Source of the DNA: Gemmatimonadota bacterium
Lineage (GTDB): Bacteria > Gemmatimonadota > Gemmatimonadetes > Longimicrobiales > Gaopeijiaceae
Direction: 5' to 3'
Length of the DNA stretch: 64,000 nucleotides
NCBI GenBank assembly: GCA_022823225.1
Contig: JAJDXM010000097.1
Coordinates: forward strand, 1 to 64,000
The notes beneath the pieces are model-generated. The model was not told where the DNA came from. It did not search any database and saw nothing but the letters and a program-made list of their open reading frames with translations. Both the position numbers and the translations under genes were made by a program. Each line of letters begins with the position of its first letter. Position 1 is the stretch's first letter. Of this stretch, positions 1 through 64,000 are shown in pieces.

Positions 1-138
1 GTCGTGCGAGCCTCGATGCTCAAGTATCCATTCAGGACTTGGGGAAGGACGGTGGCGACCAAACTCCGGTACGGCCCATCACGGCCAGCGACCTCGCGAT
101 CCGACCACCGTCCACTTTCGACCGCCCGCTCCGGCTCG
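1..138. other. Left-edge region without an intact gene
   Basis: No intact gene is visible. On the minus strand from about 97 to the edge, one frame reads like the C-terminal tail of a small CopG-type antitoxin (a Pro-Tyr-Arg-Ser-Leu-Val-Ala stretch followed by Leu-Asn-Gly), with no start codon or ribosome site in view. It may be a decayed fragment, or a gene continuing outside the window. The right end of this stretch carries the left arm of an inverted repeat. Confidence 0.3.
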
Positions 139-166
139 CTACGCTCGCCTCTGCGGGCGGTCGAAA
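116..166. repeat. 14-bp perfect inverted repeat (hairpin element)
   Basis: Bases 116-129 (TTTCGACCGCCCGC) are exactly complementary to 153-166 (GCGGGCGGTCGAAA), with a 23-base loop rich in CTCGC/GCTCG. The repeat lies at the broken 3' end of the lipoprotein fragment read leftwards. It could be a terminator-like hairpin or a REP-like palindromic element. No T-run follows on either side, which argues against a simple intrinsic terminator. Only one copy is visible in the window. Confidence 0.55.
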
Positions 167-405
167 CTCCGGGCCTTCCCCCTGACCCGGCCCCGCAAAT
201 CAAGCGGGGATCCCCAAGAATGGAAGAGACAAGCGGCCGCGAAGGCGAAGGGCGCCTCCACCTCCGGCACCCCGGCATACTCGACGATCCGGACACCGGC
301 GCTGTCCTCGATCTGGACGTCGGCGTCGGCGGGTGGCCGGGGATCGCCCTGGCAGGCCGCGAGAGCTGCGGTCAGCAAGAGGATGACGTGTCGGTCACTT
401 CGCAT
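139..405 (-). pseudogene. Truncated propeller-type lipoprotein
   Basis: An ATG at 405 is preceded by a strong AGGAGG at 411-416. The first 19 residues form a lipoprotein signal ending in the lipobox Leu-Ala-Ala-Cys. Residues 32-41 (EDSAGVRIVE) match the opening of the 6-bladed beta-propeller lipoproteins common in Gemmatimonadota, which are normally several hundred residues long. Here likeness ends after about residue 54, and the frame runs through intergenic-looking sequence to stop at 88 residues. The gene has therefore lost almost the whole propeller. The intact signal and ribosome site argue that the start is genuine; the family assignment rests on a short segment. It is divergent from moxR. 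Confidence 0.5.
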
Positions 406-506
406 TGCGACCTCCTTTCCGCGGGCTCGTCGACCCCCCGGCAACCGTTGTGCGCGCCACGTTATCATTAAGGTTGCCCCGCAAACAACTCACAACACAA
501 GGTGGC
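406..506. promoter_or_regulatory. Divergent promoter region, lipoprotein fragment / moxR operon
   Basis: This 101-base gap is the only space upstream of the ten-gene moxR-bat operon, so its promoter should lie here. TATCAT at 463-468 is a plausible -10 element about 39 bases before the moxR start. No convincing -35 box sits 17 bases upstream of it. The leftward gene uses the AGGAGG at 411-416. Confidence 0.3.
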
Positions 507-1496
<990 letters not shown>

Positions 1497-1506
1497 GAGG
1501 CCGACG

Positions 1507-2427
1507 GTGAAGGTTGGAGCAGGCATCACGGACGGCGAGGGAGCCGCGGCGATCACCCGCGAGATCCTGAGGCAGGTGCGCCGGATCGAGATCACGACGC
1601 GCGGATTGGTGAACGAGGTCTTTTCGGGCGAGTACCACTCCGTCTTCAAGGGGCGGGGGATGAGTTTCGCCGAGGTGCGGGAATACCAGTACGGCGACGA
1701 CATCCGCGGGATCGACTGGAACGTGACCGCGCGCACGGGCGCCCCGCATGTGAAGGTGTTCGAGGAGGAGCGCGAGCTGACGCTGATGCTGGTGGTGGAC
1801 GCGAGCGCGTCGTCGCATTTCGGGACGCGCGGGCGCACCAAGGCGGAGCTGGCCGCGGAGTTGTGCGGGGTGATCGCCTTCAGCGCCATCAAAAACAACG
1901 ACAAGGTGGGACTGATCCTCTTCTCTGACCGGATCGAGCGGTTTGTGCCGCCGCGGAAGGGGCGCCGGCATGCGCTCAGGGTGCTGCGCGAACTGCTCTT
2001 CCATCCGGCCGAGGGGAAGGGGACCGACATCGGAGGAGCGCTGAAGTACCTGGCGCGGGTGACGCGGCGGCGCGCGGTGGTGTTTCTGGTGTCGGATTTT
2101 CTGGGCGAGGGTTACGGCCAGGCGCTGGCGGTGGCCGCGCGCCGGCATGACCTGGTGGCCGTGCGCGTGGGCGACCGGCGCGAGGAGGAGGTCCCGCCGA
2201 TGGGGTTCGTGGAGTTCCAGGACCCCGAGTCGGGTGAGCGGGTGGTGGTGAACACGTCGGGCGGGACGTTCCGGGAGCGGTTTGCGAGGCATCGTGCCGG
2301 AGCGCGCCGCCGCGTGGACGAACTGCTGCGCCGCAGCAAGGTCGACGCGATTGACGTGACGACGGGGGTGCCGTACGAGCGCGCGCTGCGCCGCTTTTTC
2401 GAGGAGAGGGCGCGGAGGGTGAGATGA
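1507..2427 (+). CDS. DUF58 (VWA-like) protein
   Basis: A 306-residue cytoplasmic protein of the DUF58 family. The GTG start lies 11 bases after moxR. The conserved DUF58 stretch with RGIDWN (67-72) is present, followed by a degenerate VWA fold with a MIDAS-like Asp-Ala-Ser-Ala-Ser (98-102). Members are partners of MoxR ATPases; the biochemical role is not settled, and protein-protein or metal-ion-dependent binding is inferred from the fold. The stop overlaps the next start (ATGA at 2424), so it is translationally coupled to the downstream anchor protein. Confidence 0.9.
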   Translation: MKVGAGITDGEGAAAITREILRQVRRIEITTRGLVNEVFSGEYHSVFKGRGMSFAEVREYQYGDDIRGIDWNVTARTGAPHVKVFEEERELTLMLVVDASASSHFGTRGRTKAELAAELCGVIAFSAIKNNDKVGLILFSDRIERFVPPRKGRRHALRVLRELLFHPAEGKGTDIGGALKYLARVTRRRAVVFLVSDFLGEGYGQALAVAARRHDLVAVRVGDRREEEVPPMGFVEFQDPESGERVVVNTSGGTFRERFARHRAGARRRVDELLRRSKVDAIDVTTGVPYERALRRFFEERARRVR

Positions 2428-3434
2428 GGGTGGCTCGGGGGGCGGTCGCAGTGCGATTGGCGGTGTGGGCCGCGGCGATGGTGGTGGCCGCCAGCGCGCG
2501 CCCGGCCGCCGCGCAGGACATCCGCGTCGCGATGGAGGTGGACACCACGCTCATCCATGTGGGCGACCCGGTCGCGGTGCGGCTCCACGTCGACCACCCG
2601 GCCGACTGGACGGTGCAGTGGCCCGATTCGCTCGATCTCGCGCCGTTCGAGGTGCTTCGCTACGAGGTGGCGGAGCCGGGTGTGAGCGGGGCGGGGGCGG
2701 GCGAGGACGAGGCGGTGCGGTCGACCGCGAGCCTGATCGTCACGAGCTTCGAGCTGGGTGAACTGGAGCTTCCCGTCGTCTCGGTGGCGGTCGCCGCGCC
2801 GAACGGCACGGTGCGGACGCTCTTCACCGATCCCTTCCGCATCGGCGTCGAGAGCGTCGGGCTGGACGAGTCCGGCGACATCCGGGACATCAGGGGTCCG
2901 CTCTCGATCTCGCGCAACTGGTGGGCGCTCCTTCCCTGGCTGCTGCTCATCGCGGCCGCGGCGGCTGGTGCCGCGTATCTGCACCGGCGCCGTCGCGCCC
3001 GCCCCGTCGCGGTGGAGTCCAGGCCCGCCGCCCCACCCCGCCCGTTCCACCTCGTCGCCCTGGAGGCGCTCGACGAACTGGAGCGGTCGGCACTTCTGGA
3101 ACGGGGCCAGGTCAAGCGGTACCACGTCCGCATCTCGGAGATCATTCGCACCTACGTCGAGGGCCAACTTGAGGTCGCCGCCCTGGAGATGACGACCGGC
3201 GAGGTCGTCGACGGACTGCGCAGGGCGGCGCTGGGCGACAGGATCACGGGGTCCTTCGGCACCTTCCTGGGGCGATGCGACCTGGTGAAGTTCGCCAAGC
3301 TGCGCCCTGGGGTGGATGACTCGCGCGAATTGATGGGGACCGCGCGGTCCCTGGTGGGGATGACGAGCGGTGGGGGGGCGCCGCCGGAGCAGATCGCGCC
3401 GCCCTCGGAGGCAGCGGAAGGTGGCCCGCAATGA
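2424..3434 (+). CDS. Membrane-anchored DUF4381-like Bat operon protein
   Basis: 336 residues. A signal peptide (1-31, ending Ala-Ala-Ala-Gln) precedes a periplasmic beta-rich domain of about 130 residues. One membrane helix (about 166-187) is followed by a basic stretch and a cytoplasmic helical domain with the pattern of DUF4381-type proteins found between DUF58 and batA genes. No catalytic motif is visible. Its position between DUF58 and BatA and its ATGA overlaps at both ends make it an integral part of the complex by context. I infer that it ties cytoplasmic MoxR/DUF58 to the periplasmic Bat proteins. Confidence 0.75.
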   Translation: MRVARGAVAVRLAVWAAAMVVAASARPAAAQDIRVAMEVDTTLIHVGDPVAVRLHVDHPADWTVQWPDSLDLAPFEVLRYEVAEPGVSGAGAGEDEAVRSTASLIVTSFELGELELPVVSVAVAAPNGTVRTLFTDPFRIGVESVGLDESGDIRDIRGPLSISRNWWALLPWLLLIAAAAAGAAYLHRRRRARPVAVESRPAAPPRPFHLVALEALDELERSALLERGQVKRYHVRISEIIRTYVEGQLEVAALEMTTGEVVDGLRRAALGDRITGSFGTFLGRCDLVKFAKLRPGVDDSRELMGTARSLVGMTSGGGAPPEQIAPPSEAAEGGPQ

Positions 3435-4423
3435 TCTTTCGCTTCGAGGATCCGTGGCTGCTGCTCCTGCTAGGCGTCGTTGGGCTGCTGGCCTGGTGGC
3501 AGCTGAAGGCGGCGAGGCGACAGCGGGGGTCCTTGACGCACCCGGACGCAGTGGGGCTGGGGCGCTCCGGCGGAGGGAGCGGCCGGTGGCTCCGGCACCT
3601 GCCGACTGTGCTGCGGGGACTGGCGCTGGTGTGTCTGATTGTCGCATTCGCGCGCCCGCAGACGGGCGTGACGGGCGAGAATGTGACGTCCGAGGGGATC
3701 GACATCGTGCTGGCGCTCGACATATCCAGTTCGATGCTGGCCGAAGATCTTGCTCCCAACCGGCTGGAGGCATCCAGGGCGGTGGCGGCCGATTTCGTCG
3801 CGGGGCGCCGCAACGACCGCCTCGGCCTGGTCATTTTCGCGGGCAAGGCCTTCACCCAGGCCCCGCTGACGCTCGACCACTCGGTGGTGGTGTCGCTCAT
3901 GGCCGAGCTGGAGGTCGGCATCATCGAGGACGGCACGGCCGTCGGCATGGGGCTGGCAACCGCGGTCAAGCGCCTGCAGGCCAGCGAGGCGGAGTCGAAG
4001 GTGGTGATCCTGTTGACCGACGGGCGCAACAACCGGGGCGAAATCGATCCCATTACGGCGGCCCAGGCAGCCCAGGCGCTGGGTGTGCGCGTCTATACCA
4101 TAGGAGCGGGTGCGCGTGGGACGGCCAGGGTTCCGGTCCCTGATCCGTTCGGCGGCCAGCGCTACGTGACCACGCGGGTGGACGTCGACGAACCGGTGCT
4201 GCGCGCCGTTGCCGAGACGACCGGAGGGCGCTACTACCGCGCGACGGACCGCCAGAGCCTGGAAGCCATCTACGAGGAGATCGATCAGCTTGAGACCACG
4301 GAAACGCTCGTCGAGAACTTCACCACTTACGGGGAGCGCTTCCCCCTGCCGCTGGCGGCGGGGCTGCTGCTCCTGCTGGCCGAAGTCGTCCTGGGACGGA
4401 CCTGGCTGAGGACGCTGCCGTAG
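3431..4423 (+). CDS. batA: BatA-like VWA membrane protein
   Basis: 330 residues. N-terminal membrane helices (about 9-23 and 60-75), a VWA domain facing the periplasm and a C-terminal helix (about 307-323) give the BatA layout. The metal-ion-dependent adhesion site is complete: Asp-Ile-Ser-Ser-Ser near residue 97, a Thr in EDGTAVG, and the Asp of LLTDGRNN. BatA is linked with oxygen tolerance or cell-envelope stress in Bacteroides and Leptospira; the exact function is unknown. The ATGA overlap with the upstream gene and the TAGTG overlap with batB show tight coupling. Confidence 0.88.
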   Translation: MIFRFEDPWLLLLLGVVGLLAWWQLKAARRQRGSLTHPDAVGLGRSGGGSGRWLRHLPTVLRGLALVCLIVAFARPQTGVTGENVTSEGIDIVLALDISSSMLAEDLAPNRLEASRAVAADFVAGRRNDRLGLVIFAGKAFTQAPLTLDHSVVVSLMAELEVGIIEDGTAVGMGLATAVKRLQASEAESKVVILLTDGRNNRGEIDPITAAQAAQALGVRVYTIGAGARGTARVPVPDPFGGQRYVTTRVDVDEPVLRAVAETTGGRYYRATDRQSLEAIYEEIDQLETTETLVENFTTYGERFPLPLAAGLLLLLAEVVLGRTWLRTLP

Positions 4424-5451
4424 TGTTCCGCTTCGGTCTGGTCCCCGCCCTCTGGACGCTCGCCCTGGTCCCGCTAACGGGACTCCTGTACTGGTACGCG
4501 GGTAGGCGCGGCCGCGCCCTTCTCGACCGCTTCGGCGAACACGAGCTGGTGCGCCGTCTCCGCGCTTCGGTCAACGTCACGGCCCAGCGCTGGAAGGGCG
4601 CGCTCGTTCTGATGGCGCTTGCGCTCCTTGCCGTCGCGCTGGCCCGGCCGCAGTTCGGCACCCGTGTCGAGACGATCCGGCGCCAGGGACAGGACGTGAT
4701 GGTCGCCCTCGACGTCTCCCGCTCGATGTACGCGGAGGACATCGTCCCGAACCGTCTCGAGCGCGCGAAGATCGAGGTCGGACGGATCATCCAGCGGCTC
4801 GAAGGGGACCGGATCGGCCTGGTCGCCTTCGCTGGGGACGCCTTCGTCCAGAGCCCGCTCACGGCCGACTACGGCGCCGCGATGATGTTCCTGGGCGCCA
4901 TGGACCCGGACCTGATGTCCGTGCAGGGCACCGATCTGGCTCGCGCCATCGCGGTGTCGGTCGAGGCGCTCGAAGAGACGCCGCCCGAGAACCGGATCGT
5001 CGTGATCGTGACCGACGGGGAGGACCACGAGGGCGGGCTCGCCGAGGCGATCGTGGGTGCGACCGAGGCCGAGGTGACGATCCACACGGTGGGTGTGGGG
5101 TCCGTGGAGGGAGTGCCGCTCCCCGATGTGGACGGGGGCGGGGCGGTGGGGAGGTTCCGGCGCGACGACGAAGGCAACGTGATCACCACGCGCCTCGACG
5201 AGACCGCGCTGCAGGACATCGCGATGCAGACGGGCGGAGAGTACCACCGGATCGGGCAGGGCGCCGGCGGGCTCGGGAGACTGGTCGAGCGGATCTCCGG
5301 GGGCGGTCGCGAGGTAGAATCAAGGGAGGTCACGCAATTCGAGGAACGGTACCAGATCCTTCTTGGTGCGGCGTTGCTATTGCTCGTGCTGGAGTCCATC
5401 ATTCCAGGGAGGCGCAGGCGCCGCGCTGCTGTTTCGGAGGTTGTGTCATGA
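4423..5451 (+). CDS. batB: BatB-like VWA membrane protein
   Basis: 342 residues. The GTG start shares its G with the batA stop. It has the same layout as BatA: N-terminal membrane helices, a VWA domain with complete MIDAS (DVSRSM, Thr in QGTDLA, Asp in VTDGEDHEGG) and a helix near the C terminus. The segment with Tyr-Ala-Glu-Asp-Ile-Val-Pro-Asn-Arg-Leu-Glu after the MIDAS matches the BatA/BatB subfamily. It probably pairs with BatA in a membrane complex. Its stop overlaps the batC ATG (ATGA at 5448). Confidence 0.88.
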   Translation: MFRFGLVPALWTLALVPLTGLLYWYAGRRGRALLDRFGEHELVRRLRASVNVTAQRWKGALVLMALALLAVALARPQFGTRVETIRRQGQDVMVALDVSRSMYAEDIVPNRLERAKIEVGRIIQRLEGDRIGLVAFAGDAFVQSPLTADYGAAMMFLGAMDPDLMSVQGTDLARAIAVSVEALEETPPENRIVVIVTDGEDHEGGLAEAIVGATEAEVTIHTVGVGSVEGVPLPDVDGGGAVGRFRRDDEGNVITTRLDETALQDIAMQTGGEYHRIGQGAGGLGRLVERISGGGREVESREVTQFEERYQILLGAALLLLVLESIIPGRRRRRAAVSEVVS

Positions 5452-6422
5452 GGTTTGTCCGCTGGATTCGGGCCGGTTGTCCGGCGATTGGTTCGGTCGG
5501 CGGCGCCTTCGGGCGTGCCACCGCCGTCATGGTCCTGGGCCCGGCGGCCGTCTGGACGAGGTGCGCCGGTGCTCTCGCGCGCGTCGCCGCCGCCGGGGGG
5601 CGGACCGCCGCGGCCCTGACGCCCGCCGCCGCGATCGTCCCGCTGTTTGCAGCCGTCGTGGCGTTCGCTTCTCCGCTTGCCGGGCAGGAGGGCCGGCGCG
5701 AGATCGAGGAAGGGAACCGGCTCTACGACGAGGGGCGTTTCCAGGAGGCGCACGCGCGCTATCTCGAGGCGCTGGCCCGGATCCCGGGGCTGTCGCTGGC
5801 AAGGTTCAACGAGGGCAATGCGCTCTACCGGAGCGACGAGTTCCAGCGCGCCATGGAGGCGTACCTGGAGGCGGCCGAGAGCGGCGATCCCGAATGGCAG
5901 TCCCGCGCCTGGTACAACCTGGGCAATGCGCTGATGAGGCAGCAGCAGCCGGGACCTGCGGCCGAGGCTTACAAGGAAGCGCTGCGAAGGGATCCGCTCG
6001 ACCAGGACGCGAAACACAACCTGGAGCTGGCGCTCGGAATGTTGCAGCAACAGGAGCAGCAGCAGGAGGGCGAAGGCGAGGACGGCGAGCAGGGCGAGCA
6101 GGAAGGGGACCCGCAGGGGCAGGACGGCGGGGAGGGTGAGGACCCGCAGGGTGGGGATTCGGAGGGCGAGCAGGGTGAGGACCCGGAGGGGCAGCAGCCG
6201 CCGCAGGGTGGGGAGGGGGATGAACAGGAGCAGCAATCGTCGCCGGGTGAGGGGTCGCAGCAGCCCGGGGAGCAGGATGCGGAGGGGCAGTCGGGCCAGC
6301 CGCCGCCGCAGATGACGCCGGAGCAGGCAGAGCGTCTGCTGCAGGCGGTGACGGAGGATCCGGGCGAAGTCAACCGGCAGGCGGCACAGCCGCGGGGACG
6401 CCGGCCCAGGAAGGATTGGTAG
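5448..6422 (+). CDS. batC: BatC-like TPR protein with acidic Gln/Gly/Glu tail
   Basis: 324 residues. A long hydrophobic N-terminal region (to about 78, ending Ala-Gly-Gln) looks like a signal or anchor. Three tetratricopeptide repeats follow (about 80-185), then a roughly 100-residue low-complexity tail of Gln, Glu, Gly, Asp and Pro (about 195-295). The last residues, basic and ending Lys-Asp-Trp, are the typical BatC ending. TPR domains mediate protein contacts, here presumably with BatA, BatB and BatD. The repetitive GAGG/CAGG coding of the tail makes slippage likely. Confidence 0.82.
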   Translation: MRFVRWIRAGCPAIGSVGGAFGRATAVMVLGPAAVWTRCAGALARVAAAGGRTAAALTPAAAIVPLFAAVVAFASPLAGQEGRREIEEGNRLYDEGRFQEAHARYLEALARIPGLSLARFNEGNALYRSDEFQRAMEAYLEAAESGDPEWQSRAWYNLGNALMRQQQPGPAAEAYKEALRRDPLDQDAKHNLELALGMLQQQEQQQEGEGEDGEQGEQEGDPQGQDGGEGEDPQGGDSEGEQGEDPEGQQPPQGGEGDEQEQQSSPGEGSQQPGEQDAEGQSGQPPPQMTPEQAERLLQAVTEDPGEVNRQAAQPRGRRPRKDW

Positions 6423-6423
6423 G

Positions 6424-8328
6424 ATGCCTGGAAGACGGGGCGCCGGCATGGCCGCTTTCTTTCTGGCCACCAGCGCGCTTTCGGCGCAAGAGCCCACGGC
6501 GCGGGCGATCCTGGAGCCCACGGAGGTGGTAGTGGGGGGGCAGTTCGTCCTGAAGATCGAGGTGTCGGGCGCCAGCGAGGTGGAGGGTGCCGTCATTCGG
6601 CCCGCCGTTGAGCTCCCGTTCGCCCGGCATGCGTCCGAATTGCAGGTTGTCTCGGATCTGGACGATGGCTTTCCGCTCCCGTTCACCACGCAGATCACGC
6701 AGGGCACGGCCCGATCCCCCCGGTTGGTGACCTTCGCCTACACGTTGGTGTCGCTGGAGGCCGGGTTCTTCGATGTCGGCCCCTTCCAGGTGACGGCCGA
6801 CGGCCGGACGCTGGAGACCGGGCCGGTGATGCTCTACGTCACGGCTCCGCAGGATCCCGGCGAGGTGACGGTTCGGGCGCGGTTCGAGCCCGCGGAGGTC
6901 AAACTGATGGAGCCGGTCACCCTGGTCGTGGAGGCGCCGGGTCTGGAGCTGTCGCTGGACGATGTGACGCTCCCCGACCTTTCGGGCCTGGCCAGTCGGG
7001 CGGGCACGAGCATGTCGAGCGGCTCCGGGGCCACCTTCGAGCTGGTGGCCGTCACGCCTGGCAGGCATGAGCTTGAGGCCGTGGCGGTTTCGGTCGGCGG
7101 CAGGGTCTACGAGACCGAGCCGTTGACGCTGGTGGTGAGCGATGAGCACGGCGCGATCGAGGCGCGCGCGGCCCTGAACACGGAGCGCGCCTGGGTGGAC
7201 GGCGAGTTCGTTCTCGTGGTCGAAGCGACGGGAGTCAGGGAACTGGAGGAGGATCCCGTGCTGCCCGAACTGTCGGAGTTCGCGGAACTTCTTTCCGGCG
7301 GACCGTCCGGCCACGGCTTCGGCAACGGGGAGATTACCGCGCGCGCCAGCTACCGGTTCCGCGCGCTGCGGCCCGGTGATTTCGAAATCGGGCCCATAGC
7401 GGTCACGGTTGCAGACCGGACGGTTTTGACGGAGCCGGTCCACCTGACCATCACCGAGACGCCCTCGGATCCCATCGTGCCTCAGGAGCAACTGCGTGCC
7501 ATCGCCATTCCCGAAAGACGGCGCGCATACGTTGGGGAGCCGGTGTTCGTCTCCTATCAGGTTCTGGCAAGGGACGGATCCCCCTTTGGCGAATGGTCGG
7601 TGCACGACGGGGCCACCTTCACTCCGCCCGGTCACCAGGACTTCCGGATTCACCATCTGGGAGAGCAGTCCGGCGGCAGTTGGCGGCGCATCTCCGTGGA
7701 CGGTCGCGCGTTTCGGGGCGACACCCGGCACCTCGTGGCCCTGGTGCCCCTGCAATCGGGGGAGAAGACGGTGGGTCCGGCCGAGTTCCAGGTTCAGGTA
7801 AACACACGGGAGCCCGTTGGCGTCAGCCTGGGGCGCCGTGAAGCAACCTCCCGGGCGCGCGGAATGGGCGAGTGGACACCGGTGACGCTGAGATCCGATC
7901 CGATTTCAGTCGAGGTCATGCCTCTTCCAGCGGAGGGACGCCCGGAGTCGTTCGGGGGTCATGTGGGAAGGGTTGGTGTGGTCTCGTGGCTGGACCGTAC
8001 GGAGGCCGAGGTCGGCGAGACGGTGGCCCTGCGCGTTGTAATGACGGGGAATGCGTATCTCCGGCTGATGCCGCACCCGGAGATCATCCCGCCCGCGGGG
8101 TTCGAGATTTCCGAACCGGAGGTCAGCGACGACCCCCCGCGGCTCCTGGTCGGCCAGCCCGGGGAACGCACGCTGATCTACCGGCTGGTGCCGACGCGGC
8201 AGGGCAGCTACCGGATCCCGGCGGTCGAAGTGTCGTGGTTCGATCCGGAGACGGAGGAATACGGGGTGACTCGTGCCGAGCCCCTTGATCTCGCCGTCGG
8301 CCCGGCGGGGAGGGGGGTGGGGAGATGA
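6424..8328 (+). CDS. batD: BatD paralogue 1, secreted
   Basis: 634 residues, starting one base after the batC stop. A signal peptide (ends Leu-Ser-Ala-Gln, about 24) is followed by repeated beta-sandwich units of about 100-130 residues, as in BatD (oxygen tolerance protein). Near the end stands the family segment GSYRIPAVEVSWFDPETEEY (from about residue 597). Unlike a typical BatD it lacks a C-terminal membrane helix and stops soon after this segment, so it should be a soluble periplasmic protein. The stop overlaps the next batD start (ATGA at 8325). It is the first of three consecutive paralogues. Confidence 0.82.
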   Translation: MPGRRGAGMAAFFLATSALSAQEPTARAILEPTEVVVGGQFVLKIEVSGASEVEGAVIRPAVELPFARHASELQVVSDLDDGFPLPFTTQITQGTARSPRLVTFAYTLVSLEAGFFDVGPFQVTADGRTLETGPVMLYVTAPQDPGEVTVRARFEPAEVKLMEPVTLVVEAPGLELSLDDVTLPDLSGLASRAGTSMSSGSGATFELVAVTPGRHELEAVAVSVGGRVYETEPLTLVVSDEHGAIEARAALNTERAWVDGEFVLVVEATGVRELEEDPVLPELSEFAELLSGGPSGHGFGNGEITARASYRFRALRPGDFEIGPIAVTVADRTVLTEPVHLTITETPSDPIVPQEQLRAIAIPERRRAYVGEPVFVSYQVLARDGSPFGEWSVHDGATFTPPGHQDFRIHHLGEQSGGSWRRISVDGRAFRGDTRHLVALVPLQSGEKTVGPAEFQVQVNTREPVGVSLGRREATSRARGMGEWTPVTLRSDPISVEVMPLPAEGRPESFGGHVGRVGVVSWLDRTEAEVGETVALRVVMTGNAYLRLMPHPEIIPPAGFEISEPEVSDDPPRLLVGQPGERTLIYRLVPTRQGSYRIPAVEVSWFDPETEEYGVTRAEPLDLAVGPAGRGVGR

Positions 8329-10142
8329 GCGCCTGGAGTCCAATGGATGGAACGAGGTTGTTCGTGGCGGCCACACTCTGCTCGATTCTGGTGCCCGGTG
8401 CGACAGCGCGGGCGCAGGATCCTTCGGCGCGGGCCCACGTCGATCGGACCGAAGTGAGCACGGGCGAGACACTCCGTCTGGTGGTGGAGATCAGCGGCGC
8501 GCGGACGTTGGAGCGCGTGGTCCAGCCATGGTTTTTCGACGCGTCGACAAGCCGGTCCGCAGTTGCAGTCAAGGTCGGGGACGCGGATGCGGGAGTCGCG
8601 GACAACGTCTTCTCGCTGTCTTACGACCTCGTGTTCCGGGCGGCGGGGTCTTTCGAACTGGGGTCGTTTGAGATCACAGCGGATGGCCAGACCCTGGAGA
8701 CCGAACCGGTCGCCGTGCAGGTCAACCCTCGTGACGGTGCCGACGTGACCGTCGAAGTCTCGGTGGCGCCTGACCGGATCCGGGTGGGGGACGACTTCAG
8801 ACTGGAGGCCGAGGTGGTCGGCTCTGCTTTCGCGGCGTCCCGGTTCGTGGCGCCGGATGTCTTCGACTTCGCCGACCCGACAGTCGCATCCGGCAGAGGA
8901 ACCACTCGGAGGTGGAATCTGCGAGCGGCCGTGGCCGGCGAGTTCGTCATTCCACCGGTGCGGGTCACCGATCCCGGCGGTACCTACGAAAGCGAGCCGC
9001 TGACCGTGGTGATCGAGCCGCCGGACGTGGAGGTTCAGGCCACTCTCGGTTCGGGGTCGATCTGGGTCGGGGGCGAGTTCCTTTTCGAAGTCGAGGTGTC
9101 GGGCGCCGCGGAGATGGACGAGGAACCCGTGCTTCCGGAGACCGGCGAATTCGCGGAGCTGATTGCGCTCGAGCGTTCGAGGTCGAACATGTCGGGGAGG
9201 GCGGCCCGCGAGTACCGGTTCCGCGCCGTGCGGGCCGGCCGGTTCGAGATCGGTCCGGTGCAGGTGACCGCGGGCGGGCGGACGCTGGCCACCGATCCGA
9301 TCAGCATCACCGTCGACGAAATGCCGACCCTGGAGACCGATCCTCCGGGCAGCCTGGTCTACCTGGGTCTCCCGGAGAAGACGCGTGCCTACGTCAACGA
9401 GCCAGTGGTCGTCACGTATTCGCTGGCGTATGGACGACCGGCAACGGGCTTCGGGCCGCGGCCCGGCACCAGATCCTGGCCTTCGTTCGATGGCTTCCGC
9501 GTGTTGGAACGTCAACCCTGGGGTGGTTTCGAGGATCTGAATCTGGAAGGACGTTCCCTGGAGCAGGACATGGTCAGGCGGGTGACACTGTTGCCTGGTG
9601 AGCCGGGGCTGCTGAGCGTGGGTCGCGGCATCCTGGAGGCCAGGCGGGACTCTTTTGGAGGGCTGCGTCGCGCGACGGGCCGCGCGGAGACGTCTTCCGT
9701 CATCCTCGCCTCCGAACCCTTCACGGTGGAGGTGCTTCCCCTGCCGGAAGAGGGCCGTCCCGCGTCCTTCCGGGGCCATGTCGGCACCCTTTCGGTCGCG
9801 TCGTGGGTGGACCGCACGCGGGTCGCGGCCGGCGAGACCGTGACGCTGGAAGTGAAGGTGTCGGCGGACGGACATGTGGAGACCCTGGCGGATCCGGAGA
9901 TCGCCTTTCCGGACGGCTTCACGATCTCCGAGCCGGAGATCAGCACAGACTCGCGGGAGAGAAGGGGCGTGCTGAGCGGGTCCAGGACCTACATCTACCG
10001 CCTCACCGCCGTCGACCCCGGAACCTACCGGATCCCCGCCGTCGAGATGTCGTTCTTCGACGCCGGGACCGAGTCGTACGGGACGGCGCGCGGCCACCCC
10101 TTCACGATCGCCGTGGTTCCTGCGGGCGGGGAGGGGCGGTAG
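8325..10142 (+). CDS. batD: BatD paralogue 2, secreted
   Basis: 605 residues. The N-terminal signal ends near residue 30 (ALA-like site before Gln-Asp). The beta-sandwich architecture and terminal family segment (Gly-Thr-Tyr-Arg-Ile-Pro-Ala-Val-Glu-Met-Ser-Phe-Phe-Asp) parallel the paralogue before it. An internal landmark, EEGRPASFRGHVGTLSVASW, has counterparts in both other copies. No C-terminal membrane helix is present. I infer that it arose by tandem duplication and may form a heteromeric periplasmic assembly with its neighbours. Confidence 0.82.
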   Translation: MSAWSPMDGTRLFVAATLCSILVPGATARAQDPSARAHVDRTEVSTGETLRLVVEISGARTLERVVQPWFFDASTSRSAVAVKVGDADAGVADNVFSLSYDLVFRAAGSFELGSFEITADGQTLETEPVAVQVNPRDGADVTVEVSVAPDRIRVGDDFRLEAEVVGSAFAASRFVAPDVFDFADPTVASGRGTTRRWNLRAAVAGEFVIPPVRVTDPGGTYESEPLTVVIEPPDVEVQATLGSGSIWVGGEFLFEVEVSGAAEMDEEPVLPETGEFAELIALERSRSNMSGRAAREYRFRAVRAGRFEIGPVQVTAGGRTLATDPISITVDEMPTLETDPPGSLVYLGLPEKTRAYVNEPVVVTYSLAYGRPATGFGPRPGTRSWPSFDGFRVLERQPWGGFEDLNLEGRSLEQDMVRRVTLLPGEPGLLSVGRGILEARRDSFGGLRRATGRAETSSVILASEPFTVEVLPLPEEGRPASFRGHVGTLSVASWVDRTRVAAGETVTLEVKVSADGHVETLADPEIAFPDGFTISEPEISTDSRERRGVLSGSRTYIYRLTAVDPGTYRIPAVEMSFFDAGTESYGTARGHPFTIAVVPAGGEGR

Positions 10143-10144
10143 GG

Positions 10145-12046
10145 GTGTTGGGCGGTTTGCGGTTGGTCCCCCGGGTTCGGGAATCCGCCGGTGCCTGCGC
10201 GGCGCCTCGGCGTTCCAGCGTCCCCGTCCACGGTATTCTGCGCTCGCTCGCCCTGCTCGCCCTCGCCGCCCTACCCGCTGCCGCGCACGCGCAGGACATC
10301 GGGGTCCGCGCCTTCCTGAGCGCCAACCAGGTCGGGGTCGGCCGCCAGTTCGTGCTTAATGTCGAGGTCACGGGCACCCAGCAGGTGGACGGCCAGCCGG
10401 AGCTGCCCGCAATGGACGACTTCGCCGACTACCTCGGTTCGGGTTCGTCCAGTTCGTTCCAGATGGCTGGCGGGCGCACGACCGTTTCGGTCACCTACCA
10501 GTACCGCTTCCTGGCGCTCGCGGAAGGGACGTTCGAGATCGGGCCGGTGTCGGTTTCGGTCGGGGGGGTCTCGCGGCGGACCGAGCCCGTCAGCCTCGTG
10601 GTTTCCGATGCGCCGCCGCCTCCGGGCAGCGCCGGCGGCACCGGCGATCCGGCCGTTGACGGCATTGGCCCCGACGACCTCTTCGTCGAGACCACGGTGT
10701 CGAAGACGCGCACCTTCGAGAACGAACCCGTCACCGTCGAGTACCGGATCTTCACGCGGGTCAATGTGGATTCCTACTCGATCACGACCCTGCCGCAGGC
10801 GGCAGGCTTCTGGACCGAGGAACTGGAACAGCCCGAGGCGCCCCAGGTGGAGCGCGTCGTCCGGGACGGGGTCGAGTACCTCACGGCGACCATCCGGCGC
10901 GTGGCTCTCTTTCCGACCGGCGCGGGTTCCAGGACGCTGGACCCGTTGACCATCGAGGCCCAGGTGCGGGTGCCCGACCGGACCCGGACCGGCCTCGACC
11001 CGTTCGGCGACTTCTTCGGCCGGTCGAGCCTCTTCGACCGCCGCGTCCCGGTCGTGGCGGCCACGCGCCCGGTTGCGATCGAGGTCCTGCAGCCACCCGC
11101 CGAGGGGCGCCCCGGCTCGTTTTCGGGCCACGTGGGCACACTCGACGTTGCCACGTCGACCGATCGCGCCGAGGTGGCGGTGAACGAGGCCGTGACCTTC
11201 CGCGTCGACTTCACCGGCACCGGAAACCTGCGCGCCCTGCCGCCGCCGAAGGTCACCTTCCCGGTAGAGTTCGAGGCCTTCCCGCCGGAGACGCGCGACC
11301 GGATCTCGGTGAGCGGCGGCAATATGAGCGGCACGCGCGGCTACGACTACGTGCTTATCCCGCGCGTCCCCGGCAGCCTGACCATACCGGCGGTCGAGAT
11401 CTCGTACTTCGACGCCGCGACCGGCACCTACCGAACCGAGCGGTCACAGCCCGTGGGGGTCACGGTCACCGGCGACGCGTCGGGCGCGGACATCCCGGGT
11501 TCCGTCCCATCCGCCGTCGAGTCGCTGCGCGAGGAGATCCGCTTCATCCACATCGAGTCGCCGACCTTCCGGCGCACGGACATCCCGCTGCGCCGCACGG
11601 CCGGGTTCTGGATCATCCTGCTGCTGCCCGTCGCGGCGCTCGGCGGGGCCGCCGTTCTGCGCCGGCACCGAGACCGGATCGAGGGGGACGTGGCCTACGC
11701 GAGGGTACGGAGAGCCGGACGCATGGCGCGAAGGCGGCTCGCCCGGGCCAGGTCGCTGGCATCGGGCGATCCGACGCCGTTTTACGCCGAGGTTGCGGGT
11801 GCGCTGGAGGGTTTTCTGGCCGACAGGCTGAACATTGCCGAAGCGGGCCTCGTGCGCGAAGACGCGGGCCGGCTCGCCGCCGAACGCGGGGTGTCGCAGG
11901 CGACGCTCGACCGGCTCTTCGCGTGTCTGGACGACTGCGACCGGCAGCGGTTTGCGCCTCGCGGCACCGACCGGGAGGCGCCGGAACGGGTGCTGGACCG
12001 CGCCGCCGCGCTGATGGGCGACCTGGCTAAGGAGTTGTCGTCGTGA
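10145..12046 (+). CDS. batD: BatD paralogue 3, membrane-anchored
   Basis: About 633 residues from a GTG at 10145, two bases after the previous stop and behind a G-rich ribosome site. Upstream in-frame codons lie inside the previous gene. A signal peptide ends Ala-His-Ala-Gln (about 47). Beta-sandwich units carry the landmark AEGRPGSFSGHVGTLDVA and the terminal segment GSLTIPAVEISYFD. Then come a membrane helix (about 488-506) and a cytoplasmic helical domain of about 120 residues. Of the three paralogues this one has the classical BatD topology. Its stop overlaps batE (GTGA at 12043). Confidence 0.85.
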   Translation: MLGGLRLVPRVRESAGACAAPRRSSVPVHGILRSLALLALAALPAAAHAQDIGVRAFLSANQVGVGRQFVLNVEVTGTQQVDGQPELPAMDDFADYLGSGSSSSFQMAGGRTTVSVTYQYRFLALAEGTFEIGPVSVSVGGVSRRTEPVSLVVSDAPPPPGSAGGTGDPAVDGIGPDDLFVETTVSKTRTFENEPVTVEYRIFTRVNVDSYSITTLPQAAGFWTEELEQPEAPQVERVVRDGVEYLTATIRRVALFPTGAGSRTLDPLTIEAQVRVPDRTRTGLDPFGDFFGRSSLFDRRVPVVAATRPVAIEVLQPPAEGRPGSFSGHVGTLDVATSTDRAEVAVNEAVTFRVDFTGTGNLRALPPPKVTFPVEFEAFPPETRDRISVSGGNMSGTRGYDYVLIPRVPGSLTIPAVEISYFDAATGTYRTERSQPVGVTVTGDASGADIPGSVPSAVESLREEIRFIHIESPTFRRTDIPLRRTAGFWIILLLPVAALGGAAVLRRHRDRIEGDVAYARVRRAGRMARRRLARARSLASGDPTPFYAEVAGALEGFLADRLNIAEAGLVREDAGRLAAERGVSQATLDRLFACLDDCDRQRFAPRGTDREAPERVLDRAAALMGDLAKELSS

Positions 12047-12804
12047 GGCGGGCGACTGGCTGCACGGCGTTGGCGCTGCTCGCGATGTTCCCCGCCGCCC
12101 TCGTCGCCCAGCGCGCGCTCTTCGACGAAGGCAACCGCCTCTACCAGGAGGGCGATTTCGCTGGCGCGGTAACGAATTACGGCGCCGTGCTGGAGAACGG
12201 CTTCGAGTCGGCGGAACTCTACTACAACCTCGCCAACGCCCACTTTCAGAACGGCGAGATCGGAAGGGCCGTCCTCAACTACGAGCGGGCCGCGCGCCTC
12301 GATCCGGCCGGCGAGGACGTTCGGGCCAACCTCGCCCTGGTCAATCAGCGGTTGCAGGACCGCATCGAGCCCCTGCCGCGCTTCTGGCTGCTCACTGTCC
12401 AGGACCGGTGGATGGGGCTGTTTCCGCGAGGCGTGCTCGAAGGCGCGGCCGCCGCGAGCTACCTGCTCCTCGGGGCGGTCCTGGTGATGCTCGTGCTGCG
12501 ACGCCCGGTGGCCTGGCGCCGCAATCTGGTGCGCACGGCGTATGCCGCCGCGGTGGCCGCGGCCCTGCTCGGCGCGACGCTGATGGTGCGGGAGACCGGG
12601 CTGGGCAGACCCGAAGAGGCGGTCGTGATGACGCCCGAGGCCAGGGTGCTCAGCGCCCCGTCGGAGGATGGCGGGCTGACCGTCTTCACCATTCACGAGG
12701 GGACGAAGGTGCGGATCGACCGCCGCGCGGGCGAGTGGGCCGAGATCGTTCTGGCGGACGGCAAGGTGGGATGGCTGCCGCTGGAGGCTATTGAGGTGGT
12801 GTAG
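12043..12804 (+). CDS. batE: BatE-like TPR/SH3 protein
   Basis: 253 residues from a GTG overlapping the batD stop. A signal peptide (to about 22), TPR repeats (about 25-105), two membrane helices (about 130-150 and 165-183) and a C-terminal SH3-like domain (about 192-253) match BatE. The SH3 end carries a Gly-Trp-Leu-Pro segment typical of bacterial SH3 folds. It is the last gene of the operon and ends only 4 bases from the stop of the convergent TonB receptor, so transcripts from both sides must overlap or end inside coding sequence. Confidence 0.83.
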   Translation: MRRATGCTALALLAMFPAALVAQRALFDEGNRLYQEGDFAGAVTNYGAVLENGFESAELYYNLANAHFQNGEIGRAVLNYERAARLDPAGEDVRANLALVNQRLQDRIEPLPRFWLLTVQDRWMGLFPRGVLEGAAAASYLLLGAVLVMLVLRRPVAWRRNLVRTAYAAAVAAALLGATLMVRETGLGRPEEAVVMTPEARVLSAPSEDGGLTVFTIHEGTKVRIDRRAGEWAEIVLADGKVGWLPLEAIEVV

Positions 12805-12808
12805 CCCA

Positions 12809-14881
12809 CTACCGGATCGTGAACTGAATCCGCAGGGTGCGGCCTGGCTGGGGAAGGCCGCACTGGTCGAGCACCATCGAATCCGTGAGGTTGGCGACAC
12901 CGATCGTCGCCGTGGCGAAGTGTCCCGATCCCGGCCGTCCAAGGGAAAACGCCTTCGACGCCTCCACCTCGACAGTCGCGCTCGGGTCCATCCGCTCCAG
13001 GCCGTGGACCTCCACGTTGCGGCAATACTGCACGCCCCGGTAGGTCGCAAACCCGGTGAAGGTGATCGCCCGGGGCCCCACGACACCCAGGTTCGCCGTA
13101 CCGGACAGATCCGGCTGGTACTCGGCGTGTTCCACCATCCCCGACTCCCGCGGATCGAGGACCCGCACATGCTTCCAGGTCATGCTCCCGCCGTAGTCGA
13201 CTGGACCGTTCCTGCCCGCTACAACGACCTCCAGCCCGGTCGATCGCACCTCGTCACGGTTCACCCGCTGGAACCGCACCCCTTCGACCGTGATGGCACT
13301 GGTCCGCACGATCGCGTCGGTCAACCGCTGGTGGAAAGCGACCACCTGAACCTGGGACCCCCCGGAATTCAGCGTTACGCCGGTCTCGGCGGTCACGAGG
13401 CTCTCGGGCTTGAGATCGGGGTTGGGCTGAAAACGCCCCAGCGCCCCGGAATAGAGTTCGCGGAGCGACGGAAAGCGCGTTCGGCGGCTGACACCGGCGT
13501 GGTACAGCATCCTGCCTCCCGCCCCCGGACGCGTCACGCCCGCGCGCATGCCCCAGTCCCAGAGCGTACCCAGAGGCGGCTTGTCCCCGGACTTCGGCGT
13601 ATCGGATCCGTCCAGCGATCCGCCCACCGTCCACCGCGTGCCGTCGCTTCCCAACCCGAGGGGGCCTCGGCTCGCGATCTCGAGTTCACCGCCCAGGCTC
13701 CACAGACGCTGTTCGTATTCGAATGTCGGGCCCGACATGAAGACCTCGTCATGTGATACGTCCGCCAGCGTCAGCGCGCTGCGCAACTCGACCCCGCCGC
13801 TGAAGATGTGGTCGGCCAGGAATCGTCCCGTGAGCGTTGTCGTCGTGCCGGTCTCGCCATCGAGAACGTTCCGGTACGCAGCCGACTCGAACTCGCTGAT
13901 CTCGGTGTAGCCCCGGTCGAGTCCGAAGTTCGCTTCCACCTGCGATTCGCCATATCGGTTCTCGCGCCTGCCCGTGCCACCGGAGGCCGTGAGGAAGAGG
14001 CGATTCTGTTCGGGATACCGCCAGAGTCGCGGGTCCTCCACATGCGCCTCGGGAGGAACCCCCCGGCTGGCGCTGCTGCTTGACACCAGTCCGGAAACCC
14101 AGATCCCGTCGTCCCTCTGGAAACGGGCCGCGGCAAACCCGTCCACCAGGCGCTGGTCCGAATTCAGCCGCCGACCCTGGTTGTCCCGAAGGAAGTCGTA
14201 CCGCAGCCCGGCATGCTCCCTCGCGCCGTCCGGAAGTGACGTGCCCGGACTGTCGCGATACCCGACGCCGCCTCTCGCCGTCCACGAGGCTCCGTTCGCG
14301 GCGCGGTGGACGGCGGCTGTGGTGCTGAGCCGGACGGCGCCCTCCTGGTCGAGGGAAATGGACCCACCGTAAGGGATCGGTGGCGCCTGGGCGTATGCCC
14401 CGCGGACGACATCGAATTCGACCGCTCCGCCAAGGACGTTGGGACCGTGGAGCATGGACGACAGCCCCCGGAGCAGCCTCAGTTTGCGGACCGATGTGAT
14501 GGGGATGATCGACGCATCGGTCCTGTGATCCCATCCGAGCGTGACCGGAATGCCGTCCAGGAGAAAGGCGATCTGACGGTCCTCCGCACCGCGGAGATCG
14601 GGCTGGGACTCTCCGCGGGAGTTGACCCGCATCTGTATCGTCGGCATCCGCCGCAGCAGCTCCTCTGCGGTCGACGCCGCAACGACGCTGAGAGAATCCA
14701 GCGACAGCTCCACGGCGCTGGTTCCGCCGGTGGTGGTCGCCGGTCTGGGAACTTCGATCACGATCCCACGGATCTCCACGGTGTCGACGGCAGTGGTGTC
14801 CTGCGCACCAAGCGGCGACCACAGCGCTGCCAACGCCAACGCTCCGATCAGGAAGGCCCCCGCTGCCTTGCCACCAGTCAT
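12809..14881 (-). CDS. TonB-dependent outer-membrane receptor
   Basis: 690 residues. A signal peptide (to about 26, Leu-Gly-Ala-Gln) precedes a short linker rather than a full carboxypeptidase-like domain. A plug domain follows (about 50-160, with ELLRRMPTIQMR and DGIPVTLG) and then a beta-barrel to the end. The barrel has the usual Lys-Pro-Glu-Ser-Leu strand motif (NPDLKPESLVTAETG). The last residues, Gln-Phe-Thr-Ile-Arg, do not end in the canonical aromatic. The substrate is unknown: no riboswitch or transport partner is adjacent. It lies downstream of transketolase, separated by 107 bases, and is probably independently transcribed. Confidence 0.9.
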   Translation of the reverse strand: MTGGKAAGAFLIGALALAALWSPLGAQDTTAVDTVEIRGIVIEVPRPATTTGGTSAVELSLDSLSVVAASTAEELLRRMPTIQMRVNSRGESQPDLRGAEDRQIAFLLDGIPVTLGWDHRTDASIIPITSVRKLRLLRGLSSMLHGPNVLGGAVEFDVVRGAYAQAPPIPYGGSISLDQEGAVRLSTTAAVHRAANGASWTARGGVGYRDSPGTSLPDGAREHAGLRYDFLRDNQGRRLNSDQRLVDGFAAARFQRDDGIWVSGLVSSSSASRGVPPEAHVEDPRLWRYPEQNRLFLTASGGTGRRENRYGESQVEANFGLDRGYTEISEFESAAYRNVLDGETGTTTTLTGRFLADHIFSGGVELRSALTLADVSHDEVFMSGPTFEYEQRLWSLGGELEIASRGPLGLGSDGTRWTVGGSLDGSDTPKSGDKPPLGTLWDWGMRAGVTRPGAGGRMLYHAGVSRRTRFPSLRELYSGALGRFQPNPDLKPESLVTAETGVTLNSGGSQVQVVAFHQRLTDAIVRTSAITVEGVRFQRVNRDEVRSTGLEVVVAGRNGPVDYGGSMTWKHVRVLDPRESGMVEHAEYQPDLSGTANLGVVGPRAITFTGFATYRGVQYCRNVEVHGLERMDPSATVEVEASKAFSLGRPGSGHFATATIGVANLTDSMVLDQCGLPQPGRTLRIQFTIR

Positions 14882-14988
14882 ATGGCCTCTTTCGACTCCC
14901 CCGCTTCGATCCGCAAATCTTTGGCCCTCGTGAACTTGACCCCCAAGTGCCCTGTAACGTTCAGGCGGGTCGCCCGTCGCCCGGTCCC

Positions 14989-17007
14989 CTACCGCACCCC
15001 GTCGCGCACAGCTTCACACACCGCCTCCGTTGTTACCCCGTAGCGGCGAAAAATCTCCTGGAAGGGGGCGGAAGCGCCAAACCGGTCGATGCCGATCGAG
15101 GTTCCCGTCTCCCCGACCCAGCGGTGCCAGCCCATCGTGCTTCCGGCCTCCACCGAGACCGTGAAGACCCCTTCGGGGAACACCTCCCGCCTGTATTCCG
15201 CCGGCTGCGTGGCGAACAGACGCCAGCTGGGCATGCTGACCACCCGCGCCTCGATCCCGCCGTCAACCAGGCGGTCGCGCGCCGCCAGCGCGATCCCCAC
15301 CTCCGAGCCCGAAGCGACGATCACCGCGTCCGCTCGGTCGGACGGCGCCTCCCTGAGCACGTAGGCCCCCCGGTGGAGACCCGCGGCTGACGGAAGGCCC
15401 GGCCCGCGGTCGATCAGCGGCACGGTCTGACGGGTCAGGGACAGGAAGGACGGTCCACTCCGATACCGCAGCGCGGCACGCCAGGCCTCGACGGTTTCGG
15501 GTCCATCGGCGGGACGCAGGTCGAGTACGCCCGGGATCGCCCGCAGCGAAGCCAGGTGCTCGACGGGCTGGTGGGTGGGGCCGTCCTCGCCCAGGCCGAT
15601 GCTGTCGTGGGTGAAGACGTAGATGACCGGAAGCTGCATGAGCGCGGCAAGCCGAATGGCCGGGCGCATGTAGTCCGAAAAGATCAGGAAGGTGCCGCCG
15701 AAGGGATGAAGGCCGCCGTGCAACGCCATGCCGTTCATGAGCGCGCCCATCGCGTGCTCGCGCACCCCGAAGTGAATGATCCGCCCCCCCGGATTGTCGG
15801 CCAGGAGGTCCCCGCCGCCCGAAATGTCCGTCTTGTTGGACCCGCCCAGGTCCGCCGATCCGCCGATCAGCGTCGGAATGGCCGCGGCCGCCCCCTGAAG
15901 CACCCGGCCCGAGTGATTCCGGGTCGCGGTCGCCGGGGCATCGCTCAGGTCCGGCAGCCCTTCCTCCCACCCGGTTGGCAGGTCGCCTGCGGCGCCGGCC
16001 AGCAGTTCGGCCGCAAGCTCCGGGTAGGCCGTGCGGTAGGCGTCCATGCGGCTGGTCCAGTCCTCGTGCGCCGCCGCGCTTCGCGTCCCGCGGTCGCGCC
16101 AGTGTGCCAGCGCGTCCGGGTCCACATGGAAGGGCTCCAGCGACGGGTAGCCGATGTTGAGCTTGGTGGCCGCGATCTCGTCGTTCCCAAGCGGCGCCCC
16201 GTGCGTGTCGGCCGTTCCGGCCATGTTCGGGCTGCCATCCGCAATGGTGGTCGTCATCACGATCAGTGAGGGCCGCTCCGTCTCCGCCCTGGCGGCCGTC
16301 AGCGCGGTATCGATCGCCTCCAGGTCGGTCCCGTCCGGCACGCTGAGCGTGTGCCACCCGTAGCCTTCGAACCGTTTGCCCTGATCGGTTGCCGTGGCGA
16401 GATCGGTGGACCCCTCGATCGTGATGCGATTGTCGTCGAAGACCCAGATCAGCTTGCCGAGCCGCTGGTGTCCGGCGATCTCGGCGGCCTCGTGGGAGAT
16501 CCCCTCCATGAGGTCGCCGTCCGAGCAGAGCGCGTAGGTGTGGTGATCGACGACCGTGTAGCCGGGCCGGTTGTAGCGGTTGGCGAGCCAGCGCTCGGCC
16601 AGCGCCATTCCCACGGTGTTCGCGACGCCCTGGCCGAGCGGGCCGGTCGTGGTTTCGACACCGGGCGCGTGCCCGTATTCCGGATGCCCTGCGGTAGGGC
16701 TTCCCCACTGGCGGAACCGCCTGATGTCCTCAAGCGACAGGTCGTAGCCCGTAAGGTACAGAAGGCTGTACAGAAACATGGAAGCGTGGCCGGCCGAGAG
16801 GACGAACCGGTCGCGGTCGATCCACCCGGGGCTCTGCGGATCATGCCTGAGGTGGCGGGTCCAGAGCACATATCCGAACGGCGCCAGCGCCATCGGGGTG
16901 CCAGGGTGTCCCGAGTTGGCCGCCTGGACGGCGTCCATGGACAGGGCCTTGATCGTGTCGATCGCCAGCTTCTCGATACCGGTGGTCCCCGCCACGGCCT
17001 GGGGCAT
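14989..17007 (-). CDS. tkt: Transketolase
   Basis: 672 residues, the normal family length. It transfers two-carbon units between sugar phosphates in the pentose phosphate pathway, using thiamine diphosphate and a divalent metal. Family landmarks: SGHPG with catalytic His34, GHAS (His74), GPLGQG (122-127), the cofactor-binding Asp-Gly-Asp (163-165) with Asn downstream (DDNRITIEG), the pyrimidine-domain segment [12 protein letters not shown], and [13 protein letters not shown]. All expected active-site blocks are present, so it should be active. It follows leuS by 37 bases on the same strand and may be co-transcribed with it. Confidence 0.96.
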
Positions 17008-17044
17008 CCGTCAGCCTCGCTTCCGCCTGTTCAGTGATTTGTCG

Positions 17045-19555
17045 TCAATGTCCGCCACCCACCGCCGCCGGTTCCGCAACCACGAAGTTGAGAAGCCTGT
17101 CGGGGATGTGGACGACCCGGCGCACCTCCTTGCCCTCGAGGTGCCGCGCGACGTTGGCTTCGGCCTGGGCAGCTGCCGCCACTACCGTTTCCGTCGCTCC
17201 CACCGGGACGGAGACCGTGCCGCGCACGCGCCCATTGACCTGCACCGCCACCCGGGCCAGCTGCTCCGCGGTCTTGGCGGGGTCGAAGGGCGGCCAGTTC
17301 GCGCCGTCAAAGATGCTCCCCGTGCGGCCCAGTCTCCGCCACAACTCCTCCGCGATGTGGGGCGCGAAGGGCGCGACCATGCGCACGAGCGGCTCGATCT
17401 CGGCGTGGGTCGGCGAGCGCCCTCCCGCGCGCGCCCTGTTCAGGTACTCCATCATCGCCGCGATCGCGGTGTTGTATCGGAGCGTCGCCACCTGTTCCGT
17501 GACCTTCTCGATCGTCTGGTGCAGCTTGCGCTCGACATCCTGGTCCATCGCGTCCGCCGCCGCATCGTCGCGGTCCGCGGTCCCATGCTCGCCGGTCACG
17601 ACCGACTCCCACAGGCGGTGCAGGAAGCCGTGCGGGCCGGAGATCCCCTTGTCCTGGTAGTCCCCGCCCTCGACGAAGGGCCCCAGGAACATCAGGTACA
17701 GCCGGAAGGTGTCGGCCCCGTAGCGCTCAATGACGGGATCCGGCACGATCACGTTCCCCTTGCTCTTGGACATCTTGGCGCCCTCGCGAATGATCAAGCC
17801 GTGGGCGCGGAAGCGGTCGTACGGTTCCTCGAAGTCGAGCAGGCCCATGTCGTTCAGGGCCATCACCACGAAGCGCGAGTAGAGCAGGTGAAGGACGGCG
17901 TGCTCGTTGCCGCCGATATAGCAGTCCACCGGCAGCCAGCGCCGCGTGATCTCGGGGTCGAAGGCCCGGTCGGAGAAGTCGGTCGACGGGTAGCGCAGGA
18001 AGTACCAGGCGCTGTCCAGGAAGGTGTCCGATACGTCCGTTTCGCGTGTGGCGCCGCCGCCGCACGAAGGGCACGCCACTTCGTACCAGTCACGCACCCG
18101 CGAAAGGGGACTCACCCCGGACGCGTCCGGGCGGAAGTCCTCCACGTAGGGAAGGATGACCGGCAGATCCTCCTCTGGAACCGGCACGGCGCCGCAGTCG
18201 TCGCAATGGATGATCGGAATCGGCGGTCCCCAGTAGCGCTGCCGTGAAATGCACCAGTCGTGCAGCCGGTAGGTGACCTTGGCCTCGGCAAGTCCGCTTG
18301 CCTCCAGATCGGCCACGATCGCCGCCTTCGCCTCGTCCACATCGAGGCCGTCGTAGCGCCCCGAGTTCACGAGCGTCCCGGTCGGATACTCGTAGGCGAT
18401 CTCGAGCCGCGTCGAGGCATCCTCGCCCGGCGCGGCGATCACGCGGACGATCGGGAGCCCGAAGGCGTGCGCGAAGTCGAAGTCGCGCTCGTCGTGCCCC
18501 GGCACCGCCATGATCGCCCCGGTGCCGTACCCCATCAGCACGTAGTCCGCGATCCAGACCGGCACGCGCTCCCCGTTCGCCGGGTTGACGCAATGCCCCC
18601 CCGTGAAGACGCCCGTCTTGTGCTTCTCGATCTTCTTCCGGGCCACCAGGTCCATCGCCCCGGTGCGGGTGCGGTATGCCTCCACCTCTTGGCGGCAGGC
18701 GTCGCTTGTCACCGCATCGACCAGCGGATGCTCCGGGGCCAGCACCACGTAGGTCGCCCCGAAGATGGTATCGGGACGAGTGGTGAAGACCGTCACGCGC
18801 TCCTGCCCCGCGCCGCTGCCCTCCGCGATCGGGAAATGAAGCTCGGCGCCCTCGGAGCGCCCGATCCAGTTCCGCTGCGCCTTGATGGTCGTGTCCGACC
18901 AGTCGATGTGCCTGAGGTTGTCGAGGAGCTTGTCGGCGTATTCGGTGATCCGGAAGAACCATTGGCGGATGAACCGCTGCTCGACCCCGGTGCCGCACCG
19001 CTCGCAGGCCCCGACGATCACCTGCTCGTTCGCCAGCACGGTCATGCACGACGGGCACCAGTTGACCGGCGCCTCCTTCTGCTCGGCCAGACCGTGCCTG
19101 TAGAGCTGCAGGAAGAGCCACTGCGTCCACTTGTAGTACTCGGGGTCGGTGGTGTCGACCGTGTGGTCCCAGTCGAACATCCCCCCGATCCGGCGCAGCT
19201 GGCGACGGAAGTTGGCCACGTTGCCGGGGATCAGCTCGGTGGGGTGCACCCCCGTCTTGAGCGCGAAGTTCTCGGAGTGGATCCCGAAGGCGTCGAACCC
19301 GATCGGCTCGAAGACGTCGTAGCCGCGCATCCGCTTGTAGCGCCCGTAGACGTCCGCCCCGGTGAAGGCGTAGATGTTGCCCACATGCAGACCCTCGGCG
19401 GAGGGGTAGGGGAACATCATCAGGTTGAAGAAGGGGTTCCGCGCGCTCCGGAGTTCGTCCAGCGTGAAGGCGTTGGTCCGGTCGCGGTCCCACCTGTCCT
19501 GCCACCTGGCCTCCAGGGCGACCGGATCATAGGCGTTGTCGCCTTCGGTGGGCAT
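17045..19555 (-). CDS. leuS: Leucyl-tRNA synthetase
   Basis: About 836 residues. It charges tRNA-Leu. The class I HIGH-type motif is HVGN (57-60) within the PYPSAEGLHVGN context, and the KMSKS loop is intact (KMSKSKGN). A zinc-type Cys-x2-Cys pair (CPSCMT...CERCG) and a complete editing domain lie between. The WCISRQRYWGPPIP segment is typical of bacterial LeuRS. I chose the ATG at 19555, which gives the normal start before YDPVALEARWQ. An ATG at 19591 is possible and would add 12 residues; neither has a clear ribosome site. Upstream are 129 bases without a gene. Confidence 0.96.
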   Translation of the reverse strand: MPTEGDNAYDPVALEARWQDRWDRDRTNAFTLDELRSARNPFFNLMMFPYPSAEGLHVGNIYAFTGADVYGRYKRMRGYDVFEPIGFDAFGIHSENFALKTGVHPTELIPGNVANFRRQLRRIGGMFDWDHTVDTTDPEYYKWTQWLFLQLYRHGLAEQKEAPVNWCPSCMTVLANEQVIVGACERCGTGVEQRFIRQWFFRITEYADKLLDNLRHIDWSDTTIKAQRNWIGRSEGAELHFPIAEGSGAGQERVTVFTTRPDTIFGATYVVLAPEHPLVDAVTSDACRQEVEAYRTRTGAMDLVARKKIEKHKTGVFTGGHCVNPANGERVPVWIADYVLMGYGTGAIMAVPGHDERDFDFAHAFGLPIVRVIAAPGEDASTRLEIAYEYPTGTLVNSGRYDGLDVDEAKAAIVADLEASGLAEAKVTYRLHDWCISRQRYWGPPIPIIHCDDCGAVPVPEEDLPVILPYVEDFRPDASGVSPLSRVRDWYEVACPSCGGGATRETDVSDTFLDSAWYFLRYPSTDFSDRAFDPEITRRWLPVDCYIGGNEHAVLHLLYSRFVVMALNDMGLLDFEEPYDRFRAHGLIIREGAKMSKSKGNVIVPDPVIERYGADTFRLYLMFLGPFVEGGDYQDKGISGPHGFLHRLWESVVTGEHGTADRDDAAADAMDQDVERKLHQTIEKVTEQVATLRYNTAIAAMMEYLNRARAGGRSPTHAEIEPLVRMVAPFAPHIAEELWRRLGRTGSIFDGANWPPFDPAKTAEQLARVAVQVNGRVRGTVSVPVGATETVVAAAAQAEANVARHLEGKEVRRVVHIPDRLLNFVVAEPAAVGGGH

Positions 19556-19684
19556 GTCTGGAGAAATGCTGGAGCACTCGTGCGGTTTCATCCCGCGACT
19601 CGGGTCTTCTGTGGGGCGCTCGGGCCGGAAACAGGCTCGATCAACCGTAAAAGCTAACGAAAGCCGGCACGGCGTGTCCGACCG
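19556..19684. other. Short intergenic region upstream of leuS
   Basis: These 129 bases separate leuS from the aminopeptidase gene on the same strand and should contain the leuS promoter. I see no clear -10/-35 pair, T-box-like structure or terminator. The stretch around 19640-19670 is less GC-rich than its surroundings. Confidence 0.35.
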
Positions 19685-20827
19685 TTATCCCCCGGGGAGA
19701 AGCGTGAACGGATCCTCGGCGGTCTCCACGCCCACCCGCACCGCTTCGACGGCGGCCGATAGCGAGCCCCCGTGCGCCGTGAGCAGCGAATCGAAGTCCG
19801 GCAGCCGGTGATAGTAGCGCATGCGGCTCAGCAGCGTGGCGTTGTTGAGGGGCAGGGACAGGAAGCTGGAGAATGTGAGCGACTTGAAGCGTGGCTGCAC
19901 CTCGGTCTCGAAGCGGGCGCGGTGGCGCTCGAACACCGCTTCGCGGCGCGCGATCTTCTGGTCGCTCGTGGCGTCCGCGTCTCCGTAGACCGCGTCCAGC
20001 TCGTCGACCAGCCCGTCGATGAAGACCGAGAACAGCATCGCGTCGTCCCATCGATCACGGGCGCGCCTGCACCAGACCGTGTCGGTGCCGCCCCCGGACC
20101 GGGTACAGAAGAACTCGATGCTCCCCGCCCTTCCCACCCAGGTTGCGAAGCTCTCGTTGAACCGGACCCGCCCGGGCACGAAGAGGTGGTTGTGGGACAG
20201 CTCGTGGATGATCGTGCTGACCAGCTCCACCTCGTCGTACCGCAGGATCGTCGACAGGAGCGGGTCGGCGAACCAGCCGAGGGTGCTGAAGGCCGCGGTC
20301 GGCCGCAGGTAGGTGTCGAAGCCCTCGTGCTCGAGCTTCCGCTGCGCCCCCATGGCGTCCTCGAGGCTGAAGAAGCCCCTGTACGGAACCCGTCCCACCA
20401 CCGGGAACCACCAGGTCTTCGACGCCAGCCGGTCGCGGTAGGCGGCCGACAGCACCATCGCGAGGGTGTCGCGTTCCAGTTCCGTGTAGCTGGTGTAGCT
20501 GTCGCCGACATCGAGCCCCAGCCGGTCCCGGGCGAACTCGCGTGCCTCGCGTGCCAGGATGAGCTTGCCGCGCGAGCGCTCGTCGGTTTCCGGGGCGAGG
20601 ATCACCTCGGGGATCGGCTGGCGGGCGCGGAGGATCTTCGCCTCCGCCCACCCCGCCTTGATCACGTACATTGGGGAGCAGGCGGCCCCGGGCCAGAGCA
20701 CGACCGCGGCGAGCAGCGCGCCCGCCGCGGCCAAGAGCGCCCGGCGCCGCCGGCGAGCAGGCCGCGCCGCCCGGCCCGGTCTCCGCCCCGCCCCGGACGA
20801 CTCCTGCGAAGAGCCGCTAGCGCCCAC
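19685..20827 (-). CDS. Putative zinc aminopeptidase (DUF2265-type), lipoprotein-like
   Basis: 380 residues. A basic N terminus and hydrophobic stretch (30-49) end at Cys50 in a loose lipobox, so the protein is probably attached to a membrane. The zinc site is HELSH (208-212) with a downstream Glu (Asn-Glu-Ser, Glu225), matching the putative-aminopeptidase family PF10023. The family is thought to be a metallopeptidase; its substrate is unknown. The start lies 11 bases inside the upstream SPFH gene, so the two are coupled and may act together at the membrane. Confidence 0.8.
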   Translation of the reverse strand: MGASGSSQESSGAGRRPGRAARPARRRRRALLAAAGALLAAVVLWPGAACSPMYVIKAGWAEAKILRARQPIPEVILAPETDERSRGKLILAREAREFARDRLGLDVGDSYTSYTELERDTLAMVLSAAYRDRLASKTWWFPVVGRVPYRGFFSLEDAMGAQRKLEHEGFDTYLRPTAAFSTLGWFADPLLSTILRYDEVELVSTIIHELSHNHLFVPGRVRFNESFATWVGRAGSIEFFCTRSGGGTDTVWCRRARDRWDDAMLFSVFIDGLVDELDAVYGDADATSDQKIARREAVFERHRARFETEVQPRFKSLTFSSFLSLPLNNATLLSRMRYYHRLPDFDSLLTAHGGSLSAAVEAVRVGVETAEDPFTLLPGG

Positions 20828-21701
20828 CGCCGAGGTTCCGGATCAGGGGGATCCCGCCCTCGGTGGGCACGTAGACCAGCGAGCCCTCGGGCATCTGCGA
20901 GAGCTGCTGGATGTAGAAGAAGGTCAGGTATTCCTGCGTCAGCCCCTCCGAGATGATCCGCTGGGCCTCGGCGATCCCCTTGGCCTCCTCGGCCTGCTGC
21001 CGCGCCTGCTCCTGGATGATCTGCGTCTGGAACTCCTCGGCCGCGACCTGCTGTTCGCGCTCCTGCTTCTGCTCGATCGCTTCGCGGACCCGTGGCGGCG
21101 CCTGGATGTCGCGCACGAAGACGGTCTCCACCTCGATCCGGTCTTCGGCCTTGGCCTGGATCTCGTCCTGGATGGCAAGCGCCAGCAGGTGGCGTTCGGG
21201 CGAGAAGATCTCGTTGATCGATTTGGTGGCCACCGCATCGCGTACGCCATTGCGCAGGGAGTTGAGGACGATCGCCTGCTCCATGGTGGCTTCGCTGCCG
21301 ATTTCCTCGTAGATGTCCGGCACGTTCTCCTGAAGAATCTTGTAGATGATCGACACCTCGACCGTGACGTTCAGCTGTTCCGAGGTCTGCGCTTCGATCT
21401 GCTCGACGTTGCCCCGTTCCGGAAATGACTGCTCCCGTATGGACATGCGCTCCACCGAGGCAAGCGGATTGATCACGTGGACGCCCTCCTCGAGCACATC
21501 GGGTTTGACGTCGCCCAGAAAGTGCTGTGCGCCGGCCTCGCCGACGCCGATGATTACGACGGATTTCATGAGGACCAGCGCTACTCCCACTACCGTAACG
21601 CCGATACCGACCAGCTTGTTGGGAATCTTCGCGTCCTGCATCGGGATCATGTAGACAAGTACGCCGATGATGACGGTCACGAGGGCAACTGCTGCGAGCA
21701 T
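20817..21701 (-). CDS. SPFH/prohibitin-family membrane protein
   Basis: 294 residues. Two N-terminal membrane helices (3-18 and about 31-48) precede an SPFH (band 7) domain (about 50-205) and a charged coiled-coil segment rich in Glu, Gln and Arg (about 205-240). This is a prohibitin/HflK-like layout; such proteins form large membrane rings that organise or restrain proteases. The ATG at 21701 has a good AAGGAA ribosome site. The overlap with a membrane-anchored metallopeptidase gene recalls SPFH-protease pairs (established for HflK/C with FtsH), so a functional pairing is inferred. Confidence 0.85.
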   Translation of the reverse strand: MLAAVALVTVIIGVLVYMIPMQDAKIPNKLVGIGVTVVGVALVLMKSVVIIGVGEAGAQHFLGDVKPDVLEEGVHVINPLASVERMSIREQSFPERGNVEQIEAQTSEQLNVTVEVSIIYKILQENVPDIYEEIGSEATMEQAIVLNSLRNGVRDAVATKSINEIFSPERHLLALAIQDEIQAKAEDRIEVETVFVRDIQAPPRVREAIEQKQEREQQVAAEEFQTQIIQEQARQQAEEAKGIAEAQRIISEGLTQEYLTFFYIQQLSQMPEGSLVYVPTEGGIPLIRNLGGGR

Positions 21702-21753
21702 TTTCTGTTCCTTTCTCTTGCGTGATTGTGCTCCGGCGGACGAAGCACCCTTA

Positions 21754-22971
21754 CTACTTTCTCAATCCTGGCGTCGGAAGGTAGTGCGCGGCACGGCCGC
21801 GGCCGCCTCCCCGCAGGAATCCCAGTTCGACCAGGTGCCCGAGTTCGCGGCGGGCAACCGCGTAGTTGACTTCGAAGATCTCACGATAGTCCGTACTTCG
21901 CAGTCGCGAGTGGGCGCGGAAGTGCCGGAGAAGTCCGGGTACGCGGTCCTCCAGGAACCACCGGGTGGAATCGAGTTCCTCGGTAAGGTAGTAGACCGGC
22001 ACCGGATCGTCACCGATGAGCTGGGGGGTGGCGATGTCCCTGTCGACCAGATCCCGGATCCCCCGGCTCGCCACCTCCGGGGTGACCCCGTTCAGCTGAC
22101 GGTAGTCCTGCTGCGTGAACCCGTCGGGGCGCGACAGCAACACGCGCTTCTGGTCCGATTCGATCCCGAGCCGGCCGACAACGTGCCTCCAGCCGGGGCC
22201 CGCGGTCGCGACGACGGGTTCGTTGTGCAGCGCAATCGCGAACGAACCCATCCGCGCGCTGAAACGGGGTGCCTTGAGGAGGCTCTCCTTCATTGCGCCG
22301 GCCAGCCGCGCCAGCCCGGTGCCGTCGCCGCGCATGTACCCGGCGGCCGCCAGCGCCCGCACGAGCAGAGGGTTGCGCGAGGCGTGCACGGGTTCGTCGC
22401 TCGACAGATCCGCCACGGTGACGCCCTCGACGAGCAGTCCCGGACTCGTCACCTCCACGCGGTCGTCGTAGAAGACGACCTCGGTCTCGCTCTTCGCGCG
22501 CTCGTAGTTCCGGTGCGCGACCGCGTTGACCACCGCCTCGCGCAGGGCGAAGGCGGGGTACTCCGGCATGTCCTTCAAGAGCAGGTCCCGCAGCGCTTCG
22601 GACCGGCCGCAGCGGTCCATGCAAAGCTGCAGACTCTTCTCGACCGCACGGGCGAGCGGAGGGTTGGCGTGCCCGATCGAGCTCACGTTCCGGCGCTGTC
22701 CGAAGACGCGGGCGGTTCCGGCGACCCTCATCACACGGATTCCGGCGCCGCTGTGCCAGCGGCGGCCGCCCGCCCCGCCGAACAGCAGCAGCGCGGCGTT
22801 GGTGATCCGCCAGTCCGGGGCTTGTCCCCGAATCAGGCCGAGACGCAGAAGGGATTCGATGCCGCCGCCGCTGGCGCCGGAGTCCCCCAGAAACGACTCC
22901 ACCAATTCGAGATCCAGGTCGTCGATCCTTGCGTCCGACCTGATGCTCCGTCCATAGTCCGAATCCGACAT
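21754..22971 (-). CDS. ATP-binding (HATPase_c_4 type) putative regulator without AlbA_2 domain
   Basis: About 405 residues from the ATG at 22971, which has GGGGAAAAG upstream. An ATG at 23046 would add 25 unlikely residues. The stretch PAFALREAVVNAVAHRNYER (begins about residue 145) is the hallmark of the C-terminal ATPase-like domain in proteins annotated as ATP-binding or putative transcriptional regulators (COG2865). A winged-helix-like end follows (about 345-405). Those proteins normally begin with a DNA-binding AlbA_2 domain; here the sequence starts directly with the linker (DDLDLELVESFL). The protein is a shortened form or a relic. Its role is unknown. Confidence 0.7.
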   Translation of the reverse strand: MSDSDYGRSIRSDARIDDLDLELVESFLGDSGASGGGIESLLRLGLIRGQAPDWRITNAALLLFGGAGGRRWHSGAGIRVMRVAGTARVFGQRRNVSSIGHANPPLARAVEKSLQLCMDRCGRSEALRDLLLKDMPEYPAFALREAVVNAVAHRNYERAKSETEVVFYDDRVEVTSPGLLVEGVTVADLSSDEPVHASRNPLLVRALAAAGYMRGDGTGLARLAGAMKESLLKAPRFSARMGSFAIALHNEPVVATAGPGWRHVVGRLGIESDQKRVLLSRPDGFTQQDYRQLNGVTPEVASRGIRDLVDRDIATPQLIGDDPVPVYYLTEELDSTRWFLEDRVPGLLRHFRAHSRLRSTDYREIFEVNYAVARRELGHLVELGFLRGGGRGRAAHYLPTPGLRK

Positions 22972-23138
22972 CTTCTTTTCCCCGATCGAGAGAATCGAGG
23001 TGTCCCGTCCCCTCCCCATGGCTATCGCGGCTCCCAGTGAAGGCACACCACAACTGGCAAACTACATCACTAACGCCTTGGCCGGGGACATTCAAATGAC
23101 CGTGCCTTGCGATTGCCTCGGACCGATTCCATCCGCGA
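22972..23138. other. Intergenic region between ABC exporter and regulator-like gene
   Basis: These 167 bases lie upstream of the regulator-like gene and downstream of the ABC exporter, both leftward. I looked for an in-frame remnant of the missing AlbA_2 domain and did not recognise one. The patch around 23042-23095 is comparatively AT-rich and may hold the promoter. Confidence 0.3.
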
Positions 23139-24938
23139 TCAGGCGGCAGTGCCGACAAACTGAAGTTCGTGGAGCCTTCGGTAGAGGCCTCCGGTCTCCA
23201 GGAGCGCATTGTGGCTGCCTTCCTCTACCAGCCTTCCGCCGTGCATTACGAGGATCCTGTCGGCTTCCTTCACCGTCGACAGCCGGTGCGCGATCACCAG
23301 GCAGGTCCGGCCGCGCATCAGACGGTCGGTGGCCTCCTCGATCCGGGCCTCGATCTCGGAATCGACCGAACTCGTGGCCTCGTCGAGCACCAGGATCCGT
23401 GGATCGATGGCGAGCGCACGGGCGAAGGAGAGGAGCTGCCGTTCGCCGACCGAGAGGCGCACGCCGCGCTCCCCCAACTCCTGCGAGGCGCCGTCGGGGA
23501 GCCGTTCGACGAAAGGCGCCGCCCCAACCGCCTCCAGCGCCGCTCCCACGCCGTCGGCGCCGACCTCCTCGGAGCCGAGCCGCACGTTGTACTCCACCGA
23601 GCGGCTGAACAGGAAGACATCCTGCAGCACGAGCCCGATTTGCTCGCGCAGCTCCCGCAGCCGCAACCGCTCGATCGGGATCCCGTCCAGCAGAATCCTG
23701 CCGTGCTGGGGTTCGTAGAAGCGCATCAGGAGGTTGATGATGGTCGTTTTGCCCGCGCCGGTGTGACCCACGATGGCCAGCTTCTCGCCCGGGGAGACCC
23801 TGAACGAAAGGTCCCGGATCACCCAGTCGGGTTCGCCATCGCCGCCCCCATACGCGAACCACACCTTCTCGAAGCGGATCTCGCCGCGCGCCCCCGGCGG
23901 CACCCTGCGCGGCGTGACCGGGTCCTGGATCCGCGCCTCCGTGTCCAGCAGGCGGAAGATCCGCTCCGACGACGCCATCGCGCCCTGCAGCAGGTTGTAC
24001 TTGTCGGAGAGGTCCTGGATGGGGCGGAAGAAGCGGCGCGCGTAGTCGAGGAACGCCGCCAGCACCCCGATCGTCACGGCGCCCCGGATCATGGCGCCGC
24101 CCCCGTACCAGATGATCAGCGCCAGCGCCACCGAGGTGAAGAGCTGGATGACGGGGAAGAAGAGCGCGTAGTAGGTGATCGACCGGAGGTGCGCGTCCAG
24201 GTACTCGTCGTCGAGGTGCTTGAAGCGCTCCAGGTCGGCCTTCTCGCGGTTGAAGAGCTGCACGATCCTGATCCCCGTGAAGCGCTCCTGCAGGAATGCG
24301 TTGAGGCGGGCCAGACGGACGCGAATGTCGCGGTACGCCGAGCGTATCCTGGACCGGAAGAGAAAGGCGGCATAGACCACGAAGGGAAGGACGCTGAAGG
24401 TCACCAGCGCCAGCTGCCAGTCCATCTCCAGCATCGCCGCCACGATGAAGAAGAGGATGAAGAGGTCTCCGAAGACCGTCACCAGCCCCGAGCTGAAGAG
24501 CTCGTTCAGCGTTTCCACGTCGGATGTGACCCGGGTCATGAGCCGGCCGACCGGATTGCGGTCGTAGAACGCGGGATCGAGCCGCTGCAGCTTGCGGAAG
24601 ATCTGGGTGCGCAGGTCGTACATGACCCGCTGCCCGAGCCAGGTGGTGACGAGCGCCTGGGCGTACTGGAAGATGAACACCAGCACGGTTGCGCCCAGGA
24701 AGAGAATCGCGAGCTGCGCGAGGTGGCGGCCGTCTCCCGCCGGGATCGCCTCGTCCAGCGCGATCCTGGTCAGATACGGGCCCACGACGGCGAGTCCCGA
24801 CGCCAGCATGAGGAGGGCGACCGCGCCGAGCACGGGCAGGCGGTACGGCTTCAGGTAGCGCAGCAGCCGGGCCATGAGGCGCGAATCGTACGCCTTGCCG
24901 AGGACCTCCTCTTCGTAGGCGCCGCCGCCGTTGCTCAC
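23139..24938 (-). CDS. ABC exporter, fused permease and ATPase
   Basis: 599 residues. Six membrane helices (about 35-320, type I exporter fold) are joined to a nucleotide-binding domain. Walker A is GHTGAGKT, the signature is LSVGERQ (Gly-to-Val variant of LSGGQ), Walker B is ILVLDEATSSVD, and the H-loop is AHRLST. This is the MsbA/MdlB-like half-transporter layout and works as a dimer; the substrate could be lipid or drug and cannot be told from sequence. It follows the aminotransferase gene by 13 bases and is probably co-transcribed with it. Confidence 0.9.
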   Translation of the reverse strand: MSNGGGAYEEEVLGKAYDSRLMARLLRYLKPYRLPVLGAVALLMLASGLAVVGPYLTRIALDEAIPAGDGRHLAQLAILFLGATVLVFIFQYAQALVTTWLGQRVMYDLRTQIFRKLQRLDPAFYDRNPVGRLMTRVTSDVETLNELFSSGLVTVFGDLFILFFIVAAMLEMDWQLALVTFSVLPFVVYAAFLFRSRIRSAYRDIRVRLARLNAFLQERFTGIRIVQLFNREKADLERFKHLDDEYLDAHLRSITYYALFFPVIQLFTSVALALIIWYGGGAMIRGAVTIGVLAAFLDYARRFFRPIQDLSDKYNLLQGAMASSERIFRLLDTEARIQDPVTPRRVPPGARGEIRFEKVWFAYGGGDGEPDWVIRDLSFRVSPGEKLAIVGHTGAGKTTIINLLMRFYEPQHGRILLDGIPIERLRLRELREQIGLVLQDVFLFSRSVEYNVRLGSEEVGADGVGAALEAVGAAPFVERLPDGASQELGERGVRLSVGERQLLSFARALAIDPRILVLDEATSSVDSEIEARIEEATDRLMRGRTCLVIAHRLSTVKEADRILVMHGGRLVEEGSHNALLETGGLYRRLHELQFVGTAA

Positions 24939-24951
24939 AGCCCCACCCTTT

Positions 24952-26019
24952 TCAGATCGTGCCCGCGGCGATCAGGTCCATGCCGTCGAGGAGCCGCTGC
25001 ATCCTGTCCCAGGGGGCGACGGTCGCCCGCAGGCCGTTGCCGAGCGCGGTGGGGCCCCGGAAGGGACGCACCCGCACACCGACCCGCTCCAGCCTCGCCG
25101 CGTCGTCGTCGAGCCCGGCCTCTTCGCGCAGGATGAAGACGAAATTGGCCGCCGAGCGGGGCACCTCGCAGCCGCGGTGGCGCAGGGCGTCCCGCACACG
25201 CTCCCGGTTGACCCTCGTCTCGGCGATCGTCTCGGCCAGCCACGTCGAATCGCTGGAGATCGCGGCCGCCGCCGCCGCGCTGGTCACGCTGGTCACCACG
25301 AAGGGCCCGCGCGCCTTGTCGACCTCCAGCACCAGAGCCGGACTGGCCACCCCGTAGCCGGCCCGCAGCCCGGCCAGCCCGTAGGCCTTGGACAGCGTCT
25401 TCACGCAGATCGTGCGCTCCGAGTCGAGCGCCATCTCGAAGGGCGTGCGGTCCCCCGGGTCCCGGTTGTACTCGCCGTAGGCCTCGTCGATGATCAGCAC
25501 GCTGCCGACCGCCTCCGTCCGCTCCTGCACGGCCCGGATCCACTCGTCGGGGATCGCCAGGCCCGTCGGGTTCCCCGGGTTGGCAACGAAGACGATCGCG
25601 GGCGCGGAGCCGGCGAACCCGGCCGGGTCTTCGAGCGCGGCGTCCCAGCCGACCGCGACCGGTTCGTGCCCGTTCATCTGCGCGAGCATCTCCGCGGCGG
25701 GCCACCCCGGGTCGAGGAAGCGCATCGTGGTGGGCGCGACCGCGCGCATCAGCATGTCGAGGACGCCGGTGCCTCCGGCCCCGGTGGTGATGTGGCCGGG
25801 GGTGATCCCGAGCTGGGCGGCCACCGCTTCGGTAAGCCGTTCGGAATAGCTGCCCGGGTACTCCGACGCGGCGGCGGCGCCCGAGGCCGCAAGCACCTCC
25901 AGAGCGGCGGGATGGGCGCCCCAGAGGTTGCGGTTGTCCCCGAGGTCGGCGGCGATCGGCGACCGGTCGGGCAGGTAGCGGCCGAGTTGCCTGTAGTCTC
26001 TGCGAGGGTAGATGTCCAT
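24952..26019 (-). CDS. HisC-like PLP aminotransferase
   Basis: 355 residues from the ATG at 26019 (MDIYPRRDYR). A class I/II aminotransferase resembling histidinol-phosphate aminotransferase. The phosphate-binding Asn-Pro-Gly-Asn-Pro-Thr-Gly (147-153), cofactor Asp178 in DEAY and PLP-lysine Lys211 in SKAYGLAGLR are all in place. HisC converts histidinol phosphate and 2-oxoglutarate, but relatives use aromatic amino acids, and no other histidine gene is nearby. The substrate is therefore open. It is divergent from uvrA across 161 bases and followed by the ABC exporter. Confidence 0.82.
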   Translation of the reverse strand: MDIYPRRDYRQLGRYLPDRSPIAADLGDNRNLWGAHPAALEVLAASGAAAASEYPGSYSERLTEAVAAQLGITPGHITTGAGGTGVLDMLMRAVAPTTMRFLDPGWPAAEMLAQMNGHEPVAVGWDAALEDPAGFAGSAPAIVFVANPGNPTGLAIPDEWIRAVQERTEAVGSVLIIDEAYGEYNRDPGDRTPFEMALDSERTICVKTLSKAYGLAGLRAGYGVASPALVLEVDKARGPFVVTSVTSAAAAAAISSDSTWLAETIAETRVNRERVRDALRHRGCEVPRSAANFVFILREEAGLDDDAARLERVGVRVRPFRGPTALGNGLRATVAPWDRMQRLLDGMDLIAAGTI

Positions 26020-26180
26020 TGCCAACGGGCCTTCGCGATAGATTTGACGGTTGCGCGCGTGTCGCGGCTCGGCGGGGTGCGCCGGTCGCGAGCGCGCACC
26101 CGTGGCCGTTCCACGCTCGGGGAAATCGCACTTCCCCGCAACGGTGACGCGGTCCGCACAAGGGGGACGCAAGCGCTTTC
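26020..26180. promoter_or_regulatory. Divergent promoter region with two hairpins, hisC-like / uvrA
   Basis: This gap must hold the promoters of both divergent genes. Two perfect hairpins are visible: GGTGCGC/GCGCACC (26076-26082 with 26094-26100) and GGGGAA/TTCCCC (26119-26124 with 26132-26137), the latter about 43 bases before the uvrA start. I could not find a convincing LexA/SOS operator of the E. coli or Bacillus type, so SOS control of uvrA is not shown by sequence. Confidence 0.4.
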
Positions 26181-29100
26181 ATGGATGACCCGATTCGGAT
26201 CAGGGGTGCTCGCCAGCACAACCTGAAGGGAATCGACGTGGAGCTTCCGCGGCGCGCCCTGACGGTGATCACCGGGCCGTCCGGCTCGGGCAAGTCTTCG
26301 CTCGCGCTTGACACCCTCTTCGCAGCGGGCCAGCGCCGCTACGTGGAGGCGCTCTCCAGCTACGCGAAGCAATTCCTCGACCGCCTCGACAAGCCCGATG
26401 TCGACCGGATCGAGGGACTCCCCCCGGCGGTGGCGATCGAGCAGCGCAACCCCGCCACCTCCGGCCGCTCCACCGTGGGGACCTCGACCGAGGTCTACGA
26501 CTATCTCCGCCTCCTCTTCGCCCGCGCGGGACGGACCCGCTGCCCCGACTGCGGGCACGAGGTGCTGCCCGACACGGTGACCAGCGCCGCCGACGAGGTC
26601 GCCGCGATGCCCCCCGGAACGCGGGTGATGGTCGCGTTCCCGCTGCGCCGGAGCGGCCGCGTGTCCCACCGCGAGGTCGTCGAGAATCTCCGGTCGCTGG
26701 GGTTTGTGCGCGTGCTGGCGGACGGGGAGCCGGCGGAGCTGTCGGAGTTGCTGGAAGAGGAAGACGACCCGCCGCAGCCGGACCTCGCCCAGGCCCGCGA
26801 GGTGATGGTCGTCGTGGACCGGATCAAGGTTCCGGACGGCCCGGAACGGGATTGGCGGGAGCGGCTGGCCGACTCGCTGGCCACCTGCTTTCGAGAGGGA
26901 GAAGGGGAGGCGGCGGTCTTCCCTTCCGCGCCCCGCGCCGCGTCCGGGCCGAGCGAACCGCGTACCGACGCCACCGCCACCCTTCGCTTCACCGAGTCCT
27001 TCCGCTGTCCGAACCACCCCGGCCTGACCTTCCTCAGGCCGCAGCCCAAGCTCTTCTCGTTCAACAATCCCTACGGGAGTTGCCCGGAGTGCACGGGCTT
27101 CGGCGCCACCCTGGAGTACGATACCGCGCTGGTGGTTCCCGACCCGGCGCTCTCGCTCGACGAGGGCGCGGTGGACCCCTGGTCGAAGCCGCGCTACGGG
27201 AGGGAGAGGCAGGCGCTGCGCCGGTTTGCGCGCGACGAAGGAGTCTCCAACTACACGCCCTGGAAGGATCTGCCGCGAGGCTTCCGCGACGCGGTGCTCT
27301 ACGGCAAGGGCTCGTTCCGCGGGGTGATGGGCTCTCTGGCCTCGAAGGAGCCGAAGCGCTACAAGCAGTACATCCGCATCTTCCTGCGCCAATACCAGCG
27401 TCCGCTGCCGTGCCGGGCGTGCGGCGGTTCGCGGCTGCGGCCCGAGGCGGGCTGGGTGACGGTCGGCGGGGCAACGATCGGCGCCGTCAGCGAGATGCCG
27501 ATCGAGGATCTCCCGGAGTGGCTGGCGGGCCTCGAACTGCGGCCGATGGAGTCCCGGATCGCCGCGACCATCCTCAAGGAGCTCGGGGCGCGTACCGGTT
27601 TTCTGGTCGATGTGGGGCTGGGGTATCTGACCCTGAGCCGGCAGACGCGCACGCTGTCCGGAGGCGAGGCGCAGCGGATCTCGCTGGCCAACGCGCTGGG
27701 ATCCCGGCTGGTGGACACCCTCTACGTGCTTGACGAGCCGTCGGTCGGGCTCCACCCCAGGGACATCGACGCGCTCCTGGCGCTGCTGCGGCGCCTCCGC
27801 GACGGTGGCAACACGGTGGTGGTCGTGGAGCACAACGCCGCCGCGATCCTGGCCGCGGACCACGTGGTCGAGCTGGGACCGGGGTCCGGCGACCGGGGCG
27901 GAGAGGTTGTCTTCGAGGGCGCCCCAGAGACGCTGACCGAGTCTGTGACAAATACAGCGGGTTATTTGGCACGCCATCTGTCGGAGAATCTGTCAAGCCG
28001 TAAACCCAATAGGAAAAACAATTTGGGTATGATGCGACAGGAGAATCCGTCACGGCATCTGTCGCGCCGTCCCGTGGACGGGGCGCGGATCGGGCTCAAG
28101 GGCGCGACCCTCCACAATCTGCGCGGGGTGGAGGCCGAGTTTCCGATCGGCGCGATGTCTGTCGTGACTGGCGTGTCGGGGTCGGGCAAGTCGACGCTCG
28201 TGCACGACATCCTCTACCGGGCGCTGGAGCGGGACCTGCGGGGCGGGCGCACGTCGGCGAAGGAACACCTGGGAGAAGTGGTGGGCTCCTACGCCGCGCT
28301 GACCGGGCTGGAGCACATCGAGGATGTCGTGCTGATCGACCAGAGCCCCATCGGCCGGACGCCACGGTCCAATCCGGTGACCTATGTGAAGGCGTGGGGG
28401 GAGATCCGACGCATCTTCGCCGGCCAGCGGACCGCGCGCCGGGCCGGGCTCGAGGCGCGCAGCTTCTCGTTCAACGTGAAGGGCGGCCGCTGCGAGGAGT
28501 GCGCGGGCGCCGGGACCGTGCGGGTCGAAATGGTGTTCATGGCGGACATCCACGTCCCCTGCGAGGTGTGCGGCGGGAAGCGGTACCGCCCCGAGGTGCT
28601 CGAAGTCACCGTGCGGGGGCGGAACGTCAACCAGGTCCTGGACTTCACCGTGGACCGGGCCATGCGCTTCTTCCTGCGCGAGCCCAGGCTGGGACAGGCG
28701 CTCTGGCACCTGCAGCAGGTGGGGCTGGGATATCTCCGGCTGGGCCAGCCCGCGACGCATCTGTCGGGAGGCGAGGCGCAGCGGCTGAAGATCGCCCGGG
28801 AGCTGATCGCGGCGGCGAAGAAGGGCGGGCGGGCCAAAGGGGCGGGCGGCGCGGCGCGCAAGCTCTACATCCTCGACGAGCCGACCACGGGGCTGTCGGG
28901 GGATGATGTCGCGCAGCTGCTCACCGTGCTCCGCAAGCTCGTGAGGGCGGGGAACACGCTGGTGGTGGTGGAGCACGATCTCGATGTGATCCGGGCGGCG
29001 GACTGGGTGGTCGATCTGGGGCCGGGGGCGGGGCTGCGGGGGGGCGAGGTGGTCGCGATGGGGCGGCCGGAGGATGTGGCGACGGTGCCCGAGAGCGTGA

Positions 29101-29210
29101 CGGGGCGGTTTCTGGGTGGTGGGGTGGGGGTGGGCCGAAGCGCGGGCGGGAAGCCCGGCGCGAGCGGGCGCAGGCGGCCCGTGGAGCCCGGGTCTGCACC
29201 GCGGGCGTGA
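26181..29210 (+). CDS. uvrA: UvrA excinuclease ATPase subunit
   Basis: 1009 residues, longer than the usual 940-950. It is the damage-sensing subunit of nucleotide excision repair, a dimeric double ABC ATPase. Walker A motifs are GPSGSGKSS (about 33) and GVSGSGKST. Signatures are LSGGEAQRISLA and LSGGEAQRLKIA, and Walker B regions are YVLDEPSVGL and YILDEPTTGL. The C-terminal zinc finger has two complete Cys-x2-Cys pairs; the first finger has a Cys/His pair in place of the first two Cys. The extra length comes from the linker between halves (about 588-633), an insert near 880 and a Gly/Arg tail. Nearest relatives are probably the long UvrA subgroup. Confidence 0.95.
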   Translation: MDDPIRIRGARQHNLKGIDVELPRRALTVITGPSGSGKSSLALDTLFAAGQRRYVEALSSYAKQFLDRLDKPDVDRIEGLPPAVAIEQRNPATSGRSTVGTSTEVYDYLRLLFARAGRTRCPDCGHEVLPDTVTSAADEVAAMPPGTRVMVAFPLRRSGRVSHREVVENLRSLGFVRVLADGEPAELSELLEEEDDPPQPDLAQAREVMVVVDRIKVPDGPERDWRERLADSLATCFREGEGEAAVFPSAPRAASGPSEPRTDATATLRFTESFRCPNHPGLTFLRPQPKLFSFNNPYGSCPECTGFGATLEYDTALVVPDPALSLDEGAVDPWSKPRYGRERQALRRFARDEGVSNYTPWKDLPRGFRDAVLYGKGSFRGVMGSLASKEPKRYKQYIRIFLRQYQRPLPCRACGGSRLRPEAGWVTVGGATIGAVSEMPIEDLPEWLAGLELRPMESRIAATILKELGARTGFLVDVGLGYLTLSRQTRTLSGGEAQRISLANALGSRLVDTLYVLDEPSVGLHPRDIDALLALLRRLRDGGNTVVVVEHNAAAILAADHVVELGPGSGDRGGEVVFEGAPETLTESVTNTAGYLARHLSENLSSRKPNRKNNLGMMRQENPSRHLSRRPVDGARIGLKGATLHNLRGVEAEFPIGAMSVVTGVSGSGKSTLVHDILYRALERDLRGGRTSAKEHLGEVVGSYAALTGLEHIEDVVLIDQSPIGRTPRSNPVTYVKAWGEIRRIFAGQRTARRAGLEARSFSFNVKGGRCEECAGAGTVRVEMVFMADIHVPCEVCGGKRYRPEVLEVTVRGRNVNQVLDFTVDRAMRFFLREPRLGQALWHLQQVGLGYLRLGQPATHLSGGEAQRLKIARELIAAAKKGGRAKGAGGAARKLYILDEPTTGLSGDDVAQLLTVLRKLVRAGNTLVVVEHDLDVIRAADWVVDLGPGAGLRGGEVVAMGRPEDVATVPESVTGRFLGGGVGVGRSAGGKPGASGRRRPVEPGSAPRA

Positions 29211-30310
29211 GCGCCGCGGTCCAGGGCGGCGGCCCGGCGGTTTCGGTCGTGCTGCCGGTCCGCGATGGCGAAGCCACCCTTGGTGCTGCGCTGAAGTCGC
29301 TCGAGGCGCAGACATTCCCGGACTTCGAGGTGATTGTCGTGGACGACGGCTCGCGCGACGGGAGCGGCGGGATCGCGCGCGAATGGGAGCGGCGTGACGG
29401 GCGGTTCCGGCTGGTTCGTGGGGGCGGTGGGGGCGGTTCGGGCGGAGTGGGCGACTCGGCCGACGACGCCGCCGGCACCGGCCGCGAGGCTCCGAACGGC
29501 ATCGTCGCCGCCCTCCAGCGCGGCCTGGCCGAGGCGCGCGGCACGTACATCGCGCGCATGGACGCCGACGACCGCTGCCACCCCGAGCGGCTGGCCGCGC
29601 AGTTCGAGTTGCTGGAGGGCTCCCCGGCGCTTGCCGGGTGCGGGACGGGCGTCCGGTACGTTCCGGAGGGCACGGTGACCGCCAGGGCCGCCGAGTACGC
29701 GGCCTGGCTAAACTCGATGACCGATTGGGACACGGTCGCGGCCAACATCTTCGTCGAGTGCCCGCTCGCGCACCCGACCTTCATGTTCCGGGCGCGCGTT
29801 CTCGCCGAAGTGGGCGGCTACCGCGACCGCGGCTGGCCGGAGGACTACGACCTGCTGCTGCGCCTGTGGCGGCGCGGCCAACGCTTCGTGTCGGTGCCGC
29901 GCGTGCTGCTCGACTGGGGCAACGACCCGGGGCGGTTGAGCCGCACCCACCCCGCGTACTCGCTGGCCGCGTTCCGGGCGTGCCGCGTGCACCACCTGCG
30001 CAAGAGCCTGCTGAAGGGGCGGAGCGGGGTGGTGGTGTGGGGGGCGGGCCCGACGGGCAAGGCGCTGTCCCGGGAGTTCGCGTGGCAGGGTGTAAATGTG
30101 CTGGCTTTCGTGGAGGTCGACCCGCGCAAGATCGGGCAGCGGATCCATGGTGCGCCGGTGGTTGGGGTGGAGGCCGTGCGGGGTGAAGGGGGGGCCTCGG
30201 GGGCGCTCCATGTGGGGGCCGTTGCGCGATCGGCGGGCCGTGAAGGGGTGCGGGGGGCGGTGGGGGGGGTGGGGCTGGGGGAGGGGGCGGATTTCGTGGC
30301 GATGGCGTGA
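29207..30310 (+). CDS. Family 2 glycosyltransferase fused to a Rossmann-like domain
   Basis: 367 residues from a GTG overlapping the uvrA stop (GTGA). The N-terminal GT-A domain has the nucleotide-sugar motifs VVDDGSRDGS and MDADDR and the acceptor-side PEDYDLL. From about residue 272 the sequence VVWGAGPTGKALSREF opens a Rossmann-like domain resembling the N-terminal part of PglD-type or C-methyltransferase-associated proteins. A Gly/Ser-rich insert (about 73-83) interrupts the GT domain after its second strand. It should transfer a sugar to an envelope acceptor, which is unknown. Coupling to uvrA is probably positional rather than functional. Confidence 0.85.
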   Translation: MSAAVQGGGPAVSVVLPVRDGEATLGAALKSLEAQTFPDFEVIVVDDGSRDGSGGIAREWERRDGRFRLVRGGGGGGSGGVGDSADDAAGTGREAPNGIVAALQRGLAEARGTYIARMDADDRCHPERLAAQFELLEGSPALAGCGTGVRYVPEGTVTARAAEYAAWLNSMTDWDTVAANIFVECPLAHPTFMFRARVLAEVGGYRDRGWPEDYDLLLRLWRRGQRFVSVPRVLLDWGNDPGRLSRTHPAYSLAAFRACRVHHLRKSLLKGRSGVVVWGAGPTGKALSREFAWQGVNVLAFVEVDPRKIGQRIHGAPVVGVEAVRGEGGASGALHVGAVARSAGREGVRGAVGGVGLGEGADFVAMA

Positions 30311-30368
30311 GGGGGGTGGAGGGGAGGGCTCACCCACTGAATCGGACACGTATATTGCGGATTCGTGA

Positions 30369-31028
30369 ATGATATGCTTGCAATCTTGTGGAAGAGATCC
30401 GGCGAGGGTCGGCCGTTTCCTTCAATCGATTGGCCGCAACGTCGCAACTTGCGCGAGTCTGGCCACGCTGGCCAGGGACCTCGAGGGACACGACCGGAAC
30501 ATCGACCACCACACCGCGCGCTCCTACATGACCGCGCTCGAACGGCTCATGATCGTGGAGGACCAGCCACCGTGGGCACCGCACCTGCGGTCACGGTCCC
30601 GGCTGCGCACCGCAGCAAAGCGGCACTTCGTGGACCCGTCGCTCGCGGTTGCGGCCTTGAGTGCCACGCCCGAGCATCTGTTTCGCGACTTCGAGTGGCT
30701 CGGCCTGCTGTTCGAGTCAATGGTGGTGCGGGACCTCCGCGTCTACGCCCAGGCAGCCGGGGCGACCGTGCGCCACTACCGCGACAACACGGGACTTGAG
30801 GTGGATGCGGTCGTGGACGCGGGGCCCGGCAGGTGGGCGGCGTTCGAGATCAAGCTCGGTGCCGGGCGGATCGACCGGGCCGTGCGGGCGCTGCTCAAGT
30901 TCGCCGGGCGGGTGGACACGGAGCGGTGCGGAGCGCCGGCGGCGCTCGGCGTCATCGTCGGCAGCGGGTACGGATACACGAGGCCGGACGGCGTGGCGGT
31001 GATTCCGGTCGGGGCGCTGGGCGTGTAG
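30369..31028 (+). pseudogene. N-terminally truncated DUF4143 ATPase
   Basis: 219 residues that match only the C-terminal half of AAA_14/DUF4143 ATPases: the winged-helix-like segment (SYMTALERLMIVEDQPPWAP) and the DUF4143 nuclease-like domain with YRDNTGLEVDAVVD and a later FEIKLG. The normal first 200 residues with the Walker A and B motifs are absent, and no P-loop remnant is visible in any frame upstream. Likeness begins near residue 7. These genes are often accessory and horizontally moved; this copy is a beheaded remnant, although the remaining frame is fully open. TATATT at 30351-30356 could serve as a -10 element. Confidence 0.75.
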
Positions 31029-31068
31029 CCAGCCCACGTGTCGGTCGGTCATTATGGCTCATTCGCCG
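31029..31068. other. Convergent intergenic gap
   Basis: Forty bases lie between the stop of the DUF4143 remnant and that of the cytochrome gene. No stem followed by a T-run was found, so no intrinsic terminator is called. Confidence 0.3.
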
Positions 31069-32934
31069 TCACCACTCACCCCGTAACCACCCCACGAGCA
31101 ACCCGATCTCCGCATCGCTCAGGATCTCGTCCGGCCCGAACGCCGGCATCCGGTCGTTGCGGTCACCGTAGAAGCGCGGGTGAGACGGGTCCCGGATGAA
31201 CGCCGCCAGCCACTCCCGCGACCCGAACCCGGTCAGCACCGGACCCAGGTTCTGCTCGGCCGTCCCGCGGTACTCGTGGCACTCGGTGCAGCCAATCGAC
31301 TCGGAGGCCATGAGCGCGGCGCCCTCCGCGATCTCGTCCCGGTCGGCCTCGTCCAGCGCGGCCTGGTAAGGTAGCGCGGCTTCCGCCGACAGGGCCTTCA
31401 CCGCCTTGGCGAGGTCGTCGCGCTGGGCGGCGTCGAAGGCGGCGATACGGCTCTGCACCATGCGCACCATGCGTCCGCGGGCGAAGTCGGTGCCGCCGAA
31501 GTAGCGGGGCGTGGCCACCTGTTCGGGGTCAAGCAGGCCGGTCAGCCACTCGCGGCTCGCGAAGCCCTTGAGGTCGGCGGCGGTCCGGGGCTCGGCGAAC
31601 TCGCCTCCCAGGCCGTCGTGGCCGTCGTAGCTGTGGCAGCTGGCGCAGCGGTCTGCGAACAGGCGGGGGCCCTGCGTGAGGGGGTCGTTGCGCAGCAGGG
31701 TGAGCGCGCCGGAAGGCGGGATCCCGTCGGGCCCGGCGGCCAGCTCCACGACGCGCGCCGCGGCCGCTTCGGCCTCGTGCTGGGCGGCGACGAAGTCGGG
31801 GTCCGCGCGGTCCTGGGCGTAGGCCTGCCAGGTCAGCAGGGCGATGCCGGCAAGAACGGCCCCCGTGAAACCGACGTTGAAGCGGTGGCCGAGCCGCCAC
31901 TTCCCGGCGAAGGGCATGAGAGCGATCAGCGCCACCACCACGCCCGGGATCACCAGCGCGCCGATGATCTCGGTGCCGGCCGGGAAGTACTTGAGCCACT
32001 GGAAGAGGAACATGAAGTACCACTCGGGGCGGGCGGCCGCGTAGGGTTCGGCGGCGTCGGCAGGGGCGCCGAGCGGAGCGCCGCCGCTGCGAATGACCAG
32101 GAAGAGCACCGCGGCCATCACCGTGAGGCAGGCCACGGCATCCCGCAGGGCCTGATCGGGCCAGAACTGCCCGATGCCTGTCCGGGCGGAAGCCGCTTCC
32201 GGATCGCCGCCCTCATCCCGCTCGTCAGCGTTCCCGGGCCCGGCACCGTCCATCTGCGAGCGCAGCCCGCCCGTCGTCACGCCGTGGCGGCGGAAGAGGA
32301 AGACGTGCGCCGCGATCAGCAGGATCAGCGCGCCCGGAAGGACGCCGGCGTGCAGCGCGAAGAACCGCGTCAGGGTGAGATGGCCGTAGTCTGCGCCCCC
32401 GACCAGCACCTCCTGCAGCGCGGGACCGATCACCGGCGTGATCGTCGCGATGCTGGTCGCCACCTTGGTCGCCCAGTAGCCCTTCTGGTCCCACGGCAGC
32501 AGGTAGCCCGTCAGCGACAGCGCCAGCACCAGGTGCAGCAGCGCGATGCCGAACCAGAAGTTGACTTCGCGGGGGGCCTTGTAGGCGCCGGCCACGACCA
32601 CCTGCATCAGGTGCAGCACGAGGAGGACCATCGTCGCGTGAGCCATGTAGTGGTGGATGCCGCGGAGCATCCAGCCGCCCGCCATGACGTTCTCGATGTA
32701 GTAGACGCTCTCCCAGGCGCCCAGCGCGTTCGCGCTGTAGGACGCCCACAGCGCGATTCCGGTGATGAACTGGACCGCGATCGCGAAGGTGAGGGTGCTG
32801 CCCCACACGTACCGCCACCTGGCGCCCCCGGGGATGGATTCGACGAGCGCCAGGCGCACGAGCCGCCTGTAGCCGGTGCGATGGTCGAGCCACTCGAGCA
32901 GCAGCTTCACGCCGCCAGCCCCGGCCTGCCTCAC
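31069..32934 (-). CDS. Cytochrome b fused to two haem-c domains (bc-type complex)
   Basis: About 621 residues from the GTG at 32934, which overlaps the Rieske stop (GTGA) and has GAGAAGGA upstream. A GTG at 32910 is an alternative start. The N-terminal part is a full cytochrome b: His94/His108 and His195/His210 are the haem-b ligand pairs (spaced 14 and 15, the latter as in b6-type proteins), and PEWY (303-306) is the quinol-oxidation-site motif. After the last membrane helices (to about 375) come two c-type haem sites, CASCH (430-434) and CTECH (549-553), the latter followed by an RMPAFG methionine-ligand segment. It oxidises quinol and passes electrons onward, replacing a separate cytochrome c1. 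Confidence 0.92.
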   Translation of the reverse strand: MRQAGAGGVKLLLEWLDHRTGYRRLVRLALVESIPGGARWRYVWGSTLTFAIAVQFITGIALWASYSANALGAWESVYYIENVMAGGWMLRGIHHYMAHATMVLLVLHLMQVVVAGAYKAPREVNFWFGIALLHLVLALSLTGYLLPWDQKGYWATKVATSIATITPVIGPALQEVLVGGADYGHLTLTRFFALHAGVLPGALILLIAAHVFLFRRHGVTTGGLRSQMDGAGPGNADERDEGGDPEAASARTGIGQFWPDQALRDAVACLTVMAAVLFLVIRSGGAPLGAPADAAEPYAAARPEWYFMFLFQWLKYFPAGTEIIGALVIPGVVVALIALMPFAGKWRLGHRFNVGFTGAVLAGIALLTWQAYAQDRADPDFVAAQHEAEAAAARVVELAAGPDGIPPSGALTLLRNDPLTQGPRLFADRCASCHSYDGHDGLGGEFAEPRTAADLKGFASREWLTGLLDPEQVATPRYFGGTDFARGRMVRMVQSRIAAFDAAQRDDLAKAVKALSAEAALPYQAALDEADRDEIAEGAALMASESIGCTECHEYRGTAEQNLGPVLTGFGSREWLAAFIRDPSHPRFYGDRNDRMPAFGPDEILSDAEIGLLVGWLRGEW

Positions 32935-33518
32935 ACCACCGGTTCCTTCTCCGCCCGGCCCGGCAGGAAGTTCTGGAAGCGGACCCACACCTCGTCGCCG
33001 CGGATCTCGACGTCGAGCGAGTCCATGTCACGCGGGCTGGGGCTCGCGGGGTCGTTGACCGCCCCGCTCAGGTCGAAGCTGCTCTTGTGGCAGGGACACA
33101 CGAACCGCGAGCGGTCGGCCGCCACGTTCACGAAGCACCCCGCGTGCGGGCAGACCACGTTCAGCGCCTCGACCGAGTCGCCCGTGCGGCGCAGGTAGAC
33201 CGCGCCCACCGGCAACTGGCGGTGCGTGTTCCACGCGTCCACCCTGTCCATCACCACGCGGTACTTGTGGGGTACCCCGTCGTCGGGGACCGCCGCCAGC
33301 TTCGCCACAGGGACCAGGTTGGCGTCCAGCTCCGGCCGCTCCAGCGGTTCGAGCGCAGCACGAATCCCCGACCACAGCGGCGCCAGAAACGCCAGTCCTC
33401 CCGCCGCGATGGCAGCCACGCCCGCCAGGAACCCCCGGCGGGGGGCCGGGGCCGGGCCATAGGAAAACCCTTCCTCTGCCACCTGTGGCTCGTCGGTCGC
33501 CTGCGGCTTCTGGTCCAT
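32931..33518 (-). CDS. Rieske iron-sulfur protein of the bc-type complex
   Basis: 195 residues from the ATG at 33518. A twin-arginine-like N terminus (Arg27-Arg28-Gly-Phe-Leu) leads into the single membrane anchor (about 30-48), as is usual for Tat-exported Rieske proteins. The 2Fe-2S ligands are Cys123 and His125 in CPHAGC and Cys141 and His144 in CPCHKSSF; Cys128 and Cys143 form the disulfide. It takes electrons from quinol at the cytochrome b site. The gene is first of a two-gene operon with the fused cytochrome b-c gene. Confidence 0.94.
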   Translation of the reverse strand: MDQKPQATDEPQVAEEGFSYGPAPAPRRGFLAGVAAIAAGGLAFLAPLWSGIRAALEPLERPELDANLVPVAKLAAVPDDGVPHKYRVVMDRVDAWNTHRQLPVGAVYLRRTGDSVEALNVVCPHAGCFVNVAADRSRFVCPCHKSSFDLSGAVNDPASPSPRDMDSLDVEIRGDEVWVRFQNFLPGRAEKEPVV

Positions 33519-33791
33519 GGCAAGTCGGGGCTTTGGGGGCGGGGAAAACAGCCGATACAGAGTATCGAAGTCGGTGCAACTTCGCGACATGGCGGCGAAG
33601 TCCCGAGAGGAGCGGGGCCGGTTGTTTCTCACCGGAGTCCCTTGCGCGGGCTCAGGACGTTTCACGGAGAATCCACCCCTTGAGTCACCCCTTGAAATCG
33701 GCTATTATTAATGGCTTGCCAAGCCCCTCTTTTCCCCGCTTGGATCCCCCGCCGGCCCCCCGGCCCTCGCTCTTTCCCACCGCCCGAAAGC
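33519..33791. promoter_or_regulatory. Divergent control region, Rieske / gyrA
   Basis: This 273-base gap separates the respiratory operon from gyrA. It includes the gyrA promoter described separately and an untranslated leader of roughly 75-80 bases that starts AT-rich and becomes C-rich. No small gene was recognised in it. The leftward promoter for the Rieske gene should lie within about 33530-33650; no clear boxes were found there. Confidence 0.4.
33680..33708 (+). promoter_or_regulatory. Sigma-70-type promoter of gyrA
   Basis: TTGAGT (33680-33685) and TATTAT (33703-33708) are separated by exactly 17 bases, the best housekeeping promoter match in the window, in a locally AT-rich spot (TATTATTAAT). 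Transcription would start near 33715 and leave a leader of about 77 bases before the gyrA ATG at 33792. Called from consensus only. Confidence 0.6.
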
Positions 33792-36245
33792 ATGACCGAG
33801 AACGACCACACAAGCACCGGCGAAAGAGTCCTCGAACGGATCCTCGAACAGGAGATGCGCGAGTCGTTCATCGACTATTCGATGAGCGTCAACGTGCAGC
33901 GCGCTCTTCCGGACGTGCGCGACGGACTCAAGCCGGTCCACCGCCGGATCCTTTACGCCATGTCCGAGCTGGGGCTGTCGCCGGGCCGGGCCTACAAGAA
34001 GTGCGCGACGGTCGTGGGCGAGGTGCTGGGGAAGTACCATCCGCACGGGGATTCGGCGGTCTACGACGCGCTTGTGCGAATGGTGCAGGAGTTCTCGCTG
34101 CGCTATCCGCTGGTGGACGGCCAGGGCAACTTCGGCTCCATAGACGGCGACTCGGCGGCGGCGTACCGCTACACGGAAGCGCGTCTCCAGCGCCTGTCCA
34201 TGGAACTCCTGGCCGACATCGACAAGGAAACGGTCCGCTTCGACGACAACTTCGACGGCCGCCTCAAGGAACCGTCGGTGCTCCCGTCGAAGGCGCCCAA
34301 TCTGCTGGTCAACGGCTCGTCGGGGATCGCGGTGGGGATGGCGACCAACATTCCCCCGCACAACCTGCGCGAGGTGGTCGACGGCCTCCTCGCCCTGATC
34401 GACGACCCCCACCTCTCCGACGACGAACTCGAAGAGATCATCAAGGGGCCCGACTTCCCGACGGGCGGATACATCTGCGGCCGCGAGGGGATACGGCACG
34501 CGTACCGCACCGGGCGCGGCCGGGTCGTCATTCGGGCCCGCGCCGACATCGAGGAGGATGACGACGGCGGGCGGCGGATCATCGTCACCGAGATTCCCTT
34601 CATGGTGAACAAGGCGCGGCTGATCGAGCAGATCGCGATGCTCGTGCGCGACAAGAAGATCACCATGATCCGCGACCTGCGCGACGAATCGGACCGCGAC
34701 GGCCTTCGGGTCGTCATCGAACTGAAGCGCGACGCGGTCCCCCAGGTCGTCCTCAACCGGCTCTACAAGCACACGCAGATGCAGTCCACCTTCGGCGCGA
34801 TCTTCCTCGCGCTGGTCGACGGCGTGCCGAAGATCATGCCGCTCCGCGAGATGCTGGGGCACTTCATCACGCACCGCCACAGCGTGGTGGTGCGGCGGAG
34901 CGAGTTCGACCTGGCCGCCGCCCAGGCGCGGGAACATGTCCTGGAGGGTCTCAGGATCGCCGTCGACAACATCGACGAGGTGGTGAGGATCATCCGCGGA
35001 TCGCGGGACGCCGCCGAGGCTGCGGTGGCGTTGCGCGGCGCGTACGAGCTGTCGGAGCGGCAGGCGCGGGCGATCCTGGAAATGCGCCTGGCCCGCCTGA
35101 CCGGCCTGGAAATGGAGAAGCTGGACAGCGAACTGGCCGAGGTCAGGGCCCGGATCGCCGAACTCCTGCGGATTCTGGGCGACCGCGCGGTCCGGATGGG
35201 ACTCATTAAGGACGAGTTGCATGAGATGGCCGACCGGTATGGCGACGCCCGCCGGTCGAAGATCATCGGCGGCATCTCCTCCTTCGACGTGGAAGACCTG
35301 ATCGCCGACGAGGAGGTCGTGCTCACCATGTCGCGGCAGGGGTACGTGAAGCGCATCCCGATCGACACGTACCGGGCCCAGAGGCGGGGCGGGCGGGGAA
35401 TCGCCGGCATGGACACCAGGGCCGAGGACTGGGTCGAGAACCTCTTCGTGGCATCCACCCACGACTACCTGATGGTCTTCACCGACAGGGGCCGCTGCCA
35501 CTGGGTGAAGGTGTGGGGGATTCCGAGCGCCGGCCGGTACTCCAAGGGGAAGCCGATCGTCAACTTCCTGGAGCTGGCGCCGGGCGAAAAGGTCGCTTCG
35601 GTGCTCCCGGTCCGGGAGTTCTCGCGCGACCGCTTCCTGCTCTTCTGCACCCGGAACGGCGTCGTGAAGAAGACGCCGCTGTCGGCCTACGGAAACGTGC
35701 GCGCGGTGGGCATCTACGCGATCAAGTTCCGCGAGGGCGACGAACTCATCGACGTGCGGATCACGGATGGCTCGAACGAAGTGGTGCTGGCAACCCGCCT
35801 GGGCAAGGCGATTCGCTTCAAGGAGTCGGACGTGCGGTCGATGGGACGCATCACGGAGGGCGTGATGGGCATCCGCCTCGGCGAGGGCGACGAGGTCGTG
35901 GGCATGGTGGTGGTCCGCAGCCCGGATGAGACGCTTCTCGTCGCCACCGAACAGGGGATAGGCAAACGGAGCGAGATCGCCGACTACCGCCTCCAGCAGC
36001 GTGGCGGCCAGGGCGTCATCAACCTCAAGCTCGCCGACCGGCGAGACCGGGTCGTCGCGGTCAAGGCCGTGCGGGACGTGGACCAGTTCATGGTGATCAC
36101 CCGGAACGGCGTGGTGAACCGGCAGCGTGCGGACGAGGTCCGGGTGATCGGCCGCGCGACGCAGGGCGTGCGTCTGGTGAACCTGGACCAGGGGGACCAG
36201 GTCGTCGACGTGGCACTGGTGGTGGGTGACGACGGTGCGGACTAG
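33792..36245 (+). CDS. gyrA: DNA gyrase subunit A
   Basis: 817 residues from the ATG at 33792; an upstream in-frame ATG at 33711 would add 27 Pro-rich residues ahead of the conserved start. It breaks and rejoins DNA in the gyrase A2B2 complex. Catalytic Tyr127 lies in AYRYTEARL. The quinolone-resistance region [10 protein letters not shown] keeps Ser88 and Asp92, the fluoroquinolone-sensitive state. The GyrA box QRRGGRG (530-536), needed for wrapping and negative supercoiling, separates this protein from ParC. Six beta-pinwheel repeats fill the C terminus. Its last 20 bases overlap the next gene. Confidence 0.97.
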
Positions 36246-37218
36246 CCCCGCCCTCGTTTCCAACGCAGACATCGAGGCGGCCGCGCGGCGGATTCGCGGT
36301 ACGGTGGTGCGAACCCCGCTGATCCCCGACGCGGAGCTGTCGGCGGGGCTTGGCGGCGAGGTGCGCCTGAAGTGCGAGTCGCTGCAGAAGGCGGGGTCCT
36401 TCAAGGCGCGGGGCGCGTGCAACTTCATCGCCCGGCTCGCGCCGGAAGAGCTCGAGCGGGGCGTGATCACGTACTCGTCTGGGAATCACGCCCAGGCGGT
36501 GGCGTTCGCGGCCGGGCTCAGGGGCGCGCGCGCGGTCGTGGTCATGCCCGTGACGGCGCCCGACGTGAAGCGCGACGGGGCCCGTCGGCTGGGTGCGCGC
36601 GTCGAATTCGCCGGTACGACCTCGGAGCACCGCCGCGCGCGCGCCGAGGAGATCGCCGCGGAGGAGGGTCTGGTGATGGTGCCTCCCTTCGACCACCCCT
36701 GGATCATCGCCGGACAGGGCACCGTGGCCCGCGAGGTGTGGGACGACTGGCCGGATGTCGACACCCTGCTGGTCCCGATCGGAGGAGGCGGACAGGTCGC
36801 GGGGTGCGCGGCCGCGCTCAGGAGCCTCAAGCCGACCGCGAGGATCGTCGGAGTGGAACCGGCGGGCGCCCCGACCATGCGGCGCGCCCTCGACACGGGT
36901 GCGCCGGAGACCCTGGAACGGATCGACACCATCGCGGACGGCCTCGCTCCCACCCGGGCCGGGGACCTCACGTTCAGCCATGCGGCGGCGCTCGTCGACG
37001 ATGTCGTGCTGGTCGACGACGAGGACATTCGCCGCGCCGCGCGGCACCTCATCCTGCGCCGCAAGCTCGTGGTCGAGTACTCCGGGGCGGCCACCGTCGC
37101 CGCACTGATGTCGCGCCGCGTTCCGGTCGCGGGCTGCAACGTCTGCGCGGTGCTGTCGGGCGGCAACCTCGACACCTCGCTCCTGGGGGACATTCTCGGC
37201 CCCGCCTCGGCGGCGTAG
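36226..37218 (+). CDS. Threonine/serine dehydratase-like PLP enzyme
   Basis: 330 residues from a GTG at 36226, inside the end of gyrA (20-base overlap). A GTG at 36235 is also possible. It is a fold-type II PLP enzyme with Lys in GSFKARGA as Schiff-base lysine, the substrate loop SGNHAQA and the phosphate-binding loop GGGGQVAG. There is no C-terminal ACT regulatory domain, so it resembles catabolic threonine dehydratase or serine racemase rather than IlvA. It should convert threonine to 2-oxobutyrate or serine to pyruvate and ammonia. The gene is coupled by overlap to gyrA and followed by a HAD phosphatase gene after 11 bases. Confidence 0.88.
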
Positions 37219-37229
37219 CGTCACCCCCC

Positions 37230-37979
37230 ATGCTCCTCCTCTTCGACATCGACGGCACCCTCACGCGGGGCGGCCCCGCGCGGAAAGCCTTTGCCCGTGC
37301 CCTCGAGGACACCTACGGGACGGCGGGCGCGATCGGCGGACACGACTTTTCGGGCAAGACCGACGCGCAGAGCGTTCGGGAAATCCTGAGCGCCGCCGGC
37401 TTCGGAACCGAGGAAATCGCAGCCGGACTGCCGGTTTTCCTGGTCCGGTACCTGGCCGGGCTCAAACGGCGGATCGGCGGCGAGCCGACCGTCGCCCTGC
37501 CGGGGACCCATGCGCTGATCGGCGCGCTCGCGGCGCGCAGTGGTGTCTTCCTCGGCCTCGTCACCGGCAATGTGAAGGGCGGCGCACGCATGAAGCTGGG
37601 CGCGGTGGGACTCTGGGACGCGTTTCCGGTGGGCGGCTTCGGGTCGGATCACGAGGATCGCAACAAGCTGCCGGGCTTCGCGATGCGGCGCGCGGCGGCG
37701 CACTGGGGCCGCGCCTTTCGAGGCGAGGACGCCGTCGTCATCGGGGACACGCCCCGGGATATTGCGTGCGGAAAGGCGGTGGGCGCGGCAACGGTGGGAG
37801 TGACCACGGGGCGGTTCTCGCGCGCGGAACTGGTTGCTGCCGGGGCGGACAGGGTGCTGTCCGGGTTCGGCGATCCGGAGCACGCGCTCGCGGCTCTCCT
37901 TGATCTTTGGCCCGTCGCTGGCCCATTTTGCGGAGTGGAGAAGCCGGTCGCGCGCGGGGGTGGCGTCCGCTGGAGTTGA
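37230..37979 (+). CDS. HAD-superfamily hydrolase
   Basis: 249 residues. The four haloacid dehalogenase motifs are visible: DIDGT with nucleophile Asp6 and Asp8, TGN in LVTGNVKGG, Lys in DRNKLPG, and GDTPRD for the metal. The helical cap between motifs 1 and 2 makes it subfamily IA, near phosphoglycolate phosphatase and beta-phosphoglucomutase. It should be a small-molecule phosphatase; the substrate is not apparent. The frame is open far upstream in the preceding gene, but the start at 37230 gives the normal Met-Leu-Leu-Leu-Phe-Asp opening. Confidence 0.88.
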   Translation: MLLLFDIDGTLTRGGPARKAFARALEDTYGTAGAIGGHDFSGKTDAQSVREILSAAGFGTEEIAAGLPVFLVRYLAGLKRRIGGEPTVALPGTHALIGALAARSGVFLGLVTGNVKGGARMKLGAVGLWDAFPVGGFGSDHEDRNKLPGFAMRRAAAHWGRAFRGEDAVVIGDTPRDIACGKAVGAATVGVTTGRFSRAELVAAGADRVLSGFGDPEHALAALLDLWPVAGPFCGVEKPVARGGGVRWS

Positions 37980-38000
37980 GCGCACAAACGGAGTGTCAGC

Positions 38001-38681
38001 ATGAAGAGATTCTATATCGTCCTTGGTGTGGTGGCCGTCGCGGGAGTGGTGGTCGTGGGATTGGCCCTTCGGGGCGGTGGCGGAACGCCCGTCAGCGAAC
38101 CGGTGGATCTGGGCGAGATCGGCAACGACGCGTTGCTCGAACTGGCCCAGGGGGCCGTGTACGGCAATCCGGACGCTCCGATCACGATCATGGAATTCGG
38201 CGACTACCAGTGCGGCTGGTGCGCGTACTTCGGATTGTCCGTCAAGCCGTTGGTCGACATGACCTACATCGAGGACGGGCAGGCCAAGCTGGTCTTCCAC
38301 GACTTCCCGCTGTCCCAACACCCGCACGCCTTCCTGGCCGCGCGCGCGGCACGGTGCGCCGGCGACCAGGATCGCTACTTCGAGTATCACGACGAGATAT
38401 TCCGCACGCAGCGCGACTGGTCGGTCATGCAGAGCACCGCGGGTCACTTCAAGGATCTGGCCGACGACCTGGGATTGGATGCGCGTGCATTCGATGCCTG
38501 CCTGGACAGTGACGCGCACGCGGACCTGGTCACCGCGAACCTGACGCTTGGGATGCGTCTGGGGGTCGACCAGACGCCCACCGTCTTCGTGCACGACGGC
38601 CAGAACTCGCGGCGGCTCGCCGGCGCCGAATTCGCCGACATCCAGGCGGCCATCGAGGCCCTTCAGTCCGGGAACCAGTGA
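38001..38681 (+). CDS. DsbA-family thiol-disulfide oxidoreductase
   Basis: 226 residues. An N-terminal signal-anchor helix (4-24) is followed by a thioredoxin fold with a DsbA-type helical insertion. The active site is Cys71-Gly-Trp-Cys74, and the cis-proline loop is QTPTVFVHD. It should introduce or shuffle disulfides in exported proteins. A GGAGTG ribosome site precedes the ATG at 38001. The next gene is a vitamin K epoxide reductase homologue, the expected re-oxidising partner in bacteria without DsbB. Confidence 0.9.
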   Translation: MKRFYIVLGVVAVAGVVVVGLALRGGGGTPVSEPVDLGEIGNDALLELAQGAVYGNPDAPITIMEFGDYQCGWCAYFGLSVKPLVDMTYIEDGQAKLVFHDFPLSQHPHAFLAARAARCAGDQDRYFEYHDEIFRTQRDWSVMQSTAGHFKDLADDLGLDARAFDACLDSDAHADLVTANLTLGMRLGVDQTPTVFVHDGQNSRRLAGAEFADIQAAIEALQSGNQ

Positions 38682-38721
38682 CCGGTTCATCCACCGCGCG
38701 AGCGGCCCGCGGGAGACCTCG

Positions 38722-39189
38722 TTGAGCGAAGGATCGCCGTCGCCCGAGCCGGCATTCGCACCACCGAAAAACCGCATGGTCGTCGCCGTTCTGTCGCTGG
38801 CGGGTGTCTTTCTGGCCTTCTACCTGGTCGCGCACAACCTGGGCTGGGTCCCGCCGATCCCCTGCGGGGTGGGCGACTGCGGGGCCGTGCAGTCCTCACG
38901 GTATGCCTGGGTCGGCCCCATACCGGTCTCCGCGATCGGCCTGACAGGCTATCTCGCGCTTTTTCTGCTTTCCGTTCTGGGGCTGCAGGAGTCGCTGGCG
39001 CGGTCGCGGCTGATCTCGCTGCTGCTTTTCGGGGGTGCGCTCGCGGGCACGCTTTACAGCGGCTACCTGACCTACCTGGAGGCGGTGGTGATCAGGGCGT
39101 GGTGCCAGTACTGCGTGGCGTCGGCCATTCTGATCACCGTGGTTCTGGCCGCGACAGTGCCCGAGGTGAAGCGGATCCTGGACCGCTAG
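38722..39189 (+). CDS. Vitamin K epoxide reductase (VKOR) family protein
   Basis: About 155 residues from a TTG at 38722 with GGGAG 7 bases upstream. An ATG at 38776 would start just before the first helix. Four membrane helices carry the VKOR pattern: loop cysteines Cys48 and Cys53 (CGVGDC) and the quinone-side active site Cys128-Gln-Tyr-Cys131. It passes electrons from DsbA-like proteins to quinone, replacing DsbB. The DsbA partner is encoded directly upstream. Its TAG stop overlaps the stop of the convergent XdhC-DUF402 gene. Confidence 0.88.
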   Translation: MSEGSPSPEPAFAPPKNRMVVAVLSLAGVFLAFYLVAHNLGWVPPIPCGVGDCGAVQSSRYAWVGPIPVSAIGLTGYLALFLLSVLGLQESLARSRLISLLLFGGALAGTLYSGYLTYLEAVVIRAWCQYCVASAILITVVLAATVPEVKRILDR

Positions 39190-40055
39190 CAGCACGCCTC
39201 CCGCGCGCGGGCCAGCGACCATTCGCGCACCGGTTCGGGTGGCCAGCTTCCGGCGGCGAACCCCTCCAGCAGCGCCGCCGCCTCCTGCCGCGCGCGAGCC
39301 GCGACATCCTTCCCGACCAGCCCGGCCGCGACGGCCTCCGCCAGATCGGCCTCGTCGAGGAGGCGTGGGGGCCTGTTCCGGGGGGCCCACAGGTCCAGGC
39401 ACAGGTCGGTGGTCGACCAGGCGCGCGGGCTCAGAAACTCCACCGGCGTGAGGATGTTGGCGTACAGGCCCGTGAACGTTCCGTCGGCGAGGTGGAAAAG
39501 GCCGATGTCGTGCCACGCGCCGGGGAAGGTGAACCAGATGACGGGTGCGCCGGGCTCGAGGATGGCGGAGCCGGCCACGGTGATGGGCGGGTCGATGGGT
39601 GCATGGGGCTGGAAGGTCACGACTGCGCGGGGGCTGCTCTCGAGAACCGCCTGCCGGTAGACCTCCGTGGCGCGGCCGGGGCGCCGGTAGTGGATCTCCA
39701 CCTCGGCGCCGGCCGGGGGAAGCCGGACCGCCCGGTCGAACAACTCCGGATTCGCCCTCTCGATGAAGACGTTCATGATCCCCCCGCACACGGCCGGGCT
39801 CCACGAGGTGAAGTCGTCGGTCAGATCCACGCGCACGGTGGTCGGCGGGCCGCCCGCGAAGAGCCCCTGCGCCGCCTCGATCACCTCGCCCTCGCCGCAC
39901 CCGCCGCCGACCGTGCCGGCGATCACGCCGCCGCGGCCAATGAGCATGCGGGCGCCCGTCTTGCGCGGTGTCGAGCCCTTCGCGGACACGATCGTTGCGA
40001 GCACCGCGGGCTCCGCCAGGCGAGCCAGGCGGGCCAGAACCTCCCTTTCGTCCAT
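39186..40055 (-). CDS. XdhC/CoxI-like domain fused to DUF402
   Basis: 289 residues. The N-terminal about 105 residues are the XdhC/CoxI-type domain: TIVSAKGSTPRKTGARML, then GTVGGGCGEGEV and VCGGIMNVFIE. XdhC proteins insert the sulfurated molybdenum cofactor into xanthine-dehydrogenase-type enzymes. From about residue 115 on, the protein instead resembles DUF402 (nucleotide phosphatase/phosphodiesterase-like), with WSTTDLCLDLW and LLDEADLAEAV as landmarks. I know of no standard XdhC with this tail. It is last in a minus-strand operon with a second XdhC, a MocA-like gene and fadJ. Confidence 0.78.
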   Translation of the reverse strand: MDEREVLARLARLAEPAVLATIVSAKGSTPRKTGARMLIGRGGVIAGTVGGGCGEGEVIEAAQGLFAGGPPTTVRVDLTDDFTSWSPAVCGGIMNVFIERANPELFDRAVRLPPAGAEVEIHYRRPGRATEVYRQAVLESSPRAVVTFQPHAPIDPPITVAGSAILEPGAPVIWFTFPGAWHDIGLFHLADGTFTGLYANILTPVEFLSPRAWSTTDLCLDLWAPRNRPPRLLDEADLAEAVAAGLVGKDVAARARQEAAALLEGFAAGSWPPEPVREWSLARAREACC

Positions 40056-40056
40056 G

Positions 40057-40944
40057 TCAGTCGTCCATTCGGGGCTCAACGGGGGTGGCCGAGGGCTCCG
40101 CAGGCTCGTTCCCGGCTCCCGCGTGCCCGAAGAAACGTTCAACCACCCGCTCCTTTTCCACCAGAGGGGCGCCCGTGCCGCCGGCGTGGAAGAGGACGAT
40201 CTCGGCGACGACCGCGACGGCGATCTCGGCCGGCGTCTGCCCCCCCAGATCGAGCCCGACCGGGGCGCGAACGCGCTTCATCTCCTCTGGTGTGAAGCCC
40301 TCGCGCGCGAGCTGTTCGTGGGTTGCGCGGACCCGCCTCCGGCTTCCGATCATGCCGACGTAGGCCGGCGGCGCGTCCATTCGCAGCAGCCGCACCAGGC
40401 ATTCGTAGTCGAAGCTGTGGCCGCGCGTCACCAGGATGATGTGGTCCGACGGGCCGAGCGGCGTCTCGGCGAAGGGATCGCGAAAGTCGATGACGCGCAC
40501 GGCCTCGGCGTCGGGGAAGCGTCCCGCGGACGCGAACTCGGGGCGGTCGTCGAGCACCTCGATGCGCATCCCGAGCAGGGCGCCCATGCGGGCCAGGGGA
40601 ATGGCGATATGCCCGGCCCCCACGATCACCATGCGTGACGGCGGTCCGTGCAGTTCCAGGTAGACCCGCGCGGTCCCGGTGCGTTCGTCGGCTGTGTATG
40701 CGAAGTCGCGGCTGAGCGCTCCGCGGGATTCCCTGGGGGGGAAGAGCGACGGGATCGCCGCGGCGACCGCCTCGTCGAGCGACCGGCTGCCGAGTGTGCC
40801 ACCGGTGCGCCTGCCGGAGAGCCACCACCGCCGCCCGATCAGCGATCGGTCGGGTGCGTCGGTGACCACCGCGGTATGGATGCGCCGCCCCTCCCCGAGC
40901 GCCTTGAGGACCCGGGCGGCTACCTGCGCGGCGGAGATCGTCAT
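40057..40944 (-). CDS. XdhC-family protein with NAD-like binding domain
   Basis: 295 residues from the ATG at 40944, which overlaps the upstream stop (ATGA). After a CoxI-like N terminus comes a Rossmann fold beginning VIVGAGHIAIPLARM (near 124) and the XdhC C-terminal signature PVGLDLGGQTPAEIAVAVVA. Together with the fused protein downstream it suggests a pair of molybdenum-hydroxylase maturation factors. They would act on a cytoplasmic or exported aldehyde- or purine-oxidising enzyme, but none is encoded in the window. One base separates its stop from the next start. Confidence 0.87.
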   Translation of the reverse strand: MTISAAQVAARVLKALGEGRRIHTAVVTDAPDRSLIGRRWWLSGRRTGGTLGSRSLDEAVAAAIPSLFPPRESRGALSRDFAYTADERTGTARVYLELHGPPSRMVIVGAGHIAIPLARMGALLGMRIEVLDDRPEFASAGRFPDAEAVRVIDFRDPFAETPLGPSDHIILVTRGHSFDYECLVRLLRMDAPPAYVGMIGSRRRVRATHEQLAREGFTPEEMKRVRAPVGLDLGGQTPAEIAVAVVAEIVLFHAGGTGAPLVEKERVVERFFGHAGAGNEPAEPSATPVEPRMDD

Positions 40945-41603
40945 CGGGCAGCCAGGGGATCGGGCTCGGTGGCGCCGCGCTGCGGGAACCGCTCTCCGTA
41001 GCGGCCCGGCGTATCCAGGTCGTCCAGGATCGCGGGATCGTCCACCGGGACCTCGAGCACCCGGGCGGGGTCCCGGCGGACGACGGTCCGGGCGCCCTCG
41101 GGGAGGTCCCCTTCGAGGAACTCGGACGCGATCGTCATGTCGACGAGAACCGGGTGGCCGCGCTTGCCCCGGTATTCGGGCGCCACGATGGCCGCATGGG
41201 CACGCCGCCATGCTCCGATCAGCGCCCCGACCGTCGCGGGTGCGACCGCGGGGTTGTCGACCGGGGTGAAGACGATCGCCGCCGGGGGATCGCCGGCCGG
41301 CCCCAGTTCGGCGAGCGCGGCGCGGAGCGACCCGAGCTGGCCGCCACGGCCGTCCGGATTGACGACGAGCCGCGCCGGGGTTCGGGCGACCTCCTCCGCG
41401 ACCGGTCCGGTGCCCGAGCCGGCAACGACCACCACGGAAGCGCAGCCGCCCCGCGCCAGGGTATCCACCAGGCGCGCCGCAAAGGTCGCCCCGCCGGCGT
41501 CGAGCAGCGCCTTCGGCGTCCCCATGCGCGTGGAGGAGCCCGCCGCGAGCACGACTCCGGTTACGGTCCCGCAGGACACCGGCTCGCGATCTCGCCCGAT
41601 CAC
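40941..41603 (-). CDS. MocA-like nucleotidyltransferase
   Basis: About 220 residues from a GTG at 41603 overlapping the fadJ stop (GTGA). The NTP-transferase (MobA/MocA type) signature GVVLAAGSSTRMGTPKALL begins at about residue 15, and the metal-binding Asp lies in FTPVDNPA. MocA makes molybdopterin cytosine dinucleotide, the cofactor of bacterial xanthine-dehydrogenase-family enzymes. The two adjacent XdhC genes support this reading over a sugar-nucleotide role. The ribosome site is weak, so expression probably depends on coupling to fadJ. Confidence 0.83.
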   Translation of the reverse strand: MIGRDREPVSCGTVTGVVLAAGSSTRMGTPKALLDAGGATFAARLVDTLARGGCASVVVVAGSGTGPVAEEVARTPARLVVNPDGRGGQLGSLRAALAELGPAGDPPAAIVFTPVDNPAVAPATVGALIGAWRRAHAAIVAPEYRGKRGHPVLVDMTIASEFLEGDLPEGARTVVRRDPARVLEVPVDDPAILDDLDTPGRYGERFPQRGATEPDPLAAR

Positions 41604-43810
41604 GGCCGTGCCGCTGATTTGGCGGCGGGGAAGGTCCCGTGGAAGGTCCCGCCGATGCGCGCCAGCTCCTCGACGAGGGGCACGGGCGCGTACCGGTCGC
41701 CGCATGTCCTGCTCAGCGCCGCCAGCGAAGCCGCCACATCGGCGACACCGCGGTCGTCGGCGTACTTGAGCAGACCGCCCCGGAAGGGTGCGAAGCCGGT
41801 CCCCATCACCATGCCGAGATCCACGTCCGCGGCGGAGCGCACGACCCTTTCCTCCAGAACCCGGGCGGCTTCGTTGATCATGACGAGCACAAGACGGTCC
41901 AGCACATGCGCCGGATCGGGCCGGGAGCGCGCCGTAGAAAGCTGCATTTCAGCGTAGACGGAGGGGTCGAAGCTCTTCTCCCTCCCCTTGGCGTAGCGGT
42001 AGAATCCCCTGCCGCTCTTGCGCCCGAGCCTCTCCGTGCCGGCGAGCGCGACCAGCGCCGGGGCGGGCGCCATCCGGTCGCCGAAAGCTTCGGTCATGGT
42101 TTGACCGGCGTGCCCCGCCACGTCGATTCCGACCTCGTCGATCAGGCGATAGGGGCCCATCGGCATGCCGAATCGCTTCCAGGCGCGGTCGACCGCGTGG
42201 CCGTCCCATCCCTCGTCGAGAAGGTGCCCGGCCTCGTTCAGGCAGGGCCCCAGGATCCGGTTGACCAGAAAACCGGGCGCGTCCCGGGTGATCACTGGAA
42301 CCTTCCCGAGCCTCACGGCCAGCGCGGCCAGGGTCTCCACCGCGTCGTCGCTCGTCTTCGCTCCGCGCACCACCTCGACCAGCGGCATGCGATGCACGGG
42401 GTTGAAAAAGTGCATCCCGGCGAAGCGCCCGGGGCGCTCGAGCGCTGCGGCCATTCTGTCGATCGACAGCGACGAGGTGTTCGACGCGATCACGGCGTCG
42501 GGGGCCACGACCGCCTCCACGTCGCGCAGCACGGCCTCCTTCACCGGCAGGCGCTCCACCACGGCCTCGACCACCACCTCCGCCCGGCCGACTCCCGCGT
42601 AGTCCACGCCGCCCGAGATCAGGCGCATCCGCCGCGCGGCCTCACGGCGCCTCAGGGAGCGCCGCCCGACCGCCGCGTCGAAGATCGAACGCGCGTGGGC
42701 CAGTCCCCCGGCGACCGCCTCATGGTGAATGTCCTTCATGCGGACCCGGATGTTGTTGTAGGCGGCGACCTGCGCGATTCCGCCGCCCATCGGCCCGGCG
42801 CCGATCACTGCGAGCTTCCCCACATCGGCGGCGCGCCCGGAGGGAGCCCACGGGCCCTTGCGCGCCGCCTCGCGAAGCTGAAAAAGGAAGAGCAGGTTCT
42901 TGCACTCCGACGAGACGGCCAGCTCTCCCACGGCGCGCGCTTCAAGTTCCAGGCGCTCCGCCACCGAGCGCCCCCACCCCTTGCGCACGACTTCGAGGAT
43001 CTTGAGGGGGGCGGGGTAATGGCCGCCGGTCCGCTTCAGCACCTGCCGCCTGGCCGTGCGCAGGACGAGCGCGCGTCCCGGTGGCGTTCCGTCCAGGAGG
43101 CGGCTTCCGAGGGTGCGGCGACCCCGCGGACCCGCGGCCAGACCACGCCCGCGCCGCGAACGCCCCGCCCCCCCCAGGGACTCGCTCTCCCCACGGGCCA
43201 GCGCGCGGGCCAGCGCGAGGCTCCGCTGCTCGAACTGCTGCGTGGGCAGCACCCGGTCCACCAGACCCACCCGCCTGGCCCGGGAGGCGCGGAGCGGCTT
43301 CCCGGAGAGCATCACCTTCAGGGCCGCCGACAGGCCCAGCAACCCGGGAAGGCGTGTCGTGCCGCCCCACCCCGGCAGGATTCCCAGCTGCACCTCGGGA
43401 AGGCCGATGCGGGTGTGTCCGCCGTCGTCGGCGACGCGGTAGTCGCAGGAGAGAGCCAGTTCGGTGCCTCCTCCCAGGCAGATCCCGCGAACCGCGGCGA
43501 GCGTGGGGACGGGCAGGGCGGCAATCCGGCCATATAGGGCCTGCCCGTCGCGCGCCGCCTGGATCGCCGCGCCCCGGTCCTCGATCGCGGCGATGGCGTT
43601 GACGTCCGCCCCCGCGATGAACGACGCCGGCCGCGCGGACAGCACAACCAGCGCCCGGAGCGCCCCGTTGCGCGCGGCGCCCTCCGCCTCCCCGACGACC
43701 TGGTCGAGGGTCTCCAGCACCTCCCGCGTGAGGATGTTGTGCGGCCGCTCCAGATCATCGAATACGATCCGGCCCACGCCTTCGTCGTCGATCACGAGGC
43801 GCGGGTTCAT
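41600..43810 (-). CDS. fadJ: FadJ/FadB-type enoyl-CoA hydratase/3-hydroxyacyl-CoA dehydrogenase
   Basis: About 736 residues from the ATG at 43810; a GTG at 43819 would add three. The N-terminal crotonase domain (about 1-190) has the two catalytic glutamates in GGGTELALSCD and LPEVQLGILPGWGG. The dehydrogenase part starts with the NAD loop VIGAGPMGGGIAQ (about 334) and continues with NTSSL and HFFNPVHRMPLVEVV, the catalytic His/Glu region, then two C-terminal dehydrogenase domains. It performs the second and third steps of beta-oxidation. It could finish acyl-CoA intermediates made by the anthraniloyl-CoA cluster 10 kb away. No thiolase is seen in the window. Confidence 0.93.
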   Translation of the reverse strand: MNPRLVIDDEGVGRIVFDDLERPHNILTREVLETLDQVVGEAEGAARNGALRALVVLSARPASFIAGADVNAIAAIEDRGAAIQAARDGQALYGRIAALPVPTLAAVRGICLGGGTELALSCDYRVADDGGHTRIGLPEVQLGILPGWGGTTRLPGLLGLSAALKVMLSGKPLRASRARRVGLVDRVLPTQQFEQRSLALARALARGESESLGGAGRSRRGRGLAAGPRGRRTLGSRLLDGTPPGRALVLRTARRQVLKRTGGHYPAPLKILEVVRKGWGRSVAERLELEARAVGELAVSSECKNLLFLFQLREAARKGPWAPSGRAADVGKLAVIGAGPMGGGIAQVAAYNNIRVRMKDIHHEAVAGGLAHARSIFDAAVGRRSLRRREAARRMRLISGGVDYAGVGRAEVVVEAVVERLPVKEAVLRDVEAVVAPDAVIASNTSSLSIDRMAAALERPGRFAGMHFFNPVHRMPLVEVVRGAKTSDDAVETLAALAVRLGKVPVITRDAPGFLVNRILGPCLNEAGHLLDEGWDGHAVDRAWKRFGMPMGPYRLIDEVGIDVAGHAGQTMTEAFGDRMAPAPALVALAGTERLGRKSGRGFYRYAKGREKSFDPSVYAEMQLSTARSRPDPAHVLDRLVLVMINEAARVLEERVVRSAADVDLGMVMGTGFAPFRGGLLKYADDRGVADVAASLAALSRTCGDRYAPVPLVEELARIGGTFHGTFPAAKSAARP

Positions 43811-43838
43811 CGGCGTCACCGCCCGACCCCGGGTGGGG

Positions 43839-44606
43839 TCAGAATATCGGCCTGGACTCGGCGTTCGCGCGCGTCAGCCGCACCACCAGCGGCTCCCCGC
43901 GCACGACCGTAATCGGGACGTTCCAGTAGAGCTCCTCGGTGGGCAGTTCATACCGGGCGTGCACCCAGTAGTTTCCCGGTGCGACCTGCAGCCGAGCGTC
44001 CCCTGCGACTTCGGTGGTGTCGGTCACGATGTCCAGTCCGGTGGCGTCCATTCTGGCCTCGAAGACCATGTCGACCTCGGCGAACGCCTCCTGGGCCCAG
44101 TCGTCCAGGACGAAGTTCCAGCTGTCCATCTGGTCGATGGCGGCATCCTGGAGGGCGGTGAATTCTTCGAAGCGGCTCGTCATGGCACGGTCCGCGGCTT
44201 GGTAGTCAGGCTCGAGGCCTTCCCACTGCAGGAAGAGTTCCTGATAGCGCCTTTCGCGGACGTTGAGGCCCTCGAGCGCGGCCTCAAGCTTCTGCAGCGT
44301 GTCGCGCAGCACGCCCCACTCCGTCTCCGCGTCCCGCCACTCGTTGCGGGCCTCGGCGATCTCCTCCTGCGCTGCCAGCAGTTCCGGTGGGATCTGGGGC
44401 TCCGGGCGCGGAGCGGCCGCCGCGAGAGAGTCGAAGACATGGTCACGGTCGAATGGGAGCAGCTCCACCTCGACGGCGTTGAGCGGCTGGGCTTCGGCCC
44501 CCTCTCCCAGCTCGGCAATAACCGTCACCTCCACCGGTCCGCACGCCGTGAGGGCAACGGCGGCGAGGGCCGCGGTGATACCGGGAACGAGAATGCGTCG
44601 CTTCAT
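43839..44606 (-). CDS. Lipoprotein with coiled-coil, function unknown
   Basis: 255 residues from the ATG at 44606 with GGAG upstream. A lipoprotein signal peptide ends in Leu-Thr-Ala-Cys (Cys22). After a beta-like segment, a long Glu/Ala/Leu-rich coiled coil (about 70-160) follows, then a C-terminal beta domain that ends with a region resembling a carboxypeptidase-regulatory or transthyretin-like fold (APGNYWVHARYEL). No catalytic residues stand out. I do not recognise the family. It lies between fadJ and the M16-like genes, with 122 bases upstream. Confidence 0.75.
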   Translation of the reverse strand: MKRRILVPGITAALAAVALTACGPVEVTVIAELGEGAEAQPLNAVEVELLPFDRDHVFDSLAAAAPRPEPQIPPELLAAQEEIAEARNEWRDAETEWGVLRDTLQKLEAALEGLNVRERRYQELFLQWEGLEPDYQAADRAMTSRFEEFTALQDAAIDQMDSWNFVLDDWAQEAFAEVDMVFEARMDATGLDIVTDTTEVAGDARLQVAPGNYWVHARYELPTEELYWNVPITVVRGEPLVVRLTRANAESRPIF

Positions 44607-44728
44607 TGTGTCACTCCATGGGACTTGCAAAGAGTTTCGGATCGTCGAATCCGGGGGGACGCCCAAAGTAAGATCGGAATTGGGCCACATCAAGGCGGAC
44701 GCCCCGAGAATCTCTTCCAGCCTCGCCC
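44607..44728. other. Intergenic region upstream of the coiled-coil lipoprotein
   Basis: These 122 bases lie between two leftward genes. Apart from the GGAG ribosome site close to 44606 I see no gene or clear promoter. Confidence 0.3.
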
Positions 44729-46174
44729 TCAGCCGCCGCCCTGGACGACCCGGATCGAGAGGCTGAGTCCGGCCGCGATGGCGCGGATCCGCGCGGCATC
44801 GGGCACTTCTTCGGCGCTGTTCGCGAAGGCTGCGGCCTGTTTGTCGGACGCCCCGCGCAGCAAGGCCCGAGCCGCGGCGCGCACCGCCCCGGCCGGACCG
44901 GAGAGCTCCTGGCTCCAGCGGCTGCGCGCGGGTCGAAGCGCCTGCGTGAGGAGAACGCCGCCGGGTTCCGCGGCCAACTCGGCAATCGTGGCGTCGAGCC
45001 GCGAATCCCACCCCTGGCCCGCGTCGATGCTGGTCGAATAGCGAACCACAAGGCGTCCAAGCGCGTCGGTCTCGGTGGTCAGTTCGAACAGATTCGGATC
45101 ACGCTGCCGTTCCAGCGACTCCTCGAGCACCAGTTGCAGCGTGACGGCTTCAATGAGGGTTGTCTCGGCAGGGAAGCGAAAGACCGATCCGACCCAGCGT
45201 GTAACCGCGTCGCTCGGCACCTCTGCGTGCACCGGTTCCCGCCGCGCCGCGCCAGCCGGGGCGACGTAGAGGGGCTCCGGCACGGTCCCGTCCGCCGATA
45301 CCGCAGCGGAGTCGGCCGGGTCCGCACCCGCCGGGCCTGCGGAGTCCCCGGGCGACGACGCACCCGTGGTTCGGCCGCCAACAAGGACCCAGACCGGTGG
45401 TCCCCACGGCGGCGCGGCTGCGGTCGCGCGCGCGTCGGCGGCCAGTCCGTCGAAGGGAATGGGGTCGGGCACGACGGTGCCGGCTCTGGCTCGTCCCCAA
45501 AGGTGCTCATTCAGCACCTCTTCGAATCGGGAGCGCGGCAGGTTCGCCCGAAACGCGAGATCGCCGGTGATTCCCTCGACGGCCTCGTCGACCAGGTGGG
45601 GCGGAGGTCCCGCCCGCGCGCTCTGCTGGATCGCGTCCAGTGTCGACGGCAGGGCGGCAGCGTCGGTCAGCACGACAAAGTAGCGCCCGGCACCGTCGCT
45701 GCCGTAGGTGACTTGCACCGGCATCCCGGCCGTGGCTTCGCGCATTGCAGCGAGAAGGGCCCGGTCGTATGCATCGGCAAGGAGCTGATCGCGCCGGGTG
45801 CCGGGCGAAACGGGCAGCGCCATTGCGATTGCGGCAACCGGGGACCAGCCCCTGGCGAGCACGAGCGGCGAGTCCCGCCCCCGCCCGGAATCCGCGCGGC
45901 CCGCCTGCGGGTGGAGCGGGGTGGCCCCGGTCACGCACACGCCGATCAGCAGGGCGATCGTTCCCAGCAGTCTGTGGATAAACCCGCGTGAGCCCCGAGA
46001 GCGGCGAGGCGCCGCGTTGGCAAGGCGCCTTGAGAGGCGAATAGCAGCGCTATTCGTCCGAAAGGCAACGAAGAGCGGAGCCTTGAGGACGCAGAATGTA
46101 AAGAACACAAGACAAGACGTAAGGTGTACATTACAGTATGGTCGCGTCGACGAAGCGGCCCAACGCGGATGCAT
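44729..46174 (-). CDS. M16-like (inactive insulinase-type) protein 2
   Basis: Up to 481 residues; the start is uncertain. The ATG at 46174 is the first after the upstream stop, but a hydrophobic signal-like stretch sits later (around 45955-45915) and no start codon with a ribosome site lies just before it. The C-terminal 400 residues have the alternating pattern of M16 peptidase halves (RFEEVLNEHLWG, then an arm with FRFPAETTLIEAVTLQLVLEE as in the substrate-binding half). The zinc motif HxxEH is missing. It is probably the non-catalytic partner of a periplasmic M16-type pair. The first 60 residues would be encoded by the palindromic AT-rich element at 46021-46140. Confidence 0.55.
   Translation of the reverse strand: MHPRWAASSTRPYCNVHLTSCLVFFTFCVLKAPLFVAFRTNSAAIRLSRRLANAAPRRSRGSRGFIHRLLGTIALLIGVCVTGATPLHPQAGRADSGRGRDSPLVLARGWSPVAAIAMALPVSPGTRRDQLLADAYDRALLAAMREATAGMPVQVTYGSDGAGRYFVVLTDAAALPSTLDAIQQSARAGPPPHLVDEAVEGITGDLAFRANLPRSRFEEVLNEHLWGRARAGTVVPDPIPFDGLAADARATAAAPPWGPPVWVLVGGRTTGASSPGDSAGPAGADPADSAAVSADGTVPEPLYVAPAGAARREPVHAEVPSDAVTRWVGSVFRFPAETTLIEAVTLQLVLEESLERQRDPNLFELTTETDALGRLVVRYSTSIDAGQGWDSRLDATIAELAAEPGGVLLTQALRPARSRWSQELSGPAGAVRAAARALLRGASDKQAAAFANSAEEVPDAARIRAIAAGLSLSIRVVQGGG
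46021..46056. repeat. Adjacent perfect palindromes near the 5' end of the M16-like gene
   Basis: CAAGGCGCCTTG (46021-46032) is a perfect 12-base palindrome. Five bases later, CGAATAGC (46038-46045) pairs exactly with GCTATTCG (46049-46056) around a 3-base loop. The next about 80 bases (to about 46140) are clearly less GC-rich than the surroundings. This compact structure looks like a small repetitive element rather than coding sequence, although an open frame passes through it. Confidence 0.6.
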
Positions 46175-46233
46175 CGCCGCTCGAATGCCGCGGGGGCTTT
46201 GTCCACGGGCTGCCACGGGCCGTCGCGACACGG

Positions 46234-47451
46234 TCAGCCGTCGAGGCGAGGGTGGAAGAGCGTGCTCCGGAAACTCTCCACCACCGGTGCGAGATCCTGC
46301 CGTCGCAGAGCGCTGAGCCGGTTCAGCGCCGTCCGCGCGCTGGTGGTGCCATCGGCCGAGAAATACCGGTCCGACAGTTCCATCCAGCCGCCCGGGGTCG
46401 CGGCGGCGGCCAGAAAGTCGCTGCGGGCGATCGCGGCCCCCTGCGCCCACCAGGCATCGAGGCCTTCTTCCGTGAGCAGTTCCAGCGCCGAATTCAAGGC
46501 CGCATCGGCCTCCCTGCTTCTGGTGGCTCGCGCGGTGATCCCGATCCAGCCAGAGCCGTCGGCGGGTCCGTCCAGCACTGTCACGGCGGCATTCGCGGCA
46601 GCGATCCCGCGCAGACCGGCCCTCAGTGCGGCGGCGGCTGCGAGGACCGGGGGGTCGTGGGCCGGTCCGAGCGTGAACGCGGCTGCGGACCAGCTGTAGA
46701 GCGGGGACTCGGGGAAAGAAAGCCTGACCGGCTCCGGGAGGTACGGCGCTTCGGGCGCGGACCGGGGAGGCGCCCCGATGCGGGACAGGTCGGCCAGTAC
46801 CCAAGGCAGGGACAGGTCTCCGAGAACGAAGATCCGCATGCGGTCGCGAGCGTGTGACCTCTGCCACATTGCATGTACGTCCGCAGCGCGTGCCGCGGGC
46901 AGGGTGTTTCCCGCACCGGTGCCGGTCACCCGGCTCTCCATTTCGAGGAGCAGCCGTCCACGCGGCGTCTCGGCCAGCTGGTCCAGGCGGGCCCGCTCGC
47001 GCGAGATCGCGGCGGCCGTCCCGATGGTCCCGGGCTCCGCCGTAAGCAGCCTGATGACCCATGCCAGCTCGTCCGAATCGCGCGCGTCCCCTATCGCGTG
47101 GAACACGATCCGCCCGTCCTGAATCCCCCCCCACACCTCCGCACCAATCGCCGCCGCGCGGTTGCCGGCCCGGTCCAGCGCCTGCTCCACCAGCATCCTG
47201 GCGGCAGCCGGCCAAACCGGATCCAGGGGCACTGAAACCCGGATCCCCATTGCCGGTATCCCTGCCGCGGCCTCGAGAATCAAAGTGGGTCCCGAGGGAA
47301 TCGTGAGGATCGTGTCAGGAACCAGCGGGTCGTTGAAGCGGGTGTCCGGGGGATTGCCGGAGGGTCCGAGGAAGCCAGACGATGCAATCGCGAGCAGCAG
47401 GAGACTGCGCCGGGGGCCGTGGCCGGTTCCGGATGCTGCCGTGCGCGTCAC
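46234..47451 (-). CDS. M16-like (inactive insulinase-type) protein 1
   Basis: 405 residues from a GTG at 47451 with little ribosome site. A signal peptide-like segment occupies 14-32. The segment GIRVSVPLDPVWPAAARMLV and the later AAAFTLGPAHDPPVLAAAAALRAG follow the fold pattern of M16 peptidase repeats, but HxxEH and its downstream Glu are absent. It is therefore not a zinc peptidase as it stands. With the similar gene 60 bases downstream it forms a two-gene set; one member of such pairs is normally catalytic, and here neither is. It follows the M23 peptidase gene after 17 bases. Confidence 0.5.
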   Translation of the reverse strand: MTRTAASGTGHGPRRSLLLLAIASSGFLGPSGNPPDTRFNDPLVPDTILTIPSGPTLILEAAAGIPAMGIRVSVPLDPVWPAAARMLVEQALDRAGNRAAAIGAEVWGGIQDGRIVFHAIGDARDSDELAWVIRLLTAEPGTIGTAAAISRERARLDQLAETPRGRLLLEMESRVTGTGAGNTLPAARAADVHAMWQRSHARDRMRIFVLGDLSLPWVLADLSRIGAPPRSAPEAPYLPEPVRLSFPESPLYSWSAAAFTLGPAHDPPVLAAAAALRAGLRGIAAANAAVTVLDGPADGSGWIGITARATRSREADAALNSALELLTEEGLDAWWAQGAAIARSDFLAAAATPGGWMELSDRYFSADGTTSARTALNRLSALRRQDLAPVVESFRSTLFHPRLDG

Positions 47452-47468
47452 CGCAACAGTCCGCGGAG

Positions 47469-48398
47469 CTAGCTCCTGATGGGCCAGAGCAGGTAGTTGG
47501 AGGGATTGACCCGCCTGCCGTTCAGCAGCACCTCATAGTGCACATGCGGTCCTTCGCAACGACCGGTACAGCCGACCTCGGCGATGACCTCCCGCCGTTG
47601 AACGCGCTGGCCCACCCTCATGTGCAGCTTCGACGCGTGGCCGTACCGCGTGCGCATGCCGAAACCGTGGTCGATCTCGATCATGTTGCCGTAGCCGCCC
47701 CTCTGGCCGGCGAAGACCACCCGGCCCGGCGCAGTGGCCACGATGGGGGTGCCCGTCGGCGCGGCGAAGTCGATCGCGTAGTGCGGCCGAAGCTCGCCGT
47801 CGATGGGGTCTTTGCGACTGTGCGTGAAGACGCTGGACACGGTGCCGTTCACGGGAGCGATCGATGGTGTGGCCTCGAGCAGTTCTCCCCGGTCCCTGAG
47901 GCTTTCTTCGGATTCGCCGAAACTGCGGTCGAGCAGCTCCGCCTGGCGCATCAGATAGGCGAGGTCGTAACGGATCGCGTACGCGGCTTCGGAGGCCTCC
48001 GGATCCAGGTCCCACAGGTCGCCCTCGCCGGGCGCCTCGAGCCCGGGCCCGCCAATACCGACTTCGAACACCTCTTCGTCGATTCCCATCAGGCCCGCCA
48101 CCCCGCGAATCCGGGCGTTACGCTCGGCCAGCCCTGCCATCGCCACGTCCAATTCCGCGACACGGCCCTCGATGGTCTCGATTTCGGCCCTGAGCAGTCG
48201 GTTTTCCTGCTCGAGCATGGCCGCGCGGCCCCGAGCCGCGGTGTCAAAGGCAAAGAAAACCGCGGCGCCCGCGATGAGGACCAGCGTCACGGAGATGGCC
48301 ACGGCAAGGCGATGGACACCCGTTGCCGACAGCGAGAACTGTCGCAGGGGCGCAGTACCCCCCTTGAGGAGCACAACTGTCCAACGTTCGGTTTTCAT
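47469..48398 (-). CDS. M23-family (LytM-type) peptidoglycan peptidase
   Basis: 309 residues. One N-terminal membrane helix (about 31-52) precedes a periplasmic coiled coil (about 60-95) and a linker, then an M23 domain (about 185-300). The zinc and catalytic residues are visible in HYAIDFAAPTGTP (His and Asp), a Tyr-Gly-His-Ala-Ser segment, and HVHYEV. All are present, so it is probably an active endopeptidase rather than an EnvC-like activator. It cuts peptide cross-links in the cell wall. It may share a transcript with the M16-like genes that follow. Confidence 0.92.
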   Translation of the reverse strand: MKTERWTVVLLKGGTAPLRQFSLSATGVHRLAVAISVTLVLIAGAAVFFAFDTAARGRAAMLEQENRLLRAEIETIEGRVAELDVAMAGLAERNARIRGVAGLMGIDEEVFEVGIGGPGLEAPGEGDLWDLDPEASEAAYAIRYDLAYLMRQAELLDRSFGESEESLRDRGELLEATPSIAPVNGTVSSVFTHSRKDPIDGELRPHYAIDFAAPTGTPIVATAPGRVVFAGQRGGYGNMIEIDHGFGMRTRYGHASKLHMRVGQRVQRREVIAEVGCTGRCEGPHVHYEVLLNGRRVNPSNYLLWPIRS

Positions 48399-48466
48399 GG
48401 AACCCCAAGCTTACTGCAGGACCGGGCGCCGGTCAACCGCGCTGAAGCCGGCCATGCTGCCGACTG

Positions 48467-50008
48467 TCAGGGCTCCACACGTGGGAAGAGCGGCGGGCCG
48501 ACCGTGACCGGCATCCCCCGGACATCCGTGGCCGCGAGTTCGTCGAAGCCGGGAACGTCATACAGCCCCAGTCGGTGAGCCAGCTCCCGGGCCTTCCGCG
48601 GCGCAACCGGCTCGAAGAGGCTGGCAAGCGTCGCCAGGGTGTGCGCAAGGGTCGCCAGCGTGTCGTCGAGTTCCTCCGCCCCATCGCTCCGGCGGGCCAG
48701 CGTCCAGGGCTCCCGGGTCTCGATGTACCCGTTGGCCGTGCGCGCAAGATCCATCGCGGCCGCGAATCCGTCGTGGAGGCGGTGGCCCTCGAGGCCCCGC
48801 CGATACCCGGCAACCGCGTCCGACGTTTCCGGCGCCAGGCCGTCCGTGCGCCCGTGCGGCACGACGCCGTCGCGGTAGCGCCTGATCATCGAGAGGGTGC
48901 GGTGGACCAGGTTGCCGAAGATGTTGCGGAGCTCGTCGTATCGGGTCAGGAAGCGTTCGGGCGTGTACGACGCGTCCTGCCCGGTGGGCATTTCGCGCAT
49001 GAGGTACCAGCGCACCGCGTCGGTCCCGAACCGGTCGATCAGGTCGAGCGGATCCACCACGTTGCCGATCGACTTGGACATCTTGGTGTCGCCCACGATC
49101 CACCAGCCGTGGGCGAGGATCTTGCGGGGCAGCGGAAGCCCGGCGCCCATCAGCAGGGTCGGCCAGTACACCGCGTGCGTGGTGATGATGTCCTTGCCCA
49201 TCAGGTGAAGGTCGGCGGGCCAGCGCGACGGCCGGGGGGAGTCGCCGAAACCGCGCTCGCCGGGGGACGCGGCCGGATCGACCGCCCCGGAGGCGGTGAC
49301 GTAGTTGATCAGCGCGTCCACCCACACGTAGGTCACCTGATCGGAGTCCCAGGGGAGCGGAATCCCCCAGTGGATGCGCGACCGCGGCCGCGAGATCGAC
49401 AGGTCCTCCAGCGGCTGGCCCAGGAAACCGAGCACCTCGTTGCGGCGCGTGCGTGGCACGATCCACTCCGGGTTCTCCTCGATGTGGCGGATCAGCCGGT
49501 CCTGGAAGAGGCTCATGCGGAAGAACCAGTTCTTCTCCCGGATCCGCTCGACCGGGCCTCCGGCGATCGGATCGACCCGGTCCGGCCCGATCTCCTTTTC
49601 GGTGAAGTACCGTTCCTGCCCGACCGAGTACCAGCCCGTGTACTCGGACGCGTAGATGAAGCCGTTTTCCCGGAGCCGTTCAAGGAACGCGCGGACGACC
49701 GCGATGTGCTCCGCCTCGGTGGTGCGGATGAAGCGATCATGCGAGATGCCCAGCGTCCGCCACGCCTCCTCGAAGCGGCCCGCCATGAGGTCGCATAGTT
49801 CGAGCGGGCCCAGTCCCTGCGCGGCGGCCGCCTCCTGGATCTTCTGCCCGTGCTCGTCGGTTCCTGTGAGGAACAGGACATCTTCGCCCGCACGGCGGCG
49901 GTAGCGGGCCAGGACGTCGGCGAGGATCGTGGAGTACGCATGGCCGATGTGCGGTTCGCCGGAGGCGTAGTAGATCGGCGTGGTCAGATAGAACGAGGAC
50001 ACTCTCAC
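48467..50008 (-). CDS. metG: Methionyl-tRNA synthetase
   Basis: 513 residues from a GTG overlapping the upstream stop (GTGA). It charges tRNA-Met. The HIGH motif is HIGH in GEPHIGHAYS (from 17) and the KMSKS loop KMSKSIGN lies near 309. There is no zinc-knuckle Cys cluster and no C-terminal tRNA-binding (EMAP-like) domain, as in the short MetRS type. Other landmarks: FLTGTDEHGQKI, WVDALINY and WFFRMSLFQDRL. It lies third in an operon behind the aryl-CoA ligase and FMN reductase genes, an unusual place for a housekeeping synthetase. Confidence 0.96.
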   Translation of the reverse strand: MRVSSFYLTTPIYYASGEPHIGHAYSTILADVLARYRRRAGEDVLFLTGTDEHGQKIQEAAAAQGLGPLELCDLMAGRFEEAWRTLGISHDRFIRTTEAEHIAVVRAFLERLRENGFIYASEYTGWYSVGQERYFTEKEIGPDRVDPIAGGPVERIREKNWFFRMSLFQDRLIRHIEENPEWIVPRTRRNEVLGFLGQPLEDLSISRPRSRIHWGIPLPWDSDQVTYVWVDALINYVTASGAVDPAASPGERGFGDSPRPSRWPADLHLMGKDIITTHAVYWPTLLMGAGLPLPRKILAHGWWIVGDTKMSKSIGNVVDPLDLIDRFGTDAVRWYLMREMPTGQDASYTPERFLTRYDELRNIFGNLVHRTLSMIRRYRDGVVPHGRTDGLAPETSDAVAGYRRGLEGHRLHDGFAAAMDLARTANGYIETREPWTLARRSDGAEELDDTLATLAHTLATLASLFEPVAPRKARELAHRLGLYDVPGFDELAATDVRGMPVTVGPPLFPRVEP

Positions 50009-50622
50009 CCGTTCTCCCGACGCCTTGCCAGCGCCCGATCCGACCCCGGCGGCGCGGCCTCCGCGTCGACCGCCGCGCCGATGGCCCGCGTGTACCAGGC
50101 GAGCGTCTCGACAAAGCCCGCGAACGCCTTCTCGTAGTGCTCCTCCACCGTTTCGCCGTCGTCGCTGAAGCTCCTGGCGACCTTCGACACCGCCATCCCC
50201 GCCACCGGCAGCGCCTTCAGTCTCAGGAAGAGCAGCTGGAGGTGATTGTGCAGCTGAACACCGCCGAATCCGCCGGCCGACACGGTGACGATCCCGACCG
50301 GCTTTCGGAACCATTCTCCGTAGATGTAGTCGAGTGCGTTCTTGAGCACGCCCGGCATCGACCCGTTGTACTCGGGACTCACGACCACCACGGCGTCGGC
50401 GCGGCGGATTGCGTCCGAAAAGCGCTTGAGCCCCGGGGGCGGGTCGTCGCGCTTGTGGAGCCGCTCCTCCATGATCGGAAGGTCGAACTCGCGGAGGTCG
50501 AGGAGAGGAGCGTTGGCGCCTGCGCGGGCCAGCCGGTCGCTCGCGAAGCGGGCTACGCGCATGGTCAGGCGGCCGCGGCGCACCGAGCCGACCAAAACGG
50601 GGATCTGCAGCGGGCGATTCAT
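50005..50622 (-). CDS. NAD(P)H-dependent FMN reductase
   Basis: 205 residues; the ATG overlaps the ligase stop (ATGA). A flavodoxin-like fold with the FMN-phosphate loop near GSVRRGRLT (12-20) and the isoalloxazine-binding SPEYNGSMPGVLKNALDY, the hallmark of NADPH-dependent FMN reductases (PF03358). It could supply reduced flavin or detoxify quinones. Its place between the aryl-CoA ligase and metG may reflect service to the flavin-dependent ring-reducing step of the neighbouring pathway; that link is inference. Confidence 0.9.
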   Translation of the reverse strand: MNRPLQIPVLVGSVRRGRLTMRVARFASDRLARAGANAPLLDLREFDLPIMEERLHKRDDPPPGLKRFSDAIRRADAVVVVSPEYNGSMPGVLKNALDYIYGEWFRKPVGIVTVSAGGFGGVQLHNHLQLLFLRLKALPVAGMAVSKVARSFSDDGETVEEHYEKAFAGFVETLAWYTRAIGAAVDAEAAPPGSDRALARRRENG

Positions 50623-52145
50623 CGGGAACGCTTGAGCGCGCCGCGGTCCACCTTTCCCAGATGGGTGCGGGGCAGGTCGGGGAGGATGTGGACTTCGCGG
50701 GGGATCTTGTAGGACTCGATGCGCCCACGGGCGTGGTCGCGAAGCGTCGCGCCGTCGACGGCCGCATCGGCGGCCTCCGGCACCACGAACGCCACCGGCA
50801 ACAGCAGGCCGTCTTCGTCAGGTATCCCCACCACGGCCGCCTCCCGGACGCCCGGGTGTTGCAGCAGGCACTCCTCGGCCTCGCGCGGCGAAAACCACTT
50901 CCCCGAGACCTTGAGCAGATCGTCGGCGCGGCCCTGATAGGTGAAGCAGCCGTCCTCGTCCCGGGTCATCATGTCGCCCGAGATGTACCAGTCGTGCGCG
51001 AAGGCGCGCCGGGTCTCGCGGGGGCGCTGCCAGTAGCCGTGAGCGCGGGAACCGCCCCGCACCCGCATTCGGCCCACCTCGCCGGGCCCAACCTCGCGGC
51101 CCGCATCGTCGCAGAGCCTTACCTCGAAGCCGGGGACCGGGGTGCCAAGGGTGCCGGGCCGCACGTTGCCGGGCCGGTTCGAGATGAAGATGTGCCACAT
51201 CTCCGCCGTGCCGAGGCCGTCGAGCAGCTCGACGCCGAAGGTGTCGTTCCAGCGGCGGTGCAGCGATGGCGGCAGGGCCTCGCCCGCCGAGGTGGCCAGG
51301 CGGAGGCAGCTCAGGTCCTGCTCGGCCGCGCGTGGGTGCGCGAGCATGTGATTCACCATTGTGGGCACGTTGACGAGGATCGTGGGGCGGTGACGGGCGA
51401 TCTGGCGGAAGAGCTCCCCGGCCGTGCAGCGGTCCGGAAAGAGCACCGCCGAGCCGCCCACCGCCATGGGGAAGAAGAGGTTCGAACCTGTAGCGTAACC
51501 AAAATACAGCTTCGGGACGGAGAGGGTGATGTCGTCCGCGGAGTAGCCGAGTACGCCCTTTGCGTAGCATTCCGTGGTATTTGCGAACGAGGCGTGGCTT
51601 TGGACGACCCCCTTGGGCCGCCCCGTGGTTCCACCTGAGAACAACCAGATCGCCGGGTCGTCGGAATGTGAAGTAAAGTTGACATAATGTAAAGACGACT
51701 TGTCAATCAAGGCATCCCCGTCTTCGGTTCCGAGGACGATCGGGCGGGGAACCTGCCGGGCACGCGGGGCGGCGGCCAGGAAGGCCTCCTCCTGGTTGAC
51801 GTGAAGTACGACCGCCGCGGCGCGGGTGTAGTCGTACATCTCGACGATCCGATCCGCGTCGAGAAAGCAGTTCAGCATGACGCCGACGCCGCCCATCTTG
51901 AGGGTGCCGAAGAGGGCGGCGGCGAAGTCGGGAATATCGGGGAGCGCGATCAGGACGCGCTGTTCGGGCCGGACCCCGATGGCCTCGAGCGCGTTGGCGA
52001 ACCGGTTGGCGCGCGACTGCAGCATCGCGTAGGTGACGATGTGGTCTCCGCTGCGCAGGGCGGGGTGGTCGCCGAGCCCGTCGCGGATGCGGTCGTCCAG
52101 GAAGTAGTCCGCGATGTTGAGGCTGGCGGGTGGGTCGACGGGCAT
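50619..52145 (-). CDS. Aryl-CoA ligase, probable 2-aminobenzoate (anthranilate)-CoA ligase
   Basis: 508 residues from the ATG at 52145. It belongs to the benzoate/4-hydroxybenzoate-CoA ligase branch of acyl-AMP-forming enzymes. The AMP loop is SGGTTGRPKGV (about 169-179), followed by GYATGSNLFFPMAVGGS typical of aryl-CoA ligases, then GLGTAEMWHIF, the hinge GRADDLLKVSGKW and the catalytic Lys near the end in RTHLGKVDRG. It makes an aryl-CoA from the acid, CoA and ATP. Kynureninase and the two-domain flavoprotein nearby point to anthranilate as substrate; benzoate cannot be excluded. It contains an AT-rich patch with an inverted repeat at 51679-51706. Confidence 0.88.
   Translation of the reverse strand: MPVDPPASLNIADYFLDDRIRDGLGDHPALRSGDHIVTYAMLQSRANRFANALEAIGVRPEQRVLIALPDIPDFAAALFGTLKMGGVGVMLNCFLDADRIVEMYDYTRAAAVVLHVNQEEAFLAAAPRARQVPRPIVLGTEDGDALIDKSSLHYVNFTSHSDDPAIWLFSGGTTGRPKGVVQSHASFANTTECYAKGVLGYSADDITLSVPKLYFGYATGSNLFFPMAVGGSAVLFPDRCTAGELFRQIARHRPTILVNVPTMVNHMLAHPRAAEQDLSCLRLATSAGEALPPSLHRRWNDTFGVELLDGLGTAEMWHIFISNRPGNVRPGTLGTPVPGFEVRLCDDAGREVGPGEVGRMRVRGGSRAHGYWQRPRETRRAFAHDWYISGDMMTRDEDGCFTYQGRADDLLKVSGKWFSPREAEECLLQHPGVREAAVVGIPDEDGLLLPVAFVVPEAADAAVDGATLRDHARGRIESYKIPREVHILPDLPRTHLGKVDRGALKRSR
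51679..51706. repeat. Inverted repeat in an AT-rich patch inside the CoA ligase gene
   Basis: TTGACA (51679-51684) and TGTCAA (51701-51706) are perfect inverted arms 16 bases apart, in a roughly 50-base patch (51661-51715) that is far less GC-rich than the rest of the gene. It encodes an ordinary part of the ligase just before the AMP loop (Ser-Ser-Leu-His-Tyr-Val-Asn-Phe). Operator-like in shape, but a regulatory role is unproven. Confidence 0.4.
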
Positions 52146-52245
52146 GCGTGTGCGGCTTGGGGGGAAGGATGGTGGAGCGCATGCGTGCAGGCGCGGGGGG
52201 CATTCGGCGAAGCGTTTATGTTTAGTGACGAAGGAGGGACGGTCA
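52146..52245. promoter_or_regulatory. Divergent control region of the tryptophan/anthranilate cluster
   Basis: This 100-base gap separates the two arms of the cluster and should contain both promoters. CATGCGTG occurs twice, at 52143-52150 (including the ligase start) and 52180-52187, the second inside the near-palindrome GCGCATGCGTGC. Such a repeat pair could be an operator for one regulator. A less GC-rich TTTATGTTTA (52215-52224) lies about 30 bases before the rightward start. No regulator gene is adjacent. Confidence 0.4.
52231..52238 (+). promoter_or_regulatory. Ribosome-binding site fixing the creatininase-family start
   Basis: AAGGAGGG lies 7 bases before the ATG at 52246, the strongest ribosome site in this cluster. 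It decides against the earlier in-frame ATG at 52114, which lies inside the divergent ligase gene. Confidence 0.8.
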
Positions 52246-53130
52246 ATGGAAAACCACCCTCGCCGCTCCGAAGCCGCGCGGGATCCTTCCCCGGACCGCT
52301 GGGGACATGCGACGTGGACCGAGTTGGCGGAAGTCGGGATAGGGCGCGCGCCCACCACCTCACGCGGCGACCCGGTCGTCGCGGTGCTCCCGGTCGGCGC
52401 GGTCGAGGCGCACGGCCCCCACCTCCCCCTCGTCACCGACGTGATCATCGCGGTGGCGGCCGCGAAGGCCGCGCTGCCGGGTTTGCGGCGCCTCGGCTGC
52501 CGCCCCACGCTGCTGCCACCACTCGCCTACACGGCAGCTCCCTTCGCGGCGGGCTTCCCGGGAACGATCTCGGTGCGTCCGGCCACCGTCTCGGCCCTGC
52601 TCTCGGACATCGCGGAGTCGCTGGAGCAGCAGGGCGTGGCTGCGCTGGTTGTGGTCAACGCCCACCTCGATCCGGCGCACCTGGGGGCGATCGCCGAGGT
52701 TGTGGCCGGGCGGGACGCGGGACCGGGCGGCGCGGGCGGCCAGCCCGGCGCGGCAGATGGCCCCGGCGGGGCGCCGACCCCGTCCCGCCCCATGCCCGTC
52801 ATCCACCCCGACCTGACCGAGCGGCGCTGGGCGTCGCGCCTGACCGACGAATTCCGCAGCGGCGCGTGCCACGCGGGTCGATACGAGACGTCGGTCGTGA
52901 TGGCGGCGACGCCGGGGCTGGTCCGCGAAGATGTCAGGGCCGGGCTGCGCGAGAACCCGGCGTCGCTCGCGCGCGCGATCCACCGCGGCACGGCGACCTT
53001 CAAGGAAGCGGGAGTGGCTGAGGCCTACTGCGGCGATCCCGCCGCCGCGACCGCGCGGGAAGGTGAGGAAACGGTGGCTGCGCTGGCCGCGATCGTGGTG
53101 GAGGCGGTGGCGGAGGGGCTGGGGCGATGA
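52246..53130 (+). CDS. Creatininase-family amidohydrolase, candidate N-formylkynurenine formamidase
   Basis: 294 residues. The creatininase metal site is largely intact: Glu54 and His56 in GAVEAHGPHLPL, Asp65 eleven residues after Glu54, His140, and Glu214 in HAGRYETS. The usual NGHGGN around the fourth ligand is changed to NAHLDP, which suggests a different substrate. A Gly/Pro/Ala-rich insert occupies about 157-180. Family members hydrolyse amides, including creatinine and, in ArfB, a formamide. It is first of the plus-strand arm, whose other members include tryptophan dioxygenase and kynureninase but no KynB. The formamidase role is inference. Confidence 0.82.
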   Translation: MENHPRRSEAARDPSPDRWGHATWTELAEVGIGRAPTTSRGDPVVAVLPVGAVEAHGPHLPLVTDVIIAVAAAKAALPGLRRLGCRPTLLPPLAYTAAPFAAGFPGTISVRPATVSALLSDIAESLEQQGVAALVVVNAHLDPAHLGAIAEVVAGRDAGPGGAGGQPGAADGPGGAPTPSRPMPVIHPDLTERRWASRLTDEFRSGACHAGRYETSVVMAATPGLVREDVRAGLRENPASLARAIHRGTATFKEAGVAEAYCGDPAAATAREGEETVAALAAIVVEAVAEGLGR

Positions 53131-53930
53131 GCGACGCCGGAAAGGGGGCCGTCGTGACCGGCGGCGGCCGCGGGATCGGTGCGGCCGTGGCGGAAGCGCT
53201 GGCGGTGTCGGGGGTGCCGGTCGTCGTGACGGCGCGGACCCCGGCCGAGATCGACGCGGTGGCCGACGGGTTGCGGGCGCGCGGCCGCACCGCGTTCGCA
53301 GTCGTCTGCGACGTAACCGAGCCCGATTCCGTCGCGGCGATGGCTGCCCGGGCGCAGGAGCTCCTCGGCAGTGTGGACATCCTCGTCAACAACGCCGGGG
53401 TGGCCCGCTCGGCACCCTTCCTCAAGGTGACGCTCGGGCAGTGGGAGGATGTGCACCGCGTGAACGCCACCGGGGCGCTGCTGGTCACGCAGGCGTTCCT
53501 CCCGGGGATGCTGGAGCGCGGCTGGGGACGGATCGTGAACGTGGCGTCGGTCGCGAGCCTCGGCGGGGCGCGCTACATCACGGCGTACGCGGCCGCCAAG
53601 CACGCCCTGATCGGGATGGCGCGCTGTCTTGCCGATGAGCTGGGCGGGACGGGAGTGACCGTCAACTCGGTCTGCCCGGGCTACGTGGACACGCCCATGA
53701 CGGACGAGAACATCGAGCGGATCGCGGCCAGGACGGGCCGGGACGCCGACGCGGTGCGCGCGGGCCTCGCGGAGATGCAGCCGGGCGGGCGCCTCATCAC
53801 GCCGCGCGAGGTGGCGTACGCCGTGATGACCTTCATGCCCGAGGAGGCGGCGGCGCTGCAGGGCAGCGAGCTGGTGGTGCGCGGTGGGGGGTGGGGGGCG
53901 GGCCCAGCCGGGGAAGGAGGCGCCGAATGA
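53127..53930 (+). CDS. Short-chain dehydrogenase/reductase
   Basis: 267 residues; ATGA overlap with the upstream gene. Classical SDR: cofactor loop TGGGRGIG (11-18), NNAGV, the catalytic Ser in NVASVAS and Tyr-x3-Lys in YAAAKHAL. CDVT with an Asp at the second strand is typical of enzymes in this class. It reduces or oxidises a hydroxyl/keto group. In this operon a cyclic or open 3-hydroxyacyl-CoA or an oxo-cyclohexene-CoA intermediate is a reasonable substrate, by analogy with 3-hydroxyacyl-CoA dehydrogenases in aerobic anthraniloyl-CoA clusters; this is inference. Confidence 0.9.
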   Translation: MSDAGKGAVVTGGGRGIGAAVAEALAVSGVPVVVTARTPAEIDAVADGLRARGRTAFAVVCDVTEPDSVAAMAARAQELLGSVDILVNNAGVARSAPFLKVTLGQWEDVHRVNATGALLVTQAFLPGMLERGWGRIVNVASVASLGGARYITAYAAAKHALIGMARCLADELGGTGVTVNSVCPGYVDTPMTDENIERIAARTGRDADAVRAGLAEMQPGGRLITPREVAYAVMTFMPEEAAALQGSELVVRGGGWGAGPAGEGGAE

Positions 53931-54409
53931 CCTGCGAGATCGTGAATCCGGAAGCGCTGGGCCGTCCCCGCGGGTGGAACAACGGGATGCTCGCGCCGGA
54001 GGGGGGCCGCGTGCTGTTCGTGGCGGGGCAGATCGGGGTGGGGGCGGAAGCCGGGCATGGCGAGGCCGGGCGTGGCGAGGCCGGAGCCGCGCCGGGGTCG
54101 CGGGGCCGCGACGCGCCGGATCTCGCCGCGCAGTTCGGGGCCGCGCTCGCGAACGTGAAGCGGGTGGTGGAGGGGGCGGGGGGGGCGGTCGCCGATGTAG
54201 GACGCCTCACCATCTACGTGACCGACATGGAAGCCTATCGGGGATCGCTGGCCGAGATCGGGGCCGCGTATCGGTCGGTGTTCGGGAAGCACTTTCCGGC
54301 CATGTCGCTGGTGGCGGTGACCGAGCTGGTCGATCCGCGCGCGGTGGTGGAGATCGAGGGGACCGCGGTGATCCCGCAGGCGGATCCGGGACCATCCACG
54401 GCTGGCTGA
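53927..54409 (+). CDS. RidA-family imine/enamine deaminase-like protein
   Basis: 160 residues from the ATG at 53927 (ATGA overlap with the SDR). YjgF/YER057c/UK114 fold: GRVLFVAGQIGVG at the start, DVGRLTIYVTDME in the middle, and the C-terminal DPRAVVEIEGTAVIP with the substrate-binding Arg. An about 25-residue Gly/Ala/Glu-rich insert (about 39-63) follows the first strand pair and is unusual. RidA proteins hydrolyse reactive enamines/imines to ketones and ammonia. The pathway predicted here yields an amino-cyclohexene (enamine) CoA ester, so a RidA step would release the nitrogen. Confidence 0.88.
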   Translation: MTCEIVNPEALGRPRGWNNGMLAPEGGRVLFVAGQIGVGAEAGHGEAGRGEAGAAPGSRGRDAPDLAAQFGAALANVKRVVEGAGGAVADVGRLTIYVTDMEAYRGSLAEIGAAYRSVFGKHFPAMSLVAVTELVDPRAVVEIEGTAVIPQADPGPSTAG

Positions 54410-54499
54410 AGGGTCGCCGATTGTCGCCGCCGTTCGCCCTGTCCGCGTTATATTGGTGCATCCATTTCTGACACTACCGGATCTCTGGGCGACCCGACC
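54410..54499. other. Intergenic gap before the AbiE remnant
   Basis: Ninety bases break the otherwise overlapping operon here. TATATT at 54449-54454, about 46 bases before the GTG of the next gene, resembles a -10 box and is like TATATT upstream of the DUF4143 remnant. No good -35 box is placed 17 bases away. This gap and the next two genes look like an insertion into the catabolic operon. Confidence 0.4.
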
Positions 54500-55096
54500 G
54501 TGAAGAGTCTTCCCGAACGTATCGTGGAATACGCCGAGGCCACGCCGGAGGCCACGCCGATCTGCCCTAACGCCCTGCTGCACCTCGGCAACCGGGCGGC
54601 GGTGAATCAGGCGCTCTCCCGCCTGGCGCGTTCAGGCCGACTGCTGCGGATCTGCCAGGGTGTGTACATGCGTCCGATCCAGACCCGCTTCGGGCGGTGT
54701 GCGCCTGGCATCAGCAAGTCGCTCCAGGCGCTTTCGCAACTCTGGGGCGAGACGATCGTCCCGAATGGCGGCAGCGCGGCCAATTGGCTTGGGTTGACAA
54801 CGCAGAATCCGGTCCGTTCGGTGTATCTCACCTCGGGCCGCAACCGGCGATTGCACTTCGGCAACCACCCCGTTGACCTGCGCCATGCCCCGCGATGGCA
54901 ACTGGTCTCTCCGCACCGGATGACCGGGGTGGTCATCCGCGCCCTGGCATGGCTTGGCCCGGAAGAGGTGGAGGACAGCCTGGACGCGGTGCTGCCTCGA
55001 CTCTCCGAGCGGGAACTCCACGACCTGGCGACCGCGCGTGCCATCATGCCCAGGTGGATCGCCGAGCCGCTGAGCACGCGCCTTGCGAATGGCTGA
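54500..55096 (+). CDS. AbiEi/DUF6088-type antitoxin
   Basis: 198 residues from a GTG. An N-terminal winged-helix segment (about 20-60, with ALSRLARSGRLLRICQGVY) is followed by the antitoxin body with NGGSAANWLGL and TSGRNRRLHFG, as in DUF6088 proteins of AbiE type IV toxin-antitoxin systems. Such antitoxins bind DNA and repress their own operon, countering a nucleotidyltransferase toxin. It looks complete, but its toxin (next entry) is truncated, so it is probably a surviving orphan. It overlaps the toxin start by 8 bases (ATG at 55089, stop at 55094-55096). Confidence 0.82.
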   Translation: MKSLPERIVEYAEATPEATPICPNALLHLGNRAAVNQALSRLARSGRLLRICQGVYMRPIQTRFGRCAPGISKSLQALSQLWGETIVPNGGSAANWLGLTTQNPVRSVYLTSGRNRRLHFGNHPVDLRHAPRWQLVSPHRMTGVVIRALAWLGPEEVEDSLDAVLPRLSERELHDLATARAIMPRWIAEPLSTRLANG

Positions 55097-55400
55097 GACG
55101 CAGTTTCAGGATCTTTCGGCGGAGGAACGCCGCCATTCCTTGCGCGCCGTCCAGGCCGAAGGACCGCACCCCGCGTTCCTGTTCGAAAGGGACGTATGGG
55201 TTGTAGCGACGCTGGGTGTCCTGTTCGACTCCCCCTTCGGGCGACGGCTGGTCTTCAAGGGCGGCACCTCCCTGTCCAAGGTGTGGCGGGCCATCCGCCG
55301 GTTCTCGGAGGACATCGACATTACCTACGATATCCGGGACTTCGCGCCGGATCTGGTCGCCGGTGCCGACGGCGCGGCGCTGCCGCCCTCGCGCAGTCAG
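55089..55400 (+). pseudogene. Truncated AbiEii nucleotidyltransferase toxin
   Basis: About 104 residues of AbiEii remain. The nucleotidyltransferase motif KGGTSLSK and the metal pair in SEDIDITYD are present, and recognisable family sequence runs to Ala-Leu-Pro-Pro-Ser-Arg-Ser-Gln. After about 55400 the frame reads straight through into the start of the hydratase gene with unrelated residues. A full toxin has about 300 residues, so two thirds are missing. Keeping the catalytic motifs without the rest of the fold should give an inactive product. The junction lies 32 bases before the next start. Confidence 0.85.
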
Positions 55401-55431
55401 GAGCCAACGCCCACACACCGAGGGAACAGCC

Positions 55432-56253
55432 ATGACCGCCTTGAAATCCCCCAACCTCGCCCCCCCCAGCTCCTTCCTCCTGGACGTGGACACGGAGACC
55501 GCGGTCGCGCGGATCACCCTGAATCGCCCGGAACGGCTCAACGCGCTCACCTTCGAGGTCTACGACGAGCTCAGGAACACCTTCCGGGCGCTCGACACGG
55601 AGCCCGAGGTGCGCGCGATCGTGATTACGGGCGCCGGACGCGGATTCTGTACCGGCGGGGACGTCGAGGACATCATCGGGGCGCTCTTCGAACGGGACTT
55701 CGAGGGGCTGCTGGAGTTCACGCGGATGACCTGCGACCTGATCGCGGCGATCCGGCAGTGTCGGCAGCCGGTGGTGGCGGCGCTCAACGGGACGGTGGCG
55801 GGCGCGGGGGCGGTGATCGCGACGGCGTGCGACGTGCGGATCGCGGCGGAGTCGGCGCGGATCGCGTACCTGTTCACGCGGGTCGGGCTGTCCGGGGCCG
55901 ACATGGGCGCGGCCTGGCTTTTGCCGCGGATCGTCGGGCTGGGCCGCGCGAGCGAGCTTCTCATGTCCGGCGCCTTCATCGACGCCGCCGAGGCCCACCG
56001 GATCGGGCTCTACAACCGGGTGGTGCCGGACGGCGATGCGCTCGTCGCGGCGACGGAGCTCGCCGAGGAGTTGGCGCGCGGGCCGTCGTTTGCGCTCCAG
56101 GTCACCAAGGACGCGCTTAACAGCGAGGCGCACATGGGGCTGGAAGACGCGCTGGAGGCGGAGGCGCGGGCGCAGGCGGTGTGCATGATGAACCCCAACT
56201 TCCGCGAGGCGTACAACGCCTTCGTCGAGAAGCGGAAGCCGCGCTTTGATTAG
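55432..56253 (+). CDS. Enoyl-CoA hydratase/isomerase-family protein lacking catalytic glutamates
   Basis: 273 residues from the ATG at 55432 (GAGGGAAC upstream). Crotonase fold: NRPERLNALTFEVYDEL, the oxyanion loop GRGFCTGGDVEDI, and NGTVAGAGAVIATACD. Where hydratases have Glu (GGGCE and PEILLG) this protein has GAGAV and FTRVGLSGADMG, so both classical catalytic Glu are missing and an Asp in GADMG is present. It may be an isomerase, a ring-opening hydrolase or another crotonase-fold reaction. Its operon place suggests an alicyclic CoA intermediate of anthranilate as substrate. It overlaps the next TTG start. Confidence 0.87.
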   Translation: MTALKSPNLAPPSSFLLDVDTETAVARITLNRPERLNALTFEVYDELRNTFRALDTEPEVRAIVITGAGRGFCTGGDVEDIIGALFERDFEGLLEFTRMTCDLIAAIRQCRQPVVAALNGTVAGAGAVIATACDVRIAAESARIAYLFTRVGLSGADMGAAWLLPRIVGLGRASELLMSGAFIDAAEAHRIGLYNRVVPDGDALVAATELAEELARGPSFALQVTKDALNSEAHMGLEDALEAEARAQAVCMMNPNFREAYNAFVEKRKPRFD

Positions 56254-57403
56254 CCGCGAAGGGCTGTCGCTGGATCCGGTGGCGGCCTTCATCGAGCCGG
56301 GGCACCGGGAGTACCGGGAGCGGGTCCGGGCGTTTTGCCGGGAGGAGTTCGCGGGAGGGCGCGACCCGGACGGCGACGCTCAGGCGCGGGTTCGCGCACG
56401 CGAGCTGGTGGGGCTGATGGGCAGCGCGGGCCTCTTCGCGCCGATCGCCGGCGGCGACGTGCGCGGCTGTCTCGTGGCCCGCGAGGTGCTGGCGTGGTGG
56501 TCGCCGCTGGCCGACGCCGTCTTCGCGCTGCAGGCTTTGAGCGCGACGCCGGCGCTGGTCGCGGGGCGGGATCCGGGGGGGTGGGCGGCGCGCGCGGTGG
56601 CGGGCGACGCAATGGGCGCATTTGCCATGACCGAGCGCGGGGCGGGGTCGGACGTGGCCTCGATGACCACCCGGGCGGTGCGCGACGGCGACGAATACGT
56701 GCTCGACGGCGCGAAGAGTCTCATCTCGAATGCGGGCGTGGCCGACTTCTACGTGGTCTTCGCGGCGACCGACCCGGATGCGGGGACTCGCGGGATCTCC
56801 TGTTTCGTGGTGCCGGGCGACGCGGACGGGTTCGAGTTCGCGGGGGCGCAGGTGATGAGCGCGCCGCACCCTCTGGGCGAGCTGCGGTTCAATGGGTGCC
56901 GGGTGGGTGCGGACGCGATGCTCGGCGACGAGGGCGGCGGCTTCAGGACGGGGATGGCGACGCTCGACCGGCTGCGTCCAACGGTGGCGGCGGGGGCCTG
57001 CGGAATGGCGGGGCGGGCGCTTCGGGAGGCGGTGCTTCATGCGAGCGAGCGGGAGCAGTTCGGGCGGACGCTGGGATCGTTTCAACTGGTACAGGAGAAG
57101 CTGGCGGAGTCGGCCACGGAGCTGACTGCGGCGCGGTTGCTGACCTACCGGGCCGCCTGGGAGAAGGACCGGGGAGCGCCACGGATCACGGTCGAGGCGG
57201 CGATGGCCAAGGCGTTCGCGACCGAGGCCGCGCAGCGGATCGTGGACCGTGCCGTGCAGGTTCTGGGGGGACGCGGGGTGCTGGCGGATCATCCGGTGGA
57301 CCGCCTCTACCGGGCCGTGCGGGCGCTCCGGATCTACGAGGGGACGACGGAGATCCAGCACCTGATCATCGGCGGGGGACTGGTGCGGGATTCGGGGCGG
57401 TGA
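56246..57403 (+). CDS. Acyl-CoA dehydrogenase
   Basis: 385 residues from a TTG at 56246 overlapping the hydratase stop. Flavin-binding landmarks: [15 protein letters not shown] (about 126-140), [14 protein letters not shown], the dimer segment [20 protein letters not shown], and [19 protein letters not shown]. The catalytic base is Glu in [10 protein letters not shown], the position used by short- and medium-chain enzymes. It oxidises an acyl-CoA to the trans-2-enoyl-CoA, here probably the ring-opened or alicyclic product of the anthraniloyl-CoA route. It ends in a GTGA overlap with the flavoprotein gene. Confidence 0.9.
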
Positions 57404-59856
57404 GAATCAACGTGATCGGCGGGGGTCCGGGCGGCCTCTTCGCCGCGCTGCTCCTGAAGAAGGACGATCCGTCGAGAACCGTCGAAGTCTTCGAGCGCAA
57501 CCGCCCCGATGACACCTTCGGCTTCGGCGTAGTCTTCTCGGACGCGACGCTGGACGAAGTCGGCGAGGCCGACCCGCCCACGCTCCGGGCGATCGAGGAG
57601 CGTTTCTACCACTGGGACGACATCCACATCCACTACCGGGACGAGCTGCTGCAGTCGACGGGGCACGGGTTTGCCGGGCTGTCGCGGCGGGCGCTGCTGT
57701 TGCTGTTGCACAGGCGGTGCCGGGAGGTGGGGGTGGGCCTGCACTTCGAGGCGGATGTCGCGCCGGCCTCGGGCGGGGTGCCAGCCGGCGGACCCTCCGA
57801 CCGGGAGGCCCAAGGTGACACGGATCCGCCGGCCCACCTCGACGCCAATCCGCCGGCCCACCTCGACGCCGAACTCGTGATCGGCGCGGACGGGATCAAC
57901 AGCACGGTCCGCGAGCGGTTCGCGGAATCGTTCGAGCCTGAAGTCGACCTTCGCCCCAACCGCTTCGTCTGGCTCGGCACGACGCGGCCCTTCCCCGCCT
58001 TCACCTTCCACTTCCGCGAGGACGCGCACGGGCTTTGGCGCGTGCACGCCTACCAGTACGATGCCTCCGGCAAGTCCACCTTCATCGTCGAGGCCACCGA
58101 GCGGACCTGGCGGCGTGCCGGGATGGACACGGCCAGCGAGGGGGATTCGGTCCGCTTCCTGTCGAGCCTCTTCGCCGACGAACTGGACGGCCACCCGCTG
58201 ATCCGCAACCGGTCCGTGTGGCGACAGTTCCCGACCATCGCGAACCGGCGCTGGTCGGCAGGCAACGTGGTGCTGATCGGGGACGCGGCCCACACGGCGC
58301 ACTTCTCTGTGGGGTCGGGGACCCGGCTGGCCATGCTGGACGCGATTGCGCTGGCGCGGGCGATGGAAGGGCTGGGTGGGACGGATGGCGCGGCCGGTGT
58401 GGACCGCCGAAACCTCGCCGACGCCCTCACCACCTACGAAGACGAGCGCCGCCGGCCGGTGGAGTCGCTGCAGCGGGCCGCCCAGGCCAGCCTCCAGTGG
58501 TTCGAGGACACCGAGCGCTACGTCCGCCTCGAGCCGACCCAGTTCGCCTTTTCGCTGCTGACCCGCAGCCTGCGCATCTCGCACGAGAACCTGCGCGAGC
58601 GGGATCCGGAGTTCGTCGACCGGGTCGACCGCTGGGTGGCGCGCAAGGCCGAGGAGCAGTCCGGCGTGACCATCGCGGAGAACGAGGCGGTGCTGGGGAT
58701 CGAGCGGGAAGGAGCGAGTGCCCGCATTCCCCCCCCGCCCCCCCTCTTCACCCCCTTCCGCCTGCGCGATCTGGTGCTGCACAACCGGGTGGGCGTTTCC
58801 GCCATGTGCCAGTACTCCGCGGCCGACGGCACGATCGACGACTGGCACCTGGTCAACCTCGGGTCGCGGGCGGTGGGCGGCGCCGGGCTCGTCATGGCCG
58901 AGATGACCGCGATCGGGCGGGACGGACGCATTTCGCCGGGGTGCGCGGGCCTCTACATGGACCAACACGTCACTGCGTGGCGGCGGCTGGTGGACTTTGT
59001 GAAGCGTTTCACAAGCGCCAAAACGGGCATCCAGCTCGGCCACGCGGGCCGAAAAGGCGCCACCCGGCTCGACTGGGAGGGCCCCAACGAGCCCCTGGAC
59101 GAGGGCGGCTGGCCCATCGTTTCGGCGTCCCCCATCGGCTTTTTCGAGCACAGTCCGGTGCCGGCGGAGCTGGACGAGGCCGGAATGGAAGCCCTGGTGC
59201 GCGACTTCGAGCGCGCGACCGCGATGGCGGCCGAGGCCGGCTTCGACATCGTCGAGATCCACATGGCGCACGGCTACCTGCTGGCGAGCTTCCTGTCCCC
59301 CCTGACCAACGCGCGCACCGACCGCTACGGCGGCGGCCTGGAGAACCGGCTCCGCTTCCCGCTGCGCGTCGTGCGGGCCGTGCGGACCCTGTGGCCGGAC
59401 GAAAGGCCGCTGTCGGTGCGGCTGTCGGCGGTCGACTGGTGGCCCGGCGGGAACGAGCCCGAGGATGCCGTCGCGATCGCGCGGGCGCTGAAGTCGCACG
59501 GGTGCGACATCGTGGACGTTTCGTCCGGCCAGACCGTCGCCTGGCAGCGGCCCCGCTACGGACGGCAGTTCCAGACGCCCTTCGCCGACCGGATCCGCCA
59601 CGAGGTCGGGATCGCCACGATGGCCGTGGGCAACATCTCTTCCTTCGAGGACGTAAACGGGATCATCGCGGCGGGCCGGGCCGACCTGTGCCTCATGGCG
59701 CGCGCCCACCTCTGGGATCCATACTGGACGAGGCACGCCGCGTACGCTCTGGGGTATCCGCTTCCATGGCCGCCGCAATACGAAACGCTCGACCGGTACA
59801 CGCCGCGGTTCGGGGCCGCCGCGGGCGCCTACGGGCCGGACGCCGCAGATGAATGA
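57400..59856 (+). CDS. Two-domain flavoprotein, 2-aminobenzoyl-CoA monooxygenase/reductase type
   Basis: 818 residues from a GTG overlapping the dehydrogenase stop. The N-terminal half (1 to about 430) is an FAD monooxygenase like salicylyl-CoA 5-hydroxylase: GGGPGG (8-13), GADGINS, and GDAAHTAHF near 292. The C-terminal half (from about 446) is an old-yellow-enzyme reductase: LFTPFRLRDLVLHNR, HAGRKG, and HMAHGYLLASFLSP with RYGGGLENR. This pairing matches 2-aminobenzoyl-CoA monooxygenase/reductase, which hydroxylates and then reduces the ring of anthraniloyl-CoA with NADH. Salicylyl-CoA hydroxylase is the main alternative. A tandem 8-residue repeat sits at 142-157. Confidence 0.88.
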   Translation: MRINVIGGGPGGLFAALLLKKDDPSRTVEVFERNRPDDTFGFGVVFSDATLDEVGEADPPTLRAIEERFYHWDDIHIHYRDELLQSTGHGFAGLSRRALLLLLHRRCREVGVGLHFEADVAPASGGVPAGGPSDREAQGDTDPPAHLDANPPAHLDAELVIGADGINSTVRERFAESFEPEVDLRPNRFVWLGTTRPFPAFTFHFREDAHGLWRVHAYQYDASGKSTFIVEATERTWRRAGMDTASEGDSVRFLSSLFADELDGHPLIRNRSVWRQFPTIANRRWSAGNVVLIGDAAHTAHFSVGSGTRLAMLDAIALARAMEGLGGTDGAAGVDRRNLADALTTYEDERRRPVESLQRAAQASLQWFEDTERYVRLEPTQFAFSLLTRSLRISHENLRERDPEFVDRVDRWVARKAEEQSGVTIAENEAVLGIEREGASARIPPPPPLFTPFRLRDLVLHNRVGVSAMCQYSAADGTIDDWHLVNLGSRAVGGAGLVMAEMTAIGRDGRISPGCAGLYMDQHVTAWRRLVDFVKRFTSAKTGIQLGHAGRKGATRLDWEGPNEPLDEGGWPIVSASPIGFFEHSPVPAELDEAGMEALVRDFERATAMAAEAGFDIVEIHMAHGYLLASFLSPLTNARTDRYGGGLENRLRFPLRVVRAVRTLWPDERPLSVRLSAVDWWPGGNEPEDAVAIARALKSHGCDIVDVSSGQTVAWQRPRYGRQFQTPFADRIRHEVGIATMAVGNISSFEDVNGIIAAGRADLCLMARAHLWDPYWTRHAAYALGYPLPWPPQYETLDRYTPRFGAAAGAYGPDAADE
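57823..57870 (+). repeat. 24-bp in-frame tandem repeat inside the flavoprotein gene
   Basis: Two copies of a 24-base unit (57823-57846 and 57847-57870) differ only in their first base (G or A). They encode DPPAHLDA and NPPAHLDA in a surface loop before the strand leading to GADGIN. Near identity at the DNA level points to a recent slip or duplication. Confidence 0.85.
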
Positions 59857-59875
59857 CGGGAGGTGACGACGGACG

Positions 59876-60667
59876 ATGAGTGACGACGGACCGCCGATGG
59901 ACTACCAGCGCTTTGCGATGCTCCCGGAGTTGCTGTCGCTGCAGAGGCCGCTCTCCGACCCGCCGGAGCACGACGAGATGCTCTTCATCATCGTGCACCA
60001 GGTCCACGAGCTCTGGTTCAAGGCCGCGCTCCACGAACTGGACCATGCCCGCGGCCTCTTCATGGACGGCGAAGGCGCCCGGGCCGCCGCCACCCTCAAG
60101 CGCGTCCGCTCGATCATGAAGGTGCTGGTGGGCCAGCTCGACATCCTGGAGACGATGACGCCCATCGAATTCGAGTCCTTCCGCGACCGCCTCGAGACCG
60201 CAAGCGGGTTCCAGTCGGCGCAGTTCCGGGAGCTGGAGTTCGCGATGGGGATGAAGCGGGCCAAATACCTCAAGACCTTCCCGGACGCGGTAGAGCAGCG
60301 GCGGCTGCAGCGGAGGCTGAACGAGCCATCGCTCTGGGATGCATTCCTGCACTATCTGGCCGGCAGGGGGTGCGCGATCCCGCAGAGGGTTCTCGCCCGG
60401 GATGTGACCCAACCCGTGCGCCCCGACCCCGAGCTGCAGAAGGTGCTGATCCGGCTGTACCGCTCGGACCCCGAGGCGGTCAACTTCTGCGAGCGCCTGG
60501 TCGACCTGGACGAGGGATTTCAGGAGTGGCGCTACCGGCACATCAAGATGGTCGAGCGCACGATCGGCAACAAACCGGGCACGGGCGACAGCGCCGGGGT
60601 GGCCTACCTGGTCACCACGCTGCACCCCATGTTTCCGGACCTGTGGGAGATCAGGTCGGAGCTGTGA
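59876..60667 (+). CDS. kynA: Tryptophan 2,3-dioxygenase
   Basis: 263 residues; GGGAGGTGA about 10 bases before the ATG. This haem enzyme opens the indole ring of tryptophan to N-formylkynurenine. Seen in sequence: FIIVHQVHELWFKA with the distal His, FRDRLETASGFQSAQFRELE with the carboxylate-binding Arg, and RYRHIKMVERTIGNKPGTG with the haem-ligand His. Two departures from the usual type: GTGDSAG instead of GTGGSSG, and YQRFAML where most have Y-x2-YL. It ends in a GTGA overlap with kynureninase, fixing the pathway context. Confidence 0.93.
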   Translation: MSDDGPPMDYQRFAMLPELLSLQRPLSDPPEHDEMLFIIVHQVHELWFKAALHELDHARGLFMDGEGARAAATLKRVRSIMKVLVGQLDILETMTPIEFESFRDRLETASGFQSAQFRELEFAMGMKRAKYLKTFPDAVEQRRLQRRLNEPSLWDAFLHYLAGRGCAIPQRVLARDVTQPVRPDPELQKVLIRLYRSDPEAVNFCERLVDLDEGFQEWRYRHIKMVERTIGNKPGTGDSAGVAYLVTTLHPMFPDLWEIRSEL

Positions 60668-62106
60668 GGGGGGGTGGGGGCGGGGGCCGTGAGGGCGGGG
60701 GCGGCATCGCGCCCGGGCAGCTCGCGCGCCACTACTCGCGCTTTCGGGTGTCGGAGCGGGTTCTGCTCACCGGGCATTCCCACCAGGCGTGGCCGGACGT
60801 GGCCTTCGAGGCGCAGCAGCAGGCGTGGCTGGACGCCGCCGAAATGGTCGACGACAAGTGGGGCCGGGCCTTCGAGGTCGCCGGCGAGGTGCGGGCCGGG
60901 TACCGGCTGCTGCTGGACGACCCGGACGGCCACATCGCGCTCGGACAGAACACGCACGAGCTCCTGATCCGCTTCCTGTCGGCGCTCCCGCTGCGGGAGC
61001 GGCCGCGGCTGGTCACCACCGACGGCGAATTCCACACGATCCGGCGGCAGCTGGACCGGCTGGAGGAGGAAGGGATCGAGGTGGTGCGGGTTGGGGCGGG
61101 CTTTGTTCGGGGAGCGAACAAAGTCGGGTTGGGTGGCCGGGGGGAGGCGGGCGACGGGGCTGCGGGCGGCGGGTTGGCGGGTGCAGGCGCCGCGGGCGGC
61201 GGGCATTCGGCAGGGGCCGCGGGCGATTCCATAGCCGAACGAGTCATCCGCGCGGTGGACGACCGGACGGCCGCGGTGCTGGTGTCGTCCGTGCTCTTCC
61301 GTGACGCCCGGATCGTGGAGGGGCTGGACGAGGTGGCGGCGGCGTGCGCCCGGGTCGGAGCCGAGCTGCTGGTCGACGCCTACCACTCGCTCAACGCAGT
61401 GCCGTTTTCGGTGGCCGGGATGGGGCTGGAGAACGCGTTCGTGGTGGGCGGGGGGTACAAGTACTGCCAGTTGGGGGAAGGGAACTGCTTTCTGAGGATT
61501 CCGCGGGACTGCAGGCTGCGGCCCGTGGCGACGGGATGGTTCGCGGAGTTCGGGACGCTGGCTGGGGCGGGGGGTGGTGGCGGGGGTGTGGACGACGGTG
61601 AGGGCGGCCGGGGCGCCGATGAGGGCGCGGGCGCCGATGAGGGCGCAGGTGACGATGAGGCCGGACGGCCGCGGGTGCACTACGGCGAGGGCGACATCCG
61701 CTTCGCCGGCTCGACCTACGACCCGGTAAGCCACTACCGGGCGGCGGCGGTGTTCCGGTTCTTCGAGGAGCAGGGGCTCACGGTCGACCGGCTCCGAGAG
61801 GTCAGCCTCGCGCAGATCCGGCGGCTGGCGGCGGGGGTGGACGCGCTGGACCCGGATCCGCGCGTGTTGCGCCGGGACCGTGCCGTGCGGCTGTCGCGCC
61901 GAGGCGGCTTTCTGACCATGGAGACGCCCGCCGCCGGGGAGATCTGCTGCAAACTCCGCGGGCGTGGCGTCTACGCGGACTATCGTGGCCGCGTGCTGCG
62001 CCTGGGGCCGGCGCCGTACGTGACCGGGCGGCAGCTGGATGAGGCGGTCGCCGTGCTGGGGGAGGTGGTGGGGGGGTTGGGGGAGGGTGGGGGTAAGGGC
62101 CTTTGA
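60664..62106 (+). CDS. kynU: Kynureninase
   Basis: 480 residues from a GTG overlapping the dioxygenase stop. A class V PLP enzyme that cleaves kynurenine to anthranilate and alanine. GEFHTIRRQLDRL, VDAYHSLNAVPF and the Schiff-base Lys266 in GGGYKYCQLGEGN are the family blocks. Two low-complexity inserts rich in Gly, Ala, Asp and Glu (about 141-179 and 302-335) make it some 60 residues longer than the usual roughly 420. The first insert contains a perfect 9-base hairpin in the DNA. The first 14 residues are also Gly-rich. The product anthranilate is the predicted substrate of the divergent CoA ligase. Confidence 0.9.
   Translation: MRGGGGGGREGGGGIAPGQLARHYSRFRVSERVLLTGHSHQAWPDVAFEAQQQAWLDAAEMVDDKWGRAFEVAGEVRAGYRLLLDDPDGHIALGQNTHELLIRFLSALPLRERPRLVTTDGEFHTIRRQLDRLEEEGIEVVRVGAGFVRGANKVGLGGRGEAGDGAAGGGLAGAGAAGGGHSAGAAGDSIAERVIRAVDDRTAAVLVSSVLFRDARIVEGLDEVAAACARVGAELLVDAYHSLNAVPFSVAGMGLENAFVVGGGYKYCQLGEGNCFLRIPRDCRLRPVATGWFAEFGTLAGAGGGGGGVDDGEGGRGADEGAGADEGAGDDEAGRPRVHYGEGDIRFAGSTYDPVSHYRAAAVFRFFEEQGLTVDRLREVSLAQIRRLAAGVDALDPDPRVLRRDRAVRLSRRGGFLTMETPAAGEICCKLRGRGVYADYRGRVLRLGPAPYVTGRQLDEAVAVLGEVVGGLGEGGGKGL
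61101..61123. repeat. Perfect hairpin within the first kynureninase insert
   Basis: CTTTGTTCG (61101-61109) pairs exactly with CGAACAAAG (61115-61123) around a GGGAG loop. It lies at the edge of the Gly-rich insert that normal kynureninases lack. It may mark a palindromic element that was built into the gene in frame. Confidence 0.6.
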
Positions 62107-63761
62107 TCGCCAGGCGCGTGGTGGAGGCCGTCGGCGCCGACTACGTCCAGTGGCGCGTCCTCACGCGTGTGATGCTCAAGAACGACTTTCGGTCGGCGAC
62201 GGGGCTGTCGATGGGCCGCGCCGACCTGAGCATCTGGCGCTCCTTCCTCATCTACGCCGCCTTCGGGGGCTTTGTGGCCCTGGTCGCCGCGTCGGTGACG
62301 GTATTCCTGCCGGGGTTGATGCTGCCGGGAACGATCGTGGCCACCCAGGTGGGCGTGGTTCTGGCCATGATCGTTCTGATCGACTTCCAGTCGGTGGTGA
62401 TCTCGCCGGACGACTACGACGTCCTCGCGCACCAGCCGGTCTCCTCGGGCACCTATTTCCTGGTCAAGCTGACGAACGTGCTCATCTTCACGCTGATCAT
62501 CGGAGCACTGCTCGGGGGACCGTCGGTGATTCTGCTGCTCGTGGCCTATGGCCCGCTGGTGGCCGCTGGCGGCATCCTGGCTCTTGTGGGAATCACGACG
62601 GCCACGACGCTGGCGATCCTCTGCACCTACGCGGCGCTGCTGAACGTTGTACATCCACGCCGCCTGGTGCGCGTGCTGTCCACGGTTCAGATGATCGTGG
62701 TGGCCGCGGTGATGCTGTTCCCGATCTACATCGACAATCTATTCGGCCCGGCGCTGGAGCGAATGATGTCGGGCGACGGCGCAATCCCGACTCCGGCGTG
62801 GGTTCTTCTTGCGCCCCCGGCGTGGTTCGCCTCGCTGCTTCCTCTGTCGGCGGGCGATTGGAACCCGGGGTACGCGGCCGCGGCCGTCGCGGGCGTCGGA
62901 TCGGTCGGCGTCCTCTTCTTCTTCGGGGCCGGGAAGCTGTCCGTTTCCTACGCGGAACGGCTGGGTGCGATCACGACGAGATCCGAGCGCCGCCGGCGTT
63001 TCAGGCGCCCGCGGCGTGCGACGGCCGTCCGCCCCCACACGCGCCGACTGGGCCTGCCGACCGACATCGGGGTCATTGCCACGCTGGTGCGCGCCCAGTT
63101 CCGTGACGACATGACCTTCAGGATGGCCGTCATGGGCCTGGTGCCGGCGATCCTCCTGTACTTCATCATTGCGATGGGCCAGGGACCGCTGCCCGATCCC
63201 TTCGTGGAACTGGGGGCGATATCGTACGGATCGGTCGTGATAAACGTCGTCGCGATCGGTTTTCCGCTCATGGTCGCTGAACTGCTTTCAATGACCAAAG
63301 CCTGGCGGGCCTCATGGATCTTCTTTGCGCTGCCGGCCGACCGTGCCAGGCTGGTGGTGAACGCCGGCCTCTGCGTCACGCTGTTCCTGGTTGTTCCCAT
63401 CGCCCTCGTGATCGGCGGAGTCCTGGGCTGGTCGCTTGGAAGCCCCTGGCACGCGGCGGCGCACGCGCTGGTACTTGCCCTGCTGGCCCACCTGGCCGTT
63501 CAGGCACGGCCACTCATCGGTCCGCACCTCCCCTTCTCGCGGCCGCCGATGAAGGGCGGCACCGTGGCCCACACCCTCGGCGGGTTGTTCGGCTTCGCGG
63601 TCGTCGGCTTCTTCCTCCCCCTGTTCCTCGGTATCGTCTATTCCACCACCGCGTTCACGGTCACCTTCATCGGGTTGCTGCTCCTTGCAGCGGTGGCGGC
63701 ACCGGCCGTGGTGCGGAGCGGCATCCGTTTGCGGATGGAGAGGCGGGAGTTCGCGGGATGA
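62103..63761 (+). CDS. Polytopic membrane protein, ABC-2-type permease-like
   Basis: 552 residues from a TTG overlapping the kynureninase stop (TTGA). About 12 membrane helices are visible in two blocks separated by an Arg-rich cytoplasmic loop (about 300-325). The layout resembles large ABC-2-type export permeases found in operons with an ATPase gene. There is no ATP-binding domain in the protein, and no ATPase gene follows within the window. Linkage to the tryptophan cluster suggests transport of a pathway compound, but no substrate signature is visible. The start codon is weak; the overlap supports it. Confidence 0.65.
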   Translation: MIARRVVEAVGADYVQWRVLTRVMLKNDFRSATGLSMGRADLSIWRSFLIYAAFGGFVALVAASVTVFLPGLMLPGTIVATQVGVVLAMIVLIDFQSVVISPDDYDVLAHQPVSSGTYFLVKLTNVLIFTLIIGALLGGPSVILLLVAYGPLVAAGGILALVGITTATTLAILCTYAALLNVVHPRRLVRVLSTVQMIVVAAVMLFPIYIDNLFGPALERMMSGDGAIPTPAWVLLAPPAWFASLLPLSAGDWNPGYAAAAVAGVGSVGVLFFFGAGKLSVSYAERLGAITTRSERRRRFRRPRRATAVRPHTRRLGLPTDIGVIATLVRAQFRDDMTFRMAVMGLVPAILLYFIIAMGQGPLPDPFVELGAISYGSVVINVVAIGFPLMVAELLSMTKAWRASWIFFALPADRARLVVNAGLCVTLFLVVPIALVIGGVLGWSLGSPWHAAAHALVLALLAHLAVQARPLIGPHLPFSRPPMKGGTVAHTLGGLFGFAVVGFFLPLFLGIVYSTTAFTVTFIGLLLLAAVAAPAVVRSGIRLRMERREFAG

Positions 63762-63962
63762 AGCGGGTGTGGACGGAGGGAGGTGCTTCGTCGAGTGGTT
63801 TGCGCCGACCGGCGGATGGCGCTGTGTAAGGTCTGCGGATCTCGCGGCCATATGATAATGCCTGCCTGGGGATTTTACAGGTTGGTTGGAGGGGGAGCGA
63901 GCTTTCGACTCCGGGACTTGCCCGGATGTAGCTGTGCCACTTTGGTGCCTGGGAGGCAACTG
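63762..63962. promoter_or_regulatory. Structured leader region before the right-edge gene
   Basis: 201 bases without a convincing gene; a 23-codon frame from 63758 to 63829 has no support. The stretch 63841-63890 is less GC-rich and may carry a promoter. Two hairpins lie near the next start: CCGGG/CCCGG (63911-63915 with 63921-63925) and TGCC/GGCA (63946-63949 with 63955-63958). The second overlaps the ribosome site GGGAGG (63951-63956). Pairing there could limit translation. No known riboswitch class was recognised. Confidence 0.4.
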
Positions 63963-64000
63963 ATGACAATCACTAGGAAGATGTACCTCTTCGTGGCCGC
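63963..64000 (+). CDS. Start of an unidentified gene cut by the window edge
   Basis: ATG at 63963 with GGGAGG 6 bases upstream. Only the first 12 codons are visible (Met-Thr-Ile-Thr-Arg-Lys-Met-Tyr-Leu-Phe-Val-Ala). A basic start followed by hydrophobic residues would fit a signal peptide or membrane anchor. The product cannot be named from this. Confidence 0.6.
   Translation, partial: MTITRKMYLFVA

What the first reader, a model, noticed from the sequence alone, without database searches (positions are those of the whole stretch)
52246..53130. Creatininase-family protein as the missing N-formylkynurenine formamidase
The cluster has the enzymes before (dioxygenase) and after (kynureninase) the deformylation step but no KynB-type cyclase or arylformamidase. 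The first gene of the operon is a creatininase-family amidohydrolase with metal ligands Glu54, His56, Asp65, His140 and Glu214, and a changed NGHGGN motif (NAHLDP). Another creatininase-family enzyme, ArfB, is known to hydrolyse a formamide. A non-orthologous replacement of KynB is therefore chemically plausible. An alternative is hydrolysis of a ring amide or lactam later in the pathway.
Basis: inference. Interest (0 to 1): 0.75.

Follow-up and report, generated by a model that had tools for sequence, protein, structure and literature searches.

The report
Creatininase-type deformylase in tryptophan breakdown
A gene for a creatininase-family hydrolase is a fixed part of a bacterial gene cluster that breaks tryptophan down through anthraniloyl-CoA, and across at least six phyla it occurs just where an enzyme is needed to remove the formyl group left by the first step, so it is probably a new kind of formamidase, although no activity has been measured.

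Summary
The gene is real: start, operon position and metal ligands hold, and Asp142 is a sixth ligand-type residue at the place of creatininase Glu122. The cluster joins tryptophan dioxygenase (TDO) and a divergent kynureninase to the Azoarcus-type anthraniloyl-CoA module: ligase, monooxygenase/reductase, SDR, enoyl-CoA hydratase, acyl-CoA dehydrogenase, RidA. The creatininase (CR) is the only extra enzyme. That module runs without CR in many bacteria, so CR is not core to ring degradation. CR tracks TDO: 75 of 79 CR+ Gemmatimonadota genomes (the other four have clusters cut by contig ends), 34 of 34 CR+ genomes mostly from other phyla, 11 of 11 in an Acidobacteriota sample where only 30% have TDO. 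KynB sits next to TDO only with a canonical kynureninase. This supports an arylformamidase. The narrower claim, N-formylkynurenine as substrate, is only partly supported: CR lies beside the CoA ligase (90 of 115 loci), never within 400 bp of TDO there, and is absent from nine genomes with TDO plus divergent kynureninase but no CoA module and no KynB. N-formylanthranilate fits at least as well. KynB/CR exclusivity is confounded, because the KynB locus read in full is the 3-hydroxyanthranilate route. No activity was measured. Best reading 0.6.

The parts
52246..53130 (+). creatininase-family hydrolase (CR), proposed arylformamidase; ligand-type residues E54, H56, D65, H140, D142, E214
   Evidence: PF02633 164 bits; invariant residues in alignment A1; AF2 pLDDT 89.9, Z 23 to creatininase
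50619..52148 (-). benzoate/2-aminobenzoate-CoA ligase (LIG), divergent from CR
   Evidence: TIGR02262 453 bits, cut-off 375; within 400 bp of CR in 90 of 115 loci
53127..53930 (+). SDR, 3-hydroxyacyl-CoA dehydrogenase type; start overlaps the CR stop (ATGA)
   Evidence: PF00106/PF13561; same gene in ABM modules of other phyla
53891..54409 (+). RidA family (enamine/imine hydrolase); 5' end uncertain
   Evidence: PF01042, 58 bits
55432..56253 (+). enoyl-CoA hydratase family (PRK08258 type)
   Evidence: NF006107 380 bits, cut-off 330
56246..57403 (+). acyl-CoA dehydrogenase
   Evidence: PF00441/PF02770
57388..59856 (+). FAD monooxygenase fused to old-yellow-enzyme reductase, 2-aminobenzoyl-CoA monooxygenase/reductase type (ACMR); 5' end uncertain
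   Evidence: NF006101 1058 bits, cut-off 1078; PF01494 + PF00724
59876..60667 (+). tryptophan 2,3-dioxygenase (TDO)
   Evidence: PF03301 196 bits; TIGR03036 266 bits, below its cut-off of 391
60664..62106 (+). divergent kynureninase-like PLP enzyme (KYUd); 5' end uncertain
   Evidence: KYNU_C 31 bits; no TIGR01814 match; only PDB hit is kynureninase 1qz9, E=2e-9

Best explanation
CR is a metal-dependent arylformamidase of the creatininase fold that removes the formyl group created by TDO, so that free anthranilate can be loaded on CoA by the neighbouring ligase and degraded by the ACMR module. Proposed route: Trp -> N-formylkynurenine (TDO) -> [deformylation by CR and alanine removal by the divergent kynureninase, order unknown] -> anthranilate -> anthraniloyl-CoA (LIG) -> ACMR, RidA, hydratase, dehydrogenases. 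Shown: gene, fold, conserved site, cluster, distribution. Inferred: metal binding, substrate, order and activity.
For: (1) CR is the only enzyme beyond TDO + kynureninase + a complete anthraniloyl-CoA module; complete modules without CR occur on Comamonas, Azospirillum and Deinococcus plasmids and in other Gemmatimonadota families. (2) CR implies TDO: 75/79 genomes in the class against 103/216 CR- genomes, Fisher p=1.5e-15; the four exceptions have CR loci cut by contig ends; 34/34 further CR genomes; 11/11 in Acidobacteriota with TDO in 53/179. (3) Eight class genomes with ACMR but no TDO have no CR. (4) KynB lies next to TDO at 11 loci, always with canonical kynureninase where one was seen (9/9); 0 of 58 loci with the divergent kynureninase have KynB next to TDO. 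(5) Every locus seen with divergent kynureninase plus intact module has CR there or in the genome, apart from contigs cut short and one degenerate case. (6) CR lies next to the CoA ligase; in one Acidobacteriota operon it lies directly after KYU and TDO (L305). (7) Fold and site are creatininase-like; other creatininase-family proteins deformylate formamides (BrbF, PMC9478397).
Against: No activity data. Nine genomes with TDO + divergent kynureninase but no module lack both CR and KynB, so a deformylase is either not needed there or is an unidentified protein, and the latter could serve CR+ genomes too. CR also depends on the CoA module (PRK08258-type hydratase found in 35 of 38 CR genomes). 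Within the class the cluster may be inherited as one block, so counts are not independent; presence/absence lists were transcribed by hand from tool tables of MAGs, some incomplete. Nine CR+ class genomes also have a KynB-like protein (mostly separate or long branches). KynB-CR anticorrelation partly reflects two different pathways.
Confidence: 0.6

Rival explanations
1. One reading: CR deformylates N-formylkynurenine before kynureninase, as a direct functional replacement of KynB. This is sub-case (b) of the best explanation, so its probability is contained in the 0.6.
For: CR tracks TDO in several phyla while KynB is absent from these clusters; in L305 CR directly follows KYU and TDO.
Against: CR absent from nine TDO + divergent kynureninase genomes without KynB; CR sits by the CoA ligase; the KynB cluster examined in full is the KMO/3-hydroxyanthranilate route.
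Confidence: 0.27
2. CR is a ring-degradation enzyme of the anthraniloyl-CoA module: it hydrolyses a C-C bond of a cyclic diketone (as creatininase-family IolN does) or a lactam after the ACMR step.
For: CR lies by LIG and SDR and CR genomes carry the module (35/38); weak IolN match, 31 bits.
Against: Modules with every other enzyme lack CR on Proteobacteria and Deinococcus plasmids and in sister Gemmatimonadota families; CR is absent from class genomes with ACMR but no TDO; no chemical reason why it should depend on TDO; IolN cut-off not reached.
Confidence: 0.17
3. CR serves the CoA ligase step in another way, for example as a thioesterase-like or proofreading hydrolase, or splits another anthranilate amide (N-acyl or N-malonyl).
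For: Stable LIG-CR pair, e.g. LIG-CR-THIO in Blastocatellia L208.
Against: Does not explain dependence on TDO; hotdog thioesterases are present beside CR in some loci; no creatininase-family thioesterase known to me.
Confidence: 0.1
4. CR is an unrelated family member with a housekeeping role (such as a BrbF-type riboflavin formamidase) that is only co-inherited.
For: The genome holds six PF02633 proteins; formamidases of flavin biosynthesis belong to the family.
Against: TDO co-occurrence across phyla, including genomes where CR and TDO are unlinked.
Confidence: 0.05

Closest known systems
BrbF (SMc02977 of Sinorhizobium meliloti), creatininase-family riboflavin formamidase (PMC9478397)
   Same: Annotated creatininase family; hydrolyses a formamide and releases formate
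   Different: Substrate is the pyrimidine nucleotide AFRPP; riboflavin context, not tryptophan; its sequence was not compared here
Archaeal ArfB
   Different: Riboflavin pathway of archaea; the BrbF paper reports lack of sequence similarity between BrbF and ArfB
KynB / bacterial arylformamidase (TIGR03035, PF04199)
   Same: Proposed reaction class: removal of the formyl group after TDO
   Different: Unrelated family; occurs with canonical kynureninase, in one locus read in full with KMO and 3-hydroxyanthranilate genes
Creatininase (1j2t, 1q3k)
   Same: Fold (Z 23, 2.8 A over 242 residues) and ligand positions
   Different: 24% identity; NAHLDP instead of NGHYEN; equivalog score 68 against cut-off 235
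MftE, mycofactocin peptidase (TIGR03964)
   Same: Best NCBIfam score among subfamilies, 97 bits
Azoarcus evansii 2-aminobenzoate (abm) pathway
   Same: Ligase, ACMR fusion, beta-oxidation type enzymes and RidA
   Different: As known to me, no TDO, no kynureninase and no creatininase in the abm cluster

Membership tests
Creatininase family PF02633 | HMM score over gathering cut-off | tested here: met
   164 bits against 31.3
Creatininase family PF02633 | Ligand pattern E..H........D / H.[DE] / E | tested here: met
   E54, H56, D65, H140, D142, E214 invariant in 28 orthologs
Creatininase family PF02633 | Fold | tested here: met
   AF2 model, Z 23.4 to 1q3k
Creatininase equivalog TIGR04448 | Curated score cut-off 235 | tested here: not met
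   67.8 bits
MftE TIGR03964 | Curated score cut-off 172 | tested here: not met
   96.7 bits
IolN NF041098 | Curated score cut-off 245 | tested here: not met
   31.1 bits
KynB arylformamidase TIGR03035/PF04199 | Profile match | tested here: not met
   No PF04199 or TIGR03035 match for CR
BrbF/ArfB formamidases | Orthology and AFRPP deformylase activity | not tested
   No reference sequence compared; activity not testable with these tools
Arylformamidase by function | Hydrolysis of N-formylkynurenine or N-formylanthranilate | not testable with these tools
   Needs purified enzyme
2-aminobenzoyl-CoA (abm/ACMR) pathway | Monooxygenase-OYE fusion plus CoA ligase, hydratase, dehydrogenases and RidA in one cluster | tested here: met
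   ACMR NF006101 1058 bits, just under its cut-off of 1078
Kynureninase TIGR01814 (window KYU) | Curated score cut-off 246 | tested here: not met
   No match; related L305 enzyme 134 bits; canonical L112 enzyme 430 bits

The most novel reading that the evidence does not exclude
A formyl-retaining tryptophan pathway: the divergent kynureninase acts directly on N-formylkynurenine, giving N-formylanthranilate and alanine, and a creatininase-type N-formylanthranilate deformylase, not KynB, supplies anthranilate to the CoA ligase. This accounts for CR needing both TDO and the CoA module, for the LIG-CR pair, and for genomes with TDO and this kynureninase but neither KynB nor CR.
Probability: 0.33. 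Interest if true: 0.75.

Novelty: new variant of a known kind. Interest (0 to 1): 0.62.

Why it matters
It would give a concrete candidate for a missing deformylation step in a tryptophan-catabolic cluster found in Gemmatimonadota, Acidobacteriota, Planctomycetota, Myxococcota, Eisenbacteria and Pseudomonadota, mostly uncultured. It would add a third substrate context for creatininase-family formamidases, and it would separate two bacterial kynurenine routes by gene content: KynB with canonical kynureninase, and CR with divergent kynureninase and anthraniloyl-CoA. Both questions are settled by simple assays on three small proteins. I found no paper linking creatininases to formylkynurenine in the held library.

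Tried and rejected
Genome cyclase as hidden KynB: rejected (66 bits, putative lipoprotein, other contig). CR as a core ring-cleaving enzyme of the CoA module: disfavoured because complete modules lack it. CR as a stand-in for the hotdog thioesterase of Proteobacteria modules: dropped, since most CR-free Gemmatimonadota modules lack the thioesterase too and some CR loci have it. An early argument that TDO-KYU and CR modules are separate in some genomes: withdrawn, because several of those cases are contig breaks or still lie side by side. L075/G136 (CR homolog in a KynB+ genome): set aside as a long-branch member in a hydantoinase A/B cluster, not a clean counterexample. KynB-like proteins in CR+ genomes: mostly separate from TDO-adjacent KynB in the tree; G129 is the least certain. 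A gene next to TDO-KYU that could be a third formamidase in CR-/KynB- genomes: none seen by eye. Literature: no paper on creatininase plus N-formylkynurenine function; antimycin review shows TDO + kynureninase without a named formamidase and says free anthranilate, not N-formylanthranilate, is activated there. Genome searches were exhausted (12 of 12), so KYU type was tallied only in fetched loci.

Full report
WHAT IS THERE. The ORF at 52246-53130 (+) codes for a 294-aa creatininase-family protein, called CR here. It is followed, with a 4-base ATGA overlap, by an SDR, then RidA, a 1-kb stretch with toxin-antitoxin remnants, an enoyl-CoA hydratase, an acyl-CoA dehydrogenase, a FAD-monooxygenase/old-yellow-enzyme fusion, tryptophan 2,3-dioxygenase (TDO) and a divergent kynureninase (KYU). 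A benzoate/2-aminobenzoate-CoA ligase (LIG) is transcribed the other way from the same upstream region. By established knowledge, ligase + monooxygenase/reductase fusion + beta-oxidation enzymes + RidA is the Azoarcus evansii type of aerobic 2-aminobenzoate degradation by CoA thioesters; the Arthrobacter Rue61a genome paper describes the same chemistry and reports a CoA ester that might be cyclohexanedione-carboxyl-CoA. So the cluster encodes tryptophan -> anthranilate -> anthraniloyl-CoA -> ring degradation. Below, 'module' (ABM) means the anthraniloyl-CoA genes and 'ACMR' the fusion.

THE PROTEIN. CR has the creatininase fold: AlphaFold mean pLDDT 89.9, VIA-align Z 23.4 to creatininase 1q3k at 24% identity. 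Glu54, His56, Asp65, His140, Asp142 and Glu214 are invariant in 28 orthologs. The genome has five other PF02633 proteins, and the four of them placed in the tree fall far outside the CR clade.

THE CLUSTER IS CONSERVED. tblastn annotation of 80 regions shows LIG(-)|CR-SDR-RidA-hydratase-dehydrogenase-ACMR-TDO-KYU over some thirty genera of the class, which is in Gemmatimonadota by the names of matching records. A scan of named genomes found 506 relatives; the best 80 include Acidobacteriota, Planctomycetota, Myxococcota, Eisenbacteria and Pseudomonadota.

CR AND TDO. In 295 genomes of the class, CR is in 79, and 75 of these have TDO, against 103 of 216 genomes without CR (Fisher p=1.5e-15). 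The four exceptions have CR clusters that run into contig ends. Of 34 CR genomes reached through the named loci, mostly from other phyla, all 34 have TDO, often on another contig and of different length class. In a sample of 179 Acidobacteriota, 53 have TDO, and all 11 with a strong CR match are among them. These counts were transcribed by hand from tool tables and are not corrected for shared ancestry, but the recurrence in unlinked form and in several phyla is hard to explain by one inherited block.

CR IS NOT CORE TO THE MODULE. Complete modules (ACMR, SDR, hydratase, dehydrogenase, ligase, RidA) without CR occur on plasmids of Comamonas, Azospirillum (the ligase there a weak match) and Deinococcus and in sister Gemmatimonadota families (L132, L134, L139, L140, L142, L147, L148). 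Eight class genomes with ACMR but no TDO have no CR. In contrast, two Pseudomonadota genomes with TDO and a divergent kynureninase carry CR next to a proteobacterial-type module (L222, L225). CR genomes nearly always also hold the module: 35 of 38 have a PRK08258-type hydratase.

TWO KYNURENINE ROUTES. At TDO loci, KynB neighbours TDO in 11, and where a kynureninase was seen there it is the canonical one (9 of 9). None of 58 loci with the divergent kynureninase has KynB next to TDO. Canonical enzymes score 313-430 bits on TIGR01814 (cut-off 246), the window enzyme has no match, and a distant member scores 134. The KynB locus read in full (L112) also holds genes that look like KMO, 3-hydroxyanthranilate dioxygenase and ACMSD (read by eye from the sequences), so it belongs to the 3-hydroxyanthranilate route. 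This weakens the negative correlation of KynB with CR (8 of 72 against 37 of 52 among TDO+ACMR+ genomes) as evidence for replacement: the two sit in different pathways.

WHICH FORMAMIDE. Nine genomes of the class have TDO with the divergent kynureninase but no ACMR, and they have neither clade CR nor KynB (G002, G056, G126, G139, G159, G163, G171, G228, G274; G163 keeps a hydratase, G171 is a short contig). Where this kynureninase occurs with an intact module, CR is present in the locus or elsewhere in the genome, apart from contigs cut short. CR therefore appears when both the kynureninase route and the CoA module are present, and its usual neighbour is LIG (within 400 bp in 90 of 115 loci) and not TDO (0 of 115), with one operon of order KYU-TDO-CR (L305). 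The simplest chemistry for this pattern is that the divergent kynureninase accepts N-formylkynurenine and CR deformylates N-formylanthranilate before the ligase. Direct action on N-formylkynurenine remains possible. I recall that kynureninases can accept N-formylkynurenine poorly; this is memory, not a test.

PRECEDENT. A creatininase-annotated protein of Sinorhizobium, BrbF, was shown to deformylate a riboflavin precursor (PMC9478397). I found no paper connecting a creatininase to formylkynurenine, and none joining the 2-aminobenzoyl-CoA pathway with kynureninase; the library holds open-access papers only.

VERDICT. Observation confirmed. 'Formamidase of the tryptophan route' is the best reading at 0.6; 'N-formylkynurenine formamidase' in particular 0.27; ring or lactam hydrolase 0.17. 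The class of reaction is supported by distribution and fold, not by activity.

Noticed in passing
window 54500-55466: AbiEi/DUF6088-type antitoxin gene and the truncated N-terminus of an AbiEii nucleotidyltransferase toxin (43 of 238 profile positions) lie inside the catabolic operon between RidA and the hydratase; relatives L063, L089, L162 and L163 have a gap of similar size at the same place, content not read.
   Followed up: partly
window 60664-62106: Divergent kynureninase with no TIGR01814 match; a separate kynureninase type tied to clusters without KynB.
   Followed up: partly
L152 (Deinococcus psychrotolerans plasmid) 17279-19692: Cyclase-family protein and a ThDP-binding enzyme inside an anthraniloyl-CoA module; could feed it from isatin (isatin hydrolase plus isatinate decarboxylase).
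   Followed up: no
L075 5490-14108: Long-branch CR homolog in a cluster with an ACMR-like protein, hydantoinase A/B, a CoA ligase and a ThDP enzyme; probably degradation of another amide or heterocycle.
   Followed up: partly
L001 1381-2208: Putative secreted or lipoprotein PF04199 cyclase in the window's genome, weakly like arylformamidase (66 bits); substrate unknown.
   Followed up: partly
L093, L094 and genus g4 genomes (G022, G059, G071, G083, G143, G179, G216, G285): TDO-positive genomes of one genus with no strong KynB, no CR and no ACMR match; the two loci read also show no kynureninase nearby; the role of TDO there is unclear.
   Followed up: no
L305 8047-9534: In some Acidobacteriota the ACMR fusion position is taken by a separate old-yellow-enzyme-like protein (495 aa) in an otherwise similar TDO-KYU-CR operon.
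   Followed up: no
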